In this document: piece by piece, positions 1 through 39,420 of the stretch | Numbering within the stretch: position 1 is the first letter of the stretch | How the letters are laid out: each line of letters begins with the position of its first letter | From: a virus | Virus record (IMG/VR): IMGVR_UViG_3300034820_000014 | Coordinates: 1-39,420 of that record | Strand: one strand, 5' to 3' | DNA: 39,420 bases | Program-made: the position numbers and the translations under genes | The notes under the pieces: model-generated | The model's database searches: none | Told to the model about the DNA's origin: nothing | The model's input: the letters and a program-made list of their open reading frames with translations, nothing else

Positions 1-1440
1 CGTAACGTAATGATAGAGAAAAGCTTCGGCCGCCCCCTCACTACTCGCGACGGCGTTTCCGTAGCCCGAGATACCTATACGTCGGAGCGGGCGATTAATA
101 TGGGCACTCAACGTGTTTTGGAGGCTTCTGAGACCACTAACCGTATTGCAGGCGATGGGACTACCGCCACCTCTGTTCTCAACTATAATCTCATGAAACA
201 CGGTGTCCTCGCAATTAATGCAGGTCAACATCCTATGGAAGTCAAAAAAACTCTCCTTGAAGACAGCTACAAAATCCTCGAAAAGCTAGAATCCCTCAAA
301 AAGGACGTTAAGAAATCCCAACTAAAAGAAGTTGCGACTATCTCTTCTGGCGATCCCCTCTTGGGTGAGCTAATCTCAGATGCCATCATTCGTGTAGGTG
401 CTGACGGCGGGATTATTACCGAAAAAGCTCCAGTGGATGACGTAGAACGCGAGTATGTAGATGGTTATTACCTACAAAACGGCTTCCAAGCTTTGCAGGC
501 TGGTAAAAAAGAACTTGTTGATCCGTTCGTTGTTGTGGCCATTCGCCGCTTCAGCTCAGCCATAGACATCATCGAGGTGATGACCAACGTGGCCAAGTCG
601 AAAGGTTTGGAGCGCGGCCAAATCCCCCGTATTTTATTTATCGGTAACATCGAAGATGCCGCCTACAACACTGTGGTTGAAAATATCAACCGTGGGACTA
701 TTGACGCAGTAATCGTGAAAACTCCACCTATGTTTGGCGAGATGGGCAAATTGCTACTTGAAGACGTAGCAGTGTACGCCAACTGCCAACCAATTACCGA
801 TGGCACCCGGTTAAGTGCAGTAGACGCTTCTTTCGTGGGTTCGATTGATAAAATCGTAGCTACCAAGAACGAAGCTACTTTATTTGCAAATAACGAAACA
901 GAAGCCGTTAAAACCCGCGTTCAAGAGATTAAAGACCAAATTGAAACAGAGGTGGTTGATGCTATTTCCGAAAAACTTAAAGACCGCGTAGCTAAATTAG
1001 AAGGCAAAATCGCTCTCTTTCGTATCGGTGGTGCTACAGACTCAGTAAAAGAAGAAGTAGAGTTTAGAGTGGAAGACGCTATCCACGCCACCCGCGCAGC
1101 ATACACGGACGGAGTTGTAGCCGGTGGCGGTATCACCTTACTGGAACTTTCTAAGTTAGATATTTCCGAGACCTACCGTAAAGCCCTACAAGATACGTTT
1201 AAACAGTTACTGATCAATGCTAACCTCCCTGCCGAACTCAAACTAGACGAAGCCCTAAAAGCCCCTAAAGGCTTTGGATTTAACCTCCGTGAAGGTGGTG
1301 AGCTAGTCGATATGGTTAAGTCCGGGATTATCGACCCTGCGCTTGTGGTACGAGAGGTAATTAAGAACGCCACAGCTTCTGCCGGGGATATGCTAGCTAT
1401 TGGCTCGTTGATTATCTTTGAGAACACCGAAAGCAAATAA
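1..1440 (+). CDS. groEL: GroEL-type chaperonin (Hsp60), 5'-truncated by the window edge
   Basis: A type I chaperonin folds proteins inside an ATP-driven cytosolic ring. The reading frame is open from base 1: it starts RNVMIEKSFGRP, matching GRNVVLDKSFG at about residue 36 of E. coli GroEL. The ATG at base 10 is therefore internal and about 35 N-terminal residues are missing. Nucleotide-site motifs are intact: RDGVSVA, AGDGTT, and RVEDAIHATRAA followed by VVAGGG near the C-terminus. The apical domain is very divergent from bacterial GroEL, and the C-terminus ends without a GGM-rich tail. The estimated full length of about 515 residues is short for the family (about 545). The stop overlaps the next start (TAATG). 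No GroES is visible. Phage ownership is inferred from the coupled small genes downstream; a divergent host copy is the alternative. Confidence 0.93.
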   Translation, partial: RNVMIEKSFGRPLTTRDGVSVARDTYTSERAINMGTQRVLEASETTNRIAGDGTTATSVLNYNLMKHGVLAINAGQHPMEVKKTLLEDSYKILEKLESLKKDVKKSQLKEVATISSGDPLLGELISDAIIRVGADGGIITEKAPVDDVEREYVDGYYLQNGFQALQAGKKELVDPFVVVAIRRFSSAIDIIEVMTNVAKSKGLERGQIPRILFIGNIEDAAYNTVVENINRGTIDAVIVKTPPMFGEMGKLLLEDVAVYANCQPITDGTRLSAVDASFVGSIDKIVATKNEATLFANNETEAVKTRVQEIKDQIETEVVDAISEKLKDRVAKLEGKIALFRIGGATDSVKEEVEFRVEDAIHATRAAYTDGVVAGGGITLLELSKLDISETYRKALQDTFKQLLINANLPAELKLDEALKAPKGFGFNLREGGELVDMVKSGIIDPALVVREVIKNATASAGDMLAIGSLIIFENTESK

Positions 1441-1670
1441 TGGAAGCTTTAGCCTTCGTAATCGCTGTTATAGCAGCCTTTGCAGCAGGCTATGAGTATA
1501 ACCGTTTAAAGCGTTCTTTTATGCAGTTCAGAGAAGACTTAAAGACTAAAGCAGATGTTAAAAAGCCGCAACCGCAAGGAAGCGCGTTCATTGACCCCCT
1601 CGATCTTGTAACAAAAACTCGTTTTGAACACGAAGAAGCACTTAAAAGAATAAACCCCGGTGACTCATAA
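1440..1670 (+). CDS. small membrane-anchored protein, 76 aa
   Basis: I do not recognise a family. Residues 1-18 form an Ala/Val/Ile-rich membrane helix. It is followed by a positively charged stretch (YNRLKRSF) and a charged soluble tail, so the C-terminus probably faces the cytoplasm. The ATG shares bases with the chaperonin stop (TAATG), which implies translational coupling and a shared mRNA. A link to chaperonin function is possible but unsupported. Confidence 0.75.
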   Translation: MEALAFVIAVIAAFAAGYEYNRLKRSFMQFREDLKTKADVKKPQPQGSAFIDPLDLVTKTRFEHEEALKRINPGDS

Positions 1671-1902
1671 ATGCCCTCTAAATAGAAGTACTATAAAATC
1701 CGGCAAGATATTCACCGGCTGTGATATTTGTTTACCTTCTCAGTTACAAAAAGGCGACACTGCCGCTGGGAATCGTAGGTATCAACAGGCTCAATACCGC
1801 AAAGATTTAGTACAACCGAATATGCCGAGGGATTTTATAAAAGCTTTTCCTGACATAGCCAGAGAGAAATACGACGAAGAAACCTACCGCAAATTCAGCT
1901 AG
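1660..1902 (+). CDS. small hypothetical protein with Cys motif, 80 aa
   Basis: The gene starts at a GTG that overlaps the end of the previous gene by 11 bases. The N-terminal third has C5 plus a TGCDIC motif (CxxC), a possible metal site. The rest is basic and Tyr/Gln-rich (NRRYQQAQYRKD) and ends in a charged helix. It is the third member of the chaperonin operon. The style resembles small phage proteins; no function is claimed. Confidence 0.7.
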   Translation: MTHKCPLNRSTIKSGKIFTGCDICLPSQLQKGDTAAGNRRYQQAQYRKDLVQPNMPRDFIKAFPDIAREKYDEETYRKFS

Positions 1903-1907
1903 TGTTG

Positions 1908-1933
1908 TATACTCTGCTTAATTAACCGTGGAG
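1908..1933 (+). promoter_or_regulatory. moron promoter with conserved leader, copy 1
   Basis: A -10 box TATACT lies at 1908-1913, just past the stop of the preceding gene, without a good -35. It is followed by AATTAACCGTGGAG at 1920-1933, which contains the ribosome-binding GTGGAG. The same 14 bases follow the promoter of the gene at 5209. This suggests a shared expression signal for two small exported proteins. Confidence 0.6.
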
Positions 1934-1938
1934 AAGGC

Positions 1939-2220
1939 ATGTCAAACGCGAAAATAGTGGGTGAGACCCTGGCTGGAGCAGTCATAGTGATTGTGGGAAT
2001 TGTCTGGTGGTACAATACAACTAATTATAATGAAGCGTTTGAAAAGAGATTTGTATCTGCCTGTACAGCATCAGCTGGTGGTTTTGAATCAAAATGCGCT
2101 TGCGTTTACGCCAACCTGAAGCGTGAGTATACATTCGATCAAGCAAAGAATTTTGATGCTAACCCAAACTCTGCGGAAACCCGTTCAGCTATGCAGGGCC
2201 TCATCAACGAATGTATCTAA
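1939..2220 (+). CDS. small exported/membrane-anchored protein, 93 aa (moron-like)
   Basis: No family is recognised. Residues about 6-26 form one strong membrane helix (signal anchor) ending in WWYN. The outer domain of about 65 residues has four Cys (CTAS, CACVY and a C-terminal ECI), probably disulphide-linked outside the membrane. It has its own promoter and ribosome site (GTGGAG). The stop overlaps the end of the leftward gene 2217-2390. A one-helix anchored Cys-containing domain on its own promoter is typical of prophage genes that alter the host surface or exclude other phages; that role is inference. Confidence 0.75.
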   Translation: MSNAKIVGETLAGAVIVIVGIVWWYNTTNYNEAFEKRFVSACTASAGGFESKCACVYANLKREYTFDQAKNFDANPNSAETRSAMQGLINECI

Positions 2221-2390
2221 TGGCCCTTGGCGGCCATCTTTGACATTTTCTTTTTTCCGTAAAGCTTCCGGCCAATAGTTGCCGCGAGCGCTGGCGATAT
2301 ACCTTTTGCTTCCATCTGTGCAAAACGCCCACCTCCACCCAACTTATTTGATTTTCCCTGAAACGTACCTGATTTTTTGGTTGTAAGCAT
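2217..2390 (-). CDS. small basic phage protein, 57 aa
   Basis: The ATG overlaps the stop of the 2390-4216 gene (TAATG), so translation is coupled. The protein is very basic, with a GGGGRF segment, the helix ISPALAATIGRKLYGKKK and the C-terminus KMAAKGH. Similar short Lys-rich proteins ending in KMAAKG-type tails occur near structural genes of many phages; their function is unknown. It closes the leftward late region and meets the rightward 1939 gene with a 4-base overlap. Confidence 0.7.
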   Translation of the reverse strand: MLTTKKSGTFQGKSNKLGGGGRFAQMEAKGISPALAATIGRKLYGKKKMSKMAAKGH

Positions 2391-4216
2391 TATTGCGCTC
2401 CTAGTAATTGTTGTGTATCTGTTCCAGCACCGCCAGCCCGCTCCATAACAAACTGGAATTGATTACGCAAAGTGTTAATCTTTTGTTTAACCGTCTCTGG
2501 CGAATCGGCGGCCTGAGGTACATACTTGTCAAACATATTTTGTTCTTCCTTAGTAATAGCCGCGCCAGTACGCAAACGGGCAATGACATCTTTAACTTGA
2601 TCACGTGCGTTTTCATATTGCCCCGTGCCCAAAGCCGCGCCAGTTATACCAAATGGGTTAAATGACCCGCTTACGCCCTGTTTGCTTTGTAACGATGGAT
2701 CTTCTGCCAACTGTTTCTCAATCAAATCAAGATTGTCAAGACCGACTTTCGCGTTGCTGAGAACCTTAGCTGACTCTGAACTAAGTGGTTTGGTAGTTTT
2801 AGAAGACTCTCCGAACGCTTTATATCCGTTCAAAATTGCACCAGCCGCTTCTTTATCGCCAGCCGCGAGTGCACGGTTATATGCCCTCTCAACAGCCTGC
2901 GGATCAGCATACACAGATGTGGGCTGGCCAGTAGTATCCTCGTTCGGATTAGGCAAAATACCCGTATCTGTTGGTAAGGTGTCCGCTGGCTGTACTTCTT
3001 CGGCTGGAGCGAGAAGCGCGTTACCGGTACTCTGGGCGATTGTTTGGCCTATTCCTTTACGCAATAACTGGCTGGGTCGGAAAGCGGAGGTGAGCGCCCC
3101 TTGGTCTATCTTTTGGCCACCACCAGTTATCTGCTTCATAATATCGGCACCTTTACTAACTGTTCCCGGTACAGACTGCTGCCCCACTGGAACACCAAAG
3201 ACATTGAAACCCTTAGCATTTTTTGCGCCTTTTGAGGTCAGATCAAGCAGCCCCTTTGCTTGCATGTAGTCACCTTTAAGAGCCTTGTACTCTGGCGAGA
3301 GTGGAGTGATAAATGAGTCTATCGCGTCACGAACTTCATTTGCTTGAGCGGCGGCCGATGTCTTTTTCGCGCCTGTAGAGGTAAAGGCAAGGTCGTCCGC
3401 TTCACGACGGATAGATTCTAAGTCCTTTAATGTACGAGCCTTGCCCACTTTCTCGACAAGTTTATTAGCCGTAGAAGTACCTCTGGTAATAGCGGCATTC
3501 TCCCCGATGCGGTTACGGATGTCCTCAGCAATTCCATTGATTTCATTGGACACCACTGGCCTGTCAATCTTGTTAAGCGTTTCATCAAGCTGACCCGTTT
3601 TAGTCTTAAATAGTTCTTGTGCCTGCCGTGCTTGTTCCACAGGCGCACCCGCTTTTACTCCGTTTGAACGACCAAAGTTATATAATTCATCGGCCGCATC
3701 TGGCGTTAGCACTTTCCCACGTACTGTTTGACCGATTTCGAGACCCGATTGCTTCATGTCGGCGTTGCGTGCGCCTTGGTTTAGCTTCTCGGTAAACGTA
3801 GAGGGGCGTACAACTCCAGCCGTATCTTTCGCGATATTAGCTGCCTTGAACCCCCCTCCTATACTTTCTCCGGCTTTTAATGCTTTACCCGCACCCACAA
3901 CGCCCTTAAGAAGCTTTCCAGCCCCAGGAAGTGCCCCAAATGCAGCTTCCTGTGCAATATTTCCAATATTTAGATCCTCACCAAGCAAGTTTTGTTTAAT
4001 GGCCTCCCCTATCCCTGCCCCAGCAGCACCTCCGGCAGCAGTTCCTGCAACTGGCGCCGCAAACGAACCACCAATCGCACCAAGCGTACCTCCCACAAGT
4101 GGGGCTGCGTTTGCGATAAATTCTTGCAAACCACCAACTTTCTTCTTCTTTGGTGCGTATTGTGACCGTGTGTCCAGGGGTTGATAATTAGCTTGTAAAG
4201 CAGCCCAATCAGTCAT
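2390..4216 (-). CDS. internal virion / DNA-ejection-type protein, 608 aa
   Basis: Residues about 30-110 carry repeated Gly/Ala segments (GGTLGAIGGSFAAPVAG, AAGGAAGAGIGEAI) of glycine-zipper type that could enter membranes. They are followed by long predicted helices and a Gln-rich C-terminus. Large helical proteins with Gly-rich membrane segments beside the tail genes of short-tailed phages are usually ejected with the DNA. The gene directly follows 4217-5080 (adjacent stop and start) and precedes the small basic protein. The assignment rests on composition and position, not on a recognised domain. Confidence 0.6.
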   Translation of the reverse strand: MTDWAALQANYQPLDTRSQYAPKKKKVGGLQEFIANAAPLVGGTLGAIGGSFAAPVAGTAAGGAAGAGIGEAIKQNLLGEDLNIGNIAQEAAFGALPGAGKLLKGVVGAGKALKAGESIGGGFKAANIAKDTAGVVRPSTFTEKLNQGARNADMKQSGLEIGQTVRGKVLTPDAADELYNFGRSNGVKAGAPVEQARQAQELFKTKTGQLDETLNKIDRPVVSNEINGIAEDIRNRIGENAAITRGTSTANKLVEKVGKARTLKDLESIRREADDLAFTSTGAKKTSAAAQANEVRDAIDSFITPLSPEYKALKGDYMQAKGLLDLTSKGAKNAKGFNVFGVPVGQQSVPGTVSKGADIMKQITGGGQKIDQGALTSAFRPSQLLRKGIGQTIAQSTGNALLAPAEEVQPADTLPTDTGILPNPNEDTTGQPTSVYADPQAVERAYNRALAAGDKEAAGAILNGYKAFGESSKTTKPLSSESAKVLSNAKVGLDNLDLIEKQLAEDPSLQSKQGVSGSFNPFGITGAALGTGQYENARDQVKDVIARLRTGAAITKEEQNMFDKYVPQAADSPETVKQKINTLRNQFQFVMERAGGAGTDTQQLLGAQ

Positions 4217-5080
4217 CTAAAACCCCCTTGTGAGTGCTGAGCCAAGGCCGGCAGTAAGATTAACGGGTTTGGGTGATCCTTGTGGTGCGGAGTTCTGTTG
4301 GGTGCTCATGAAGTAACGGGCATATTGTTTACCAATAGGTAAGAACAAGTCAGGCCGCTGTTGTTGATATACCTTTATCTTAAATTGATCACCAGGGTTA
4401 CCATAGTTGGCACTCTGTAGGGTGGCTTTGTAGTCAGAAACTAGATCCGCATCACTATCCCGACCTAACCGAGTAAGAGCATCGTTATACTTTGCCTGCT
4501 GGAGTGGGCTAGTGGGGGCTGATGGGCTTGATGGTGGAGGGGTGGGAGTTGGATCAAAGTAATTTCCACCGCCGCTATTGGCCTTTGCTTTAGAAAGGGC
4601 TAACTGCTCATTAAACTGACGCTGCTCCTCTGCCATCTTCGCGGCATCCTGTTCACGCCCATACAGAGAGTTGTAGAGATTCTGCAAATAACTTAGCTTA
4701 TTTTGTTGATCCCCATACTCCATATTCGCCGCTTCGCTTGCTCGGGAAGCAGTGCGGTCATAATCAGATAAAGCTGTGTTGTAATCCTGAGTCGTCTGTC
4801 CTAATTGCTGAGAAATAGGCTGTTGCTCGTTTGCAATCTGCCGAGTAGCCTGGGCATTTGTAACTAAAGAATTGGCAGTACGCCCCATAACTGAAGGGGC
4901 TACTTGGTTTAGAAGCTTTGTAGTGTTAGTAATAGCCCCTCTAAGGCCACTCACGGTGTCCTGGGCGGCGTTTACACCTAATTGCTGGCGTTGGTTGCCT
5001 AAAATGTCTGCGGCGCTTCTAGCGCTGCCCTGTGTTTGCTGTAGTTGTGCGAGCGCGTCTTGACTCGTTGTAGGATTCAT
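4217..5080 (-). CDS. helical virion protein, candidate ejection protein, 287 aa
   Basis: The protein is Gln/Ala/Asn-rich and mostly helical with coiled-coil character (residues about 95-170). A Pro/Ser-rich linker follows (PTPTPPPSSPSAPTSP) and then a compact C-terminal domain. It is the first gene of the unit that begins at leader E1 (5081-5125), and its ribosome site GGGGA lies in the 3' arm of that hairpin. Its partner is the Gly-rich protein immediately downstream. Internal virion protein is the best guess from position. Confidence 0.55.
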   Translation of the reverse strand: MNPTTSQDALAQLQQTQGSARSAADILGNQRQQLGVNAAQDTVSGLRGAITNTTKLLNQVAPSVMGRTANSLVTNAQATRQIANEQQPISQQLGQTTQDYNTALSDYDRTASRASEAANMEYGDQQNKLSYLQNLYNSLYGREQDAAKMAEEQRQFNEQLALSKAKANSGGGNYFDPTPTPPPSSPSAPTSPLQQAKYNDALTRLGRDSDADLVSDYKATLQSANYGNPGDQFKIKVYQQQRPDLFLPIGKQYARYFMSTQQNSAPQGSPKPVNLTAGLGSALTRGF

Positions 5081-5148
5081 TAAAAATTCCCCATAAAATT
5101 GGGGAAATCCGCTTCTTGGATTATATCATCTCTCTATAGGGTATCAAA
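5081..5148 (-). promoter_or_regulatory. late leader E1: promoter plus terminator-like hairpin
   Basis: On the minus strand: -35 TTTGAT (5143-5148), 17-base spacer, -10 TATAAT (5120-5125). Then come AAGCGGATTTCCCC, a small loop, GGGGAA, a U5 run and the ATG of 4217-5080. The hairpin plus U-run resembles an intrinsic terminator placed directly after the promoter. Its 3' arm is also the only Shine-Dalgarno-like sequence, so folding could block transcription, translation or both. The motif recurs at 11.55, 14.8 and 19.16 kb. Confidence 0.7.
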
Positions 5149-5151
5149 GTG

Positions 5152-5201
5152 TTTACTATTTTAGACTTTCGTGCTATAATACTCCTCAATTAACCGTGGA
5201 G
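5152..5201 (+). promoter_or_regulatory. moron promoter with conserved leader, copy 2
   Basis: -35 TTTACT (5152-5157), 17-base spacer, -10 TATAAT (5175-5180), then AATTAACCGTGGAG (5188-5201) identical to the sequence before the 1939 gene. It is divergent from and almost touching the leftward late promoter E1. Confidence 0.75.
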
Positions 5202-5208
5202 CTTAATT

Positions 5209-5619
5209 ATGAAGAAAATCATCATTGCATCTGCTATAGTCATCGTCTCTCTAGGCGGTGTCGGGGTATACGCGTTGGCTAGTTCAAATACAAAGAAAGC
5301 ACCGGCACAGACACAAAGTGCACCTATTGTCGAGGCCCCAAAAACAGAAGCCGTAGAGACACCTGCCCCTCAACCAGAGGTAGCGCCTGTCATTGCGAGA
5401 CCAGTGGAAAAGAAGGTTGAGGCACTTGTGGCTCCTCCAGTTAAAGAATATGTGTACACTGCCCAAGAAGCTTCCATGGTCGAATGGCATAAAACGCACC
5501 CAAATGCATATCTGTGTAGCCGAGGGTATATATGCACCCTCGAACCAGATAATTCTTACCTACTACAGTTCCCCCAAGAGATGCGTGACTTAGGTATTCT
5601 TTACAAACTCACCGACTAA
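5209..5619 (+). CDS. exported or membrane-anchored protein with Pro/Ala/Glu linker, 136 aa (moron)
   Basis: Residues 1-25 are a signal peptide or anchor (KK, hydrophobic core, ALASSN). Residues about 30-82 are a Pro/Ala/Glu/Val-rich extended linker. The C-terminal domain of about 50 residues has two Cys (LCSRGYICTLE). It is the only rightward gene inside the leftward late region and has its own strong promoter; its end overlaps the convergent fibre gene by 11 bases. The layout is typical of a lysogenic-conversion or superinfection-exclusion protein acting at the cell surface, which remains inference. Confidence 0.75.
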   Translation: MKKIIIASAIVIVSLGGVGVYALASSNTKKAPAQTQSAPIVEAPKTEAVETPAPQPEVAPVIARPVEKKVEALVAPPVKEYVYTAQEASMVEWHKTHPNAYLCSRGYICTLEPDNSYLLQFPQEMRDLGILYKLTD

Positions 5620-6013
5620 AAGGCGACTTGTACAATCTAGCTCTGACATTAATCACTTGTACAGGTAGGGATATACTGCCTCCCGTCTGGTTAATCGCGT
5701 AGGTAGTCACCACAAGATTCCCACCAGAATAGCTCGCCGATGACTCCAACTGATACTCGCTGACAAAAGGTATTGTTGTTGAGGCCGTAAGGCCGAACAT
5801 TTGATACCAATAACTATTTATGGACGCGTACTGAAGTTTTATTAGACTAACAGCATTCGTGTTGTCAAGCGGTACGCTCACAGATACGCTCACGACCTGC
5901 CCTACAGTCAGTGTCTGGGCAGGGATAGTCCCCGAAAACGTTACGGGGTCAAGGTTATAGTTCTTAAACCCCGAAGCCGCCGAAGTAGCGGCTATTTTTG
6001 AAAAATTAATCAT
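5609..6013 (-). CDS. small structural/fibre-associated protein, 134 aa
   Basis: The protein is beta-rich (many Thr/Val/Ser alternations) without a recognised domain. It begins MINFSKI, close to MFDFSKI of the upstream neighbour, suggesting a shared attachment tag. Start and stop overlap with 6006-6764. Its place at the end of the fibre cluster suggests a tail-tip or receptor-binding accessory protein. Confidence 0.6.
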   Translation of the reverse strand: MINFSKIAATSAASGFKNYNLDPVTFSGTIPAQTLTVGQVVSVSVSVPLDNTNAVSLIKLQYASINSYWYQMFGLTASTTIPFVSEYQLESSASYSGGNLVVTTYAINQTGGSISLPVQVINVRARLYKSPFSR

Positions 6014-6764
6014 CTAGGTACACCCTATACCTTATGTTAATGTTTGGGCTGGCGCCTCGCAGAGAATTGGGCATCACAACCTCCATCTTCGTCTCGTCTA
6101 AATGTATCTCAGCTCCCACGGGATTGTGGTCAGCGCCCGTACTTGTAGCGGGATATTGGTTTCTCGTGACCGGCCATATTTCATTTAATGTCGTATATTC
6201 CATGTATGCTCTGGCATTGGGGACATATCCTAAATCATGAATATAGGTAAACGTCTGATCTCCGGCAGGGATAGGAGTATAAGCCTGGGCACTATCTTTA
6301 TATATTTTCAGATAATTGTCTTTACTATTGAAATATATAGCTTCGGCTGTAGCACGTGGCGTCAGAATACCTTGGTCATGCTTTGCCAAGCAGTAGATCT
6401 TATAGATAATCGTTCTGGCAGTTCCCGTTCCAGTCACAATATTGTACCAATTATCCACGGCAATACCCACCTGCCCACCCCGACAGAAAGAAGTCACATC
6501 ACAGGTCTGAAACACAGGAGAGCCAGGAGTGCTCAAATCAATAGCCGACATATTGTCATCGTTAAAGGTCACACCACCATCCAGACTGTAAACACACTGC
6601 GTGAGACAGGTATCGTTGAACCCAGTGGTCTGTAAATCTTCCGCATATAAATTCTGCTGTAACGCCGTAGGAGCCGCCACACTAAGCGTTCCCGTAAAAA
6701 TACCTATCACCTTATCAGTGTTGTATTTAGGTACGTCCATAACGATTTTGGAGAAGTCAAACAC
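6006..6764 (-). CDS. putative tail fibre/tip protein, 252 aa
   Basis: It starts MFDFSKI, like the next gene. The body is beta-rich with four Cys between residues about 50 and 95. Near the C-terminus is the segment FTYIHDLGYVPNARAYMEY; 'hDLGYvP' motifs are common in phage fibre C-terminal domains. The ATG overlaps the stop of 6764-7198, so the genes are coupled. Receptor binding is inferred from position and composition. Confidence 0.55.
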   Translation of the reverse strand: MFDFSKIVMDVPKYNTDKVIGIFTGTLSVAAPTALQQNLYAEDLQTTGFNDTCLTQCVYSLDGGVTFNDDNMSAIDLSTPGSPVFQTCDVTSFCRGGQVGIAVDNWYNIVTGTGTARTIIYKIYCLAKHDQGILTPRATAEAIYFNSKDNYLKIYKDSAQAYTPIPAGDQTFTYIHDLGYVPNARAYMEYTTLNEIWPVTRNQYPATSTGADHNPVGAEIHLDETKMEVVMPNSLRGASPNINIRYRVYLDD

Positions 6765-7198
6765 TATATAATCCCATCAGCCACATCAAACCCAGGTGCG
6801 GCGATTGCCCATCCACCGGTACCATCTGGTAAGATACCAATCTGCATAAAGTTCTTCCCAGAATCCGGATCGTAAGAGTAGAACGTGCCATTCACAATCT
6901 TCATAATGATATTTCCCGCCGTGTCTAAAGAAAAAAACCCATACTCACCATTTACACTGTTGGGGATTGCTCCCATACCAATAAGGCTTCCGTCTGGAGC
7001 GGCGATTGTAATAGTATTATTAGTCCCATCAATCTTTGTAGTACCATAACCAACGGTCTGGGTTCCTCTCGTGGAACCAGTAGAAAGCTGTCGGGGGAGG
7101 ACACGCCCGATATTATCCTGTCCGATTTCTTTATTAGAAACATACGCGGGCTTTGCCTGCCCATAGGTTGAGTCTGTCTGTCCGTATATATCTTTCAC
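6764..7198 (-). CDS. putative fibre-tip protein, 144 aa
   Basis: A polar Tyr/Gln-rich N-terminus (YGQTDSTYGQAKPAY) precedes a beta-rich domain with 'ITIAAPDGSLIGMG' and 'GFFSLDTAGNIIMKI', the pattern of short beta-repeats in fibre tips. Start and stop overlap both neighbours by one base. Function is inferred from the cluster. Confidence 0.5.
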   Translation of the reverse strand: MKDIYGQTDSTYGQAKPAYVSNKEIGQDNIGRVLPRQLSTGSTRGTQTVGYGTTKIDGTNNTITIAAPDGSLIGMGAIPNSVNGEYGFFSLDTAGNIIMKIVNGTFYSYDPDSGKNFMQIGILPDGTGGWAIAAPGFDVADGII

Positions 7199-9159
7199 TA
7201 CTGGAGCACCTCAGCGGTTAATGGATCAAATACAAGGCTGATACTCGTAACTGTAGGGCTGGAAGCCACTGTGTCATCGCAGTTTATCTCAATACCCAAT
7301 TGGAGCTCGCTGAATCTTCCAGATATATTGTCCCCACCAAACAGAGAAGTCCTTGCGTAATTTAAAAGTCCTTCAAAGGTAGCAACGTTACTAAAGTACT
7401 GTGAGTACTGCCAGGCACCTCTGTCAATTGAATATTTCAATCTTACCGTCACTCCATCAGGTAGGGTTAACCACGTCCCCTCCATAAAGTTGGCGTTTTT
7501 TGTCTTCCCCACATACCCAAAGTCGTAAATTATCGTCTCCAGTGTGGCGTAAGCGGCAGGTTTAGAACTACTGTTTACTACGTCAACCCCGTATCCACCG
7601 TTTGAATCATCTCGCCAACTTATAAACAAGTTATCCCCAAAGTTCTGCACCATCCCTATCGAAAGGTTGTTACTTCCGGAATACGTCTTAGAACCTGTGG
7701 AAATCACATAAGAATACCCAAAAGAGTTAGCGTAGTTCTTATCCACCTGACCCCAAGAATAAACCCCAAATTCTATATTCGTATTAGTAGAAACCGAGGG
7801 GTATGCCATTAGCTGAACGCCGTTTCTCACAGTAGCCGCATACGGGTAAACTTTAGTCGTATCGTTGTTGTTCCCTAGTGAGTTTTCCCCAAAGGGCATC
7901 GTCCTAATCTTCTCAGGCTGAGAAGTTACGGAACTGAGCGCGTACCAAGCCCCGCCAGCATAGTAAAAAATCACATTCTTATACTGGTGAATCGCATATG
8001 GGGAGCCTTCGGGGACTTGTAAGAAATAGTTATAAGTAGAACTCAACCCATCCCAGAAGAATATAATCCCGTCTTGTGGGGTTTGGCTCCCTGTCGAGGT
8101 TTTCTCACAAGCAATCGCTAAGTATTCATTAAACACAGCCAGCCCGCACACCTCGTAACCCGGAGGGAACGTGAGTTTATGCCGCTGCCACGAGGAATTA
8201 GAAGGGTTTGCCTCACCCAAAGGTTCGTAAACACTCAGATAATGCTCATTTCCAATGCAGATAAACTGTTGAAAATTCGACATAGGGTGCATCCCATTAT
8301 TAGGTGAGACCAAACGGTCAGCCCAAACTTGAAGATCGCAAGTACTTAGATCATTAGAGGCAGTGGAAGAGATTGTCCCATCCGCTACGGTGGAAGTTAC
8401 GTGAATGTGGTAAGTCTGTGCCGCTGGCGAGACTTGGACGCGTATAGGAGTAGTAAAGACGAAATTATTCCAAGCGTTACTTGCCATGCTGGCGGCGGCG
8501 ATGGTTACCGATCCTAAGTTGTTGTTCAATCCATCGTGTAACGTTAATGTCCAGTTACCCGTACCTTTCGCCACAACGAATATAGAAATCTTGTTAAGTG
8601 GCTCTATGTCGGTTTGAAAGTATCTGAGCTGCGCCGTGTTTCCTTCCACATATGAAGTCCCTATGGCCGTGGTCATAGTGCCACCAAACTGATTACTGTT
8701 GACATTCAGAGGTGCCGTGTTTGCATTGTTGTTATATGTAGACTGAGATATGCCATAAAAATTTGGCTGCAAAGATGGAGTGCCGGATACAGGATTGTAC
8801 AAACTCACTGTTTTTGCACTAGCGATATAAATGGAGTCTTGGTCTTGTCGGTATAAGAGGCCAAACGCCCCATTGGGCAATGCACCTATAGCAGACCAGG
8901 ATGCTCCTGTAGTACGACGATAAAATTGTCCTAGCGAACCAATGCCATAGAGCTTCCCCGAATTGTCCATGACCATATTCTGTACAAGATCTTTAATAAC
9001 CCCGCTATCTTCTCTAGCAGTTCGGGATAACAGAGTAATCTGCGATGGAGACTTCCTAAAATCAACAGCCTGGGAGTAGGCAAAAGAGTGCTCAATACCA
9101 AGTTTCTTATCGGTCGCCCAACCCCCCGAAAAGTTTGATAAGACTAAAGGCTTACTCAT
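7198..9159 (-). CDS. beta-propeller-like tail hub/stabilisation protein (P22 gp10-type candidate), 653 aa
   Basis: The N-terminus MSKPLVLSNFSGGWATDKKL fits the family of short-tailed-phage proteins that begin with an NxxGG motif and form the tail hub. A run of beta-blades follows (LYGIGSLGQFYRR, IYIASAKTVSLYNP, FICIGNEHYLSVYEP, IIFFWDGLSSTYN). There are no membrane segments. It directly follows the adaptor candidate, the same order as P22 gp4-gp10. The hub assignment is by pattern and order; a receptor-binding propeller is the alternative. Confidence 0.55.
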   Translation of the reverse strand: MSKPLVLSNFSGGWATDKKLGIEHSFAYSQAVDFRKSPSQITLLSRTAREDSGVIKDLVQNMVMDNSGKLYGIGSLGQFYRRTTGASWSAIGALPNGAFGLLYRQDQDSIYIASAKTVSLYNPVSGTPSLQPNFYGISQSTYNNNANTAPLNVNSNQFGGTMTTAIGTSYVEGNTAQLRYFQTDIEPLNKISIFVVAKGTGNWTLTLHDGLNNNLGSVTIAAASMASNAWNNFVFTTPIRVQVSPAAQTYHIHVTSTVADGTISSTASNDLSTCDLQVWADRLVSPNNGMHPMSNFQQFICIGNEHYLSVYEPLGEANPSNSSWQRHKLTFPPGYEVCGLAVFNEYLAIACEKTSTGSQTPQDGIIFFWDGLSSTYNYFLQVPEGSPYAIHQYKNVIFYYAGGAWYALSSVTSQPEKIRTMPFGENSLGNNNDTTKVYPYAATVRNGVQLMAYPSVSTNTNIEFGVYSWGQVDKNYANSFGYSYVISTGSKTYSGSNNLSIGMVQNFGDNLFISWRDDSNGGYGVDVVNSSSKPAAYATLETIIYDFGYVGKTKNANFMEGTWLTLPDGVTVRLKYSIDRGAWQYSQYFSNVATFEGLLNYARTSLFGGDNISGRFSELQLGIEINCDDTVASSPTVTSISLVFDPLTAEVLQ

Positions 9160-10079
9160 TACGAATTTAAGCTGGGTGTTGGTGGCAACAACCAGGTATT
9201 AAGGTATAGATCGTCCTCTGAAATGACATTAGAAGACATGGCACTGGAGTATTCTTGTTCGCAATCATGCTGCATCTTGTAGAACATTCCGGGTGATTCT
9301 TCTGTTCCAAGGTGGAATTGTGAACGCTCCTCATTGCCTTGGGCGCTGAAATAGTTTCCCAGGGCGTAGTGCATGGGCGCGTCAACGTATTGTTTCGGAA
9401 GAATTCCAAGCTGCCCAACCCTCCAGGCTTTACCAGAACCAGAGGAGCCTACGTAGGCAGATTTTAAAGTCAAAGTCGTGCTAGTCGATGCAACAATTTC
9501 GTAAGCAGTATTGTCCACCTCACCCGTTACTTGAAAGTAAAGGCTTGTCTGGTCAGTAGTGAATATACCGCTTGATGCGGTTATAGTGGCGGAACCGTTT
9601 GTAACCGTAACTGTAGCTCCTGTAGAGATTGAGGTCACGTCATCTATGGTCAAATCATGATCGGCTGGCTGATAATAGTATCTCAAACCATTGGTGACTG
9701 TTTGCGAAGGTATAGGCCACAGTGAGACCTCATCATTCCCGATCATAAAATACCAGGCTGGCCAGTTGCTATTCTGATTATAAGAAGTTATCTGCCGCCA
9801 TTGGTATTCGTTTCTCACTTCTTTAACAGGTGGTTGGTAGGTATTACTTACTAAAACTGTCATGCCTGTCACACGCACACAATCTACAGGAGTTTGATAA
9901 ATGCCCTGTTGGGCAATTAAATTGGTAAACTGCTGCTTGCGGGTATAGTAGCGGGCGAGTTTAGCATTAAACAAATGGTATCCAGTGTTCATATCCTGCT
10001 TAAGCTGGGTAAGAGTCCCCGCACTGGGATCACGGGTCAACCTTTGGGTTTTTTGGTAAGAATCTTGCCAGGTAATCAT
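9159..10079 (-). CDS. tail adaptor candidate (head-to-tail connector), 306 aa
   Basis: The helical N-terminus (residues 1-70, TLTQLKQDMNTGYHLFNAKL) is followed by a central beta-region and a helical C-terminus with QFHLGTEESPGMFYK. This helix-rich start followed by 'QGIYQTPVDCVRV' is seen in adaptor/tubular proteins of short-tailed phages. It sits between a fibre gene and the hub candidate and overlaps the hub start by one base. The specific family is not certain. Confidence 0.5.
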   Translation of the reverse strand: MITWQDSYQKTQRLTRDPSAGTLTQLKQDMNTGYHLFNAKLARYYTRKQQFTNLIAQQGIYQTPVDCVRVTGMTVLVSNTYQPPVKEVRNEYQWRQITSYNQNSNWPAWYFMIGNDEVSLWPIPSQTVTNGLRYYYQPADHDLTIDDVTSISTGATVTVTNGSATITASSGIFTTDQTSLYFQVTGEVDNTAYEIVASTSTTLTLKSAYVGSSGSGKAWRVGQLGILPKQYVDAPMHYALGNYFSAQGNEERSQFHLGTEESPGMFYKMQHDCEQEYSSAMSSNVISEDDLYLNTWLLPPTPSLNS

Positions 10080-11057
10080 TCAAGCGGCCTCGTAAAATCC
10101 CGTAGTTTGAAATCCATCTGACGCACCGAAGGTGAAAGGAATAGTACTACTTGCAGAAGCAGTGTATGTACCGTAAGTGGAAGCAGTGCCAATCGGCCGG
10201 ATTTCGACCGTAGTAGTTGACACCACTATAGGAAACCCTTCGTACCCAGCGGTGCCCGCATCAAGAAAAGAAGCGCTACCAATCGAATCGTTCGTTATAT
10301 AGTCGGCACTCATTGTAGCCGGGACACTAAAAATGATAGCCCCACTTACGGCAGTGGTGGTGCCAAAAACCAATCGAAGTCGATAATAAACAGTTTTGCC
10401 TATCTGCACATAACGTGCCATGAGCGTACCATTGCCGACTGTGACATTAGTAAATGTAGGTGTCCAAGTCTGCCAAGCCCAACCCGAACCTGTACCGGCT
10501 AATAACTTAGCCGGTGTGACTGCGCTATCCGCAATATTCGCAGTAATTACTGAGTTATTTGTATTCAAGACTCCCGCACTGATCTGCAACCCCGCTACTG
10601 TAACAACCGTCGCGCTTGTGTGCCCCGCGATTGAATCCACTGTAATAGTTGAGTTATCTATTGTCCCCCCGGTAATTGCAGGGCTTGTAAGGGTCTTGTT
10701 TGTGAGGGTCTGCGACACATCCGTCCCCACTAAAGTTGTTGTAGCGTTTGGAACGGTGTATGTCCTTGTGGTGGCCGTCGTAATCCCTGAAAGCTGGAAC
10801 TTTGCCTGCTTAGTCGTGTCCCCATCATCCTGGAGCGTAAAGAGGGTATCTTTGGCCGTTATGGTATTTGTGTTACCGATGACCTTATTTGTAAGTGTTT
10901 GAACCGTTGAGATATCTGCTGGTTGTCCATTTACTCCCAAAAAGGTATTCCGGTTGATCTTGTTCGTCGCATTAGGAGACGCCGTGTCAATTACGAGGTA
11001 ATCCGCGCTACCATCAATAGTAGAAGTCGCTGTAAGGGCTGAAATAGTAGTACTCAT
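10080..11057 (-). CDS. tail fibre protein, 325 aa
   Basis: It carries the repeated fibre motif QTLTNK (QTLTNKVIG, QTLTNKTLTSPAI) that is widespread in phage fibres and appendages, followed by a compact beta domain (YVQIGKTVYYRLRLVFG) as in C-terminal receptor-binding heads. Start overlaps the stop of 11054-11248. The N-terminus probably attaches to the particle and the C-terminus contacts the host. Confidence 0.75.
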   Translation of the reverse strand: MSTTISALTATSTIDGSADYLVIDTASPNATNKINRNTFLGVNGQPADISTVQTLTNKVIGNTNTITAKDTLFTLQDDGDTTKQAKFQLSGITTATTRTYTVPNATTTLVGTDVSQTLTNKTLTSPAITGGTIDNSTITVDSIAGHTSATVVTVAGLQISAGVLNTNNSVITANIADSAVTPAKLLAGTGSGWAWQTWTPTFTNVTVGNGTLMARYVQIGKTVYYRLRLVFGTTTAVSGAIIFSVPATMSADYITNDSIGSASFLDAGTAGYEGFPIVVSTTTVEIRPIGTASTYGTYTASASSTIPFTFGASDGFQTTGFYEAA

Positions 11058-11248
11058 GATGCGTCATTCTCCGCCCATAAAGAAGTGGGGATTGGCGTAT
11101 ATGTACTGAGATCAGTAATAAGCTGCACACCCGAGAGGGTTGTAATGAGCACCCCTAAAAGAGTCGTGATATTCACATTACCACTCGCCCCCATCTCACC
11201 ATTACCAGATGTGGGTTGCCAGATTGTTACTGGAACACCGACAGACAT
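11054..11248 (-). CDS. small late protein, 64 aa
   Basis: No family is recognised. It is polar and beta-prone with 'VTIWQPTSGNGEMGASGNVNI'. It overlaps the previous stop by one base and the next start by four, so it is firmly within the late operon that starts at leader E2. Confidence 0.6.
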   Translation of the reverse strand: MSVGVPVTIWQPTSGNGEMGASGNVNITTLLGVLITTLSGVQLITDLSTYTPIPTSLWAENDAS

Positions 11249-11523
11249 TACTGCACCCTTGAAAGAACGGTTACGGTAATATCACAAGTGGCACTCGCCG
11301 TTACAACAACTGCCCCTTGTTGCGCAAGACCGCCATATTTAAAGATATTCCCAACGGTTGGGTTAGTGATTGTCGCAATAGTAGCTGCCGGAGTCCCGTA
11401 TTGTGTCGAACCGGCTACGGTGACGGTTATCGTCCCTGTAAGCGCGGCGTTAACCTGGATCAATATTGCGCCAGCTTGGGTAGCAACAGTGGTGGCAGCA
11501 GTTGTCGTGATATTCTTTGCCAT
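11248..11523 (-). CDS. small beta-rich structural protein, 91 aa
   Basis: The protein is Thr/Val/Ala-rich and probably all beta, with one Cys near the end. It is the first gene after leader E2, with GGGAG upstream of the ATG. Possibly a minor virion or fibre-associated protein. Confidence 0.6.
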   Translation of the reverse strand: MAKNITTTAATTVATQAGAILIQVNAALTGTITVTVAGSTQYGTPAATIATITNPTVGNIFKYGGLAQQGAVVVTASATCDITVTVLSRVQ

Positions 11524-11544
11524 GAGTTTCTTGGTTACTCCCTG

Positions 11545-11595
11545 GGAATAGAAAAACCCCCAAATAAATTGGGGAAATCCGCTTTTATTAGTATA
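11545..11595 (-). promoter_or_regulatory. late leader E2: promoter plus terminator-like hairpin
   Basis: -10 TATACT lies at 11590-11595, followed on the minus strand by AAAAGCGGATTTCCCCAA, loop, TTTGGGGG and a U5 run. It is the same architecture as E1, E3 and E4. Here a separate ribosome site (AGGGAG) lies after the U-run. Confidence 0.65.
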
Positions 11596-11598
11596 TCA

Positions 11599-11841
11599 CT
11601 AGATCGTGATTACAGCACCTACTCTAGACTGTATTTGGTTTAAGGTTGTCAGATTACTCTTTATCGCCTGCCCATCTGCTGTGATCGTCGCTACCACAGA
11701 AGCCTGCGTAACTGAGCCACTATTAGATATAGTATATGTCTTCGTCGATGTATAACCCGTCGCACTATCATTAAAGACAACATCTATTATGAAATTATCG
11801 TTTTGTAAATTTATTGAACTGACCGTTGCTGTGAATGCCAT
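11599..11841 (-). CDS. small structural protein, 80 aa
   Basis: The protein is beta-rich and starts MAFTATVSSI. The strong ribosome site AAAGGAG precedes the ATG. It lies in the fibre cluster just before leader E2. No family is named. Confidence 0.65.
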   Translation of the reverse strand: MAFTATVSSINLQNDNFIIDVVFNDSATGYTSTKTYTISNSGSVTQASVVATITADGQAIKSNLTTLNQIQSRVGAVITI

Positions 11842-11854
11842 ATCGTCTCCTTTA

Positions 11855-13066
11855 TTAACCTATTCCCATTAATGCCATTGTGCTCACTGTAGTAGTTGCA
11901 GCAGCTGGAGTGTAGTCCACAGATGCCCAAGTATTCGTCACCCCAATAGTCTGGACATTCGCTGTGCTTTCAATATATCCAATTTGCATCGAATCAAGAG
12001 TCGTCTGTGTCCATGCAGCCCCGTCAGGGTCTTGATAGGTAATAATTGGATAGTTCCTCGGGACTGCCGTAGCATTCGTGTTCCAGGTTGTTGTATTGGG
12101 GATAATCGCTGCTGATTGTGTCTTCGTCCCTGAGGCAGTTTTCTCAATTTCAAATTTAATAGCTGCAGTGGCATCAGCCGATACCAAATTGGCAAACCTT
12201 GCACCCACCAGCACCGTATTTACCGTATCCGAGGCTCCAATACCCGAGTTATCACAGTTAAATAAATCTTCAGCGTTAAGGAGAGCTGACGCATTATAAC
12301 TAGTGACGTCATCAGGAGGGATCTCATTGACACGCGTGAAGTTATTTCCAGCACCGGCGGTACCTCCAACATTAACTAAGAAACCATTAGAATCTCCTGC
12401 GGCATTCGGTTTAAGATGAATAATCTTCCCCGAACCAGGATATCCAGTCTGAAAAGAACCGGTTGTGTCGTTAATGGCTGTATCGTCAAACCACCACTCT
12501 CCTGTAGTTTGAGCCTCAGAATCCATATTAGCTCCCACCGAATAGGCAAAAACGTTCGAGAGTGTTTGGACAGAACTTGTCGCAAAGACAGACCCATCTA
12601 CTTTAGCCTCTAGGACGTCAGTAGCGCCCGCCTGAGAGGCGTCATGCTTTAATTCGACCATATACCAGGTATTGGTGCTTAAAGCTGAGGAGGCTGATCC
12701 TACCTGCGTACCCGCACCGTTACGGAGAATTAAAGTCCCATTTGCTTCAAGAGTTATCTTACTCCTAGGAGTTGATCCAACAGTACCAGAGGCACCATTG
12801 AGAGAAATAATATGGTTAGAAGCTGATGGAAGCGTTTGAACATTGAGATACACCCTTAAAAAGAATGGCCCGGCACCCGTTGCTGCGGCCCATTTATAGA
12901 GCGTACCCGCTGCCGTTGCCGATGTGAGAGAAGAAAGCCGCAACCCGTAAGTACCGGAACGGGCGGCACCCGTTGTAATCGTCGCCCCTGTCGCTCCAAT
13001 AGTTAGCCACTCAACACTTGTAGTGAGTGAATTAAGTTCAAAGCCGCTTTGGTGAAGGCGTGCCAT
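11855..13066 (-). CDS. LamG/concanavalin-like structural protein, 403 aa
   Basis: Residues about 20-215 have the shape of a LamG/ConA-type jelly-roll: GTYGLRLSS, FFLRVYLNVQ, NTWYMVELKHD, LEAKVDGSVFA, GEWWFDDTAI. Such domains in phages usually bind carbohydrate. The C-terminal part is another beta domain. ATG at 13066 overlaps the stop of the upstream gene (TGATG) and is preferred to the TTG one codon earlier. Likely a fibre or particle-surface adhesin. Confidence 0.65.
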   Translation of the reverse strand: MARLHQSGFELNSLTTSVEWLTIGATGATITTGAARSGTYGLRLSSLTSATAAGTLYKWAAATGAGPFFLRVYLNVQTLPSASNHIISLNGASGTVGSTPRSKITLEANGTLILRNGAGTQVGSASSALSTNTWYMVELKHDASQAGATDVLEAKVDGSVFATSSVQTLSNVFAYSVGANMDSEAQTTGEWWFDDTAINDTTGSFQTGYPGSGKIIHLKPNAAGDSNGFLVNVGGTAGAGNNFTRVNEIPPDDVTSYNASALLNAEDLFNCDNSGIGASDTVNTVLVGARFANLVSADATAAIKFEIEKTASGTKTQSAAIIPNTTTWNTNATAVPRNYPIITYQDPDGAAWTQTTLDSMQIGYIESTANVQTIGVTNTWASVDYTPAAATTTVSTMALMGIG

Positions 13067-14784
13067 CAAGCCTCGTCATAATAGGCGACACTCCAATGAA
13101 CAGTCTGTGCGCCGCTTAAGTTTAAATTCAAAAGCGTCGCAGAAGCGGTAGAGAATATATAGCTAGGGACGGCGACAGCTAAGTTAGCGCCCACATTAGC
13201 ACCGGTTGGGGCTTGTAATACAACTCTCCATAGTTCAGTACCGCTCGCGCCTGACTGGAATATACACGTAACGGCTGTAGTGGAAGTAGTCGTAAGAGAG
13301 AAAGCGTAAACTTTGAGCTTGTTCGTACCCGCTGCCACAAGAGTGTTGTTACCTGAGGAGCTTGCAGACCCGCCAGCAGAAGCTAAAGTACGTCCTGCAC
13401 CATTGGCGTCTACAACACGCTGTACACCAGCTCCAACAGCTCCCACACCCGTGGAAACTGCAGTCCCCGCAATGCTAGTTGTATCAGCTTGCAAAGCGTT
13501 ACCGGCAGTGATGTTCACTCCCCGTTCGTTACCGGCTGCGTCGCGGATAGTGTTATATAAGTTCCTGTTCGCAGACATGCGGAGGGTGCCCCAGTTGTTT
13601 TCAGTAATAGAAGTTGGGGAGGTATCGTCAAATACGGCGGCCATACCCGCGCCAAGCACGCCAGATGAGGTATTGGAGGTTGAACTGAGGCCACGAGCAC
13701 CGGTGAGGTTACCTGTAGCAAGGTCGTTTATACCCAAATAGAACGCATTCGCCGGAACTGCTGATCCTGTAGCCGAGTTAGAGCCCACTGTCCAGGTACC
13801 AGATTGTAGGGCTGTCATCCCTAATGATGGAAGTGCCCAATTTGAAGCTGAGAATATAATCTGCCCAGAGGTAGTACCGGCAGATATGCCTGTTACGTTT
13901 AATCTAAAATAGCGAGCACTTGTACTACCTACGAATATACCGGTACCGCCAACAGTAGTAGCCCCAGCAATATTAGAAAACCCCTCCTGTATCATAACTA
14001 CGGGGAACCAGTTTGAGTTATCGTTAGATGCCTGGAATACTACAGATGAATTTGTTCCCTGCGCATTAATCTGGACGGACACAGAACTATAATTACTTAC
14101 GTCCGTAGACGCCACAGACTGAACGGTAGTAGTAGTGAATGATACACTCTTGCGTGTTGGCGCTGTTAATACTGCGTTCTGCCCTGAGTCTCCAGCAATC
14201 GTATTTGCAATTTGCGTGCCATCGGTAATCTTTGTCTGCGCAGTACCTCCCGTGAGTGTGGCGTCCAGCGCCAGACCATTAGTCGTACCAATATTGGCTG
14301 TCACTGTCCCACTGACTGGTTGGGTTACTGCAGACCCATCAACCTTTAGTGCGTTCGTAAGTTGGGGCTGGTCAGTTGCTAAAACAAATCTCTGCGTTCC
14401 AGCCGACTTGTTCCCAGAGTTAGTATCAATCGCCGTCCCACCAAGCTTGGTAGTGTTGTTATTGAGAGTTCCGTCAGAATCCCCCTTGGCAGACTGTATA
14501 AGAGTCCCGTCGTCCACCATCGCAAGGGTACCAGTAGCTGTACCGCGTGCAGCACCATCTGCGTATTGAGTCCCGCCACCAAACGAAGTAATCTGGTTTC
14601 CTGACCCATCTACAATAGCTACCCCAACAGCCGTTGTCGCTCCCGCGATAGGCAGGGCTGACCCACCGATGGTAGCGGAGCTGTTTAACACGTGGTTGGT
14701 ACTGGTTAGGTACTCAGCAGACTGGGTTATGGTACTACGTGCGTATAATATTTCTCGTTGATTAGGTGAAATGTCTTTTGACAT
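13066..14784 (-). CDS. large Ser/Thr/Gly-rich fibre or surface protein, 572 aa
   Basis: The protein is beta-rich with low-complexity repeats of Thr, Ser, Gly and Ala. The C-terminal domain ends in AVTCIFQSGASGTELWR... and VHWSVAYYDEA, resembling small phage surface domains. The start at 14784 has GAGGGA seven bases upstream; a longer TTG start would remove that site. It is the first gene after leader E3 and is coupled to the LamG-type gene. Confidence 0.6.
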   Translation of the reverse strand: MSKDISPNQREILYARSTITQSAEYLTSTNHVLNSSATIGGSALPIAGATTAVGVAIVDGSGNQITSFGGGTQYADGAARGTATGTLAMVDDGTLIQSAKGDSDGTLNNNTTKLGGTAIDTNSGNKSAGTQRFVLATDQPQLTNALKVDGSAVTQPVSGTVTANIGTTNGLALDATLTGGTAQTKITDGTQIANTIAGDSGQNAVLTAPTRKSVSFTTTTVQSVASTDVSNYSSVSVQINAQGTNSSVVFQASNDNSNWFPVVMIQEGFSNIAGATTVGGTGIFVGSTSARYFRLNVTGISAGTTSGQIIFSASNWALPSLGMTALQSGTWTVGSNSATGSAVPANAFYLGINDLATGNLTGARGLSSTSNTSSGVLGAGMAAVFDDTSPTSITENNWGTLRMSANRNLYNTIRDAAGNERGVNITAGNALQADTTSIAGTAVSTGVGAVGAGVQRVVDANGAGRTLASAGGSASSSGNNTLVAAGTNKLKVYAFSLTTTSTTAVTCIFQSGASGTELWRVVLQAPTGANVGANLAVAVPSYIFSTASATLLNLNLSGAQTVHWSVAYYDEA

Positions 14785-14786
14785 TA

Positions 14787-14826
14787 AAAAATCCCTCAAT
14801 TGGGGAATTCCGCTTCCTACAGTATA
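14787..14826 (-). promoter_or_regulatory. late leader E3: promoter plus SD-sequestering hairpin
   Basis: -10 TATACT at 14821-14826 directly abuts the TAG stop of the upstream gene. AAGCGGAATTCCCC follows, then CAATTGA and GGGA with a U6 run into the ATG. The 3' arm of the hairpin contains the ribosome site GAGGGA, so folding would hide it. Confidence 0.65.
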
Positions 14827-15615
14827 CTACATCTCTAGCAAAGCCGCATTCTGCTTAATAGAGGCCTCCTGTTGCGTGACCTTTATCTCCCTCACGCGAA
14901 GTACTTTATCTTTATCATCTAGCGAACGCGCCCGTACGGCAATGTTCTCACGCTCAACCTTCATTTGGTCGGTGAACTGATTGTATTCTTCCCGTGCTGT
15001 AGATGCCCTCAATAAGATAGTATTCAGATCTCGCTCAGCTGTTTCCTTTTTCGAGGCTATTTCGATTTCTAATTCACCTATCTGCTCCACAAGATCTTCT
15101 CTTTTGTCAATCAATAAACCAATCGACTCTTCCAACGATCTTTTGCTGTCTTCAAGGGGAAGGATAGACCCCTTAAGCGTGCCGATTTGTTCACTGAGGC
15201 CAACAATGACACCCCGCTTCCTAGCGGTGGTGTCATTAAGGTCACTAAGCCTTGCGGTAAATTCATCAATCTGTGTCTGGAGAGTTAGAGCGTCGCTCTT
15301 CAATAGTTCGATCTCGTCAAAAGTATCCCGTTTTTTACCTTGTAAAGACTCTACTCCCCCAATGAGTACCTTCTTAGTGCTTTCTAACCCTAGAATCTCT
15401 TTTTTCAACGGATCCAACCTACTACTAAGCTCATTCTCACGTTCTGTGAGTAAAATGGCCGTTTCAGCATCAATTTTAGACTGTAGCTGCTGCTGCTCGA
15501 GTGCTGTCTGCTTTAGGTCGGCTTGGGCTACGCTTAACCGCGTCTCCGCCGTTTCCACTTCCTTCAGCAAATCCTGCAGTTGGCTCAGCAGCTCGGAGTT
15601 CGGGGAATGCTTCAT
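14827..15615 (-). CDS. long coiled-coil protein, 262 aa
   Basis: Nearly the whole chain is heptad-patterned coiled coil (for example SELLSQLQDLLKEVETAE, REDLVEQIGELEIEIASKK), with no membrane segment. It overlaps the upstream gene by 140 bases in another frame, and only a weak ribosome site precedes the ATG. The heptad pattern begins right at this start, which supports a separate protein rather than a fusion. Possibly a virion scaffold, ruler or internal protein. Confidence 0.7.
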   Translation of the reverse strand: MKHSPNSELLSQLQDLLKEVETAETRLSVAQADLKQTALEQQQLQSKIDAETAILLTERENELSSRLDPLKKEILGLESTKKVLIGGVESLQGKKRDTFDEIELLKSDALTLQTQIDEFTARLSDLNDTTARKRGVIVGLSEQIGTLKGSILPLEDSKRSLEESIGLLIDKREDLVEQIGELEIEIASKKETAERDLNTILLRASTAREEYNQFTDQMKVERENIAVRARSLDDKDKVLRVREIKVTQQEASIKQNAALLEM

Positions 15616-16150
15616 TTTCTTGCTCGTTTAGTTTATCAACGCCTGCACGCATCTGATCTGTAACACTATCCACCCCACCAATAGCCTCCGTGGTACTCCT
15701 ACGTGAACGTACAACTCTATTTTCGACAAGACTCCGTTGGTAAGGGTCAGCCAAGAGCAACTTTTTGCCTTCGCGCTGCATGATTTCATTCACGAGTTGT
15801 CTCACAACCACCTGCGCTTCATTACCAAATAGGTTGAGAGTTGAACCACTTCGGATCAAAACTTTATTCGTAATGGGCAAACGTGCATTGTGGTCGCGGT
15901 TCTTAAGATCCAGCCCATAATTTCGCTTCACATCTGCTTCTGTTGTGCTAATAGGATTGGTTACACTATCTCGGCGGATTTCAAAGGGTAAGTTAACAGG
16001 TTTATCCTGCCCCACCATGCCGTAAAAATCGACAGAAAGAGGATTAAAGACCGTGACTACTTCGTAAGCTGTCGCACCCTCTAGGAGAGGCTTGGGGGCA
16101 ATCCCTTGGTCTTCAACCGACCCAGGGCCAGCCGCGTTATTTTTTTCCAT
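15476..16150 (-). CDS. virion-associated hypothetical protein, 224 aa
   Basis: The soluble central domain (residues about 25-140) has 'YEVVTVFNPLSVDFYGMVG' and 'NARLPITNKVLIRSGSTLNLFG'. The C-terminal 45 residues, which lie in the overlap with the next gene, are low-complexity (Ala/Gly/Arg/Ser). The start overlaps the previous gene by 14 bases, with AAAGGAAA as ribosome site. It sits between head and fibre genes, so head-tail joining is possible. Confidence 0.6.
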   Translation of the reverse strand: MEKNNAAGPGSVEDQGIAPKPLLEGATAYEVVTVFNPLSVDFYGMVGQDKPVNLPFEIRRDSVTNPISTTEADVKRNYGLDLKNRDHNARLPITNKVLIRSGSTLNLFGNEAQVVVRQLVNEIMQREGKKLLLADPYQRSLVENRVVRSRRSTTEAIGGVDSVTDQMRAGVDKLNEQENEAFPELRAAEPTAGFAEGSGNGGDAVKRSPSRPKADSTRAAAATV

Positions 16151-16340
16151 TGGTTTCCTTTTTTAAAGTTCTCTCAGCATCAATAACCTTAGCAGGATCA
16201 ACAGTAAGCAACTCATCAATTAGACGATACTCGCCCTGTAAGCGATTCATTTCAGCGTCGATAGAGTCACGCTGAGCCTTTAATTCGTCGAATTTCTTTG
16301 AAACAGCTTCTTTTTTACTAGTGATTGTTTCCACGTCCAT
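16137..16340 (-). CDS. short coiled-coil protein, 67 aa (leaderless)
   Basis: The protein is a helical coiled coil throughout (DELKAQRDSIDAEMNRLQGE). Only nine bases separate its -10 box from the ATG and there is no ribosome site, so the mRNA is probably leaderless. It opens the transcription unit that follows the terminator after the head genes. Confidence 0.7.
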   Translation of the reverse strand: MDVETITSKKEAVSKKFDELKAQRDSIDAEMNRLQGEYRLIDELLTVDPAKVIDAERTLKKETNGKK

Positions 16341-16349
16341 ATTAAGCGT

Positions 16350-16370
16350 AGTATATCAAACATCGAACAA
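16350..16370 (-). promoter_or_regulatory. promoter of the coiled-coil unit
   Basis: -10 TATACT at 16350-16355. Upstream TTTTTGTTCGATG resembles the segments before the TerS and portal promoters. It directly follows the terminator at 16385-16405. Confidence 0.6.
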
Positions 16371-16384
16371 AAATGGAACATAGC

Positions 16385-16405
16385 AAAAAAGGCTCCCGCA
16401 GAGCC
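16385..16405 (-). terminator. intrinsic terminator after head genes
   Basis: On the minus strand: GGCTC, loop TGCGG, GAGCC, then U6. It lies 20 bases after the stop of 16426-17046. Confidence 0.8.
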
Positions 16406-16425
16406 CTCAATGCTTAATTGTACCA

Positions 16426-17046
16426 CTACGAGGTGGCGAATGGAGTACTTGGTGTACCACCAGCGATCGTCATACCGGTGACATTCCACTGTAGGGTTGT
16501 CGTGCAGACAAAACGTAGATAGCTTCCAATTATTCCGCCCGTAGCATTCGTGCTCGCTGCAGCTTGGGTAACAGCAATGTGGTTGGTACCGTTGCCAACC
16601 CAGGATTTGTTAGCCGTGTTATCCACATTACCTAGGATCGCACCAGCGAGTAAGGTCGTGCCCGCGTCAGTGATCACCTTATAGCTGTTGGTAGTGACAG
16701 TAGTGGTGGCAACAAAGACAAACTCTAGCCCAACCGCAGGGGCGGGGAGGGTGTACACAATACCAGCTGCACGGTCGAATAAGCAGACCGAACCACTCTG
16801 TGCCGCTGTCAAAGTTACCGTAGCCCCTTGCCCAGATACGACGTTTGGCACGCGGCCACCAGTGAACACCGGGGAGGCAGTAAAGGTTGCCACACCCGTA
16901 AAGGTGCTAGCACCTGTGACGGCCAAAGTACCACCAACCGAAAGAGTGGCTGCCGTACCGTTAAGAGTAACTGGAAGCCGGGTGTAAATACCCCGGGCGT
17001 CCTTCACGGCGGGTACATAGTTCTCAATAGGTAAGTTTGTAGCCAT
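16426..17046 (-). CDS. beta-rich virion protein (decoration or fibre type), 206 aa
   Basis: The central Thr/Val/Ala beta repeats (TLAVTGASTFTGVATF) resemble those of phage decoration and fibre proteins. It follows the capsid gene group, overlaps the previous gene by one base, and ends at an intrinsic terminator. The exact position in the particle is unknown. Confidence 0.55.
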   Translation of the reverse strand: MATNLPIENYVPAVKDARGIYTRLPVTLNGTAATLSVGGTLAVTGASTFTGVATFTASPVFTGGRVPNVVSGQGATVTLTAAQSGSVCLFDRAAGIVYTLPAPAVGLEFVFVATTTVTTNSYKVITDAGTTLLAGAILGNVDNTANKSWVGNGTNHIAVTQAAASTNATGGIIGSYLRFVCTTTLQWNVTGMTIAGGTPSTPFATS

Positions 17047-17273
17047 TACAACAACCCACTACTTTGCTTTTTCTCTTCAAGAGCTCTCTTGGCCTCATCT
17101 AGTTCGGCTTGAGCCGCGCCTAATTTAGCCTTAGCCTCTTCGACAGCGCCGTAATAGGCGTTGATATGAACGGTACCTGGGACATGAACATATTCGGGCG
17201 ATTTTTGTGGCACGACTTTAGGTTCTGGGGTCTCAATCGACGCATCGGTGACTTCGATTTTCTCTTTAGCCAT
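17046..17273 (-). CDS. small head-region protein, 75 aa
   Basis: An acidic N-terminus, a short middle segment (EYVHVPGTVHINAYYG) and a C-terminal coiled coil of about 30 residues. AGGAG precedes the ATG. It lies between two capsid-associated genes; no family is recognised. Confidence 0.6.
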   Translation of the reverse strand: MAKEKIEVTDASIETPEPKVVPQKSPEYVHVPGTVHINAYYGAVEEAKAKLGAAQAELDEAKRALEEKKQSSGLL

Positions 17274-17282
17274 TTTGGACTC

Positions 17283-18020
17283 CTAGTTTAAGCTCAAGTT
17301 TACTAGTTGGTACTGACCAGATACGCCAAGTTGCATTGCTACACCGTAAGTAGGCAAGGTAGCGACTTTCAGCGAGCCAGAACCCGCGACACCGCTTGCT
17401 GCTTGTGAGACTTCTTCACCCAGGGTGTATACTGTGGCGTCAGAAAGTAGAGGCGCTGGGCCGCCGATTTGGAACCAACCATAGTTGCTGATTGGGAGGC
17501 TCGAGCCGGTAAACACACCGATAGGAGCTGCACCAGCGGTAGCTGCAGATGGAGTCAATACAATGCCGCTATAGAGGGCTGGGGCGAGGCTTACTTTGGT
17601 AGTGGTCGTGATCGCCGTTTGGATAGGCTCTACAAGTTGGACGGTTAAGTTACCCGTAGTTGTAGCCTGGGCTGGGTTACCCTTAATCAGGTAGCCGATA
17701 CCAAGCCCAGTAGAAGTGACGTTCCCCCACAACATACCACCAGCGTACTGGTCGAGAGTTGCGGCAGTACCACCAAGGGTAACTGTTACCTGAGTGTCAC
17801 CCACAGCTGCGGCAGTCGCCACAACAAGGTTAACGTGGTTGGCGACAACGTTTGCTCCGTCGTTCATTTTGCCTGGTGCGAGAGCTACGCCACCGTTTTT
17901 ACCGTAGCGGAAGGTGCGGCCGTCGTCTGTTTGTGCTTGTTGGCCAAGGGCGGCTGCGCCTTGAGTTGAACTGACCGTACGGGCGTCCTGGTCAAAGATT
18001 TGCATTCGTGCTGCTAACAT
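17283..18020 (-). CDS. capsid decoration-type protein, 245 aa
   Basis: An N-terminal segment with DDGRTFRYGKNGG and APGK is followed by an Ala/Thr/Gly/Val-rich beta domain. In many phages a protein of this size and composition directly downstream of the major capsid gene decorates the capsid. A strong ribosome site (AAGGAG) precedes the start. A head-completion protein is the alternative. Confidence 0.6.
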   Translation of the reverse strand: MLAARMQIFDQDARTVSSTQGAAALGQQAQTDDGRTFRYGKNGGVALAPGKMNDGANVVANHVNLVVATAAAVGDTQVTVTLGGTAATLDQYAGGMLWGNVTSTGLGIGYLIKGNPAQATTTGNLTVQLVEPIQTAITTTTKVSLAPALYSGIVLTPSAATAGAAPIGVFTGSSLPISNYGWFQIGGPAPLLSDATVYTLGEEVSQAASGVAGSGSLKVATLPTYGVAMQLGVSGQYQLVNLSLN

Positions 18021-18042
18021 ATCTGTATCTCCTTAATTCTTA

Positions 18043-19116
18043 TTAAGTGGTTGTGATGTTACTGATAAGGAAGTTGCGGTTCGGGTTTTCGCAGTAGAAC
18101 TGGCCATACATAACGAAGATACCGACTTCTGACAACTGGTTAACAGGCATCATTGGTTTGCGGAACTGGAAGGCACTGACTTTGTAGTTGTCGTAAGCAC
18201 CAGTAGTGACGCTTTCGGTAGTAGCTACAATGTCCAAACCTACTAATGGAAGTGATCGGAAGTAGAACCAATTTTCGTTAAGACCAAACAATTTGCCTGT
18301 CGGGCTTTTCTGGTCGCGTACAAATGGCTTACCACGGTAGCTTACAGAGGTTGCACCGGCGTTTAGGTTCTGTGCGTTGTTTTGTGATGGGCTTTGCTTA
18401 ACAGCCGTACCACCATTAATGAACTCACCACCCATCGCACCGTAAGTGGCGCGAGAAGTTGGCTCAAGCAGAGAGTCGTAAAGGCTCCACACTGTCTGGT
18501 TGCTCATGATAACGTTTGGCGTTTCGCTCATGTCACCAGAGATGGTCGCGCCGTCATCGGCGGAGGCCATAGTAGCGAGGTCAAGGACACCACCAGAAGC
18601 ACTTACCAAGAAACCGTTAATTGTTGGGTAAGTGGCGCGGATCAAACCTGCGTAACTAGAAGTCGAAGTACCATCGTCTACAATGACACCCAAACCGTCA
18701 AAGTCGTTGCCGGCACCCGTACCGTAAAAGATGGTGCCCAAAGCAGTGATCATTGAGTTCTGTGCGTACTGGTAAGAAGCCTTGTAAAGGTCTACCACAC
18801 CGGCTGGAGTCGCGTTGATCGAACGCTCAACTACCGACACACCAACTGGCTGTGCGTAACCCGTAGGGTACCAGGTCATTTGCTGGGTATTAAAGTCAAT
18901 CGCAGTGTCAAAGGTTTCCGTACCCTTAAAGCTCTGGCCGAGGCTCGAGTTATTAGTAAAGATTGGACTCTGGAAGCTGCGGCCATTCCATCGTTCTGGG
19001 CGGCTTACAACTCGTTTCATAATTTCGCTCGAACGGTTAACAGTATCTACAACCTTGCTGTTGATATCTTCAAGGGTAATGTTATTAACGCGGTCGTTTT
19101 GTGCAGTTGCTGACAT
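18043..19116 (-). CDS. major capsid protein (HK97-fold expected), 357 aa
   Basis: It forms the icosahedral shell. Length, position after the scaffold, and the strong ribosome site AAAGGAG behind a dedicated leader (E4) all fit the most highly expressed virion gene. Features expected of the fold are visible: a helical N-arm (NSKVVDTVNRSSEIMKR), an E-loop-like segment (TFDTAIDFNTQQMTWYP), a long spine helix (LYKASYQYAQNSMITAL) and PNVIMSNQTVWSLYDSL in the A/P-domain region. No protease gene is adjacent. Confidence 0.85.
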   Translation of the reverse strand: MSATAQNDRVNNITLEDINSKVVDTVNRSSEIMKRVVSRPERWNGRSFQSPIFTNNSSLGQSFKGTETFDTAIDFNTQQMTWYPTGYAQPVGVSVVERSINATPAGVVDLYKASYQYAQNSMITALGTIFYGTGAGNDFDGLGVIVDDGTSTSSYAGLIRATYPTINGFLVSASGGVLDLATMASADDGATISGDMSETPNVIMSNQTVWSLYDSLLEPTSRATYGAMGGEFINGGTAVKQSPSQNNAQNLNAGATSVSYRGKPFVRDQKSPTGKLFGLNENWFYFRSLPLVGLDIVATTESVTTGAYDNYKVSAFQFRKPMMPVNQLSEVGIFVMYGQFYCENPNRNFLISNITTT

Positions 19117-19146
19117 GTCTCTCCTTTATAGGGGACTGTCAAAAAG

Positions 19147-19214
19147 AAAAATCCCCAACATTTGTTGGGGAAATCCGCTTCCTACATTTTGTACTAGCTA
19201 AAGTAAAAAGTCAA
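19147..19214 (-). promoter_or_regulatory. late leader E4 of the major capsid gene
   Basis: -35 TTGACT (19209-19214), 17-base spacer, -10 CAAAAT (19186-19191). It is followed by GTAGGAAGCGGATTTCCCC and a perfect 8-bp hairpin (CCCCAACA/TGTTGGGG, 19153-19170) with a U5 run. The ribosome site is about 35 bases further on, so here the hairpin acts on transcription rather than by covering the start. Confidence 0.7.
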
Positions 19215-20096
19215 CTACCAGCCAGAATTAATATCCCTTAACGAGCCGCCACGCCCTACAGCAATGCCTTTAGGCGCAGGACTACTGACTGGTGCGGGGG
19301 AGCTACCCGCTACACGTGCACCGGCCTCCTTACGAGCTTCACCTGCCTGTTTCTTCACATCTTTAGCTTTGTTGTCCCGTTTTTCGAGAGTCATTGCATT
19401 AAATGCATCAATAACTGAAACCTGGGATTTGAGACCGTGTTTCTTACGATCGTCGTTTTCCTTGCGCATATAACTCAAAAGCTCAAGATGCTCTTTAACG
19501 CCCGGCTGCTTAGCAACCTCGGGATCACTCCAGTTTGCATTCTCATACTTCTTTTCTACCTTAGGAAGCTTGCCTTTGCCAACCAGATAGTTTATCTCGG
19601 CTGCAATGTTGGCGATCTGCTCGTTCCTAGCCTCTAAAGTTCCAGCTTGTTCTTCATAAGCGTCTTTCTTCTTCTTCCACTCAGCCTCGTCACGCTCCAA
19701 GCTAGTTTCCATTTTGGTAGCCAAACGCTGGGCTTTAAGTAGCGCCCCAGAAGAACCAAAGTTTGCATCATCATCCAAAAGTTTGTCGAAGTCTTCGGCC
19801 GATTTGATCTTAACTGTCTTAGGCTTCTTACTTTCATCATCGTAGACAACAACATCAAACGAGTAATCATTGGGCTTAAACTCACCTGGGTCTTCCACCG
19901 TTACAACAGGGGTAGGTTGTTCGTATTCTGGTTCTTCTGGGGTTTCTTCGGTATCTTCAACTTTTTCTTCCACCTCTTCGGTTCGCTGTTCATTCCCTTG
20001 CTCATCCGTTACACCCGGTTCAACAATTCGGGTCTGATTGCCCCAGTCTGCGACTTCTTCGTTTACTATTGGTGTGCCTTTTGTTTCTTCGTTCAT
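19215..20096 (-). CDS. capsid scaffolding protein, 293 aa
   Basis: It guides capsid assembly and is absent from the mature head. The sequence shows the usual plan: an acidic disordered N-terminus (residues about 15-70, Glu-rich), a central charged coiled coil (residues about 105-170) and a basic C-terminus (KAKDVKKQAGEARKEAGARV) that would contact the capsid protein. The ATG at 20096 is preceded by GAGGGA; the TTG four codons earlier is less likely. It lies between portal and capsid genes, as expected. Confidence 0.85.
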   Translation of the reverse strand: MNEETKGTPIVNEEVADWGNQTRIVEPGVTDEQGNEQRTEEVEEKVEDTEETPEEPEYEQPTPVVTVEDPGEFKPNDYSFDVVVYDDESKKPKTVKIKSAEDFDKLLDDDANFGSSGALLKAQRLATKMETSLERDEAEWKKKKDAYEEQAGTLEARNEQIANIAAEINYLVGKGKLPKVEKKYENANWSDPEVAKQPGVKEHLELLSYMRKENDDRKKHGLKSQVSVIDAFNAMTLEKRDNKAKDVKKQAGEARKEAGARVAGSSPAPVSSPAPKGIAVGRGGSLRDINSGW

Positions 20097-20108
20097 ATTA
20101 TCCCTCAA

Positions 20109-22223
20109 TTATTGTGTTGGTACTGGTGGAGTTGCGGGGGTTACGCCCGTGTCAACTGGTGGTGCCCCCTGCGGGCTACCTGGAACTGGCGGCAAACCAT
20201 TCGTAGATTCGCCAGGGGCTGCTCCCATTGGCGGTTGTGGAGGAGGAGTTGGGATCATCTCGGCTGCGTCTAACGTAAGTTCCTGTAGGTTAGCACTATC
20301 ATTGGCCACCTGCTGCACGGCCATCAGGAAAGCGAGTATACGCTGCGCGTTCTCTGGGTCGCCATCTGGGTTTTGTTCAGTCTTCTCACCCTGCATCTTA
20401 CTAAAGCGATTGGAGCTTACAAACTTATTAAAGTAATTCAGATAGTCTTCATCATACTCATCCCGCTCATCCGGGACTTTGCCCATCTTAAGCAGCATAA
20501 TGTCTGATTCAGCCTCAGTATTAATCTGTGAGAGTTCAATAGATTTTGTATAACCCGCTGGGTCAAGTTGCGATTTCATAAACCTTTCAGCCCTAATCTC
20601 AGGGTTAGGTAATCCAAGATCTTCCATAGCGGTGCGGTAGTCAATCTTATTCTGTTTAAGAAGCTCGAGGGCGATAGATCGGATCTGTTGTTTATCCACT
20701 GGAAGTGTTGAATCAACCTGTACGCCAACTTTTACGTTAGTGTCCAAAGTCTCACCGTTGAGCATGATAAACTCATACTTCCCATCAGCCCCTTTACACT
20801 GGAACCAATAATCATCTGTGTAGTAAACCCGCATCGTCTGTAGGAGAACTTTGTAGTACTCCTCCATCCCTGACGAGATAGCCTTTACAAGGTCGTCCTG
20901 TAACATTCCCGCCTGCTGCTTAACCATCAAATCCCTGCCGAGTGTGTCCTGACCTTGGGGTTGCGCCCCTCTAAACTGGGCGGGTGTACCCATCATCACG
21001 TCAATCTCACCACGAGAGTCAAGTAAGGTGTTATACACATAGGCTGGAAGCTCGGCGGAGGCAACATTCACCAAAGATTTGGACACGTCATCAGCGTCAG
21101 CTAAAGCAATAGTCTTTGCACCTTTATTCACCAGCTTATACGCATCCTCCGCACTAAAGGACTTCTTAGAGGCTACCCAACGTCCATTCACGTAGTCAGC
21201 GTTCTCCCAAATCTGCCTGCCGCGTCTGTTAAGCATCTCCTGCATTGGCTTAGCTTGTTCAAACAAACATGTTTCATCAATAAAGGAGTGGCCTAAGTTC
21301 AAATAGTTGAACGCAATAAAAGGCTTCGGAGGTCGGGACATGACATTCGCAATCTTGTCCTTTTTATCATCACCGGTGTACACCCAGTTAGGGTTGGGCA
21401 TCTTATCCAAAATTAAGTTGTGATCGGGCACAAACCACGCTACTCCCTCTTTAGGGGCGTTCTTGTCCATGTAGGTGAACCATGCCTCAAAGTAAGTAAC
21501 AAAGCGTGACATCTGCGTGAATCTACCCTGTTTGATCGAATAGGCGACTTTAATATCATTGGTTTTTTTAGGGAATCTTGAAATTAACTCATCAACAGTA
21601 CACCTTACTCGGTGGTAAATAACATTTGGGTTACCAAGATATGGAGCATTCCGGTCAATAATTATATCCTCAGGGTTGCAGACCTCCGTCACTACATCCC
21701 CAAACATCCCTGCATTTGGATCCCAGCGTAATTTTAAGTATCCACGCTTCCTCGTAATAAGGTTGAGCACAGCTGCACGTGTTTTAGAATCTACCTTCTC
21801 ATCTGCGGCGTGTTGAAAGAGAGCGCTCTGTAAGTCTCTCGCACCCTTTAAGTAAATTTTATCACCCTTACTTGGTGTGACTTCAGGAACAGCTAACTGT
21901 CCAGTAGCATAGCTTAGAATAGCCCGCACAGAGGCAAACATACGGTTGTCTACATATTTGGCGTCGTTGATTAAGAACTCAACGTCATTCAGCTGATCAC
22001 CTAAAAGAAAATTAACATTGTCCTTGTCAGTCTTATCCAGCATCCAAGGTTTCTGGTTCCAATAAGCTACGTTCTCGTTAAGGGAATCAATGAGCATCTT
22101 CTGTAGCCGGTCATCCGACATAGAGAGATTAAAAAGCTCGTACTGTTCATCAGGTAAGTACGTCTCGCTGAAGAGTGGTTCGTAAGCGCTCTGGCTTGTG
22201 GAGTATGGGTTGTTCCCGTGCAT
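20109..22223 (-). CDS. portal protein (P22-like size), 704 aa
   Basis: It forms the dodecameric DNA channel at the head vertex. Large size, position between terminase and scaffold, and segments typical of podoviral portals support this: LRWDPNAGMFGDVVTEVCNPEDIIID, a central TFIDETCLFEQ-like helix region (FIDETCLFEQAKPMQEMLNR) and MGTPAQFRGAQPQG. The C-terminal 50 residues are Pro/Gly-rich. ATG at 22223 follows an in-frame TTG. No good ribosome site is visible nearby; AAGAGGA lies too far upstream. Confidence 0.85.
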   Translation of the reverse strand: MHGNNPYSTSQSAYEPLFSETYLPDEQYELFNLSMSDDRLQKMLIDSLNENVAYWNQKPWMLDKTDKDNVNFLLGDQLNDVEFLINDAKYVDNRMFASVRAILSYATGQLAVPEVTPSKGDKIYLKGARDLQSALFQHAADEKVDSKTRAAVLNLITRKRGYLKLRWDPNAGMFGDVVTEVCNPEDIIIDRNAPYLGNPNVIYHRVRCTVDELISRFPKKTNDIKVAYSIKQGRFTQMSRFVTYFEAWFTYMDKNAPKEGVAWFVPDHNLILDKMPNPNWVYTGDDKKDKIANVMSRPPKPFIAFNYLNLGHSFIDETCLFEQAKPMQEMLNRRGRQIWENADYVNGRWVASKKSFSAEDAYKLVNKGAKTIALADADDVSKSLVNVASAELPAYVYNTLLDSRGEIDVMMGTPAQFRGAQPQGQDTLGRDLMVKQQAGMLQDDLVKAISSGMEEYYKVLLQTMRVYYTDDYWFQCKGADGKYEFIMLNGETLDTNVKVGVQVDSTLPVDKQQIRSIALELLKQNKIDYRTAMEDLGLPNPEIRAERFMKSQLDPAGYTKSIELSQINTEAESDIMLLKMGKVPDERDEYDEDYLNYFNKFVSSNRFSKMQGEKTEQNPDGDPENAQRILAFLMAVQQVANDSANLQELTLDAAEMIPTPPPQPPMGAAPGESTNGLPPVPGSPQGAPPVDTGVTPATPPVPTQ

Positions 22224-22261
22224 CAAAAAGAATCCGATGTGGGGAATGTCCTCTTACCAGC

Positions 22262-22267
22262 ATTCTA
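22262..22267 (-). promoter_or_regulatory. extended -10 promoter before portal
   Basis: TGTTAGAATGC on the minus strand; TAGAAT at 22262-22267 follows the terminator's U-run. It resembles TGTTATAATGC before TerS. Confidence 0.5.
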
Positions 22268-22278
22268 ACACCTACAAA

Positions 22279-22311
22279 CAAAAAGAGGTAGGCTTTTGTG
22301 TGCCTACCTCT
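22279..22311 (-). terminator. intrinsic terminator after the terminase unit
   Basis: A perfect 10-bp stem AGAGGTAGGC/GCCTACCTCT with an 8-base loop is followed on the minus strand by U5GU3. Confidence 0.85.
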
Positions 22312-22321
22312 GATATAAATA

Positions 22322-22621
22322 CTATCGTGGTTCAATCGGATAAGTAATAACTGCACCTGATTCTTGCATTACAGTTATTCTAAACGGTATTCTCGTAGCC
22401 TTTGAGAGATCACTCACTAAGCTTTCTAGCTCAAGCTCGGATAACTCACAACCAAGGCTAGAAGTCTTTATAAAGCCTGAGTAATAACCAAAGCCTCGTT
22501 CATCTACGTGGTTTTCAACTACACTACAATGTGCGTTAAATGCATCAGTGACAGCAGGAATATATGCTGGATCATCTCCTGAGTAGAAAAAGTCTGTTAC
22601 GAATGTGTTTCTAAAGCTCAT
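22322..22621 (-). CDS. hypothetical protein, 99 aa
   Basis: A small soluble alpha/beta protein with no recognised domain; AFNAHCSVVENHVDERGFGYYSG and a C-terminal strand RITVMQESGAVITYPI are visible. Its ATG overlaps the stop of 22618-22821 (ATGA), and it is the last gene before the terminator. Confidence 0.65.
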   Translation of the reverse strand: MSFRNTFVTDFFYSGDDPAYIPAVTDAFNAHCSVVENHVDERGFGYYSGFIKTSSLGCELSELELESLVSDLSKATRIPFRITVMQESGAVITYPIEPR

Positions 22622-22821
22622 TTATTACCCATGGACAAATTATTCATGAGATACATAGTCCCAGGAGGGGGTGGCACTAGAAATGATACATCGCCAGATT
22701 TATAGATTTGTTCCACAATCTCTTTACAGAGTGTGACTGAGCCATCAGCGTGCCATTCAATAGCGATTGGCCGACCTTCAAAGCTTTTCGCTTTATATCC
22801 GTCTGGTCTCTTATCAGTCAT
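22618..22821 (-). CDS. hypothetical protein, 67 aa
   Basis: Small soluble protein containing a beta hairpin (GRPIAIEWHADGSVTLCKE) and a Pro4 turn. It is coupled at both ends to its neighbours. No family recognised. Confidence 0.65.
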   Translation of the reverse strand: MTDKRPDGYKAKSFEGRPIAIEWHADGSVTLCKEIVEQIYKSGDVSFLVPPPPGTMYLMNNLSMGNK

Positions 22822-22999
22822 ATGCTTTCACGCTTTCTATCAATAATTTAACCGTCTCATCCATAAGATCATGCAGCTTTCCCTCTTCCTCATTGGTCAT
22901 ACTCGAGCGAATAAAACCATGTCGTTCCAGCTGTTCCATGAAGACGGACAGATCATGCCAAAAGTCCTTATCCAGTTCCTTCAAGACTTCGGTGTTCAT
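22814..22999 (-). CDS. small helical protein, 61 aa
   Basis: Acidic, all-helical protein (FWHDLSVFMEQLERHG, EEEGKLHDLMDETVKLL). It overlaps the next gene by eight bases. The ribosome site is weak. Unknown function within the terminase operon. Confidence 0.6.
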   Translation of the reverse strand: MNTEVLKELDKDFWHDLSVFMEQLERHGFIRSSMTNEEEGKLHDLMDETVKLLIESVKAYD

Positions 23000-23007
23000 T
23001 ATCTCTA

Positions 23008-23286
23008 TTATACCACCTTCGGCTTTCTAGGCGCAGCTTCACCTAAATTAAAGTAATACCAATAATTACACCGTCCCACACCATAAGGGCTTCTGCCATC
23101 ACACCGTGTCCCCACCAAACCCTTGTCTAGGTTAGTCATATCAATAAGATCAGTCATCCCCACAGCCTCCACGTTACTCAGTTCACACACTTTCATCTGG
23201 CAATGTGGGCAGTGCCATGTCCAGTATTTAGGCCGGTCAGTCCGTACGAGGTTAACAAGTATTCGATACCTTTGGTCAGTCTCCAT
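23008..23286 (-). CDS. zinc-ribbon-like protein, 92 aa
   Basis: The motif HCPHCQMKVC near residue 25 and a later TRCDG/RCNYW pair give a CxxC...C...C set that could bind one metal. It overlaps the 3' end of TerL by 11 bases. Possibly a terminase accessory or DNA-contact protein. Confidence 0.65.
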   Translation of the reverse strand: METDQRYRILVNLVRTDRPKYWTWHCPHCQMKVCELSNVEAVGMTDLIDMTNLDKGLVGTRCDGRSPYGVGRCNYWYYFNLGEAAPRKPKVV

Positions 23287-24892
23287 AATTCATCCTCTCA
23301 AATGTTTCCTCCACGGCTTTGTTTAAAGTTGTTCTCACCCCCAATTCAGTAGCGGTGTCAGTCATCGATGCTTGGCTCGAGTTAACCGTTGGTTCAATCA
23401 ACTGCGAAACCCCGCCCATCACCCTGCTTAACCCAATCCTTGCGTATGCTGTTGCGAAACTGTAGTCACTTAGCTGCCCCTCCTTTTTTAACCATTCACT
23501 CTTAATTCTTCCGTCCTCCTTCTCAACAGTTGTTCGGTATATATTTGACCAATCTTTAATGTAGTCCTCAAGCGCGTATGGGGCTTCTCTGAACAATAAC
23601 TTGGCCTCAGCGATCTCAGTGGCCACTAAGTCAAGCAAACGCGTCCTATCGGCATATACGACCGAATCCTTCCACTGCACAATTTCCATACCATCCATAG
23701 CTTTGAAGTAGCACATGTACCAGTTTGAATACTTACGAGCCATAATCTTCGGCATTGTTGAATAAGGATTAGGGTCACACACAACTACAGCGTCGTACAT
23801 AAGTTTAAGGTGTTCGATCTCTTCCCAGGACTTAGCTTTACCATGGGCGAACACACCTTGGGGCGTCATCATCACATAGATTTGTTCTGATACGTTCTGG
23901 TCTACACCAATAACAACGTTAATCCTAGAGATAGCGGATGGAGCATTTGCTCGTAAGATCGTCTCACGGTTAACCACCATATCCGATGGAGTGTAAGCTT
24001 TCCCGAGTACAAAGTTGTGAAAGAAGTCCACAGACGACTCCTCTTTCTGCTCCAATATCCGCTTAGCTGTAACCCAAGGTGCCATCATCTGTGAGAACCA
24101 ATAACCGTGTCTCGCGTGCCCAGGTTTCTTAGCAATCCACTCACCATTTCTACGGTCTGAATCAGTTATCTCACCACCGCACTTACCACATGCATATATC
24201 TTTTTCTTTGTATCAACATAATGTGAGGGTAGCCACGATTCGTTTGCTACAGGCGGTTCTTTCTCAAACTCCATATAAGATCTGTGCTTACAACTATGGC
24301 ACTCGACAAACCAGTGTCTTTGATCCGAGTCTTGATAGAGTGCGTCCACGCCAAACCCAATGGCGGAGGGGTTAGAAAACCTCCAGCGCCAACCATAGAT
24401 AGAAGCCTGGAGGCGTGAGTCATAGGTGTTAAGCACATTCATATCCATACACCTGTCATATTCGTCAATCACTAAAAGATCAGCAGACGTGCTAATAGCC
24501 TCTCTCTGGCTCGCAGATCCTTTGTAGTGTACAAATCTATCACCCACCTGCTTGAGTGTTACAGAGTCCTTATTGACTGCTTTAGCAAGTGGATCATTAG
24601 AAGCAATGAGTGGGTCAACCTTCGGGTTTACAAACCCTTTTACGATATCTTGTGTAGGTAGTACGTATATCGTATTCATCAATTTGTATTTGGCGAGCCA
24701 AAAAGACTTTAAGATTGCTAAAACAGAAAAACCGATCTGTGCCGATTTCTTCACCACGATATCCGGGTGCATATCATCAAAAGGCTCGATTAAGAACCTA
24801 TGGTTACTAAACTCTATGGGTTGTTGGTTTTCGTTGACTAGACTATTTCCTACTATCCACGCAGTCGGGGAGATAGCATCAATCTCACTCAC
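23276..24892 (-). CDS. terL: terminase large subunit, GpA type, 538 aa
   Basis: It packages DNA with an ATPase motor and cuts it with a nuclease domain. The adenine-contact and Walker A region is at residues 46-56 (VVKKSAQIGFS) and Walker B at 139-145 (LLVIDEY). Two CxxC pairs (residues 198/201 and 235/238) form the zinc insert typical of GpA-like terminases. The C-terminal nuclease shows acidic strand ends GVDQN (D331) and VVCDPN (D373). The start is GTG at 24892, overlapping the TerS stop by eight bases. Length is slightly below lambda GpA (about 640). Confidence 0.9.
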   Translation of the reverse strand: MSEIDAISPTAWIVGNSLVNENQQPIEFSNHRFLIEPFDDMHPDIVVKKSAQIGFSVLAILKSFWLAKYKLMNTIYVLPTQDIVKGFVNPKVDPLIASNDPLAKAVNKDSVTLKQVGDRFVHYKGSASQREAISTSADLLVIDEYDRCMDMNVLNTYDSRLQASIYGWRWRFSNPSAIGFGVDALYQDSDQRHWFVECHSCKHRSYMEFEKEPPVANESWLPSHYVDTKKKIYACGKCGGEITDSDRRNGEWIAKKPGHARHGYWFSQMMAPWVTAKRILEQKEESSVDFFHNFVLGKAYTPSDMVVNRETILRANAPSAISRINVVIGVDQNVSEQIYVMMTPQGVFAHGKAKSWEEIEHLKLMYDAVVVCDPNPYSTMPKIMARKYSNWYMCYFKAMDGMEIVQWKDSVVYADRTRLLDLVATEIAEAKLLFREAPYALEDYIKDWSNIYRTTVEKEDGRIKSEWLKKEGQLSDYSFATAYARIGLSRVMGGVSQLIEPTVNSSQASMTDTATELGVRTTLNKAVEETFERMNYGD

Positions 24893-25274
24893 GTGTTTGG
24901 CTCTTTAAGTATTCAGTCCATTTATCAACAATCTCAGGATTAGTAGGAGTTATCGGATTTTCAGGGTCATTACTCAGTTGTAGCTTCTGACCATATCCAT
25001 ACTTGGCTAACCATTCTCTAGATTCCTTCTCGCCCTGTGCGGCACGTATAGTGGCTACGCGTACGATAGCTTTTATCGGGGCACCTTTGTGTTCTTTAAA
25101 ACCATCACGAAGATCAGGAAGGAGCATAGAGAATTCAGGGTCATTAAGCATCTCCTGAATATGCGTTGAAAGATGTTTATACCCTTTTGGGGCACCATTA
25201 GGATTGCCCGATTCACCAGGTTTAAATTGAGTATTCGCCCCTACTAATGGATCAGTGTGTTTACCAAAAGCCAT
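24885..25274 (-). CDS. terminase small subunit candidate, 129 aa
   Basis: It would recognise the packaging site and feed DNA to TerL. The N-terminus has the FKPGESGNPNGAPKG signature found in small DUF5681-type proteins next to terminases. The rest is helical. Position immediately before TerL with overlapping stop and start supports the role. It has its own extended -10 promoter. Confidence 0.75.
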   Translation of the reverse strand: MAFGKHTDPLVGANTQFKPGESGNPNGAPKGYKHLSTHIQEMLNDPEFSMLLPDLRDGFKEHKGAPIKAIVRVATIRAAQGEKESREWLAKYGYGQKLQLSNDPENPITPTNPEIVDKWTEYLKSQTRE

Positions 25275-25312
25275 GCCTGTTAAATGCCTGCCTCTCTAGT
25301 TCAAGTGCCTGC

Positions 25313-25318
25313 ATTATA
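25313..25318 (-). promoter_or_regulatory. extended -10 promoter of the terminase operon
   Basis: TGTTATAATGC on the minus strand; TATAAT at 25313-25318, about 40 bases upstream of the TerS start. It directly follows a terminator. Confidence 0.65.
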
Positions 25319-25330
25319 ACACCATCCGAA

Positions 25331-25362
25331 CAAAAAACGAACACCCTAGCCTATGGGTTCGT
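25331..25362 (-). terminator. intrinsic terminator after the 36-aa gene
   Basis: ACGAACCC, an 8-base loop, GGGTGTTCGT (one bulge), then U6 on the minus strand. It touches the stop codon of 25362-25472, so that gene forms its own transcription unit. Confidence 0.75.
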
Positions 25363-25472
25363 CACACTTTGAATTGTTCCAGATGGGCTTCAAGTCCGCT
25401 AATAAGTTCCTCTATTTCTTTAGGTGTAAGCTCTAGTGGAATTTCTTCTAAATAGATCGATAGTTTATCCAT
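25362..25472 (-). CDS. 36-aa acidic helical peptide in its own transcription unit
   Basis: The peptide is MDKLSIYLEEIPLELTPKEI followed by EELISGLEAHLEQFKV, two amphipathic acidic helices. A near-perfect ribosome site (AGGAGG) precedes it. A strong promoter and structured leader lie upstream and a terminator downstream, giving a transcript of about 245 nt. A regulator or anti-host peptide is possible, but nothing identifies it. Confidence 0.75.
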   Translation of the reverse strand: MDKLSIYLEEIPLELTPKEIEELISGLEAHLEQFKV

Positions 25473-25577
25473 ATATCCTCCTATTAAAAATGGACAGTCG
25501 CGCGGTTGTTCACACCTACAAGAGTTACCTCTCTACGCAACTGCCCATTTAAGTGAGGTAACTTCTAAGTGTGAACT
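25473..25577 (-). ncRNA. structured 5' leader, predicted pseudoknot with terminator option
   Basis: On the minus strand the RNA would begin at GTTCACAC, right at the expected start site. Helix 1 is GTTCACAC/GTGTGAAC (25569-25576 with 25508-25515). Helix 2 is AGTTACCTC/GAGGTAACT (25555-25563 with 25523-25531). The loop of helix 2, ATGGGCAGTTGCG (25536-25548), pairs over 13 positions (two G-U) with CGCGACTGTCCAT (25490-25502) downstream of helix 1, followed by U5. The order is that of an H-type pseudoknot. If helices 1 and 2 do not form, the 13-bp helix plus U-run is a terminator. No known riboswitch is recognised. Confidence 0.65.
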
Positions 25578-25582
25578 AGCCT

Positions 25583-25611
25583 ATTATAGCCTAGAAAAAA
25601 CGGCCTATCAA
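25583..25611 (-). promoter_or_regulatory. strong promoter of the 36-aa unit
   Basis: -35 TTGATA (25606-25611), 17-base spacer, -10 TATAAT (25583-25588). The predicted start falls at 25576-25577, the first base of the leader helix. Confidence 0.85.
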
Positions 25612-25625
25612 CTAAACCCGCACCA

Positions 25626-25727
25626 TTAAAAGTTTGCTTTACCGGTAGCGAGTGCAGAGAATAGTAGCCCAAACAGTGTTAGTACTATAGCTCCCAAGAT
25701 TATTGCTAAAACATCTGTTTTCTTCAT
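25626..25727 (-). CDS. 33-aa single-helix membrane peptide
   Basis: It starts MKKTDV, followed by a hydrophobic helix (LAIILGAIVLTLFGLLFSAL) and a short tail. ATGA overlap with the upstream gene shows coupling. It is the last gene of the 27.8-25.6 kb operon. Confidence 0.7.
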   Translation of the reverse strand: MKKTDVLAIILGAIVLTLFGLLFSALATGKANF

Positions 25728-25999
25728 AGTTTATTTATCTTCTCTCTTAATTCAGCACGCAGATCGTTACGGCCTTGGTTGTTGTCTTCCTGATAATCTA
25801 CCCCTGTAGAATTTGTGACTGTATAGTGCTCAGATAGCTCATCTTCGCCGACTAGTTCTAGGAAAAGGGTTTTGATGGTATCTTTGAAGTCTGACTTATC
25901 AGGTTCGTGATCTAAATGATCGTGTCCACATATGGGGCATTTACCACCAGTGTCATCTGCGTACCCATCCATACTAAGTATGTCATCTAGCTTGCTCAT
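25724..25999 (-). CDS. small zinc-binding protein, 91 aa
   Basis: GGKCPICGHDHLDH (residues about 19-32) supplies Cys and His ligands for one metal. The remainder is acidic and helical. GGAGAG precedes the ATG. Unknown role. Confidence 0.7.
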   Translation of the reverse strand: MSKLDDILSMDGYADDTGGKCPICGHDHLDHEPDKSDFKDTIKTLFLELVGEDELSEHYTVTNSTGVDYQEDNNQGRNDLRAELREKINKL

Positions 26000-26020
26000 T
26001 CTTTCTCTCCAAATACTACG

Positions 26021-26125
26021 TTATACACTTAGGTTATCCATAATAATCTTTGTTACGGAGTAAATAATACCGATGGCTCCAAGCACGTATCCTATGACTA
26101 CGAGAGGGTCGATACGTTGTTTCAT
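26021..26125 (-). CDS. 34-aa single-helix membrane peptide
   Basis: It starts MKQRIDPL and has one hydrophobic helix (VVIGYVLGAIGIIYSV). Its ATG overlaps the preceding stop (ATGA). It is one of a series of tiny membrane peptides in these operons. Confidence 0.65.
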   Translation of the reverse strand: MKQRIDPLVVIGYVLGAIGIIYSVTKIIMDNLSV

Positions 26126-26322
26126 TCTTTATCCTCAGCAAAACGCTTAAACAGTTTATCTATTATCAAACCATTCTCCTTATGCAATTGTTTTGCCTCT
26201 CGTTTTTGAGCACGGTAAGTAAACGGTAATGTGAGGAAATATGGGTGGAGTTCAAGTATACGCGAACTGTTCGTACAGAATGTACTAGCTAAGTTGTATT
26301 CTTCGTCGGTTAGTGCTACCAT
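26122..26322 (-). CDS. small helical protein, 66 aa
   Basis: No family recognised. It is basic in the middle (TYRAQKREAKQLHKE) and ends in AEDKE. A TAATG overlap couples it to the upstream gene, which also ends in EDKE. Confidence 0.65.
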   Translation of the reverse strand: MVALTDEEYNLASTFCTNSSRILELHPYFLTLPFTYRAQKREAKQLHKENGLIIDKLFKRFAEDKE

Positions 26323-26525
26323 TATTCTTTATCCTCTAGCGTAGGCCTAGAAAGCCATTTGTCTGCTTCTTTGCGGGTCTTCCCAAAACAGTTTACTGCT
26401 ACCTCGGCAAACTCTTTATCATCCAGAGAATTAAGATACCTGATACAAGGATTGCATACCGTTACGGGGTAAATCCTCGGTACGTTTATTGGTATCTTGC
26501 ATGTAGCACAATTTGTCTTACCCAT
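26322..26525 (-). CDS. small zinc-ribbon protein, 67 aa
   Basis: Two CxxC pairs (NCATCK and CNPC) 18 residues apart form a zinc ribbon, followed by a helical tail. ATG at 26525 with GGGAG upstream is preferred to a longer reading that would enter the previous gene. Possible DNA- or protein-binding adaptor. Confidence 0.7.
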   Translation of the reverse strand: MGKTNCATCKIPINVPRIYPVTVCNPCIRYLNSLDDKEFAEVAVNCFGKTRKEADKWLSRPTLEDKE

Positions 26526-26526
26526 T

Positions 26527-26835
26527 CTAAATACTCCCTTTGTCAGCCCTAGGGTCAAACCTCTTAAGTTCCGTTTCATCAGTGTTCATAGGTACCATCA
26601 TCAACGGTCGAGTGGACATTTGCTGCATTGATACTGCCAGATCAAAGTTTTTGTTCTTGGTCGATATTAGGGCGTTTACGAACTTGACAATTATATCCTC
26701 GACAGGCACATCCTGGGCTATTCCAGTTTCAATATAGTTATGCACAATAGGCTCTTGTTCGTAGGCTTCGTACAATCCTGGGAAGGCGTCAAAGATCTCG
26801 CTGCGTCTTTTGTGTATACGTTCAAAGTCTCTCAC
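26527..26835 (-). CDS. hypothetical helical protein, 102 aa
   Basis: It starts at a GTG that overlaps the previous stop (GTGA). The protein is helical (MRDFERIHKRRSEIFDAF) with no recognised domain. Confidence 0.65.
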   Translation of the reverse strand: MRDFERIHKRRSEIFDAFPGLYEAYEQEPIVHNYIETGIAQDVPVEDIIVKFVNALISTKNKNFDLAVSMQQMSTRPLMMVPMNTDETELKRFDPRADKGSI

Positions 26836-26978
26836 GTCGTTTCCTCCAATGGCCTAACTACCACTTCGTATTTCTTGCCGTTAAAAGTCATGATCATTGT
26901 GTGGTCAGACTCTGTCGCGATCCTAAGTAGAGTGCTAACGACTGCCGGGCTGCTGCTTTCAAATAAAGTTTCGCTCAT
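26832..26978 (-). CDS. small hypothetical protein, 48 aa
   Basis: A helical N-half and a beta-hairpin C-half (TMIMTFNGKKYEVVVRPL). It is joined to both neighbours by four-base ATGA/GTGA overlaps, which is the main support. Confidence 0.65.
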   Translation of the reverse strand: MSETLFESSSPAVVSTLLRIATESDHTMIMTFNGKKYEVVVRPLEETT

Positions 26979-27397
26979 ATGCTTGGCTCCAATGGCTCTA
27001 CAAGTGGCTTCAAGATACCTTGTTTAAATAGTTCAATAGCGAGTTTGGCGGCGGCGTCTTCAGGAGTGTCAGCACATACTAGTGAATAATCGACGTCTGG
27101 CATTAAATCGTCACTACTGCGGCCGTTGTACCAGACCATCCATTCTTCACGTAAATTGCAGTCCAGGGTAAGCCAATATAGGTTTCCATTTCTGCTTATA
27201 TTCTTTGGTAGCTTCTGTAACAGATAGCCAAGATCATAAGCCGGATAAGTGTCACTTTTCGGATAAGCTAGATTGTCGTCATCTACATACCATCCCTGTT
27301 CAGGCACGCTACTGTTAAAGTTCCAGCTGAAATATGTGTCATCCCATCCGCTCAATTCGTATAGTTCTTTACAAAGCTCTAAAGATGCTACGTTCAT
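26975..27397 (-). CDS. hypothetical phage protein, 140 aa
   Basis: Acidic and Trp/Tyr-rich (WDDTYFSWNF, QGWYVDDDN, EEWMVWYNG), ending in DTPEDAAAKLAIELFKQGIL, a helix found at the C-terminus of assorted phage accessory proteins. No domain is named. Coupled at both ends. Confidence 0.65.
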   Translation of the reverse strand: MNVASLELCKELYELSGWDDTYFSWNFNSSVPEQGWYVDDDNLAYPKSDTYPAYDLGYLLQKLPKNISRNGNLYWLTLDCNLREEWMVWYNGRSSDDLMPDVDYSLVCADTPEDAAAKLAIELFKQGILKPLVEPLEPSI

Positions 27398-27681
27398 GCT
27401 GTTTCCTCTGGTTCTGTACGAACCTCTTCTTCAGCTAAATAACGTAACCCAGGTGTTAGCGGTACGTCAGCTTCTACTATTCTTGCTGCTGTAGATGGGT
27501 GTAAGTTTGTACCAAGCTTCTCATAGCCACGAGAACCAGGTTTAATAAAATAAACTGGTAGCTTTTTCATTTTATACATTTCTTTTAAATTGATGGCATC
27601 ATGAATAAACTCCGGCTTATCCTCTATGGACTGCCAAGCCTCCCAGTCTTCGTTGCGGATATAAATGTTTACTCTAGGCAT
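27394..27681 (-). CDS. ribbon-helix-helix-like DNA-binding candidate, 95 aa
   Basis: The N-terminus MPRVNIYIRNEDWEAWQSI has the strand-helix pattern of CopG/Arc-type regulators, followed by PEFIHDAINL. The C-terminal half is basic, then acidic. It is the second gene after the leaderless promoter, where a repressor would fit. Start overlaps the previous stop by eight bases. Confidence 0.55.
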   Translation of the reverse strand: MPRVNIYIRNEDWEAWQSIEDKPEFIHDAINLKEMYKMKKLPVYFIKPGSRGYEKLGTNLHPSTAARIVEADVPLTPGLRYLAEEEVRTEPEETA

Positions 27682-27829
27682 ACCATTTCCTGATAGCGTC
27701 ATAGGCAGCTTTAATTTCTGGGTCATTGATGAACTCCACCAATAATTCGTCTGCATCGATATGCGCACTCTCCGTGTCCTTACTATTTTTTAACTCTGTA
27801 AGATCCCGGATCAGTTCTTTTTTTGTCAT
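27674..27829 (-). CDS. small helical protein, 51 aa, leaderless start
   Basis: The sequence MTKKELIRDLTELKNSKDTE continues into an acidic helix ending YDAIRKWYA. The ATG lies six bases after the -10 box and no ribosome site exists, so the mRNA probably starts at the ATG itself. First gene of the second accessory operon; no family recognised. Confidence 0.7.
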   Translation of the reverse strand: MTKKELIRDLTELKNSKDTESAHIDADELLVEFINDPEIKAAYDAIRKWYA

Positions 27830-27835
27830 ACTATC

Positions 27836-27864
27836 ACTATACACACTACACACATCAAAATCAA
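27836..27864 (-). promoter_or_regulatory. strong promoter giving a leaderless mRNA
   Basis: -35 TTGATT (27859-27864), 17-base spacer, -10 TATAGT (27836-27841), start expected at 27829-27830, which is the ATG. Confidence 0.8.
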
Positions 27865-27928
27865 TGGGTAAAGAAAAAGCCAAATATCCACGCTTCGTAT
27901 AAATAAGCGATAATAAGAACTACCCCTG

Positions 27929-28097
27929 TTGTACAGCCTCGTATAGCCAGTCAACTGTACGCTCGTATAAATAGAAAAGATGGAATTGAATTCCACAACT
28001 GTATAACTTTGAACAGTTAGTACCGAGTACTGTATAAAAACTACACTAATCTATACAGCTAGTGTAGTTTTGGTGATCTAAGTAAACTTTATACAGT
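27929..28097. repeat. cluster of CTGTAYA repeats and a 15-bp palindrome
   Basis: Six copies of ACTGTATA-like words occur in both orientations (about 27929, 27952, 27996, 28027, 28050 and 28090). Two of them form a wide inverted pair (ACTGTATAAA ... TTTATACAGT). TGGAATTGAATTCCA at 27979-27993 is a perfect 15-bp palindrome. No gene is seen from 27884 to 28118. Repressor operators or origin iterons are the two readings. Confidence 0.5.
28035..28069. terminator. bidirectional terminator hairpin
   Basis: A perfect 12-bp inverted repeat AAAACTACACTA/TAGTGTAGTTTT with an 11-base loop; A/T runs on both sides allow termination in either direction. Confidence 0.7.
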
Positions 28098-28118
28098 CTA
28101 TGTAACTTCTAAGTAAAC

Positions 28119-28320
28119 AAAAAGCCCCCTCTCGGAGACCTCTTGAGTTGCGTTTCTGGCTGTTATTAGCGGTGGCAACGGTCGCTGCATGCACCGTTCA
28201 ACACGACGTGCTTGTTCTCCTTCCGCGTTTCAAGCCTGGGGCTCTCAACCCTTGGTAGATTCCTGCCCTACTAGCCACAGTAGGTTTAGGGTGCGCCTGT
28301 TTAGTCGGTGCAATACTGCA
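28119..28320 (-). ncRNA. candidate structured phage RNA of about 200 nt
   Basis: A promoter (TATAAT at 28326-28331) and an intrinsic terminator (AAGAGGTCTCC/GGGGGCTTTTT, 28119-28144) frame a stretch with no credible reading frame. The RNA would start on a GGTGCA/TGCACC hairpin. Other stems are CCTACT/AGTAGG and AACGGT/ACCGTT inside GCGG/CCGC. It is not recognisable as tmRNA, 6S, RNase P or SRP RNA. Confidence 0.55.
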
Positions 28321-28325
28321 CCTAA

Positions 28326-28395
28326 ATTATACCATGGGTACTCTGTCGTTAACCAATGCTTACGGGCACTACGGACTAAAGGGTTAACGCCGTAA
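28326..28395 (-). promoter_or_regulatory. promoter of the 200-nt RNA with interleaved inverted repeats
   Basis: -10 TATAAT at 28326-28331. Upstream lie CGTTAACC (28347), TTACGG (28360), GGTTAACG (28382) and CCGTAA (28390): two inverted pairs in alternating order. GTTAAC occurs twice, 35 bp apart, as an operator pair might. Confidence 0.5.
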
Positions 28396-28408
28396 GAGAG
28401 CATCTTTA

Positions 28409-28543
28409 TTATACTATCTCCGGCCACATATCGTCATATGGCTCCACACTAGCGGCCTTTTTACGTATCTCAATCACTTCTTCTGGAGTAGCTTTAATAC
28501 CGGCTTCTTTGCTTAGTTTTATTTCTTTCTCTTTACGTTCCAT
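28409..28543 (-). CDS. small charged protein, 44 aa
   Basis: Highly charged helix (MERKEKEIKLSKEAGIKA) ending DDMWPEIV. The ribosome site AAGGAG is ideal. Last gene of the large accessory operon. Confidence 0.75.
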   Translation of the reverse strand: MERKEKEIKLSKEAGIKATPEEVIEIRKKAASVEPYDDMWPEIV

Positions 28544-28552
28544 ATTGTCTCC

Positions 28553-28813
28553 TTAATGTTTAAAAGCAAGAAAGAATCCCACCACGGCGATTCCTGTGGC
28601 GACCATAGCATAAAATTCTTTCCTCGTTAAAAAATCTCTTTCCCTGTCGCCCATTGCCCCGCGCCATTCGTTAGCGTTATCCCGCCACTTCTGAACATCG
28701 CCACGGTTTATGTCTGCTGCTTTCTCTGAAGATGCAAGAGCGGCTTTAACAGCCTTCTCCTGTTCGTCGAACCGGCGGTCGACGTATTCCTTGAGGGAGA
28801 CGTCAGGCATCAT
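28553..28813 (-). CDS. coiled-coil membrane protein, holin-like context, 86 aa
   Basis: Residues 1-60 are helical with YVDRRFDEQEKAVKAAL and ANEWRGAMGDRE, a signature of small phage membrane proteins often found near lysis genes. A C-terminal membrane helix follows (VATGIAVVGFFLAF). It overlaps the previous gene by 11 bases. A lysis role is possible. Confidence 0.7.
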   Translation of the reverse strand: MMPDVSLKEYVDRRFDEQEKAVKAALASSEKAADINRGDVQKWRDNANEWRGAMGDRERDFLTRKEFYAMVATGIAVVGFFLAFKH

Positions 28814-29147
28814 TCGCCTTATCTTGTTTAGGTTTGTTAGTAAGAGCAGCGATACGGTCGGCTGTCCTATTCTCTTGATTAATAAGGGTTTGCTTTAGCA
28901 CTCCGCCAGTACGTTTGATACGCTGTTGTAAGCCAATGCGCCACTTACTCAGCTCATCCAGTCTGGCTTCCCGCTCCACCCTCTCCCTATCCTTAGCTAT
29001 GAGGTGGAGGATTTCCTTAGCCGCCAGGGTTTCGGTCGTACATTTTCCGTCCACCCAACTGTGGTCACCTTTATTGTGGATGGTCTTGCAAACGACCAGA
29101 CGGCCTAATATATTCAACACTTTTTCGTGTAAGGCTTCATCATTCAT
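28803..29147 (-). CDS. hypothetical helical protein, 114 aa
   Basis: The ATG at 29147 follows GAGGAGGA, a very good ribosome site; longer readings would run through the previous gene. Helical and charged with two Cys (VVCK, GKCT). No family recognised. Confidence 0.7.
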   Translation of the reverse strand: MNDEALHEKVLNILGRLVVCKTIHNKGDHSWVDGKCTTETLAAKEILHLIAKDRERVEREARLDELSKWRIGLQQRIKRTGGVLKQTLINQENRTADRIAALTNKPKQDKANDA

Positions 29148-29244
29148 CACTATCCTCCTCTTGTATAAACCCAGTTCCGAAACACTGGGGACACGTAACC
29201 TGAGTCTCTCTATCACACCAGTCACAGGGTATCTCATCATTCAT
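29140..29244 (-). CDS. 34-aa zinc-finger mini-protein
   Basis: The peptide has PCDWCDRE and TCPQCFGTGF, two CxxC pairs like one DnaJ-type zinc unit, and an acidic tail. AAGGAG lies upstream and overlaps link it to both neighbours. Possibly a modulator of a host complex. Confidence 0.65.
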   Translation of the reverse strand: MNDEIPCDWCDRETQVTCPQCFGTGFIQEEDSDE

Positions 29245-29332
29245 TGGGTTGGGTCTCCTTGACCTTCGTGGCATCCCTAACCACGCGTTTTAGTTGCCAG
29301 TTGATTGCTTGCTCTTGTCGCCACTTAGCCAT
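29237..29332 (-). CDS. 31-aa basic peptide
   Basis: MAKWRQEQAINWQLKRVV plus a polar tail. The ribosome site AAAGGTAAAGG is shared exactly with the gene at 31534. It overlaps the next start by eight bases. Confidence 0.6.
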   Translation of the reverse strand: MAKWRQEQAINWQLKRVVRDATKVKETQPNE

Positions 29333-29336
29333 GCCT

Positions 29337-29423
29337 TTACCTTTCTGATATAGTATCTTTAACAGCACCGGATGAGGCGTTTTCGCTCAATGGTGCTGTT
29401 TTATTGTTAATAGAGTCTGTCAT
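29337..29423 (-). CDS. 28-aa polar peptide
   Basis: Ser/Asn/Glu-rich peptide starting MTDSINNK. It is supported by an ATGA overlap with the HNH-like gene and by its place in the operon; it has no distinctive feature. Confidence 0.45.
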   Translation of the reverse strand: MTDSINNKTAPLSENASSGAVKDTISER

Positions 29424-29809
29424 ATTGCGGCTCCATAATGAGCGTCGAAGTGGTGTCTGATACAGAGGGTCACGACGTCCAGCGGCCTCGCATAATCTGG
29501 GTGGTGCATTTGTAGGTCGTTGGTTTCGCCGCATTTCTCACAAACTGCTTTCTTGAGGCTTTGAACCTTCTCTCCAGCCATAGAACGTGCCTTGAGCTTC
29601 TCGGGAATCTTCTGCTTACGATTAGCAAGTGCGATTCTGCTACGTTCTATGTACACGGGCTGTTTCTTTGTCTTCTCATGAAACCGCCGCAAACAATCTG
29701 CCCGATTGCACTTCTTACACCAGTTGAACAGACCATCTTTACGGCTGCGGTCTCTGCCGAACGCCTCTAATGGCAACTCCCTCTTACAATGCCCGCAGAT
29801 CTTATTCAT
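29420..29809 (-). CDS. zinc-finger/HNH-like protein, 129 aa
   Basis: The N-terminus has CGHC (5-8) and CKKC (31-34) as a zinc finger around FGRDRSRKDGL. The C-terminus has CEKC (90-93), LQMHHPDY (99-106) and CIRHHFDAH, the reduced HNH-type core seen in small phage proteins. ATG at 29809 has GAAGGAAGA upstream and overlaps the preceding stop. Nuclease activity is plausible but uncertain. Confidence 0.7.
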   Translation of the reverse strand: MNKICGHCKRELPLEAFGRDRSRKDGLFNWCKKCNRADCLRRFHEKTKKQPVYIERSRIALANRKQKIPEKLKARSMAGEKVQSLKKAVCEKCGETNDLQMHHPDYARPLDVVTLCIRHHFDAHYGAAI

Positions 29810-30299
29810 GGTCTTCCTTCTCAGTAGAGGTGAGGTCGACAATACGGGCGTTGACCGCATCGAGGCTTACAACGTTGCACCGAACACCGTCTGCGTTGAT
29901 GAAGCCAGATTGCGGAAGTCCCCTTAGCTCGTCTACCCGTGCCTGCGCTAGTTCTGACTTGTAGTATCTCTTCATGTCGAGCAACACGTCGCGCATCTGG
30001 TCTTCTGGCACATACCCTGTACGTGCCTCTGCAACCTTGGCTTCTACCTGTTCCTTTATGAATAGCTCAAGCTCTTTGCGAGTGTCGGCGTCCATGTATA
30101 CGGGGATCTTGTTGGCTTCTAGTTGTTGGTGGGATTGTATGAACCCCTGCACGATCGGTACGAGGTCGTCAAGCAAAAACTTCGCCTTAGTGTCAACGTA
30201 CAACTCCTCGCTATTGCCATCAGTGAGGCCGAACAAACCTGGTAGAAGCGCGGCTCGCAGCTCTTCGTTATTAGTATCTGTGGGGTTAGCGTGGTTCAT
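29802..30299 (-). CDS. hypothetical protein, 165 aa
   Basis: Acidic, helical protein with a middle segment KELELFIKEQVEAKVAEA and a C-terminal NADGVRCNVVSLDAVNARI. No domain recognised. Coupled at both ends. Confidence 0.65.
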   Translation of the reverse strand: MNHANPTDTNNEELRAALLPGLFGLTDGNSEELYVDTKAKFLLDDLVPIVQGFIQSHQQLEANKIPVYMDADTRKELELFIKEQVEAKVAEARTGYVPEDQMRDVLLDMKRYYKSELAQARVDELRGLPQSGFINADGVRCNVVSLDAVNARIVDLTSTEKEDHE

Positions 30300-30520
30300 A
30301 CTTCGCCCTCATCACGGAGCTCTTGCGTTAGAGCTTCGACTTCGTGCCCGACGTAATGTGGGGCTGCGCGTAATAGACGAGGGGTTAGATCAGGGCAATT
30401 AACGCAGCACACATACGGGCGGCCTTTACCAGCTAGGCCGCACTCGTCCCATTCAGGTGTAGCTCCAGCTTCGACGATCTCTGGCAGTGCGTCGTGCCAT
30501 TCACAGCATTTTTCACTCAT
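30296..30520 (-). CDS. Cys-rich small protein, 74 aa
   Basis: Six Cys (KCCEW, DECG, YVCCVNCPD) suggest a zinc-binding fold. Overlaps both neighbours by four bases. Function unknown. Confidence 0.65.
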   Translation of the reverse strand: MSEKCCEWHDALPEIVEAGATPEWDECGLAGKGRPYVCCVNCPDLTPRLLRAAPHYVGHEVEALTQELRDEGEV

Positions 30521-30870
30521 AACCCCTCCCCATCATTATCTTTAGTGGGGGCGTCCTCGGTGATAACGCCGAACTCCTCGGGTATAATTCGCGACATTTC
30601 CTTGTTTAACAGGTCGAGGCGCGTTTTCATAGTTACGCCATGTCGCCTGATGGCGTAATTGGATACTCCGATAACCTTCCGAGCAAGCGCGATTTCAGCG
30701 TCTAGCCGTGCCCTCTCAACATCTTCCATCCAGGCTTGAGCGATGGCGTCAAGCAAACGTTTCTCAGACCAGTCGAGAATATACTTCTGGTCTTCGTTGA
30801 TGGTCTTACCGCGTGTTTCCTCGTAGAAGATTTTACGAATACGTTCTATCAGCTCTTGTTTATCAGTCAT
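30517..30870 (-). CDS. hypothetical helical protein, 117 aa
   Basis: Mostly helical (LIERIRKIFYEETRG, ERARLDAEIALARKVIG) with no recognised domain. The strong ribosome site AAAGGAG precedes the start. Confidence 0.65.
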   Translation of the reverse strand: MTDKQELIERIRKIFYEETRGKTINEDQKYILDWSEKRLLDAIAQAWMEDVERARLDAEIALARKVIGVSNYAIRRHGVTMKTRLDLLNKEMSRIIPEEFGVITEDAPTKDNDGEGL

Positions 30871-30880
30871 ACAGTCTCCT

Positions 30881-30967
30881 TTACGTTAGTCCCGCCGCCA
30901 CGCAGGTAGTTATAGTGCCCAGCCACAGGCAGATCGCTAGCGCCGTGAAGAGTGCAAGGTAGTTCAC
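30881..30967 (-). CDS. 28-aa membrane peptide
   Basis: GTG start overlapping the previous stop (GTGA). The peptide is almost all membrane helix (LALFTALAICLWLGTITT). Coupling and context support it. Confidence 0.5.
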   Translation of the reverse strand: MNYLALFTALAICLWLGTITTCVAAGLT

Positions 30968-31155
30968 AGCGTGGCCTTACGTTCTAGACCTTCGAGCCAC
31001 GCCAGCTCTGCATCTATGAAGCTCGCCTCTAAGTTGGGGTAGGCCGTCATTTTCCTACCCCATTGGATCTTGTTACGGTAATAGAAGGCTGTGACCGCCA
31101 CTGCGATAACAAACACGAGCAGCGGCATGAGTATGGCTACGGTAATCCAGTTCAT
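30964..31155 (-). CDS. single-helix membrane protein, 63 aa
   Basis: An N-terminal membrane helix (VAILMPLLVFVIAVAVTAFY) followed by a basic segment and an acidic helix. Its ATG overlaps the preceding stop. Spanin-like or holin-like function is possible but not shown. Confidence 0.65.
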   Translation of the reverse strand: MNWITVAILMPLLVFVIAVAVTAFYYRNKIQWGRKMTAYPNLEASFIDAELAWLEGLERKATL

Positions 31156-31304
31156 GCCGTACCTCCGGCTTCACCGTCCTCGGTGGGGACACCTGGGCCT
31201 GGCACTAACCCACGCTTTATCCGCCTCACTTCGTCCTCAAGCACCTGGACGTGCTTAGTGAGGTTACAAGGCTTCTCGTCGCAGACTTCACAGATGTAGC
31301 TCAT
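31152..31304 (-). CDS. 50-aa Cys-motif protein
   Basis: MSYICEVCDEKPCN carries CxxC plus a third Cys, followed by a short coiled coil and a Pro/Gly tail. ATGA overlaps on both sides. Probably metal-binding. Confidence 0.6.
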   Translation of the reverse strand: MSYICEVCDEKPCNLTKHVQVLEDEVRRIKRGLVPGPGVPTEDGEAGGTA

Positions 31305-31534
31305 GACCTCTCCCATTCCCCGTCCAGCTCAACGGCTGGCCGGTTGGAACGGAACAACTCAGGGATGATCGTCATGGCTTGTGGTTCGATACCCTCAGCC
31401 TTGCACCACTTAATCCACTCGTTAAACAGGGCGACTGCCGTGGCTATTTTGCTATCTAATATCTCGTGTTCTAACCTCGCGTGACGGACACCCCACTTCA
31501 CTGTTCCTATGGTAGGCTTGTTAGATTTCTTCAT
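31301..31534 (-). CDS. hypothetical protein, 77 aa
   Basis: ATG at 31534 has AAAGGTAAAGG upstream, identical to the site of the 29332 gene. Helical centre (IATAVALFNEWIKWCKAEG). No family recognised. Confidence 0.65.
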   Translation of the reverse strand: MKKSNKPTIGTVKWGVRHARLEHEILDSKIATAVALFNEWIKWCKAEGIEPQAMTIIPELFRSNRPAVELDGEWERS

Positions 31535-31856
31535 CACCTTTACCTTTCTGTGGTTTGGTTTGCTCATCTGCCCGTAGTTCAGTAAGAAGCTTGCGCCACC
31601 TAGTGTTTGCGTCATTTACGCCCTCACTGAACCCATCATCATAATTATCGGGCTCCAGGTCTCTCGGTGCTCGTGCTGTTATCTCTGCCAGGAGGGCGGT
31701 GCGGATGGCTTTACGATAAGCAAGTATCGAATCCACGCACGAGGTGCAGGCCGCACAGGGCGAATAGGCGTTGCAGTCGCTCACGCCGTTATCGCAGCAC
31801 GAGCATGTTGGAAGAGTTTTCCAGATGGCAAAACGCTTCGCGCTGCTACTGTTCAT
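31521..31856 (-). CDS. Cys-rich hypothetical protein, 111 aa
   Basis: An N-terminal cluster of eight Cys (TCSCCDNG, SPCAACTSC) is followed by a helical acidic C-terminus with YDDGFSEGVNDANTRW. Probably a zinc cluster protein. Overlaps its neighbours by four and 14 bases. Confidence 0.65.
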   Translation of the reverse strand: MNSSSAKRFAIWKTLPTCSCCDNGVSDCNAYSPCAACTSCVDSILAYRKAIRTALLAEITARAPRDLEPDNYDDGFSEGVNDANTRWRKLLTELRADEQTKPQKGKGDEEI

Positions 31857-32074
31857 TTCACTTCCCCCGGATAAATCCCAGCCCCCGTGTCATGCCCCAA
31901 AGAGTATTCATAACGCCACTGGAGATAGTCGTTCTCTTCGGTAAGATGCGTGATCTGCTGTTGAAGTTTGGTAGTGAGCGCGTGTTCGTCTTTGTAAGCT
32001 CTAGCGGCAGTAGCGACAGCTAGTACCGCGCAGATTACGAAGACAACTATGCCGGGGAAGAAGTAACGTGTCAT
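31853..32074 (-). CDS. anchored coiled-coil protein, spanin-like candidate, 73 aa
   Basis: A membrane helix at residues 4-24 is followed by a coiled coil (ALTTKLQQQITHLTEENDYL), the plan of an inner-membrane spanin. The gene is not beside an endolysin and the host may lack an outer membrane, so a different role is equally possible. Confidence 0.6.
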   Translation of the reverse strand: MTRYFFPGIVVFVICAVLAVATAARAYKDEHALTTKLQQQITHLTEENDYLQWRYEYSLGHDTGAGIYPGEVK

Positions 32075-32430
32075 TGTTCTAACTTTCTATTATCTCGTTT
32101 TGTCCATCTGCCCAAGGGGGTGGTAATCGCCCTTTCAACCGACCATCCCTGGTAAATAATACGGCTCCGTAGGGTCTCATAGCTTATGTTATTAGTCACC
32201 AGTTGCATAAGAGGTACTTTTTTGCCTTGGTAATCTACAAATACGGTACCGCGTTTGCTCTTCATCCCCCCTTTTCTTCCAGCTTCCCTGGCAAGCTCAC
32301 GGTTGGCGTAGAAACCACCGGTGTGTGAATGGGAACCGCCAATTGCTCCAATCATGCCGTAGAAACCTTCCCCGTAGCGTTCTTTATTAGCCACGGCAGC
32401 CTTAATGCCACCAATTTGAGTACCCGGCAT
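32071..32430 (-). CDS. KGG plus homing-nuclease-type helix-turn-helix protein, 119 aa
   Basis: ANRELAREAGRKGGMKSKRG is a KGG-type repeat. The C-terminal NISYETLRSRIIYQGWSVER followed by AITTPLG matches the helix-turn-helix modules attached to phage homing nucleases (LRSRI..GWS..A.TTP). No nuclease motif is present, so it is a DNA-binding module on its own. Good ribosome site (AAGGAG). Confidence 0.7.
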   Translation of the reverse strand: MPGTQIGGIKAAVANKERYGEGFYGMIGAIGGSHSHTGGFYANRELAREAGRKGGMKSKRGTVFVDYQGKKVPLMQLVTNNISYETLRSRIIYQGWSVERAITTPLGRWTKRDNRKLEQ

Positions 32431-32465
32431 ATGTCTTCCACTCCTTTTTCTTCATTAGTTCGTAG

Positions 32466-32738
32466 TTAAGTTTTTTTCTTGATAATCTCGAGGAATCTGT
32501 CGCCATCTATGCTTCCCTTTCTAAAATTACATTCATGGCAAGAAGAGCGGAGATTACCCAAATCAAATCTCAATTCTGGGTTTCCGCTTCTAGGGCGGTA
32601 ATGATCTAACTCCACTTCCTGTCTAAATAAAAACCTCCCGCAGTAAAAACAGTTGTACCCATCCTCATCGTTGGGTGGGTTGGCAACGTACCATTTGCGT
32701 TTTGCCGCTTGCCAATTCTTAGCCGCTTTGGTCGCCAT
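32466..32738 (-). CDS. HNH endonuclease, 90 aa
   Basis: The motif is complete: CFYC-type zinc pair (C30, C33), LDHYRP (D45 H46), N62 and CHEC (C67, C70). It fits the small HNH nucleases of phages, which act as homing enzymes or help packaging. It overlaps the upstream gene by 20 bases. It is far from the terminase, so a homing or DNA-processing role is favoured. Confidence 0.85.
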   Translation of the reverse strand: MATKAAKNWQAAKRKWYVANPPNDEDGYNCFYCGRFLFRQEVELDHYRPRSGNPELRFDLGNLRSSCHECNFRKGSIDGDRFLEIIKKKT

Positions 32739-33030
32739 GGAACAATACCGAAGCTCTCTGCGTTTTAAGCCGCTCCTCTAAAACATCTACTCTCCCAGCC
32801 AATAATTGGTGGCTATGTTCTAGAATCTCGACTCTATCTGTGAGACTTCTTTTAATAGGTGGGTGCTCAGCTTTTACTATTGCCCTGTACCTATCAAAAT
32901 TGAGGCAGCTGTTTATCTTCTCGACTATCGCTAGGTGACGGCCGAAGCGCCTCGCCACTTCCACAGGGTGGTCGTGGCGGAGGACGCTTTTTATGTCTCT
33001 AAATTCCCGTTCATTAATTGGTGACGCCAT
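32719..33030 (-). CDS. helix-turn-helix plus coiled-coil protein, 103 aa
   Basis: Residues 8-40 resemble a helix-turn-helix (FRDIKSVLRHDHPVEVARRF), and residues 63-92 form a heptad coil (ILEHSHQLLAGRVDVLEERL). Likely a small DNA-binding dimer. Confidence 0.6.
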   Translation of the reverse strand: MASPINEREFRDIKSVLRHDHPVEVARRFGRHLAIVEKINSCLNFDRYRAIVKAEHPPIKRSLTDRVEILEHSHQLLAGRVDVLEERLKTQRASVLFHGDQSG

Positions 33031-33041
33031 CCCATACCCCC

Positions 33042-33668
33042 TTATCTGTTAGCCTTATAAAAAGCATTTGCGAAACCTTTCGGCGTCATGGCACGCACCG
33101 CAGCACGATCAAAACCATCCTGAACGCGCTCACTACCCCACCGCTCAAAGTCTAATGGCCGATCGGCGACTGTTGGTTTTGGGTTATTAAACCAGCCCCA
33201 TACATCTGTTGGTTTCTCACGGCCATCTCCGTATTGCCATTGTTTAAAGGTGAATTCTGGTCTTCCAAGAAAGTGGCGCAACAGTCCCAGCGGATTCTCT
33301 AGCGCCCAGAATTTAAGACCTATGGCGACCTGCACGTGCCAGATGATAGCCATACAGGCCGCTACGGCTTGCATACCACCTTGCAAATCTCTTGGGATCT
33401 TTGCTCGTGTTCGGGCAATAGAAAACTGCGTGCAGGGAGGAGCGGCTAGTATCCCATAGATTCGATCTACCGGAACCTCCAGGAATGACATGCCGTCCAT
33501 ACGAGGGTTATTCCTACGAAATCGTAAATTGCCGTCTACAGGCCACCAATCAGACACGCTATACTCTGGCAAAGTAATTACATGTACGGTATATCCCGCG
33601 TCGCGATATGGCTTGCTCCACGCCCCAGAGCCTCCACACAGATCAAGGACGATCTTATCTTTATGCAC
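33042..33668 (-). CDS. C5-cytosine methyltransferase-like protein, 208 aa
   Basis: Motif I is VLDLCGGSGAWS (SAM site, residues 7-18), the catalytic loop is AAPPCTQFS (Pro-Cys), and WALENPLG matches the ENV/ENP motif. At 208 residues it is shorter than the usual 300-400, so the target-recognition region is reduced. Such short forms are common in phages. Probable role: modifying phage DNA against host nucleases. Confidence 0.8.
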   Translation of the reverse strand: MHKDKIVLDLCGGSGAWSKPYRDAGYTVHVITLPEYSVSDWWPVDGNLRFRRNNPRMDGMSFLEVPVDRIYGILAAPPCTQFSIARTRAKIPRDLQGGMQAVAACMAIIWHVQVAIGLKFWALENPLGLLRHFLGRPEFTFKQWQYGDGREKPTDVWGWFNNPKPTVADRPLDFERWGSERVQDGFDRAAVRAMTPKGFANAFYKANR

Positions 33669-33681
33669 CCTATACCCCCTC

Positions 33682-34233
33682 CTATTCAGTTACTGGTTCA
33701 ACCTGCGGCTCAAGTTTCTTTGCTTCAATCCTCTCGGTAAGTTGCTGGATAATCTTCGACGCCGCGTCGGCACTGACTGCTTTCGCAAGCACGCTTTCAC
33801 GAGCCTCGTCGTAAACCTTTAGCTCTCCGAGGAGTCGTTTGATCGCAAACATCTGCTTTTCAGTAGCTGGGGTAGCGTTATTAGCTTTTACAACTTCATC
33901 TGCCGAGGCGATTGATTCAATAACCCCAATACCCATCATCGCTAGGGCACGTCCGACGGCACTCGTTTCCGCATTTTCCAAGGCCGCTGTTTTATTGACC
34001 ATCCCATCGCCCCACTTGGCCTGTGAGTAGCCCGTAAAAAATCTAACCGATGAATCGTCAGGCCGAACCGTTGCTTTGATGATTACGACATCATCTTTCG
34101 GATCACTGATTAAATCGGTCTGGATTGAGCCACCCTGATACTTTTCATTGAAATAAAGTACCCGTTCTGAAACCTGGACGTATTTTTTACCCTTAATGTC
34201 GATCGCTTTGTCTTTAAGCGATTTATCCATCAT
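33682..34233 (-). CDS. ERF-like single-strand annealing protein, 183 aa
   Basis: The signature NAETSAVGRALAMMGIG and SIASADEV match ERF/Sak-type recombinases that anneal single strands during phage recombination. The N-terminus has a beta-rich region (YVQVSERVLYFNEKY). A C-terminal helical tail ends in acidic residues. It follows GGGAG and two in-frame ATGs. Confidence 0.75.
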   Translation of the reverse strand: MMDKSLKDKAIDIKGKKYVQVSERVLYFNEKYQGGSIQTDLISDPKDDVVIIKATVRPDDSSVRFFTGYSQAKWGDGMVNKTAALENAETSAVGRALAMMGIGVIESIASADEVVKANNATPATEKQMFAIKRLLGELKVYDEARESVLAKAVSADAASKIIQQLTERIEAKKLEPQVEPVTE

Positions 34234-34506
34234 CTAGTACTCCCTTTCTGGGTAATCGTGATATGGATCACCGTTTTCATCTAAAAACGGATTCTCAGAT
34301 TCTCCATGTGACAATTTATTATCCGTAACCTCATCACTTCTGTCCCACTCATCGAGTGTTTTAAGCTCTGTGTGGGGGAATTTAGAGTTAATTAAGGCTA
34401 CTTTAGCCTTCACGATATTTTCTGATCTCTTAAAGGCTCTTGTACGACGCTCTACCCGTATTCGGGGGGAAACGTCATCGTAAGATACTTGGGGGTTAAT
34501 CTTCAT
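34234..34506 (-). CDS. hypothetical protein, 90 aa
   Basis: Basic N-half (RIRVERRTRAFKRSENIVK) and acidic C-half (DENGDPYHDYPEREY). It lies directly before the annealing protein; possible DNA-associated partner. Start overlaps the previous gene by 11 bases. Confidence 0.65.
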   Translation of the reverse strand: MKINPQVSYDDVSPRIRVERRTRAFKRSENIVKAKVALINSKFPHTELKTLDEWDRSDEVTDNKLSHGESENPFLDENGDPYHDYPEREY

Positions 34507-34606
34507 TCTTTTCCTTTCTCAAATGCCTGTCTGCTACCCATGCCATGAGGCAGTAGATAACGATCAGGATAATTAGTAAAACTGCGAGTAAAATTACTAG
34601 TTTCAT
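34496..34606 (-). CDS. 36-aa single-helix membrane peptide
   Basis: One long hydrophobic helix (LVILLAVLLIILIVIYCLMA) with a basic tail. AAAGG lies eight bases upstream, at the foot of the structured element 34616-34711. Confidence 0.7.
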   Translation of the reverse strand: MKLVILLAVLLIILIVIYCLMAWVADRHLRKEKNED

Positions 34607-34615
34607 AAAACCTTT

Positions 34616-34711
34616 CGGCTGCTTTTGCAGGCAGACTGGGTTCAAAGCCGGTAAGTACCTACCGTGAAACGACCCTATACTTTTTCTTTTATCTGCCGAC
34701 AGAAGCAGCCG
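34616..34711 (-). ncRNA. structured leader element, 20-bp closing stem
   Basis: CGGCTGCTTCTGTCGGCAGA (34692-34711) pairs with TCTGCCTGCAAAAGCAGCCG (34616-34635) at about 17 of 20 positions. Inside are GGGT/ACCC and a CGGTA/TACCG hairpin. It ends three bases before the ribosome site of the 36-aa gene, as a cis-regulatory leader would. No family recognised. Confidence 0.6.
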
Positions 34712-34717
34712 ATATGG

Positions 34718-34933
34718 TTACTTCTTTGGCCAGACGGCCTTAACGTAGCTAGTAATCATTGGGGTAAGCCCAAAGATCAGACATAGTACCGCTAAGACCG
34801 CACAGACTGTCTTCAAGTCACTGTGGGTAAGGTTAAGGGTGCTTGCGTACCCAGCGCTTAAACCTACAAGCGTTAAGAGAAGTCGTTCGCCAATTGTTAA
34901 TATTGCTTTAATCGTTGTTTTAAAATTCTTCAT
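34718..34933 (-). CDS. two-helix membrane protein, holin-like, 71 aa
   Basis: Two membrane helices (LTIGERLLLTLVGLSAGYA and TVCAVLAVLCLIFGLTPMI) with basic ends (MKNFKTT, WPKK). ATG at 34933 has AAAAGGAA upstream; a longer reading into the RNA region is unlikely. The gene follows the transglycosylase and the large RNA, so a holin is the natural guess. Confidence 0.65.
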   Translation of the reverse strand: MKNFKTTIKAILTIGERLLLTLVGLSAGYASTLNLTHSDLKTVCAVLAVLCLIFGLTPMITSYVKAVWPKK

Positions 34934-34949
34934 ATTTTTTCCTTTTATT

Positions 34950-35462
34950 TTGATCTTTGATCGGCTGGTCAGGTTCCGGTGGCAAGATGCAGCACATGAG
35001 TCCTGCTTAGCCTTGTCCACCGAACCTGAAGCTGGCAACAAGTAGGGCTGACGAAACCCCAACGACGTTTACGCTGTCAATCCTACGCTGAGTCTCTGTC
35101 ACTATTGGGTTTCGTGTAGACAGAGCGACGATGCAACCCAATTAGTTCGTCCATAGATTCGAGTCTTGCTGCCAGCATTAAGCCAGCCAATCGTGATAGT
35201 AGGTATGGTGCTAGTAGCAAGGGTTGGCTTTGCCATATTTTTGATAATCGACATGATTTACCTTTTTAGGGGTTTCAACGTCTACATAGGTTTTCGCCTA
35301 TGTTCAGGCACGAATTACTTACATGCCTCACGCCCTGACTACCAGCACTACTACCTACTATCTTGATAGTGAGCATGAGCTCCACCTGGATCCCCGCGAA
35401 TAGCCGACGCTTGTAGACGCCATGGTCTGTGATACTTAGGGCTATTCCTACAAGTGGGGCTG
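34950..35462 (-). ncRNA. large structured RNA candidate, about 510 nt
   Basis: This long gap has no convincing gene but many helices (minus strand). A 23-position long-range helix joins 35339-35362 and 35195-35217 (one bulge, one mismatch, one G-U). The 5' domain has CCCC+GAATAGCC/GGCTATTC+GGGG with CTTGTAG/CTACAAG interleaved as a pseudoknot. Hairpins ACATAGG/CCTATGT and AGGCATG/CGTGCCT lie inside. CTCTGTC/GACAGAG (35094-35125) has a loop that pairs with 35051-35062. A 60-nt hairpin (34969-35029) ends it. A -10-like GATAAT lies just upstream. Size, phage context and nearby tRNA recall GOLLD/ROOL-type RNAs, but I cannot assign a family. Confidence 0.65.
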
Positions 35463-35476
35463 CTGCTCATTATCGT

Positions 35477-35998
35477 TCACCACCATCTGTTAGCGAGCCA
35501 GAAACTATAAGCTTGCGCCCAACTTCCGTACCTACTAACAGCGTATGAATCACACCATCGTAATTGCGTTACGGGGTTCGTTTGCCAGTCCGCTCCGGCC
35601 GTAGCCATTTTGGAAGCAGGTAATGCCTGACAAAGGCCAGTAGCACCCGATGGATTATGCGCTGTGACGTTCCAGGAGCTCTCGTGAGCCACGATATACT
35701 CAGCATATGAGTAATCACTTGACTTGATGCCCGCAGACGCCATGAGCGCGCTGTGATCGCTTAGTGGCTGCGACATTACTGCCGCCTTTTGCTCCACAGC
35801 AAGTGCTAATTCCTGTTGTGGCTGAGGTAACATGTCGGCCTTTATGGGCTGGATTATTTCTGTTACCTGTTTGTTAATGTTCGCTTCTGGTAAAGGTGTT
35901 TCAACCTTTGGCACCATCCCCAGTACAACTAGGGTGATTGCCAGTAGCGCACTTGGGATGTTTATAGACACTCCTCGTTTACGCTTTGTCGAGACCAC
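35477..35998 (-). CDS. anchored lytic transglycosylase (SLT-like), 173 aa
   Basis: It cleaves peptidoglycan. A basic start (KRKRG) and a membrane helix at residues 12-29 anchor it outside the cell. A linker of about 65 residues follows. The C-terminal domain has YIVAHESSWN with the catalytic Glu (E106), GATGLCQALP and RYGSWAQAYSFW, the pattern of small SLT/aggregation-factor-type domains. The start is GTG. It is either the phage lysin or a host wall enzyme at the border. Confidence 0.8.
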   Translation of the reverse strand: MVSTKRKRGVSINIPSALLAITLVVLGMVPKVETPLPEANINKQVTEIIQPIKADMLPQPQQELALAVEQKAAVMSQPLSDHSALMASAGIKSSDYSYAEYIVAHESSWNVTAHNPSGATGLCQALPASKMATAGADWQTNPVTQLRWCDSYAVSRYGSWAQAYSFWLANRWW

Positions 35999-36113
35999 AG
36001 TCTTCTGCTAATTGCTCGCTCCGTAGACGACCCGCAGGTGGTAAAGGATTAAGTTTCACAGGTTTTATCTGACTGCAGGAGGTCTGCTGGATTTCTGATA
36101 CACCAAACCTCAT
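35979..36113 (-). CDS. possible 44-aa leader peptide
   Basis: An ATG reading frame starting MRFGVSEIQQTS and ending CGLDKA overlaps the transglycosylase start by 20 bases. No ribosome site is visible. Kept as a weak candidate because it would couple to the downstream gene. Confidence 0.25.
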   Translation of the reverse strand: MRFGVSEIQQTSCSQIKPVKLNPLPPAGRLRSEQLAEDCGLDKA

Positions 36114-36122
36114 GGGGCAAAT

Positions 36123-36152
36123 AAAAAGACCCGACTTTCGTCAGATCTTTTT
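36123..36152 (-). terminator. intrinsic terminator of tRNA-Val
   Basis: AGATCTGAC, GAAA loop, GTCGGGTCT and a U5 run on the minus strand, 24 bases past the tRNA 3' end. Confidence 0.85.
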
Positions 36153-36175
36153 ACTCACCTCATGAATTTTCAACT

Positions 36176-36252
36176 TGGTGGGCGATGAGGGATTCGAACC
36201 CCCGACCCTCTCGGTGTAAACGAGATGCTCTAGCCAGCTGAGCTAATCGCCC
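36176..36252 (-). tRNA. tRNA-Val (anticodon UAC)
   Basis: The cloverleaf is complete: GGGCGAT/ATCGCCC acceptor stem, GCTC...GAGC D-arm, CTCGT/ACGAG-type anticodon arm with loop TTTACAC giving UAC, GGGTTCGAATCCC T-arm, and encoded ACCA at the 3' end. The 3' end points toward the phage, so it may be the integration site. Confidence 0.95.
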
Positions 36253-36266
36253 GTAAAACATCGGTT

Positions 36267-36295
36267 AGTATAGCATTATTACAACAGATAATAAA
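36267..36295 (-). promoter_or_regulatory. tRNA-Val promoter
   Basis: AATGCTATACT with TATACT at 36267-36272, and a weak -35 TTTATT 17 bases upstream. The same 11 bases precede the gene at 38914. Confidence 0.65.
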
Positions 36296-36364
36296 GACCC
36301 TGGTCTAAATGGAATCTGCAACCTGGACGAAGCCGTGGCTCCGCCCAGGTGCAGGGCTAGAAAG

Positions 36365-36389
36365 GGGGTCAGGTCTCGATCCTGACCCC
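36365..36389 (-). terminator. hairpin at gene end, weak terminator
   Basis: GGGGTCAGG/CCTGACCCC spans the stop codon of 36369-36620, followed by only U3. A third arm (36391-36399) allows an alternative fold. Confidence 0.4.
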
Positions 36390-36620
36390 ATTGGGGTCAT
36401 CCTCGAATGGCGTCAAATGGAGATTAATGTTCCAGCAGTACAGTCTAGCTCCCTCCATTTCCTGCGCCGACGCCGGCCCGTTGAAGAAGACGTGCAATAA
36501 ATGTGTGCCGGCGTAGAGCGGATCGGCATGCACCGCCTGGAGCAAAACGCTGTCAGCCGCATCGGTATCGGTCGGTTGGCCTTTGGACTCGAATCTAAAT
36601 TCAATAACCTCTTTTGCCAC
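36369..36620 (-). CDS. hypothetical chromosomal protein, 83 aa
   Basis: GTG start at 36620 with AAGGGGAG upstream; longer readings are less protein-like. The sequence has EVIEFRFESKGQPTDTDA and a beta-rich centre (GTHLLHVFFNGPAS). No domain recognised. Confidence 0.6.
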   Translation of the reverse strand: MAKEVIEFRFESKGQPTDTDAADSVLLQAVHADPLYAGTHLLHVFFNGPASAQEMEGARLYCWNINLHLTPFEDDPNGVRIET

Positions 36621-36753
36621 AAACTCCCCTTGCCTCTCACCGGGTGCTATGTGCCCTGGCTGTTTTCTAGCCGGTATATAATACCATAAAAAATGAATAC
36701 GCGCACCCGGACAAAGCTTTCGCCCGCCCGGGCCGCGGATGACTCTAAGATGG

Positions 36754-37020
36754 TTACAGCTTTCTGATACCATACACGCCCGGCCGAGTGCCCACTGGAC
36801 GCCCAAACATCAGCCCGACACTCTTGGCATATTCGTATGCCCTGGAAAAAATGGTGTCGTCGAGACGGTGTTTTTTGCAGACGATGCGGATAACCACCTC
36901 CCCTGCCAACAGCTCTTCCAGGTGCGCCTCTATAGTTTTTTTGACCAATGTTCTTAGGGTGGTTCTTGGCATGTGTCTGCGGCGTTTTGCCACAGGGTAT
37001 GTGGCTACTATCGCTTTCAT
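36754..37020 (-). CDS. hypothetical basic protein, 88 aa
   Basis: Basic N-half (YPVAKRRRHMPRTTLRTLVK) followed by two helices and GRPVGTRPGVYG. AAGGGGG is well spaced from the ATG at 37020; another ATG lies two codons upstream. A nucleic-acid-binding role is possible from the charge. Confidence 0.6.
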   Translation of the reverse strand: MKAIVATYPVAKRRRHMPRTTLRTLVKKTIEAHLEELLAGEVVIRIVCKKHRLDDTIFSRAYEYAKSVGLMFGRPVGTRPGVYGIRKL

Positions 37021-37172
37021 CAACATACCCCCTTACATTCGTTGGGAGCGAAGACTTAACATCTCAGAGTAAAGATTATAATACGGCTCTTTGGGTATAT
37101 TAGCAAGATAATGGCAGCGTCATATGCTGCCTGAGCCGGCCAATATCCGTAACTAACTAACGTAATATCTGC

Positions 37173-37178
37173 TATACT
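37173..37178 (+). promoter_or_regulatory. extended -10 promoter
   Basis: TGCTATACT, TATACT at 37173-37178; the GTG start of the next gene is five bases on, at the expected +1. Confidence 0.65.
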
Positions 37179-37183
37179 TTAAT

Positions 37184-38347
37184 GTGTTAACCTTTAACTT
37201 TATGACAGAGAAATACCAAAGAGCTTCTTGGATAATTATCGCTATTTCTTTTGGTGCCGGCTTGCTTTCACTGCTCTTCCCCCCAAAAGGCACAATAACA
37301 GCGGAGGCGTTTTACGTTTCCCTTTTTATAGCTACTGTAATATCGGTGCTGTATTTAGGTGTTCCATATCTTTTCTGGAGCGGGTTAAAAAAGTTTAAAT
37401 CCGGGTTGCGCGACGCATATAAAATCATCTGCCTGGGCATTATTTCGCTTGGTATCTCCCAAGGCCAGCAAGCAGTTATGAGTATATTCGACCTCTGGCA
37501 CTCCTTGTGGGTAAGGGGTGGGTTTATCGCCTTGCCTTTTCTGGCGTCGGCCGTTTTGTTGTTCCTGGGGGTACGCAAGTTTGCCCGGTTGCTGGATATA
37601 GACAATTACACGACCTCCTTTTGGGCAGTCCTGCTGCTTTCTATGGGCCTTGCGGCCGGTGCAGCATTCTTGCCGCATATTCCGGTAGAAATACCAGAAG
37701 GTGAATTTGCGCTCTCACTTGCACTTGTGGGGGTAAATATTGGGTTCGCTGTGGCAACAACGGTGGTGATCCTAGAGATCAAACACAAAATAAGCAGCCA
37801 ATACGCGCATGCCTTGGGCTGGTTTTACTTGGCGATGTTTTCCCTTATTGTGGCCGATGTGCTGTATTTGCTATCTTTGCTCGTCTTCCCGGTTGGCTCA
37901 GTGTACGAAGCATATGGCCTTGGCGGCATCCCCTTCTTTATAGGCGGCCTTCTAACGCTAAAAGCCGGGCACGCCTTTACCCTTATTGGCAGCCATGTGC
38001 CAATACGCTTTATGCCGGTCTTTTTTGGCGCCCAGCCGCCCAGTACTAATACCACTACACCTGTGGATATTATTATCTTTTTAGCGTCACTTGCCTCTGA
38101 TCCAAAAGATATCGACGAAATGCTTGATGAATTACGGGGGGTGACCTCAAAGCTTGCATCCCACCAGGCATCTATTGCAGTAGAAGACCAGGCTCGCTTG
38201 GCCCACCTGTACCTTGCCCTGGAAAACTACCTTACTACCAATGAGCGCCTGCGTATTTTTACCAAGGAAGATATTCGGTTCCAAGTAGAGGCTAAATATC
38301 CGCTTTCTTCACAGATGTATGGGGAGTTTTTGAGTCGGATTGCGTGA
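37184..38347 (+). CDS. polytopic membrane protein with cytosolic C-terminal domain, 387 aa
   Basis: About nine hydrophobic helices span residues 15-285 (for example IIIAISFGAGLLSLLF, FIALPFLASAVLLFLG, WAVLLLSMGLAAGAAF). A helical soluble domain of about 90 residues follows (DPKDIDEMLDELRGVTSKL). The GTG at 37184 would be leaderless; ATG at 37202 lacks a ribosome site. A sensor-like layout is possible, but no family is recognised. Confidence 0.75.
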   Translation: MLTFNFMTEKYQRASWIIIAISFGAGLLSLLFPPKGTITAEAFYVSLFIATVISVLYLGVPYLFWSGLKKFKSGLRDAYKIICLGIISLGISQGQQAVMSIFDLWHSLWVRGGFIALPFLASAVLLFLGVRKFARLLDIDNYTTSFWAVLLLSMGLAAGAAFLPHIPVEIPEGEFALSLALVGVNIGFAVATTVVILEIKHKISSQYAHALGWFYLAMFSLIVADVLYLLSLLVFPVGSVYEAYGLGGIPFFIGGLLTLKAGHAFTLIGSHVPIRFMPVFFGAQPPSTNTTTPVDIIIFLASLASDPKDIDEMLDELRGVTSKLASHQASIAVEDQARLAHLYLALENYLTTNERLRIFTKEDIRFQVEAKYPLSSQMYGEFLSRIA

Positions 38348-38466
38348 AGCTGGCCCACGCCATTGCAGACGTTAAGATAACTTTGTCGGAAGATCCTGAT
38401 ACTAATGTCGAAGAAATCCGAGAGTTACTGGATGACTCTGCAGACAAAAAAGAAGCCCCGGGGTAG
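38344..38466 (+). CDS. 40-aa acidic peptide coupled to the membrane protein
   Basis: GTG start overlapping the upstream stop (GTGA). The sequence LAHAIADVKITLSEDPDTNV continues into an acidic helix. It could be a C-terminal part lost by a frameshift, or a separate small protein. Confidence 0.5.
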   Translation: MKLAHAIADVKITLSEDPDTNVEEIRELLDDSADKKEAPG

Positions 38467-38507
38467 GAACATACTGCTCCGTCCAAGACTTCAATACCTT
38501 AATAATA

Positions 38508-38914
38508 TCAAATCAGCTTGCTTATATCAATAACTTGGTGCTTGCGGTTGACGAACAGTAGCTTTTTGATTGTTTTCTGCTGCTTGAATTTTTGCAGCAG
38601 GAACGCTTGCACGGTGCTATCGTGTATTTTCCGCAGTCTGTGCGAGTCAATCACTACGCTGCCGGACGTTTTGTAGCGCGTTTCAGGTTGCGCTCAATGG
38701 CAGACAGCTTATCTGTTCTTGGAGCTTTAAGCTCCCACGTCTCGCCATTCATTAAAATATCCGGTGATTTTGCATTCTTGATATCTTTTGTGGGAAGGAA
38801 CTCTACAACATAGCCAGCTTGCGCGAGTGCATTGGCCGTACTAAGTTCGTGCTGCCAGACATTGATGCCGGCAGGGATACGGATTTCGCCTTTGTTTTTG
38901 CTAAGTCTGCCCAT
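38508..38914 (-). pseudogene. CdiA-type toxin nuclease, frameshifted
   Basis: The first frame (86 codons from ATG 38914) has IPAGINVWQHELSTANALAQ and SPDILMNGETWELKAPR, the D...ExK core of nuclease domains found at the C-terminus of contact-dependent inhibition toxins. After LKRATK at the A4 run (38669-38672) the homologous frame shifts by one base and continues SGSVVIDSHRLRKI ... QVIDISKLI to a TGA at 38508. Either a real mutation or an assembly error. No large secreted carrier is attached and no immunity gene is identified. Confidence 0.75.
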
Positions 38915-38922
38915 CGGGGATC

Positions 38923-38928
38923 AGTATA
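38923..38928 (-). promoter_or_regulatory. extended -10 promoter, near-leaderless
   Basis: AATGCTATACT with TATACT at 38923-38928, eight bases before the ATG of the nuclease gene, and no ribosome site. Confidence 0.65.
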
Positions 38929-38997
38929 GCATTGGTTCGTTGTTATTTGTTTTTGACATGCTAGATGGGACGTGAGCAAGAGCCGCCGCAAAGGAAG

Positions 38998-39420
38998 CTA
39001 ATTGATATTGGCCCGGTAGGCATCCTCAAGGATCGGGTAGAGGCCAATCATTAGGTCTTTGCGTTGATATAGTTCATAAGGGTCAACCCACATATGTTCG
39101 GTATGCTCGTTTTGATCAATTGCAAGGGTTACCTCGGCGGATAAAGCCTGCAGTTTAAAAACTTCAAATGTGATGTCTAGATCTTCGCGGTTCCAATGGT
39201 ATATTTTTATGAACGCTAGCTTAGAAGGATCAATGGTATGACCGATTTCTTCTTGCGTCTCCCGGATTGCCGCTACTTCTCTGGTCTCGTCGGATTCAAT
39301 CTTGCCACCCACCAAACCCCAAGTCGCGCCTTCCGGATCTCGCGGATGTCTGCGGAGTACAAGTATTTGCCGATGTTCATTCTCGAAAATGACGCCAACT
39401 GCATGGATTTTCTTTGCCAT
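38998..39420 (-). CDS. Nudix hydrolase, 140 aa
   Basis: It hydrolyses a nucleoside-diphosphate-linked substrate with a divalent metal. The Nudix box Gx5Ex7REUxEExGU is intact at residues 39-61 (G39, E45, R53, E54, E57, E58, G60). The N-terminus HAVGVIFENEHRQILVLRR is the usual first strand pair, and GATWGLVGGKIE leads into the box. The ATG is at the last bases of the window. Substrate is not predictable. Confidence 0.9.
   Translation of the reverse strand: MAKKIHAVGVIFENEHRQILVLRRHPRDPEGATWGLVGGKIESDETREVAAIRETQEEIGHTIDPSKLAFIKIYHWNREDLDITFEVFKLQALSAEVTLAIDQNEHTEHMWVDPYELYQRKDLMIGLYPILEDAYRANIN

Follow-up and report, generated by a model that had tools for sequence, protein, structure and literature searches.

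New large structured RNAs are rare. GOLLD and ROOL are among those of phages, and to our knowledge their function is not known. In animals, the lower stem of Y RNAs is formed by GCUGGU/ACUAGC and includes a G-U pair, and the bacterial YrlA RNAs combine a tRNA-like part with a long closing stem and a variable interior. For GOLLD it was described that the linker sometimes carries tRNAs (PMC12286853). The clamp RNA analyzed here is similar to GOLLD and ROOL in being a large multi-domain non-coding phage RNA with highly variable parts, but its unit is a recurring clamp helix enclosing an insert that is hypervariable and can be exchanged; this unit is sometimes solitary and sometimes arranged in tandem. 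In contrast to GOLLD, it has tRNA-Leu-like modules and not full tRNAs.

The window, i.e. the whole analyzed stretch of 39,420 nucleotides (IMG/VR record IMGVR_UViG_3300034820_000014), and 32 related loci were subjected to cmscan with Rfam 15, GOLLD, ROOL and OLE included, and no match at the gathering threshold was obtained. With the GOLLD and ROOL covariance models nothing was detected up to E=5 in the region, nor up to E=1 in nine related loci, and at relaxed thresholds no family overlapped the region; the sole find in the related material was an unrelated twister ribozyme. Since no Rfam model matched the window or its relatives at gathering level, the identity with GOLLD or ROOL that had been considered for this locus is not supported. 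In the literature searched no paper describing the clamp RNA was found; PMC8040213, a large study on structured RNA candidates of human microbiomes, could contain it as a numbered candidate. We read the clamp RNA as a structured RNA of phages that forms a new, modular class.

In the window, the structured intergenic region spans positions 34934-35476 and its RNA reads on the minus strand from 35476 to 34934, the natural limits of the structure being 35476-34959. Folding of the 543 nt of the minus strand yielded -215.3 kcal/mol (z -9.6), about 60 below the shuffled sequences, none of which (0/100) matched the native stability. The same 543 nt of the plus strand yielded -203.5 kcal/mol (z -7.6), so the strongest folding was on the minus strand, where the neighbouring genes are also encoded. 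When the genome was scanned in 500-nt segments every 1 kb, z scores mostly stayed within about +/-3 and the structured region reached about -10; the stretch of the tRNA-Val was the only comparable outlier (about -5). On both strands the region is far more structured than expected by chance, no shuffle being as stable, which confirms the original observation of unusually dense structure. Its central helix of 23 positions (35339-35362 with 35195-35217) was recovered exactly, and the tRNA placed at a distance of 0.7 kb is the tRNA-Val at 36176-36252, the sole find of ARAGORN and Rfam.

Upstream, the region is flanked by a lysin gene on the minus strand (35477-35998; transglycosylase with SLT domain, PF01464 4e-5, phrog_12661 2.4e-23). 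Downstream lies a small holin-like ORF (34718-34933, minus strand), which has the ribosome-binding site AAAGGA, starts about 26 nt after the RNA and gave no family match. Protein coding by the region itself was considered for a 50-aa ORF with a ribosome-binding site (35254-35102). It was rejected, as this ORF matches no family and runs across the conserved helix, which is kept in contexts where the ORF is lacking.

Other features of the window were recorded alongside. An element of 47 nt is present in four copies (5082-5128, 11552-11598, 14783-14829 and 19148-19194), at least two of which immediately precede structural genes of the minus strand. It contains a TATAAT-like box, CCGCTT/AAGCGG and a hairpin with a GGGGAA ribosome-binding site, and looks like a repeated late promoter with a structured leader. 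At the left end, an ORF at 10-1440 encodes a divergent GroEL-type chaperonin (PF00118); a GroES/GroEL-like pair is also encoded by phage contig L010. In the relative L004, a tRNA 3'-end-like sequence (3281-3317) beside an integrase matches the tRNA-Val of the window by 84%, and this tRNA gene possibly marks an attachment site where a provirus has its border.

The RNA comprises three domains, all on the minus strand. A 5' hairpin domain of about 110 nt (35365-35474) was visible in the MFE as well as the centroid structure, and a long hairpin is found directly 5' of the clamp in other members too. It is followed by the clamp module (35194-35363), which is supported by covariation in 40 elements and scored 77.4 bits with the covariance model R1; R1 had been built from 26 sequences, one of them the window itself. 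The clamp consists of an outer stem (35363-35352/35205-35194), an internal loop of GUA (35351-35349) opposite CA (35207-35206), a core (35348-35334/35222-35208) and a hypervariable insert (35223-35333), recognized as such by the lack of similarity and motifs among inserts and by comparison of flanks and inserts in relatives. With outer stem, GUA/CA internal loop, a core of the GUGCUGGUAG type with its G-U pair and a variable insert, positions 35194-35363 correspond to the full definition of the clamp. The third, multi-branched domain (34959-35192) was delimited by its fold and by sequence comparison with tRNA-Leu-like modules. According to the fold it is closed by an outer stem (35192-35183/34968-34959) and harbors a second clamp-like helix (ATGCTGGCAGCAAG at 35178-35165, partner 35042-35030) and a terminal hairpin (35029-34970). 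A T-arm-like segment is present in this domain, and it appears to resemble the tRNA-Leu-like modules of relatives; its membership among them is tentative because the D-arm is divergent and not conserved.

Relatives identified via the lysin and the recombinase-like (SSAP) neighbour were mostly too distant and mostly phages without the element. A search with the major capsid protein yielded 23 contigs at 70-86% identity, and DNA comparison revealed two short colinear matches, which are the arms of the helix, in G036, G037, G040 and G028. When the two arms were used one at a time to scan the viral collection, 68 and 57 contigs were obtained; in about 30 of these both arms were located 45-250 nt apart together with a base-paired outer stem. 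Altogether, the clamp element was found in about 40 phage contigs. The syntenic L004/G001 carry other hairpins at the same place (z -3.1) and lack the clamp. An exact 18-mer search returned one chance match (L013), and BLAST of a short clamp against phage and plasmid records gave nothing significant.

From the 5' end, the consensus clamp consists of a variable outer stem (10-12 bp) that ends in UA or CA, the internal loop with GUA on the 5' and CA on the 3' side, a core 5'-GUGCUGGUAGUAA / UUGCUACUAGCAC-3' of 13-15 bp with one conserved G-U pair, and the insert. In the alignment of 40 elements (A2), 91.2% of the cells were paired and 20 of 27 pairs had changed on both sides. Double changes filled 132 cells, counted as sequences and not as independent events, compared with 39.6 in shuffled alignments and 11-19 when the pairing was slid (12-19 for shifts of 1-3 columns). 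The sequence conservation of the core stems partly from selection, since most members came from exact arm matches; the search patterns imposed no such selection on the outer stem, and double changes in the core were also present in divergent copies (the second copy of L186, L174, L223 and L232). The conserved G-U pair was found in 37 of 40 elements and a U-G pair in 29 of 40, and on the opposite strand these positions become C-A mismatches. Since these pairs hold on one strand only, the clamp is an RNA of that strand. The R1 scores were about 50-88 bits in sense and mostly 20-46 bits in antisense orientation. The clamp is thus a covarying, strand-specific helix at the RNA level that recurs in other phages. 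Missing covariation, or homologues coding for protein, had been named as findings that would speak against a structured RNA. Because the key helix covaries strongly in related phages, the original prediction of a large structured RNA with several domains, which may belong to a new class, is supported.

R1 also detected copies outside the set used for searching and building, namely L343 and L344 among 393 small genomes (E about 1e-16; the genomes listed measure 0.5-1.7 Mb), and L187, L170 and L233, which had likewise been used for neither. As control, 792 kb of loci carrying one arm by chance gave isolated matches only. Together with L299, L343 and L344 are small genomes of one class that carry the element; for the capsid protein of the window no relative was found among the 393 genomes of the small-genome class. 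At L343:1210-1790, a clamp in a small bacterial genome has a 22-bp hairpin directly before it and another long stem after it; it lies upstream of phage-like genes and is a compact relative of the arrangement in the window. The number of clamps per locus varies. Tandem clamps occur in L225 and a second clamp in L223, L186 and G028, and in L236, L182 and L258 an apparently single clamp of 84-120 nt lies between genes.

The insert ranges from about 26 to 224 nt. Inserts shared no k-mers above the shuffled expectation, and pairwise similarity was found for none except L212/L259. On average their structure equalled that of shuffles, the insert of the window being among the more structured ones (z -2.6), and no conserved sensor or expression platform was found in them. 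In L183, L186 and L208 the upstream flanks are 95-96% identical and the inserts unrelated; conversely, the inserts of L212 and L259 are 91% identical in unrelated flanks. Near-identical flanks with unrelated inserts, together with the same clamp and insert in unrelated flanks, indicate that parts are exchanged and do not drift. These sequence comparisons show that the insert is not under constraint and that inserts as well as whole elements have been exchanged. The content of the clamp also varies in kind: a tRNA-Leu-like body sits inside the clamp stem in L219, L275 and L361. Two inserts (L279:7665-7932 and L299:1598-1879) each hold a complete small gene of 64 aa with its own ribosome-binding site, the two being unrelated. 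L183, L186 and L208 have a long conserved noncoding region of about 1.5-2 kb around the clamp, with several clamp and tRNA-like modules one after another; L208 has two copies of the entire region, separated by a transposase-like ORF.

The tRNA-Leu-like body consists of a D-arm UGGCGGAAUAGGUAGACGC, a T-arm GCAGGG...CCCUGC, whose loop often accommodates an inserted hairpin, and an acceptor-like stem, which showed double changes in 8 of 8 pairs. It was found beside the clamp or within it in L183, L208, L219, L231 (where the D-arm is not recognizable), L233, L237, L240, L275 and L361, and without a recognized clamp in about 35 other contigs. A tRNA-Leu-like module is a recurring companion of the clamp. 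A widespread tRNA-Leu-like RNA was also observed in L345-L384 (e.g. L350:5263-5450, L363:10279-10459 and L369:5334-5470), often just upstream of a start codon and with a variable, sometimes pseudoknot-like interior. Its T loop contains an inserted hairpin, and covariation was seen in every pair of its acceptor stem. It had no Rfam match and probably constitutes a second new RNA class. The phage contig L369, which also carries a tRNA-like module, harbors a type-P5 twister ribozyme at 6887-6940.

How these observations are best explained is evenly balanced between one reading and all others together. This reading is that of a modular minus-strand structured RNA between the lysin and the holin-like gene, in which the clamp serves as a recognized handle and the insert is merely carried. 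The RNA would be transcribed together with the neighbouring genes, often those of lysis, and its working part would be the clamp with the conserved core and the GUA/CA internal loop. Recognition of the clamp by a protein or nuclease would make it a handle, or a processing or stability unit between genes; we infer that the helix probably is such a handle. The insert would only be carried along and swapped by recombination through the conserved arms, e.g. by the recombinase of the phage. Against this reading, downstream genes differ among members and 26 of 43 clamps lack a start with ribosome-binding site within 120 nt, so that a role between cistrons alone leaves part of the members unexplained.

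The main rival is a large ornate RNA acting in trans like those of the GOLLD/ROOL kind, which would be free-standing and abundant and would assemble with itself, ribosomes or tRNAs, the clamps forming the arms of the particle. Several members are multi-domain RNAs of about 0.5-1.3 kb with conserved noncoding flanks, the downstream genes are varied, and the tRNA-like modules inside or beside clamps recall the tRNAs of the GOLLD linker (PMC12286853). The GOLLD, ROOL and OLE models were, however, unmatched, and L236, L182 and L258 look like a single short clamp, and we consider this explanation possible at a clearly lower level than the handle.

A cis-acting leader is less likely. It would act on the following gene, here the holin-like one, at the level of translation or stability, e.g. 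by sequestering the start or blocking an exonuclease. The clamp elements are placed between genes, and several adjoin a small membrane protein and a lysin, others lying elsewhere. A start with ribosome-binding site was found within 60 nt after the clamp in 16 of 43 cases (37%), about three times the rate at random positions (11%), which is consistent with a leader, as is the 26 nt distance in the window. The downstream gene is not conserved among members, though, and neither is a sensor or expression platform in the insert, and for 13 of 43 clamps no such start follows within 400 nt. We consider the leader an improbable account of the class.

A mobile or recombination cassette acting at the DNA level, with transposon-end-like or attC-like inverted repeats that pair as DNA, is very improbable. 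With attC sites the element shares a long imperfect hairpin, a variable end and the exchange of content, and whole-element transfer to unrelated flanks, replacement of inserts in near-identical flanks, and the presence of small genes (L279, L299) or of a tRNA-Leu-like body (L219) as inserts would suit such a cassette. Against it, strand-specific conserved G-U pairs and the covarying outer stem fit an RNA, a transposase or integrase was not consistently adjacent in the loci that were read, and the attC R boxes (RYYYAAC ... GTTRRRY) were absent by inspection at the hairpin ends, which are variable in the clamp and commonly AATTAAGCG/CGCTTAAT. A relative of bacterial Y RNAs, with an Ro/Rsr-binding stem and a tRNA-like module, is strongly disfavoured and close to negligible: GCUGGU/ACUAGC with a G-U pair in the core of the clamp may correspond to the animal Y RNA stem, and YrlA has its tRNA-like part, but the internal loop is different, no Rfam Y RNA matched, and the Ro/TROVE protein (PF05731) was found in 0 of 36 phage records carrying the element or module and in 0 of 195 genomes of the class carrying L299 (class of G042), the positive control having worked.

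For the phages, a further and more tentative suggestion than the handle is that the clamp scaffold represents a general RNA cassette system and not a fixed regulator, which displays hypervariable, actively exchanged inserts. If this is true, unstructured RNA, tRNA-Leu-like bodies and even small genes would be swapped between phages as inserts. It is unusual that a conserved frame holds inserts which are hypervariable and swapped, and the class combines very strong covariation with a defining helix compact enough for tests by simple mutation. Besides phages, the class is present in small-genome bacteria, and together with the tRNA-Leu-like modules these bacteria provide concrete starting points for experiments, namely RNase P, RNase Z, RNase III, the ribosome and tRNA synthetase.
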